A DNA stretch of 12,473 bases from Planctomycetota bacterium (GTDB lineage: Bacteria; Planctomycetota; Phycisphaerae; UBA1845): NCBI GenBank assembly GCA_022566435.1, contig JADFIX010000028.1:1-12473 (forward strand), given 5' to 3'. The notes under the pieces are model-generated. The model searched no databases. It had not been told where the DNA came from and saw only the letters and a list, made by a program, of their open reading frames with translations. The translations under genes and the position numbers were made by a program. Shown one piece after another: positions 1-12,473 of the stretch (positions within the stretch are counted from its first letter, which is position 1; each line of letters starts with the position of its first letter).

Positions 1-225
1 CCGACCTTGATGTTGTGCGACCCGGTCACGTAGCTTCCTGGCGCGGTCCGGTAATTCGTTGCGAGATGCGAGTTTTGCGCGGAGCTCTCCCAATGTGCGG
101 TACTGTTGAATCGAAGAATCTACGCCGGGGAGCACGGCAACGGCACTCAAGAGCAAGACCCAGACGACGGCAAGCCACAGTCTTCGCCTTCCAGTCAAGA
201 GGGCTTCGATCTTGGATTCTCCCAT
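1..225 (-). CDS. PilO/GspM-like inner-membrane assembly protein, N-terminal part (cut by left edge)
   Basis: An open frame starts at an ATG at 223-225 and stays open for exactly 75 codons to the window edge. The protein has a short basic N terminus (GESKIEALLTGRRR), one hydrophobic segment at about residues 16-33, then a charged, heptad-like stretch (residues 40-73) that looks like coiled coil. Small bitopic proteins of this shape lying directly after PilN or GspL are PilO or GspM, which form the periplasmic side of the inner-membrane platform. A GGAGG ribosome binding site lies 8 nt before the start and overlaps the stop codon of the upstream gene, so the two are probably translated together. 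The family call rests on topology and position, not on conserved residues. The C-terminal ferredoxin-like domain would lie outside the window. Confidence 0.7.
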   Translation of the reverse strand, partial: MGESKIEALLTGRRRLWLAVVWVLLLSAVAVLPGVDSSIQQYRTLGELRAKLASRNELPDRARKLRDRVAQHQGR

Positions 226-233
226 AGCACGGG

Positions 234-238
234 CCTCC
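234..238 (-). promoter_or_regulatory. Ribosome binding site of the PilO/GspM-like gene
   Basis: GGAGG on the minus strand, 8 nt before the ATG at 225. Its first G is the last base of the TAG stop of the PilMN fusion gene (238-240). It supports the start of an otherwise easily missed partial gene and suggests translational coupling. Confidence 0.75.
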
Positions 239-1788
239 TATAAGTCTGATGCGTCCGACAGAGAGAAATCCTCCATCAGCACGCACTCTATCGAAAATTC
301 CTGGATGATCGCATTCTCCCGCCGAGAACTGGTTTCGGTCATGATTGATGCACTTGCGAAAATCGGTGATCCCTCGATGTTGTTCGCAAACTCGTAGATG
401 AGCGATTCGTCGTATGTGGCGCCTTCCACGGATAGGTTTCCATCTGCGGAAAGCCTAGTGCGGGTCAGCCAGAGCCGATCCGGAACTGAGATCCGGATCG
501 TCTCCATCAGCTCCTTCCAGTGTCTGTACTGGTTGCTCTCCGCCAGCTCGGCAAGCCGAGCGGCGCGCTGCTCGATGATAATCAATTCCATTTTTAGCTC
601 ACGATACGTCGCTTCGACGAAGGAAGGATGCTCGACTTCAATTCGTAGCTTGGCAACCTTGGCTTCCAAATGCGCTTGCCCGAGAAACGCCAATCCCCAT
701 ATGGCTGCAGCTACAAGTGTCGGTATGATGAGAGCGCGAACAAGAGCCTCGAACTGCGGACCGCGCTTATCCTGGGGTGCGGAGGCAAGATTCGGTCCGA
801 CTATGCCGTCGTCGTTCGTACGCAGCGCAGCGAAGGCCCCAATCGCGGCGAGATGGGATTCATTACCGACAAGGCCGTCCCCGGCAACGCCAAGTGCCGT
901 GATCGTGGAATCGTCCATCTTCAGCGTTCTTGTGCGTAGGCCGGCTGAGTTTTCCAATACGGGGGTGATGGTACTGATCAGATTGCTTGCCCCGCACAGA
1001 AGCACATCCTGGACAGGCTTAGGCGCATCGAACGCGCGCATGTAGTGACGCGACATTCTTTCCAGTTGCCTGCACAGGTCGGATGACTCGATCGAACTCG
1101 CCGGGTCCGAGTCGTCTGGTTGCGGACCCATGGGAGCTGTGGATGAAGTATGATGGCTGAATAGGATCTTCCCACCGGAGACAAGACCGATTTCGATCGT
1201 GGCCGAATCCACCCAAACGATAAAGGTTTCTTGTCCCTCGAACCGGCCGGCCACCGTCGCGAGCCGTACCAGGGAAGTAAGCGCCGGCTCGATCACCGTT
1301 ACGTTCAACGCAAACTGCTTTAGGCAATCTGCAAGCGGAACGATGGTGCTCATTGATGATATGCCGAGGAGGCCATGTACGCGGCCGTCGCCGAGTTCGT
1401 GAAGATGTTCGCCGGCGGCTCGTTCTCCGAGTCCATATTGGACATAGCTGAGAGACCGTTCCATGGCTTGATCAAGGTCCGTGCGGACTTGGTCCGAAGT
1501 GCCGACGAAATGGCGCAGTACCATGTGTGGCGGGCCGACCGCGATGGCGGCCCGACCGCCCGAAATACCGAGACGCGCGAGCGTCGGCTTAAAAGCGGGA
1601 GCGAGGACTGAGATCGGTGGTAGCGCCGTCGGTAAGTACGATTCGGCCTCCGGTATGACCATCTCATCGCAGCGTAGGGTATAAGATTCGGGATCGCCAC
1701 CGCCCGTCCGGAAACCCGCAGCGATACGGATTCGGTGGCCCGAAAACTCCATTCCTACGACGGCGTTTTTCGGCTTTGGGTTGGCCAT
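238..1788 (-). CDS. PilM-PilN fusion (GspL-like) inner-membrane assembly protein
   Basis: This 516-residue protein combines three parts. Residues 1 to about 325 look like the actin-like PilM/GspL cytoplasmic domain: an opening strand VVGMEFSGHRIRIA in the place of the phosphate-1 loop, a second strand pair around 188-212 (FIVWVDSATIEIGLVSGG), and VLLCGASNLI (262-271) in the place of the adenosine loop. A hydrophobic segment follows at about 348-369. The periplasmic part starts with a charged helix (370-420) and ends in a PilN-type domain (423-505), with VPDRLWLTRTRLSADGNLSV, EGATYDE and FANNIEGSPIF matching the usual PilN pattern. In T4P systems PilM and PilN are separate; T2SS GspL has both in one chain. 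It would link the ATPase in the cytoplasm to the PilO/GspM-like partner encoded next. The usual Asp of the first loop appears as Glu14, so nucleotide binding is uncertain. The start ATG has only a weak GGA upstream. Confidence 0.85.
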   Translation of the reverse strand: MANPKPKNAVVGMEFSGHRIRIAAGFRTGGGDPESYTLRCDEMVIPEAESYLPTALPPISVLAPAFKPTLARLGISGGRAAIAVGPPHMVLRHFVGTSDQVRTDLDQAMERSLSYVQYGLGERAAGEHLHELGDGRVHGLLGISSMSTIVPLADCLKQFALNVTVIEPALTSLVRLATVAGRFEGQETFIVWVDSATIEIGLVSGGKILFSHHTSSTAPMGPQPDDSDPASSIESSDLCRQLERMSRHYMRAFDAPKPVQDVLLCGASNLISTITPVLENSAGLRTRTLKMDDSTITALGVAGDGLVGNESHLAAIGAFAALRTNDDGIVGPNLASAPQDKRGPQFEALVRALIIPTLVAAAIWGLAFLGQAHLEAKVAKLRIEVEHPSFVEATYRELKMELIIIEQRAARLAELAESNQYRHWKELMETIRISVPDRLWLTRTRLSADGNLSVEGATYDESLIYEFANNIEGSPIFASASIMTETSSRRENAIIQEFSIECVLMEDFSLSDASDL

Positions 1789-1808
1789 AATCGATCATCC
1801 AAAACATA

Positions 1809-1832
1809 CGTGGTCGATGCCACGATTCGTGG
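1809..1832 (-). promoter_or_regulatory. Three-arm overlapping inverted repeat in the pseudopilin/PilMN gap
   Basis: The 55-bp gap between the GspK-like gene and the PilMN gene holds three related arms on the plus strand: CGTGG (1809-1813), CCACGA (1820-1825) and TCGTGG (1827-1832). The middle arm can pair with either outer arm, so two hairpins exclude each other in the mRNA. The pair 1820-1825/1827-1832 is a perfect palindrome around T1826, and could also be a protein-binding site. No T-run follows on the transcribed strand, so it is not a simple terminator. Function unknown. Confidence 0.35.
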
Positions 1833-1843
1833 TCAGAGCGAAT

Positions 1844-2311
1844 CTAGGGTACCGCGATCGTCGCCCGAACCGTTTTCGAAAGTCCTCCCGTGTCGCCCGT
1901 CGAGGTCACGATGACTTCTCCGCTCGCTCCGTCTGTGACCGTAACGACATAATAGGCACCCGAACCCGGCGGAAACTCCACACCCGGTGAGCCAAAGCCC
2001 GCCCGCCAGGACCGGTCGGCTCGAACCATCCCGAGCGCGTGCTGAATGCCCGCATCGGCCAGGTATAGCGCCCGGCTCAAGTCGAGCGTGTTGCGCGTGA
2101 TGGCCATCTCGGTGGCATCCATGTTAAGCGCAAATATGACGAGCGAAGACACGATCAGCATGACGAAGATACAGACCAGCAGGGCAACGCCTCGCGCCCG
2201 GCGGTCTCGCGATACATTCGCTCTTCCAGCGAGAACAATCTGTTGAGGTACACTAGTGGTCGGCCGCTTTCTCACCGGTAAAGCCCGTGATAATACCCTT
2301 AGAATTTGCAT
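1844..2311 (-). CDS. Short GspK/PilX-like minor pseudopilin
   Basis: A 155-residue protein with a class III (prepilin-type) signal: a basic leader ending ...DRRARG41, then a hydrophobic helix VALLVCIFVMLIVSSLVIFA, and the helical continuation ALNMDATEMAITRNTLDLSR and ALYLADAGIQHALG. The AxxLADAGI(Q)xAL pattern is typical of PilX and GspK N-terminal regions. Position +5 is Val rather than Glu, as expected for GspK-type pilins. GspK is normally around 300 residues with a large helical cap domain; here only about 60 residues follow the helix region, so that domain is missing. The stop is clean and the next gene follows after 55 bp, so there is no sign of frameshift. The leader of about 41 residues is long, but the ATG has a good AAGGA site 8 nt upstream. 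The protein should sit at or near the tip of the pseudopilus. Confidence 0.8.
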   Translation of the reverse strand: MQILRVLSRALPVRKRPTTSVPQQIVLAGRANVSRDRRARGVALLVCIFVMLIVSSLVIFALNMDATEMAITRNTLDLSRALYLADAGIQHALGMVRADRSWRAGFGSPGVEFPPGSGAYYVVTVTDGASGEVIVTSTGDTGGLSKTVRATIAVP

Positions 2312-2319
2312 GGCAGCGA

Positions 2320-2324
2320 TCCTT
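2320..2324 (-). promoter_or_regulatory. Ribosome binding site of the GspK/PilX-like gene
   Basis: AAGGA on the minus strand, 8 nt before the ATG at 2311. It overlaps the TGA stop of the GspJ-like gene (read as TGAAGGA). It supports the upstream start and therefore a long prepilin leader. Confidence 0.7.
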
Positions 2325-3943
2325 CAAAGCTCCTCCCACAAAACCAGTCCGGCCCCGTTGGGCGGAACGTATCGTACTCTTACACCCACTGCGTCTACTT
2401 TGATTTCTCCACCGTCGGGTGTTCCGACGGCATTGCCATAAAGACGCACAAATCGTGAATTGAGGCTTGGCCAGGTCCATTCTTCCAGATTGGTGAAATC
2501 AAATTTCAACAGCCCCTTGTTGGCGCTTCCTACGTACAGGTTCAGTTCAGCGGCGGATACCCTTTCCGCCGAATTGGGAACGGGCGTATCATTGGGCTCC
2601 TGAGACTCAGTGGAGGCTGGAAAACGTACGTGGAATTCGTCATCAACGAAGGGCGCGGTAATGAAGAGGTGTTTCACTATAAGTCGAACTCGAACAATTG
2701 TTCCCAGATCCTCCCACGACCCGGCGTGGAAGTAGGCCTGACGGTCGACGTCATTGTAAAACGTCAGATTCGAGCGAGCATAGACACTGTCAGGTGGCCC
2801 GAGAGCTCCCGGTAGATCGCGCCACTCCTGATTCCAACTGCCCGTGCTCGTCAACCAGAAGGTCTGGGTGTTGGATTCTGCCTCGAACGTGCGGATCTTC
2901 ACCGAATCCACGTAGATCGTCGTACCGCCAGCTCCGGCGTCTATATTGTTAATCTTCACCTTGATAAGATCCAGGTCCTCGTACGTCCAACTGGCGTAAT
3001 CGCTCGTCACGTCCACCCAGAACCAGTCAATGTTATTCTCAAAGCGCAACAGGGCGGGTTGTCCGAAGGTGTGTACGGGCCCATCACCTGGAAGACGGTC
3101 CCGGATCTGGATCCCTAGAACGTCGTCGCCCATTGGGCCGGCAGTGTTCAGGTACACACCAACGAGCACCGTGCCGAGTGTTCCGCTGTAGCCGGACTGA
3201 AGGATGTGTGCGTTGATCCTGGAACCACTGTCGCCGTCGCTGAGCAGTCCATCCGGCGTACCAAGCAGATTACTATCGTTATCCCATGATGCGCTGCCGC
3301 TGTAATCCGATGCGTGGAAGTCGACATATTCCGCGGCCAATCCGTCCCGCTGCTTCCGGATCCAGACCATCGCGGCGAGGGGTACACTTTGTCCGGTGAC
3401 CGTGACCGACGACGTGATGCGGATCATTCGGATATCCGTCGTTGTCGTCGTGGAGGTCACGCCGTCGATTTCGAAGCACTCGAAAGTCAGTGTATCGATG
3501 TCTAGAGCGAGCAGGCTGGTCGGCGGGTCGATTCCGTAATAGATCCGGTGGCTACTACTATCGTGATCCCACTTGACAACGCTGTCATCAGGCAACGTGA
3601 TCGCCAGGAACCCGGAGTCATCTGTCGGGCCGCTGACTTCGACCACCGTGCGGGCGGATCGCAGATGACGCGTAATGTGAGTCAGCGTTCCGCTGAGGTG
3701 TTGCAACGTGTCTGATCGTCGGGCCTGCATGTCCCACGCTTGCCAGGTGATTCGCACCGTTTGTGCACCAATCACGGAGATCACGGTCATCAGTGACATC
3801 GCCATCATCGTTTCCAAGAGCGTCATCGCCCGGGTCCGCACAGGCTTGATTCGCCGGCGCGTGGCGACGGCAAATGCCGCTTTGCGGTCGGCCTCGCACA
3901 GTCGGCATCGCGAAGGATTTGTTCCGGCCATTCGAGAGATCAT
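2324..3943 (-). CDS. GspJ-like pseudopilin with two tandem C-terminal beta-sandwich-like modules
   Basis: A 539-residue protein, more than twice the usual GspJ length of about 200. A prepilin signal lies at residues 36-60: RTRA39 then MTLLETMMAMSL, with Glu at +5 and Ala instead of the usual Gly at -1. A GspJ/PilW-like pilin domain follows to about residue 198 (LTHITRHLRSARTVV, then the strand-rich region TLTFECFEIDG and a closing PLAAMVWIRKQ). Residues 205-355 and 358-527 form two mutually similar beta-rich modules. Both have a Trp followed by LG(T/P)PD (W220/LGTPD; W374/LGPPD), then LGT(V/I)xVxV (256-264; 413-421), an LL(R/K)F strand (298; 478), and a final IxVD(S/A)V strand (343; 514). Such modules occur in surface and adhesive proteins. 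The start overlaps the GspI stop by ATGA; Met5 is an alternative. The leader carries CRLC at 13-16. In T2SS, GspJ belongs to the tip complex, so the modules would be displayed at the fibre tip. Confidence 0.85.
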   Translation of the reverse strand: MISRMAGTNPSRCRLCEADRKAAFAVATRRRIKPVRTRAMTLLETMMAMSLMTVISVIGAQTVRITWQAWDMQARRSDTLQHLSGTLTHITRHLRSARTVVEVSGPTDDSGFLAITLPDDSVVKWDHDSSSHRIYYGIDPPTSLLALDIDTLTFECFEIDGVTSTTTTTDIRMIRITSSVTVTGQSVPLAAMVWIRKQRDGLAAEYVDFHASDYSGSASWDNDSNLLGTPDGLLSDGDSGSRINAHILQSGYSGTLGTVLVGVYLNTAGPMGDDVLGIQIRDRLPGDGPVHTFGQPALLRFENNIDWFWVDVTSDYASWTYEDLDLIKVKINNIDAGAGGTTIYVDSVKIRTFEAESNTQTFWLTSTGSWNQEWRDLPGALGPPDSVYARSNLTFYNDVDRQAYFHAGSWEDLGTIVRVRLIVKHLFITAPFVDDEFHVRFPASTESQEPNDTPVPNSAERVSAAELNLYVGSANKGLLKFDFTNLEEWTWPSLNSRFVRLYGNAVGTPDGGEIKVDAVGVRVRYVPPNGAGLVLWEEL

Positions 3944-4359
3944 TCGATACTCCGGGCCATCTTGGTGTGAAGTTCGACGTCCGATTCGGTGGCGTCGAAA
4001 ATCAAGTCGCCGTCGTCGTCGGACCAGACTCTGACGTGGATCACCATCAACAGGTTGGGAATGCCCCCCTCACTCGCCGCATCGGTGCGAATCACCTGGT
4101 ACGCTACCGTCGGAAAGCCTTGCGATGCAAATGTTCCGGTTTCGTTTGCGGTGGTAAACCCTCCGTTGATCACGGCCATTTGATTTTCGATAGTCTGAAT
4201 GGCCAGTATGCCGAGAGCTCGGCTCCGTTCCAGGTAGCGGCGATAGGTCATGGATTCCGTCAGATACTGAGTTGCCGGGACGATGGCAATCGCCAGCACG
4301 GCTATAGCGGCAATCAGTTCCACGAAGGTGAAGCCCCGACGTTTTTGCTGAAGACTCAC
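3940..4359 (-). CDS. gspI: GspI-like minor pseudopilin
   Basis: A 139-residue protein with a textbook prepilin signal: a short basic leader (MSLQQKRRG) followed by FTFVELIAAIAVLAIAI, with Gly at -1, Phe at +1 and Glu at +5. The globular part is short, as in GspI (usually about 120 residues), and reads like GspI/PilV: GILAIQTIENQMAVING, then strands such as AYQVIRTDA and VIHVRVWSDD. The start is GTG, overlapping the GspH stop as GTGA, with a GAGGA site 4 nt upstream. In known T2SS it forms the start of the tip complex with GspJ and GspK, whose counterparts are the next two genes. It is the only pseudopilin here with both a short leader and the standard Gly at -1 plus Glu at +5. Confidence 0.85.
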   Translation of the reverse strand: MSLQQKRRGFTFVELIAAIAVLAIAIVPATQYLTESMTYRRYLERSRALGILAIQTIENQMAVINGGFTTANETGTFASQGFPTVAYQVIRTDAASEGGIPNLLMVIHVRVWSDDDGDLIFDATESDVELHTKMARSIE

Positions 4360-4886
4360 AGTTTCCTCACAGTGGTCGTGCCCGTTACGAGGATGACCTC
4401 AACCCTATAGGTCACACCTGAAGAAGAAAGATTAGCCCAGTAGCCTGCAAGGGCTGCGCCGCTCGGCTCGAACTCGAAGTTCCACGCGGAAATTGATCCT
4501 CCCACGCCTTTCGGAAGCGGTTGGCGGGGATTGACCACGACATCCGAGGGAGTATCTCGCCGAAAAATAGTGTACCCGGATGAGTCAAACCCAAGATAAT
4601 GGTTCACTTTCTGGGTGATTGCCATGCTTCGCGTATACCGCAGGTCGACGCTCAGTTGCCGCGTAAAGGCATTCACACTCGGCCTACCGAAGCTTCCGCC
4701 TCCGACGCGCAGGAGCACCACGGCGCTTAGGATGCCGATAATCGTCACGACCGCGATAAGCTCAATCAGTGTCATCGCCCGAACAGAGGGCATTCGGGGC
4801 GTGTCTCCCGCTGGTTGTGTCAATCGGGCGTGCAGGCCACGATGGGTGGCATCTCGCCGACAAACTGTTCCTGGCCACGGTTGCAT
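4356..4886 (-). CDS. gspH: GspH/FimT-like minor pseudopilin
   Basis: A 176-residue protein. The prepilin signal is SVRA37 then MTLIELIAVVTIIGILSAVV, with Glu at +5 and Ala at -1. The rest follows the GspH/FimT pattern: a helix with VNAFTRQLSVDLRYTRSMAI (residues 66-85) that carries the usual LR.(A/T)RS.AI signature, then a beta region with TIFRRDT and FEFEPSGAALAG, the common F.P.G.A motif. GspH is a minor pseudopilin near the fibre tip. The start at 4886 has GAGG 9 nt upstream and gives a 37-residue leader. A second start at Met32 (4793) has GGGAG 11 nt upstream and would give a normal 6-residue leader (MPSVRA). The sequence does not decide between them; the first site has better spacing. 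The gene begins 19 bp after the GspF stop. Confidence 0.83.
   Translation of the reverse strand: MQPWPGTVCRRDATHRGLHARLTQPAGDTPRMPSVRAMTLIELIAVVTIIGILSAVVLLRVGGGSFGRPSVNAFTRQLSVDLRYTRSMAITQKVNHYLGFDSSGYTIFRRDTPSDVVVNPRQPLPKGVGGSISAWNFEFEPSGAALAGYWANLSSSGVTYRVEVILVTGTTTVRKL
4364..4368 (-). promoter_or_regulatory. Ribosome binding site supporting the GTG start of GspI-like gene
   Basis: GAGGA on the minus strand, 4 nt before the GTG at 4359. It lies inside the end of the GspH-like gene and supports the GTG start, which also gives the expected 9-residue leader. Confidence 0.65.
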
Positions 4887-4895
4887 TATTACAAG

Positions 4896-4899
4896 CCTC
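4896..4899 (-). promoter_or_regulatory. Ribosome binding site supporting the far-upstream start of GspH-like gene
   Basis: GAGG on the minus strand, 9 nt before the ATG at 4886, located in the short gap after the GspF stop. It favours a long leader over the internal start at 4793. Confidence 0.55.
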
Positions 4900-4905
4900 G
4901 CGCGA

Positions 4906-6084
4906 TCACTTTATGTGCTGAAACATGTCGAATATCGGCAAGTAGATGGCCATCGCGATGGCCCCTATAGCAAATGCCATGATTACGGTGATGAGCGGTT
5001 CGATCAAGGTGCTCATTCGTTTCATGCGCCGCTTAAAGTCTTTTTCCGAATATTCACCGACTTTCATGATCATGTTGCCGAGATCGCCGCTCTTCTCTCC
5101 TAGAATGATCATTCGCGCCAGCAAGGGTGGCACGAGGTCGGTGTACTCGCTGAGTTTGGTGCCAACGCCTTCTCCCCGATCAACCGCCAGGCGCAGTTCG
5201 CGTACCATTCCCACGAATTCGGCATGGCCGACGACTCGTTCGGTCAGGGCGAGTGATTCCTTCACTGAAATCCCACCCGAGAGCAGACTTCCGAAAGTGC
5301 GGACGAAGCGGCCGACGAGGGCGCCTTGGAGTACGGGCCCCAGCACCGGCATGCGCAGCAACAGTCGATCGCGAGTTAACTGCAGTCGCGGGTGGGAGCG
5401 ATAATGCCTGTACAAGAAGACCATCGACCCGAGCAGCAAACACCCGATCCACCATGTGTTGACAAACAATACACTCATCGCGATCAACACCCGGGTGATG
5501 GCGGGAAGCGTCATGCCTGCCTTGGCGTAGGTTTCTTGAAACGTCGGGACTACGAAGATCATGAGAAATCCGATTGCCAGGGTGCCGAATACGAGGACGA
5601 TTCCCGGATAGGTCAGCGATTGCCGGATTTGAGCGATTGTCTCTCGACGGTCTTCAATAGTTTGGGCGAGTCTTTCCAGTGCGGAAACGAGCTTACCGCT
5701 CGCCTCACCCGCGCGAACGAGACTCATGACCATCGGCGAGAATACCTCGGGGTGCTTGGAAAGCGCGCCTGAGAATGAGGTGCCGGAAGTTATGTCTTGA
5801 ATCAGAGCCTCGATCGTAGGCACCGTTTTGGAGAGGGAATCATCCGTGGTCAAGGCTTCCAAGGCTTTTGTGAGGGGAATACCGCTGTTGAGGAGCGTGG
5901 CGGTGTTGGAGAAGAGCATGGCCAAGTCCGCATCGGATGGCCGCTTCGGTGGTTTTTTGGCCTTCTTGTGGCGCTGCGACAGCTTATCGGCACCGTGCGC
6001 TGCTGCACGGTGACCCCTCTCGCGCCGAGCCTTGACTGGCTTTACGAGCGGGCTATGCGAATCGTGTGCCGTGATGACTTTCAT
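4906..6084 (-). CDS. gspF: GspF/PilC-type inner-membrane platform protein
   Basis: A 392-residue polytopic inner-membrane protein with two repeated GspF domains. The first (about 55-160) holds MLFSNTATLLNSGIPLTKAL, VFSPMVMSLVRAGEASGKL and the end IRQSLTYPGIVLV. The second (about 258-365) holds RFVRTFGSLLSGGISVKESL, LLARMIILGEKSGDLGNM and STLIEPLITVIMAF. Membrane segments are predicted at about 161-181, 208-225 and 362-384, the standard three. The role is to couple the ATPase to fibre assembly. The first 50 residues are odd: a basic, His-rich stretch (KPVKARRERGHRAAAH, RHKKAKKPPKRP) replaces the usual N-terminal small domain of GspF. The start lies 24 bp after the ATPase stop, with GGCGGA just upstream of the ATG. 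No PilT-like retraction ATPase is seen nearby. Confidence 0.93.
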   Translation of the reverse strand: MKVITAHDSHSPLVKPVKARRERGHRAAAHGADKLSQRHKKAKKPPKRPSDADLAMLFSNTATLLNSGIPLTKALEALTTDDSLSKTVPTIEALIQDITSGTSFSGALSKHPEVFSPMVMSLVRAGEASGKLVSALERLAQTIEDRRETIAQIRQSLTYPGIVLVFGTLAIGFLMIFVVPTFQETYAKAGMTLPAITRVLIAMSVLFVNTWWIGCLLLGSMVFLYRHYRSHPRLQLTRDRLLLRMPVLGPVLQGALVGRFVRTFGSLLSGGISVKESLALTERVVGHAEFVGMVRELRLAVDRGEGVGTKLSEYTDLVPPLLARMIILGEKSGDLGNMIMKVGEYSEKDFKRRMKRMSTLIEPLITVIMAFAIGAIAMAIYLPIFDMFQHIK

Positions 6085-6108
6085 CAGTTTCCGCCAAGAA
6101 TGCCAACG

Positions 6109-7797
6109 TTAGTGAACGAGCTTTTGCCGAACTTCTTCGACCGTCGTGTCGCCGTCGAGGGCCCGTAGGAACCCGGCATCCGCCAAGGTCATCATCCCTT
6201 CTCCTTTGGCGATGGCGTATATCTCCGAGGACGGCGCGCCCCGCTCGATGGCCTGTTTTACGGTTTTTGTAATCACCAGCGATTCAAAAATGGGAATTCG
6301 GCGATGGAATCCCGTGCCGGAGCACTTATCACAACCGCCGCCGCGCAGGAACTTGTGTTGACTATGGTCCTCATTCTCAGGAGCGACGGCCTCGAGGGCG
6401 GCGGGAGAGGGCTCGTATTCCTCTTTACACTTTTCGCAAACGCGGCGCACGAGACGCTGCGCGATCACGCCGATCATCGCATCGGAGATTAAGAAGGAGT
6501 CGACGCCCAAGTCTAACAGTCTCGTCACCACACCGACGGCGTCGTTGGTGTGCATCGTACTCAACAGCAGGTGGCCCGTCAGTGCGGCTTGTACGGAGGT
6601 CTGGGACGTTTCTCGATCGCGAATTTCTCCGACCATGATCACATCGGGATCCTGTCGAAGTAGATATTTGAGCGCCGAGGCAAAGCCGATACCGAATTCC
6701 GCATCCACTTGGATCTGATTAATTCCCTCCAGCTGGTATTCGACCGGATCTTCGACCGTGACAATGTTGCGGTGCGGCTGGTTCAGTTCGGTCAGAATCG
6801 TATAGAGTGTTGTCGTCTTGCCGCTTCCCGTTGGACCCGTAACCAGAAGCATTCCGTGGGGGCGTTTCAGCATTTCCCTAATGCGCAGGCTTTCTGCCTT
6901 AGGGAATCCCAAGCGGTCAAATTCGAAATTGATGGATGATCGGTCCACGATTCGGGCGACAACTTTTTCGCCACACACCGTTGGGATGGTTGAGATCCGC
7001 AAGTCCAAGGAACGGCCCGCTTCGTTTATGGAAATGTGTCCATCCTGAGGGCGACGATGCTCAGTAATGTCCATGTCGGCCATGACCTTCAGGCGCGACA
7101 CCACGGCGGGCATGATTCGCGGCGGAATGGTCATGATTTCCTGGAGTTCGCCATCGACGCGATAGCGAACACGGACGCTGTTGCCCTGAGGTTCGATATG
7201 GATATCAGACGCCTTCAATCCTACGCCTCCGGCAATCACCGAATTCACCAGACGCACGACCGGGGCATCATTGGCTTCGAACTCTTGAGAAGAATCCAGA
7301 TCGGCGATCTCGGTGTGTCCGGAGCGGAGCTCCTCAACACGCATATCGATGATCGTCTGTTGGGCAGTGTCCTTTTCGTCGAAACACCGCTTCAGCGCCG
7401 TCAGCATCTTGGCCGGCGATGTAATAATGGCTTCGACGAAGTAGCCCGTGAGGAGCTCCACCTCCGAAATCGTGTCGAGGTCGTCGGGAGCCACCATGGC
7501 CAATATGAGTGTCTCATCTTTCACGTCGATAGGTAGCACGAATCGGCTTCGGGCAAGTGATTCAGGAATCAAATGCGCCATCTGCGGGTCGATGGATTCG
7601 AGGGCCGACGCCTGATACTCGACGCCATGCTGTTCCTTTAGCGCAGTCGATAGATCTTCTTCGGTGATCAATCCTTGCTGCAGTAGAATCTCGCCCAGCA
7701 AGGTATCTTCGTCGCGCGGCAACGCCAGCGCCGCCTCGACGGCATCCTCCGTCAAGAGTCCACGACTAACTAGAACGGCGCCTAATCGGGGGATCAT
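6109..7797 (-). CDS. gspE: GspE/PilB-type assembly ATPase with MshEN N-terminal domain
   Basis: A 562-residue hexameric secretion ATPase that powers fibre extension. The N terminus has two MshEN-type repeats, residues 4-27 (RLGAVLVSRGLLTEDAVEAA...) and 33-56 (LLGEILLQQGLITEEDLSTA...), separated by five residues, followed by the rest of the N1 domain to about 140. The N2 domain follows (NSVIAGGVGLKASDIHIEP, 185-203). The catalytic domain has Walker A GPTGSGKTT (321-329), the Asp box VTVEDPVEY (346-354), Walker B VIMVGEIRD (387-394 with Glu391) and the His box LTGHLLLSTMHTND (406-419). A zinc-binding tetracysteine motif is intact: C454/C457 and C489/C492, as in GspE and PilB. The start overlaps the response regulator stop by ATGA. 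All catalytic elements are present, so the protein should be active. The sequence does not settle whether it serves secretion or pilus assembly. Confidence 0.96.
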   Translation of the reverse strand: MIPRLGAVLVSRGLLTEDAVEAALALPRDEDTLLGEILLQQGLITEEDLSTALKEQHGVEYQASALESIDPQMAHLIPESLARSRFVLPIDVKDETLILAMVAPDDLDTISEVELLTGYFVEAIITSPAKMLTALKRCFDEKDTAQQTIIDMRVEELRSGHTEIADLDSSQEFEANDAPVVRLVNSVIAGGVGLKASDIHIEPQGNSVRVRYRVDGELQEIMTIPPRIMPAVVSRLKVMADMDITEHRRPQDGHISINEAGRSLDLRISTIPTVCGEKVVARIVDRSSINFEFDRLGFPKAESLRIREMLKRPHGMLLVTGPTGSGKTTTLYTILTELNQPHRNIVTVEDPVEYQLEGINQIQVDAEFGIGFASALKYLLRQDPDVIMVGEIRDRETSQTSVQAALTGHLLLSTMHTNDAVGVVTRLLDLGVDSFLISDAMIGVIAQRLVRRVCEKCKEEYEPSPAALEAVAPENEDHSQHKFLRGGGCDKCSGTGFHRRIPIFESLVITKTVKQAIERGAPSSEIYAIAKGEGMMTLADAGFLRALDGDTTVEEVRQKLVH

Positions 7798-8201
7798 GCG
7801 CGAGCCTTGCCTTCGCTTGCGCCCGCGTGATTGCCAGCGAGGTAACGTCGGAGCTTCATTTCGAGAACTTTGGGATCGTAAGGCTTGACGATGTAATCAT
7901 CCGCCCCCATTGCCATGGCCCGGTTCACGTCGTCCACTCCGGAGCGGGCGGTCAGCATGAGGATAGGCGTTGTCGCCAAGCCCGGTGATTCCTTCAACCG
8001 CGCGCAAGCCGTCAAGCCGTCCATGTCGGGCATCGCGATGTCCAGAATGATGAGGTCGGGGCGCTCGCTTTTCACTGTCGCCAGGGCATCCTGCCCGGAA
8101 ATCGCGGTGATCACGCGATATCCGAGATGCTGAAGGCGGAATGAAATCAGATCGAGCAGCTTTTGCTCGTCATCGACTAGCAGGATGGTAGGCTTGGTCA
8201 T
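7794..8201 (-). CDS. Single-domain CheY/PilH-like response regulator
   Basis: A 135-residue protein that is one receiver domain with no output domain. All phosphorylation residues are present: the acidic pair D10-D11 (LLVDDEQ), the acceptor D54 (IILDIAMPDMDG), T84 (LMLTARSG) and K106 (DDYIVKPYDP). The last 15 residues (GNHAGASEGKARA) look like a flexible tail. It should be phosphorylated by the histidine kinase encoded just upstream, with which it overlaps by ATGA, and its own stop overlaps the start of the ATPase by ATGA. Without a DNA-binding domain it must act by protein contact, and gene order makes the ATPase or platform the first candidate. A strong GGAGGA site lies 6 nt before the start. 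Confidence 0.94.
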   Translation of the reverse strand: MTKPTILLVDDEQKLLDLISFRLQHLGYRVITAISGQDALATVKSERPDLIILDIAMPDMDGLTACARLKESPGLATTPILMLTARSGVDDVNRAMAMGADDYIVKPYDPKVLEMKLRRYLAGNHAGASEGKARA

Positions 8202-9811
8202 CGTTTGTCCTCCATTTCGCAGCCACTCGGAAACGCATGAAGTTCACTTTCAGCGCGCTGCAGGACGGCGTCCGCAGAGTCGCCGTCTTGCGGATAGGCT
8301 GCTACGCCAAAACGCATGCTGTAGTTGTCAGAGGCAGACCCCTGCGTGCGATGCATTTGAATGAGCGAACGCATAATGCGATCGACGGCCGCATAACCTG
8401 CCGCGCGTGTGCCGCCGCGCATCAGCAGGAGGATTTGACTGTCGACTGCTAGCACGCTGTCGCTAGGGCGCAAGTTTCGAACGGCAAGCTCCTGCACATT
8501 CGAGAGTAAGTTTTCACTCGAATTGCTGTCATTGGATTCGATCTGCAATAACACCGCGGCCAAAGGAACTCTCAGCGAATGAATATCATCAATGGCTCGT
8601 TCCGTCATCCGCAACATCCATCTTCGGGCATGGCCTTCGGAAAGTGGAAAACAAAAAACGAAGCACGATCCTCGTTGCGGCTCATCTCGAACCTGTAGCG
8701 TGCCACCATGAGCCCATGCAATATCGCAAGCGATGGTCAGCCCGAGGCCCATCCCACCGCCGCCCAAGGCCCCTGCATGGGAATCCTTCGGTCGCCCGCG
8801 TTCGAACGGCTGGAATATGCGACTCCGGTCAGCCGCGCTAATGCCTTCGCCGGAGTCTTGCACTTCGATGACTAGAGACTTTCCCGAATCGAGGAGACTC
8901 CGTCTGTCATCGTCGGAGCAACGTTCTCGAGTGACGGCCGTCGAATTCTCTGAATCGAGAACGAACGTTCGTATCCAAATTGCTCCACCCGGCGGAGTGT
9001 GTTGGAGGGCGTTCGTCAGGACGTTCCGTACTGCCTGCACAAGTAGTTCGTGGTCGCCCACCAGCGGAGGAAGCGAGTTGCCGAACTCGATATGTAGCGA
9101 AATGCCCGCCCGATCAGCTACTGGCCTTGCATGAAGCGTTGACTGCTCAACTACACGCACGATGTCGATCGCGCTCGATTTAATTCTAGAAAGAGATCCG
9201 GACGTCACCCATAACGAGGTGAGGTCGGTCATCGCGCGAACCAACTGTTCCAGATCCTCTGCAGCAGATCTAACAAAGCGGGATTGGCCTGCGTTCAGCT
9301 CGCCGACCACACCCTCCTGCAAAAACGCGAGCGCTTCCTTGGCCGCGGTCAATGTATTTCGAAGCTCATGGACGATAGACTTCAGCCGGTTGATTTTGCG
9401 CTGGAAAAACTCACCTTGCGACGAATCTTGATCTAAGCGACGCAGGATTGTCACACGCCAAAGCGTGGAATTGGATGAGGATTCCCAGGTAAATGTGTCG
9501 AGTCCGTATTCCTCCCCGTCCGCCAGGCGCACGGAGGGCGTCGAAGTGCCGGCAGCTCCATGGCCGGGAATCACAATCGGGATATCAAGAGCCGAGGATT
9601 TGCCGTTGCTGGAAGGCTCAGGCGATAGGGTGTCGAAATCAGCCGTCGGCCAGAGAATGCGTGCTTCGGCGTTGAGGTACAGGCGCCCATCCGTACTGCA
9701 AGTCACCATCACAGGTACAGGCGCGCGCTCGAAGAACTCGGCCAACAGGCCTTCGGGTGGGCCGGTCGACGTTGTTTGCTGGCAACAAAGTTGGTTACTA
9801 GATTCAGGCAT
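8198..9811 (-). CDS. Soluble PAS histidine kinase with degenerate GGDEF-like C-terminal domain
   Basis: A 537-residue kinase with no membrane segment, so probably cytoplasmic. Residues 22-125 resemble a PAS domain (FFERAPVPVMVTCSTDGRLY, LNAEARILW). The HisKA domain holds the H box IVHELRNTLTAAKEAL with acceptor H148. The ATPase domain has the N box NVLTNALQHTP (263-273), G1 DSGEGIS (319-325), F box IFQPFERG (332-339) and G2 GGGMGLGLT (351-359). After the kinase, residues 400-530 look like a GGDEF fold: LRPSDSVLAVDSQILLLMRGGT aligns with the usual D..aR.GGDEF stretch, with DSQIL in place of GGDEF, and FGVAAYPQDGDSADAVLQRAE matches the typical end of that domain. The active site is lost, so it cannot be a cyclase; it may sense a nucleotide or only dimerise. 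It overlaps the regulator gene by ATGA. The start at 9811 has only a weak Shine-Dalgarno site and follows a 248-bp gap. Confidence 0.9.
   Translation of the reverse strand: MPESSNQLCCQQTTSTGPPEGLLAEFFERAPVPVMVTCSTDGRLYLNAEARILWPTADFDTLSPEPSSNGKSSALDIPIVIPGHGAAGTSTPSVRLADGEEYGLDTFTWESSSNSTLWRVTILRRLDQDSSQGEFFQRKINRLKSIVHELRNTLTAAKEALAFLQEGVVGELNAGQSRFVRSAAEDLEQLVRAMTDLTSLWVTSGSLSRIKSSAIDIVRVVEQSTLHARPVADRAGISLHIEFGNSLPPLVGDHELLVQAVRNVLTNALQHTPPGGAIWIRTFVLDSENSTAVTRERCSDDDRRSLLDSGKSLVIEVQDSGEGISAADRSRIFQPFERGRPKDSHAGALGGGGMGLGLTIACDIAWAHGGTLQVRDEPQRGSCFVFCFPLSEGHARRWMLRMTERAIDDIHSLRVPLAAVLLQIESNDSNSSENLLSNVQELAVRNLRPSDSVLAVDSQILLLMRGGTRAAGYAAVDRIMRSLIQMHRTQGSASDNYSMRFGVAAYPQDGDSADAVLQRAESELHAFPSGCEMEDKR
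8208..8213 (-). promoter_or_regulatory. Strong ribosome binding site of the response regulator
   Basis: GGAGGA on the minus strand, 6 nt before the ATG at 8201, inside the last codons of the kinase gene. With the ATGA overlap it suggests that the regulator can be made in excess over the kinase, whose own site is weak. Confidence 0.7.
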
Positions 9812-9852
9812 AACTCAAAGTAGTCGACCCCGCCGCAGGACGGATTCGAAGA

Positions 9853-9868
9853 ACCGGAACGGTCCGGT
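9853..9868. repeat. GC-rich 6-bp inverted repeat upstream of the kinase gene
   Basis: ACCGGA and TCCGGT separated by the tetraloop ACGG, 42 bp before the kinase start. The right arm also takes part in CCGGTAACCGG (9864-9874). It could fold in the leader mRNA or bind a regulator. There is no T-run, so it is not a standard terminator. Confidence 0.3.
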
Positions 9869-9989
9869 AACCGGCTATCGCCACGAAACGTTATGACTGA
9901 TATCGTCGATTCTCCGTCGTTCGTTTGTTCAATTCCGATGCTGGCGATAAACCGGCACGCAACGGCTCAAGAATGCCGTGTTGCTGATG

Positions 9990-10000
9990 GGGAACTTCCC
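9990..10000. promoter_or_regulatory. Perfect 11-bp palindrome just downstream of a possible -10 box
   Basis: GGGAACTTCCC is symmetric around C9995. It begins 11 bp downstream of the TATAAT hexamer on the minus strand, a position where an operator would block transcription. No known regulator is assigned. Confidence 0.3.
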
Positions 10001-10011
10001 GCTATGCCGTT

Positions 10012-10017
10012 ATTATA
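10012..10017 (-). promoter_or_regulatory. Possible -10 promoter element (TATAAT)
   Basis: An exact TATAAT on the minus strand in the 248-bp gap, about 200 bp before the kinase start. No good -35 hexamer is found at the normal distance, and there is no extended -10 TG. It is the best sigma-70-like signal in the gap, but the match could be chance. Confidence 0.3.
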
Positions 10018-10059
10018 GGAAGATAGTGGAAGGAGGCGGTGGTTGCGGTAAGAATCTCA

Positions 10060-11268
10060 TCAAGTTGGCGGGAGGTCGTCCGTCAGGAGCGCGCTGCCCC
10101 GCGCGCTGCGCTTCTCGTTGACTTGTTGGAAAAAGCTGAGGGCTAGAGAATCATCCGGCCTCTCTGCTAGCATTGTCTCTAAGAATCCAGCCGCCTGTTC
10201 CAAGTCACCGTGGTACCAAGCTGAGTAGGCCCGGAGAAGATTCCAATCGGGTTCTTTCGGTGCCGCTTGCTCACCACGGCGAATACTCCGTTCGGCGCCC
10301 TCCCAATCCGCGAGTCTAATCTGGCTTTCAGCCAAGATCCACCACGCTCGGCCGTCGTCGGGTGACTGGGTTACATGGTCTTCCATCAATCTTGCGGCCT
10401 TTTCTGACGTGCCAAGCCGGTTGCAGCAGATCGCCAGCGCCCGTACCGCGGCGCGCGATGCCCGCGGCGTGCTTGGATCTTTGTCTCTTCGTCTTGCTGC
10501 CGACTCCACGAGCGGTTGCAGCACGGCCAGTGCCTCCGCGTAGCGACCGATACGAACAAGCAGAAGGCCGAACTCCTCGGACATTCCCGCCGCGTCCGCT
10601 AACAAGCCCTCGGCGGACTTGAAGTCTTTGACCGCCAACTCCGGGGCATCCAAGAGCAAATGCACTTGCGCACGCAGGATCGCCAGCTGTTCCATGCCTT
10701 CCGCACCCTGAAGATGTTCGTCCAAGAATTGTCTCGCCTCCGTAGGTCGACCGGAGTTGACGAGACATTCCCCAACGGCAAGCAAATAATCAACATTCTC
10801 CGGCTCGATTTCGGCGGCCTTTTGGTAGTAGCGCAACGCCTCTTTGTGGTGCCAATGTCTTTCCGCGAGTATTCCCTCCAGGAATGCCAATTCCGGCGAA
10901 TCGTCATCAAGAGACTTAGCGTGACGGATGGCGTCACGTGCGGCTTCCAGAGATGACGTTTCCAGGTGGCACTGAGCCAACATTCGGAAATAGACGGGAT
11001 TCGTTGGATCGATCGAGGCAGCCCGTTGCAGGGTCGCCACAGCCTCGAGAACGTAACCCTGTTCAAATTGTTCATTGGCGAGGCGAAGTTTGAACGCCGC
11101 GCGAATCCGTTTCCAATCCTCTTGCGCCTTATGTTGCATGGAACGTTGCTTTGTCGAGTGACAACCCGTACTTAACACCAACAAGCAAAGCCCAACGCGG
11201 ATTATACGGAGACTTGGCAGCAAGTAGCTACTTTGAGGATCGTTGGCGAGTGGACTGATCATAGTCAT
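10060..11268 (-). CDS. TPR-repeat lipoprotein, candidate pilotin/secretin partner
   Basis: A 402-residue protein. The N terminus has a signal peptide (residues 15-35: a short polar region, RIIR, then VGLCLLVLSTG) and a possible lipid-attachment Cys36. The lipobox STGC is imperfect, as Ser rather than Leu sits at -3. From about residue 55 to 385 the protein is almost all TPR repeats, about nine, for example EQFEQGYVLEAVATLQRAAS, PVYFRMLAQCHLETSSLEAA, KEALRYYQKAAEIEPENVD and PDWNLLRAYSAWYHGDLEQA. TPR lipoproteins of the PilF/PilW/Tgl type help secretins insert and assemble in the outer membrane, and this gene follows the secretin by 73 bp, so that role is the simplest reading. PilF-type pilotins are shorter (about 250 residues, six repeats). 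Met3 is an alternative start; both have only a weak GAGAG upstream. Confidence 0.85.
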   Translation of the reverse strand: MTMISPLANDPQSSYLLPSLRIIRVGLCLLVLSTGCHSTKQRSMQHKAQEDWKRIRAAFKLRLANEQFEQGYVLEAVATLQRAASIDPTNPVYFRMLAQCHLETSSLEAARDAIRHAKSLDDDSPELAFLEGILAERHWHHKEALRYYQKAAEIEPENVDYLLAVGECLVNSGRPTEARQFLDEHLQGAEGMEQLAILRAQVHLLLDAPELAVKDFKSAEGLLADAAGMSEEFGLLLVRIGRYAEALAVLQPLVESAARRRDKDPSTPRASRAAVRALAICCNRLGTSEKAARLMEDHVTQSPDDGRAWWILAESQIRLADWEGAERSIRRGEQAAPKEPDWNLLRAYSAWYHGDLEQAAGFLETMLAERPDDSLALSFFQQVNEKRSARGSALLTDDLPPT

Positions 11269-11341
11269 GAATTCGTTCTCTCGGTATCCGTGTTCAGTGA
11301 GGCCAACATTAAGCTCATGTGGTGCAACGAATCACCGGTGC

Positions 11342-12473
11342 TTAGTCGGGACTGGTTGTGTCGACCCCGCTCTGTTCTTGGGGCGAACTCGGACGACCCA
11401 ATCGCGGCTTCACCGCGCCTTGTTCTTGCATGATCAGGTCCCAGATAAACGCTCGCGTGATGCTGCCGTCTTCGTCCCACTCTCGCGCTTGCGCAATATC
11501 TTCCTTGAGCTTGATGGCTGACAAGAAACTAGGCTGATTGATTAAGGCCATTTGCGTGTTCCAGAGAGCGTGTTTATCGTCGCCCTTGGCATGGTATTCT
11601 AGTGCACGTTGATAGTGCCATTGAGCCATGCGCTCCCGTCCGTGCCACATCATTCCGCGTCGGAGCCCGACTCGCGTACGCTCATTGTTTTGGAGCTGTT
11701 CGAGGCTGTGCCGGGCGTACTCCGCGTCGTTCTTTATAATGTGCACGGTAAGCAGAATGATGACTTCCTCACGCTCGATTGCGTCGTTTCGAGAGCGAAA
11801 CAGCGTCCCCAGATGAGGTATGTTGCCGAGCAAAGGAATCTGAGAACGTGCGGCTGAGTTCACCTCGCGAAAAAGACCGCCGATGAGAATCGTGTGTCCG
11901 TCCTTGACGAGCACATTGACCGTGACTTCCGTTGCCTGCTCAAAGGGTAGCTGCTCGGGCGTCAATCCGCCGATGCTGTCCTTCGGTCGCAGCTCCATTC
12001 GGATGTAACCGTCGGTACCGATGAACGGCCGGAACGTTAGCTGGGTACCGGTTTCCAAGAACTCGACGGTCTGAATGGCTTGGGTCTCAGTCACCGTCGT
12101 TGTGATGTAGCCGTCGCGGCGACCGACGAGAATACTACCGATCTGCTTGTTGAGCGCGATTATTTTGGGGTTAGCGATCACGCTCGTATCCGTGATCTGT
12201 TCGAGTGCGCGGATGAACAAGGCCACGTGATCCTTCATGATTCCGATGGACACCCCGCCATCGGGAACGTTACCCCTAAAGACGCTGGTCACGTTGGAGT
12301 TGAACAGCTCGAGTCGATCTGTTGGCAGCGTCCCAAGTGTAAGATCGAGGATTCCATTCGAATTCGCGCCCATTAATTCAAGGTCCACTCCACCCAATAA
12401 AGTGAAATCCACGCCCATAGAGTTTTCTTCGTTTAGTCGCGCTCGGAGAATCGTCGCCTCCACGAGAACCTGT
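11342..12473 (-). CDS. gspD: GspD/PilQ-type secretin, C-terminal 376 residues (cut by right edge)
   Basis: The frame is open to the right edge. The first visible residues QVLVEATILRARL match the usual start of the secretin core, so an apparent GTG start at 12463 is internal. The core covers about the first 246 residues, with SVIANPKIIALNKQ, the region TVEFLETGTQLTFRPFI, the strand VLVKDGHTILIGGLFRE, the secretin signature QIPLLGNIPHLGTLF and the closing REEVIILLTVHII. It forms the outer-membrane channel of a T2SS or T4P. The core is followed by about 130 more residues (KNDAEYARHSLEQLQ onwards) that are not part of the barrel; they contain a TPR-like repeat (WHYQRALEYHAKGDDKHALW, then NTQMALINQP) and end in a Pro/Ser-rich tail. 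Tails of this kind in other secretins can bind a pilotin. The N0-N3 domains and signal peptide lie outside the window. Confidence 0.95.
   Translation of the reverse strand, partial: QVLVEATILRARLNEENSMGVDFTLLGGVDLELMGANSNGILDLTLGTLPTDRLELFNSNVTSVFRGNVPDGGVSIGIMKDHVALFIRALEQITDTSVIANPKIIALNKQIGSILVGRRDGYITTTVTETQAIQTVEFLETGTQLTFRPFIGTDGYIRMELRPKDSIGGLTPEQLPFEQATEVTVNVLVKDGHTILIGGLFREVNSAARSQIPLLGNIPHLGTLFRSRNDAIEREEVIILLTVHIIKNDAEYARHSLEQLQNNERTRVGLRRGMMWHGRERMAQWHYQRALEYHAKGDDKHALWNTQMALINQPSFLSAIKLKEDIAQAREWDEDGSITRAFIWDLIMQEQGAVKPRLGRPSSPQEQSGVDTTSPD

Follow-up and report, generated by a model that had tools for sequence, protein, structure and literature searches.

A survey of protein databases described functional modules grafted onto minor pilins in 264 architectures, and one of the 15 modular pilins given there as examples comes from a planctomycete (PMC8179133). 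Such cargos can act as adhesins for proteins or glycans, as presented for PilB and PilC of Streptococcus sanguinis (PMC8179133, PMC9934059). The minor pilins H, I, J and K have been described as forming a tip complex that is capped by a subunit without Glu5 (PMC10191384). Here we analyzed a stretch of 12,473 nucleotides, referred to in full as the window, that encodes a minor prepilin in the J position of a filament gene cluster with a long C-terminal extension. Our best reading, to which we assign a probability of about 0.62, is that this protein is a modular minor pilin with a ligand-binding cargo displayed at the filament tip.

A filament gene cluster and its long J-slot prepilin

The E, F, H, I, J, X/K, GspL-type and secretin genes of the window all lie on one strand, and a type 4 filament machine (E, F, secretin and GspL-type genes) is encoded alongside J. 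The features are given below in the order in which the minus strand reads them, with the parts of J following the J gene.

11342 to 12463, minus strand: secretin, C-terminal part, its frame reaching the window end
10060 to 11268, minus strand: TPR protein
7794 to 9811, minus strand: histidine kinase with a weak GGDEF-like tail (8198-9811), then response-regulator ORF (7794-8201)
6109 to 7797, minus strand: assembly ATPase GspE/PilB (E)
4906 to 6084, minus strand: platform protein GspF/PilC (F)
4356 to 4886, minus strand: H-like minor pseudopilin (GspH model, just above cut-off)
3940 to 4359, minus strand: I-like minor pseudopilin (gspI model E 0.0017, below cut-off)
2324 to 3943, minus strand: J-slot minor prepilin with C-terminal extension, 539 aa (open frame; slot position from relatives)
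3764 to 3844, minus strand: prepilin signal end and hydrophobic helix of J, residues 34-60, with Ala at -1 and MTLLE containing Glu5
3353 to 3829, minus strand: pilin module of J, residues about 39-197 (similarity to J pilin domains of the class)
2876 to 3349, minus strand: module 1 of J, residues 199-356 (alignment and profile tests; structure model pLDDT 41.6)
2348 to 2875, minus strand: module 2 of J, residues 357-532 (end kept in a second genome, G379; structure model pLDDT 32.7, unusable)
1844 to 2311, minus strand: PilX/GspK-like, K-type cap pseudopilin without Glu5, called X (GspK model E 0.0079, below cut-off)
238 to 1788, minus strand: PilN-domain protein, a GspL-type fusion called PilMN (C-terminal PilN domain above cut-off)

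The J gene sits between the I and K pseudopilin genes, with its start overlapping the I-like gene by 4 bases and a 12-base gap separating it from the next gene. Its frame (2324-3943) is uninterrupted, and the region 2363-3331, where the sequence-only reading had placed two tandem modules, corresponds to residues 205-527. The protein has a prepilin-type start (A/MTLLE), which the Pfam N_methyl model scores at E 0.098, below that model's cut-off; the same model at E 0.001 is matched by 25 of 58 aligned J rows. The pilin module is followed by 342 aa of tail, in which no known domain was recognized. None of the curated GspJ models in Pfam and NCBIfam matched the protein (matches up to E 0.1); thus, the name J is assigned by position only, and the earlier description of the protein as GspJ-like holds in this positional sense. 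The N-terminal part of PilMN, without a model match, is presumably actin-like (PilM-type).

The kinase and the regulator ORF, which we take to encode a receiver domain, are placed between the TPR gene and GspE, with the regulator ORF overlapping the kinase and GspE genes by 4 bases each. It is possible that the pair controls the filament.

Conservation, internal likeness and fold of the tail

When 397 genomes of the class were searched with the whole protein, the C-terminus found one match outside the window, in G379, which belongs to the same order (42% across the final 80 residues). In this genome, the end of module 2 is present at 38% over 104 aa and is followed by X (63%) and PilMN (44%), with an assembly gap falling inside module 2. 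Because the module 2 end is joined there to X and PilMN, the gene is real wherever the window's contig belongs, and the extension, for which assembly error had been raised as a concern, is present in a relative beside matching downstream genes. An LWEEL ending conserved between the window and G379 was discounted as protein evidence, since its codons include a GGAGGA-like ribosome site before the next gene. In searches of 60 genomes of relatives, the J protein and PilMN were not found outside the window's genome, and a PilMN profile matched 2 of 114 genomes of the order, namely the window's genome (G000:C925) and G379. The nearest ATPase elsewhere, 71% identical, belongs to Phycisphaerales bacterium bin1297 (L007), in which an assembly gap hides the downstream genes and a J search gave one match, at E 0.1, to the N-terminus.

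The motifs quoted in the sequence-only reading are all present in both modules and in the order it stated. We aligned the two halves directly with four scoring schemes, and their local alignment scores were reached by 44, 2, 7 and 1 of 2000 shuffles, and by 3, 0, 0 and 0 of 161 natural windows from other J tails; a first shuffle run had given 28 and 4 of 1000. We then built a profile from module 2 together with its relative in G379, either with HMMER defaults or without weighting. The default profile scored module 1 at 11.2 bits, a value reached by none of 5000 shuffles (4088 reported, best 9.6) and by none of the 161 natural windows (154 reported, best 7.8). The unweighted profile gave module 1 only 1.5 bits, which was reached by 68 of 5000 shuffles (2789 with a reported score, best 7.6) and by 11 of the 161 natural windows (118 reported, best 6.1).

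Common to both modules is a D(V/F)T...WT(W/Y)...VD block with aspartates 35 residues apart, i.e., VDVT...WTY...IYVD (D311 to D346) in module 1 and FDFT...WTW...IKVD (D482 to D517) in module 2; the same spacing occurs in G379, all spacings being counted by eye. The computed alignment pairs the WTY...IYVD end with the WTW...IKVD end, and the pairing of VDVT with FDFT is an extension by eye. This pattern was written after viewing both modules and searched in 1.54 million residues of six-frame open stretches of the loci, with duplicate copies included; it occurs in the window, in G379 and in a single unrelated protein (L062). The LLRF/LLKF pair, located 48 and 39 residues ahead of the VD aspartate, looks coincidental. 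Altogether, the sequence comparisons suggest that the two regions, residues 199-356 and 357-532, probably arose by an old duplication and have since diverged, for which the case is good, not overwhelming; of the internal duplication originally proposed, likeness above shuffles was evident in most tests, but the LLRF/LLKF register was not matched.

AlphaFold models of modules 1 and 2 had pLDDT values of 41.6 and 32.7, respectively, and at this confidence they support neither the beta-sandwich fold earlier suggested nor a fold common to the two modules. Foldseek matches with the weak module-1 model include CBM28, CBM4, CBM15, CBM22, CBM16, CBM32 and F5/8C domains, weakly suggesting that module 1 may be akin to jelly-roll carbohydrate-binding domains, among others. 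No relatives of the modules were found in PDB sequences up to E 1 or in plasmid records, and viral contigs gave one pattern match and no relative. Matches were at noise level in Pfam (DUF4847 at E 0.018, over residues 151-208 and largely within the pilin module; DUF4096, E 0.13) and in PHROGs (E 0.083 and 0.11). A two-module profile run against 337 genomes of the class returned the window's two copies and three matches at E 0.05-0.08 that we do not believe.

Cargos of the J slot in relatives

A single search, scoring at most three candidates per genome, found 77 J places including those of the window and G379. The 56 further places fetched comprised all those to E 1e-5 plus G384; 19 weaker places (E 1.9e-4 to 0.00975), with open frames of 163-441 aa (7 of 19 over 300), were left out. 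One extra J from G606 (locus L183) brought the fetched J proteins to 57, of which three are cut by contig ends. J was found in 54 fetched loci (57 stretches), and X was the next match after J in 47 of the 54. A secretin lies within the stretch in 44 of these 54 loci, there downstream of X as opposed to upstream of E in the window, and PilMN was recognized in 21. Glu5 is kept in all 57 H rows, all 34 I rows and 57 of 58 J rows, with a residue other than Glu at position 5 in each of the 49 X rows.

Beyond the pilin module, 48 of 57 J proteins have a tail of at least 100 aa (range 194-993), the others being six complete proteins without it and the three cut by contig ends. A Pfam scan of 58 J rows, including the window's, identified Laminin_G_3 (16 rows), DUF7305 (10), LTD (4), Inhibitor_I36 (4), CBM96 (3), CBM3 (1), CBM9 (1) and others, with none in the window row; several of these families are of ligand-binding, lectin- and CBM-like types. 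The tails form seven groups in addition to the window's own, one of which (cluster 0), drawn by single linkage, mixes LamG and repeat cargos. On a FastTree of E and F with some weak forks (50 rows: the window plus 49 of the 57 fetched loci, bin1297 excluded), cargo class changes at least 14 times with 'no tail' counted as one class, in a count that omits four rows without a known tail state and has no shuffled control. The premise that GspJ normally ends after the pilin domain fits the nearest group but not most fetched J proteins of the class (48 of 56, chosen by E-value). As to conservation of the extension near secretin operons, the gene order is largely kept and the extension recurs in the second genome, but 48 relatives bear other tails.

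On this tree, the window groups with L183 from another class, the nearest core cluster among those fetched, whose J is 191 aa long and has no tail. When G606 and 59 relatives were searched with the L183 J, 15 of the 60 genomes gave matches, in frames 177-246 aa long; four of these 15 matches have one or two TGA codons within the alignment. Because the L183 J and the 14 further J matches in its relatives lack a comparable tail, the cargo of the window's lineage seems to have been acquired where no tail was present before, separately from the tails seen in other members of the class.

Several features of the relatives' J proteins were observed along the way. Three loci (L124, L125 and L130) have two J genes each, with a separate cargo on each gene. 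Five J proteins (L120, L145, L156, L158 and L169) carry a tail of 213-214 aa, which we take to resemble a ThuA/glutamine-amidotransferase-like fold, presumably unusual as a pilin cargo. A hydrophobic-(x)-Pro ending, often ILP, is found in 30 of 48 extended J proteins (L119-L182) and is absent from the window; it occurs in four cargo groups (22/25, 5/10, 2/2 and 1/1) and in none of the members of three others (0/5, 0/4 and 0/1). In the other proteins, its frequency was 0/55 for GspE, 0/54 for GspF, 0/56 for H, 0/33 for I, 8/48 for X, 2/45 for secretin and 1/23 for PilMN. Overlapping start codons, which we had suspected as the origin of this ending, would explain few cases, as just 7 of the 54 rows in which the stop is visible show an overlap.

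Alternatives, proposed tip display and known systems

We consider it highly improbable that the tail is an artefact of assembly, frame or binning, i.e., a mis-assembly fusion or a contig foreign to the genome. That the PilMN profile occurs in only 2 of the order's 114 genomes, and that the window's E+F pair groups with a cluster of another class, would fit such an origin, but the module 2 end in G379 is joined to matching X and PilMN genes, and the window's GC of 0.566 falls within the range of 0.555-0.606 for nine stretches on seven other contigs of the genome. Horizontal acquisition or mis-binning of the contig is possible, with the reading of the gene unaffected. A less remote, though still unlikely, explanation is that the extension is real and consists of two unrelated beta regions, alike by chance or convergence. 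Two results are indeed unconvincing, one from the two profile settings (68/5000) and one from the four alignment schemes (44/2000), and the structure models of both modules are unreliable; however, the remaining tests gave 0/5000 and 2, 7 and 1 of 2000, and the D(V/F)T...VD block keeps an equal 35-residue spacing in both modules.

The role of the cargo might also be sought inside the cell envelope, if the machine were a type II secretion system whose J cargo acts on substrates in the periplasm, by recruiting or gating them, and not outside; we regard this as unlikely to a similar degree. The H-I-J-K pseudopilin set speaks for secretion, as does the PilM/PilN-type fusion, which we take to resemble GspL. 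In addition, a PilT-like match (298.9 bits, partial and below cut-off) lies next to a second PilB-like frame on contig C368, which suggests that the genome also encodes a type IV pilus apart from this machine. On the other hand, the window's secretin and ATPase match T2SS, T4P and, for the secretin, MSHA models, all below cut-offs, and several cargos of relatives are lectin- or CBM-like, fitting outside binding better. The genome is 64% complete, so absences mean little.

The data thus favor the modular minor pilin with a displayed tip cargo, and they support the core of the sequence-only reading, a pilin-type subunit adjoining secretin and assembly genes and bearing two added, probably duplicated modules. 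Since X is without Glu5 and H-I-J-K tip complexes have such a cap, J would be located close to the cap, leaving the cargo at its C-terminus exposed. We infer the following course for cleavage, tip position, fold, ligand and adhesive function. Prepilin peptidase would cut the N-terminal pilin module (residues about 39-197), which would be built into the H-I-J-K minor-pilin complex that starts the type 4 filament and stays at its tip, and the E/F/GspL-type machine encoded alongside would assemble the filament and drive it toward or through the secretin of the cluster. The displayed cargo would consist of the 340 residues at the C-terminus, with an orphan beta module, probably a jelly-roll, present in two copies and binding an extracellular ligand, most likely a polysaccharide or glycoprotein; two like modules and hence two sites may provide avidity. 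The surface or adhesive role envisaged for the modules, which may apply here, is helped by the presence of lectin and CBM domains in the J slot of relatives.

We further propose, tentatively and with slightly less than even confidence, that the J minor pilin of this class is a dedicated exchangeable tip: the machine would be conserved, the cargo (lectins, CBMs, DUF7305, repeat folds and the orphan pair) repeatedly swapped, and filament specificity set by one gene, while the hydrophobic-(x)-proline tail of four of seven unrelated cargo groups may dock or sort the subunit. These loci place module grafting in one gene slot across the class, beside a group with an unextended slot, and let one ask how a filament changes its target by changing one gene; in addition, orphan binding modules of uncultured bacteria become testable by simple expression.

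Among the matches listed from the literature searched, with subscription journals and preprints outside its scope, there was no account of the J slot in planctomycetes. Compared to jelly-roll CBMs (CBM4, 15, 22, 28, 32 and 35), the window's modules are alike by a weak fold match from a low-confidence model and differ in having no sequence match to them. With GspJ/PulJ of type II secretion systems, the window J shares the H-I-J-K order and a Glu5-bearing prepilin start, but it matches no GspJ model and is extended, whereas GspJ is called non-modular in the survey's account (PMC8179133). Large minor pilins of the CofB/ComZ type resemble it in that their extra domains are hard to recognize by sequence tools; they belong to other systems, and the survey's passages on them do not mention extra-domain duplication (PMC8179133). 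Closest are PilB and PilC of S. sanguinis, minor subunits that likewise have an N-terminal pilin module, bulky C-terminal module(s) and presumed tip display, and for which ligand binding is known; PilC, as described, has two extra modules, one Ig-like and one lectin (PMC8179133, PMC9934059). In contrast, the extra modules of the window J resemble each other and match no known family, and they are carried by the J member of an E-F-H-I-J-K-L cluster that includes a secretin. Modular pilins are therefore already known, and what is new is the J slot as an exchangeable position, together with the orphan module pair.
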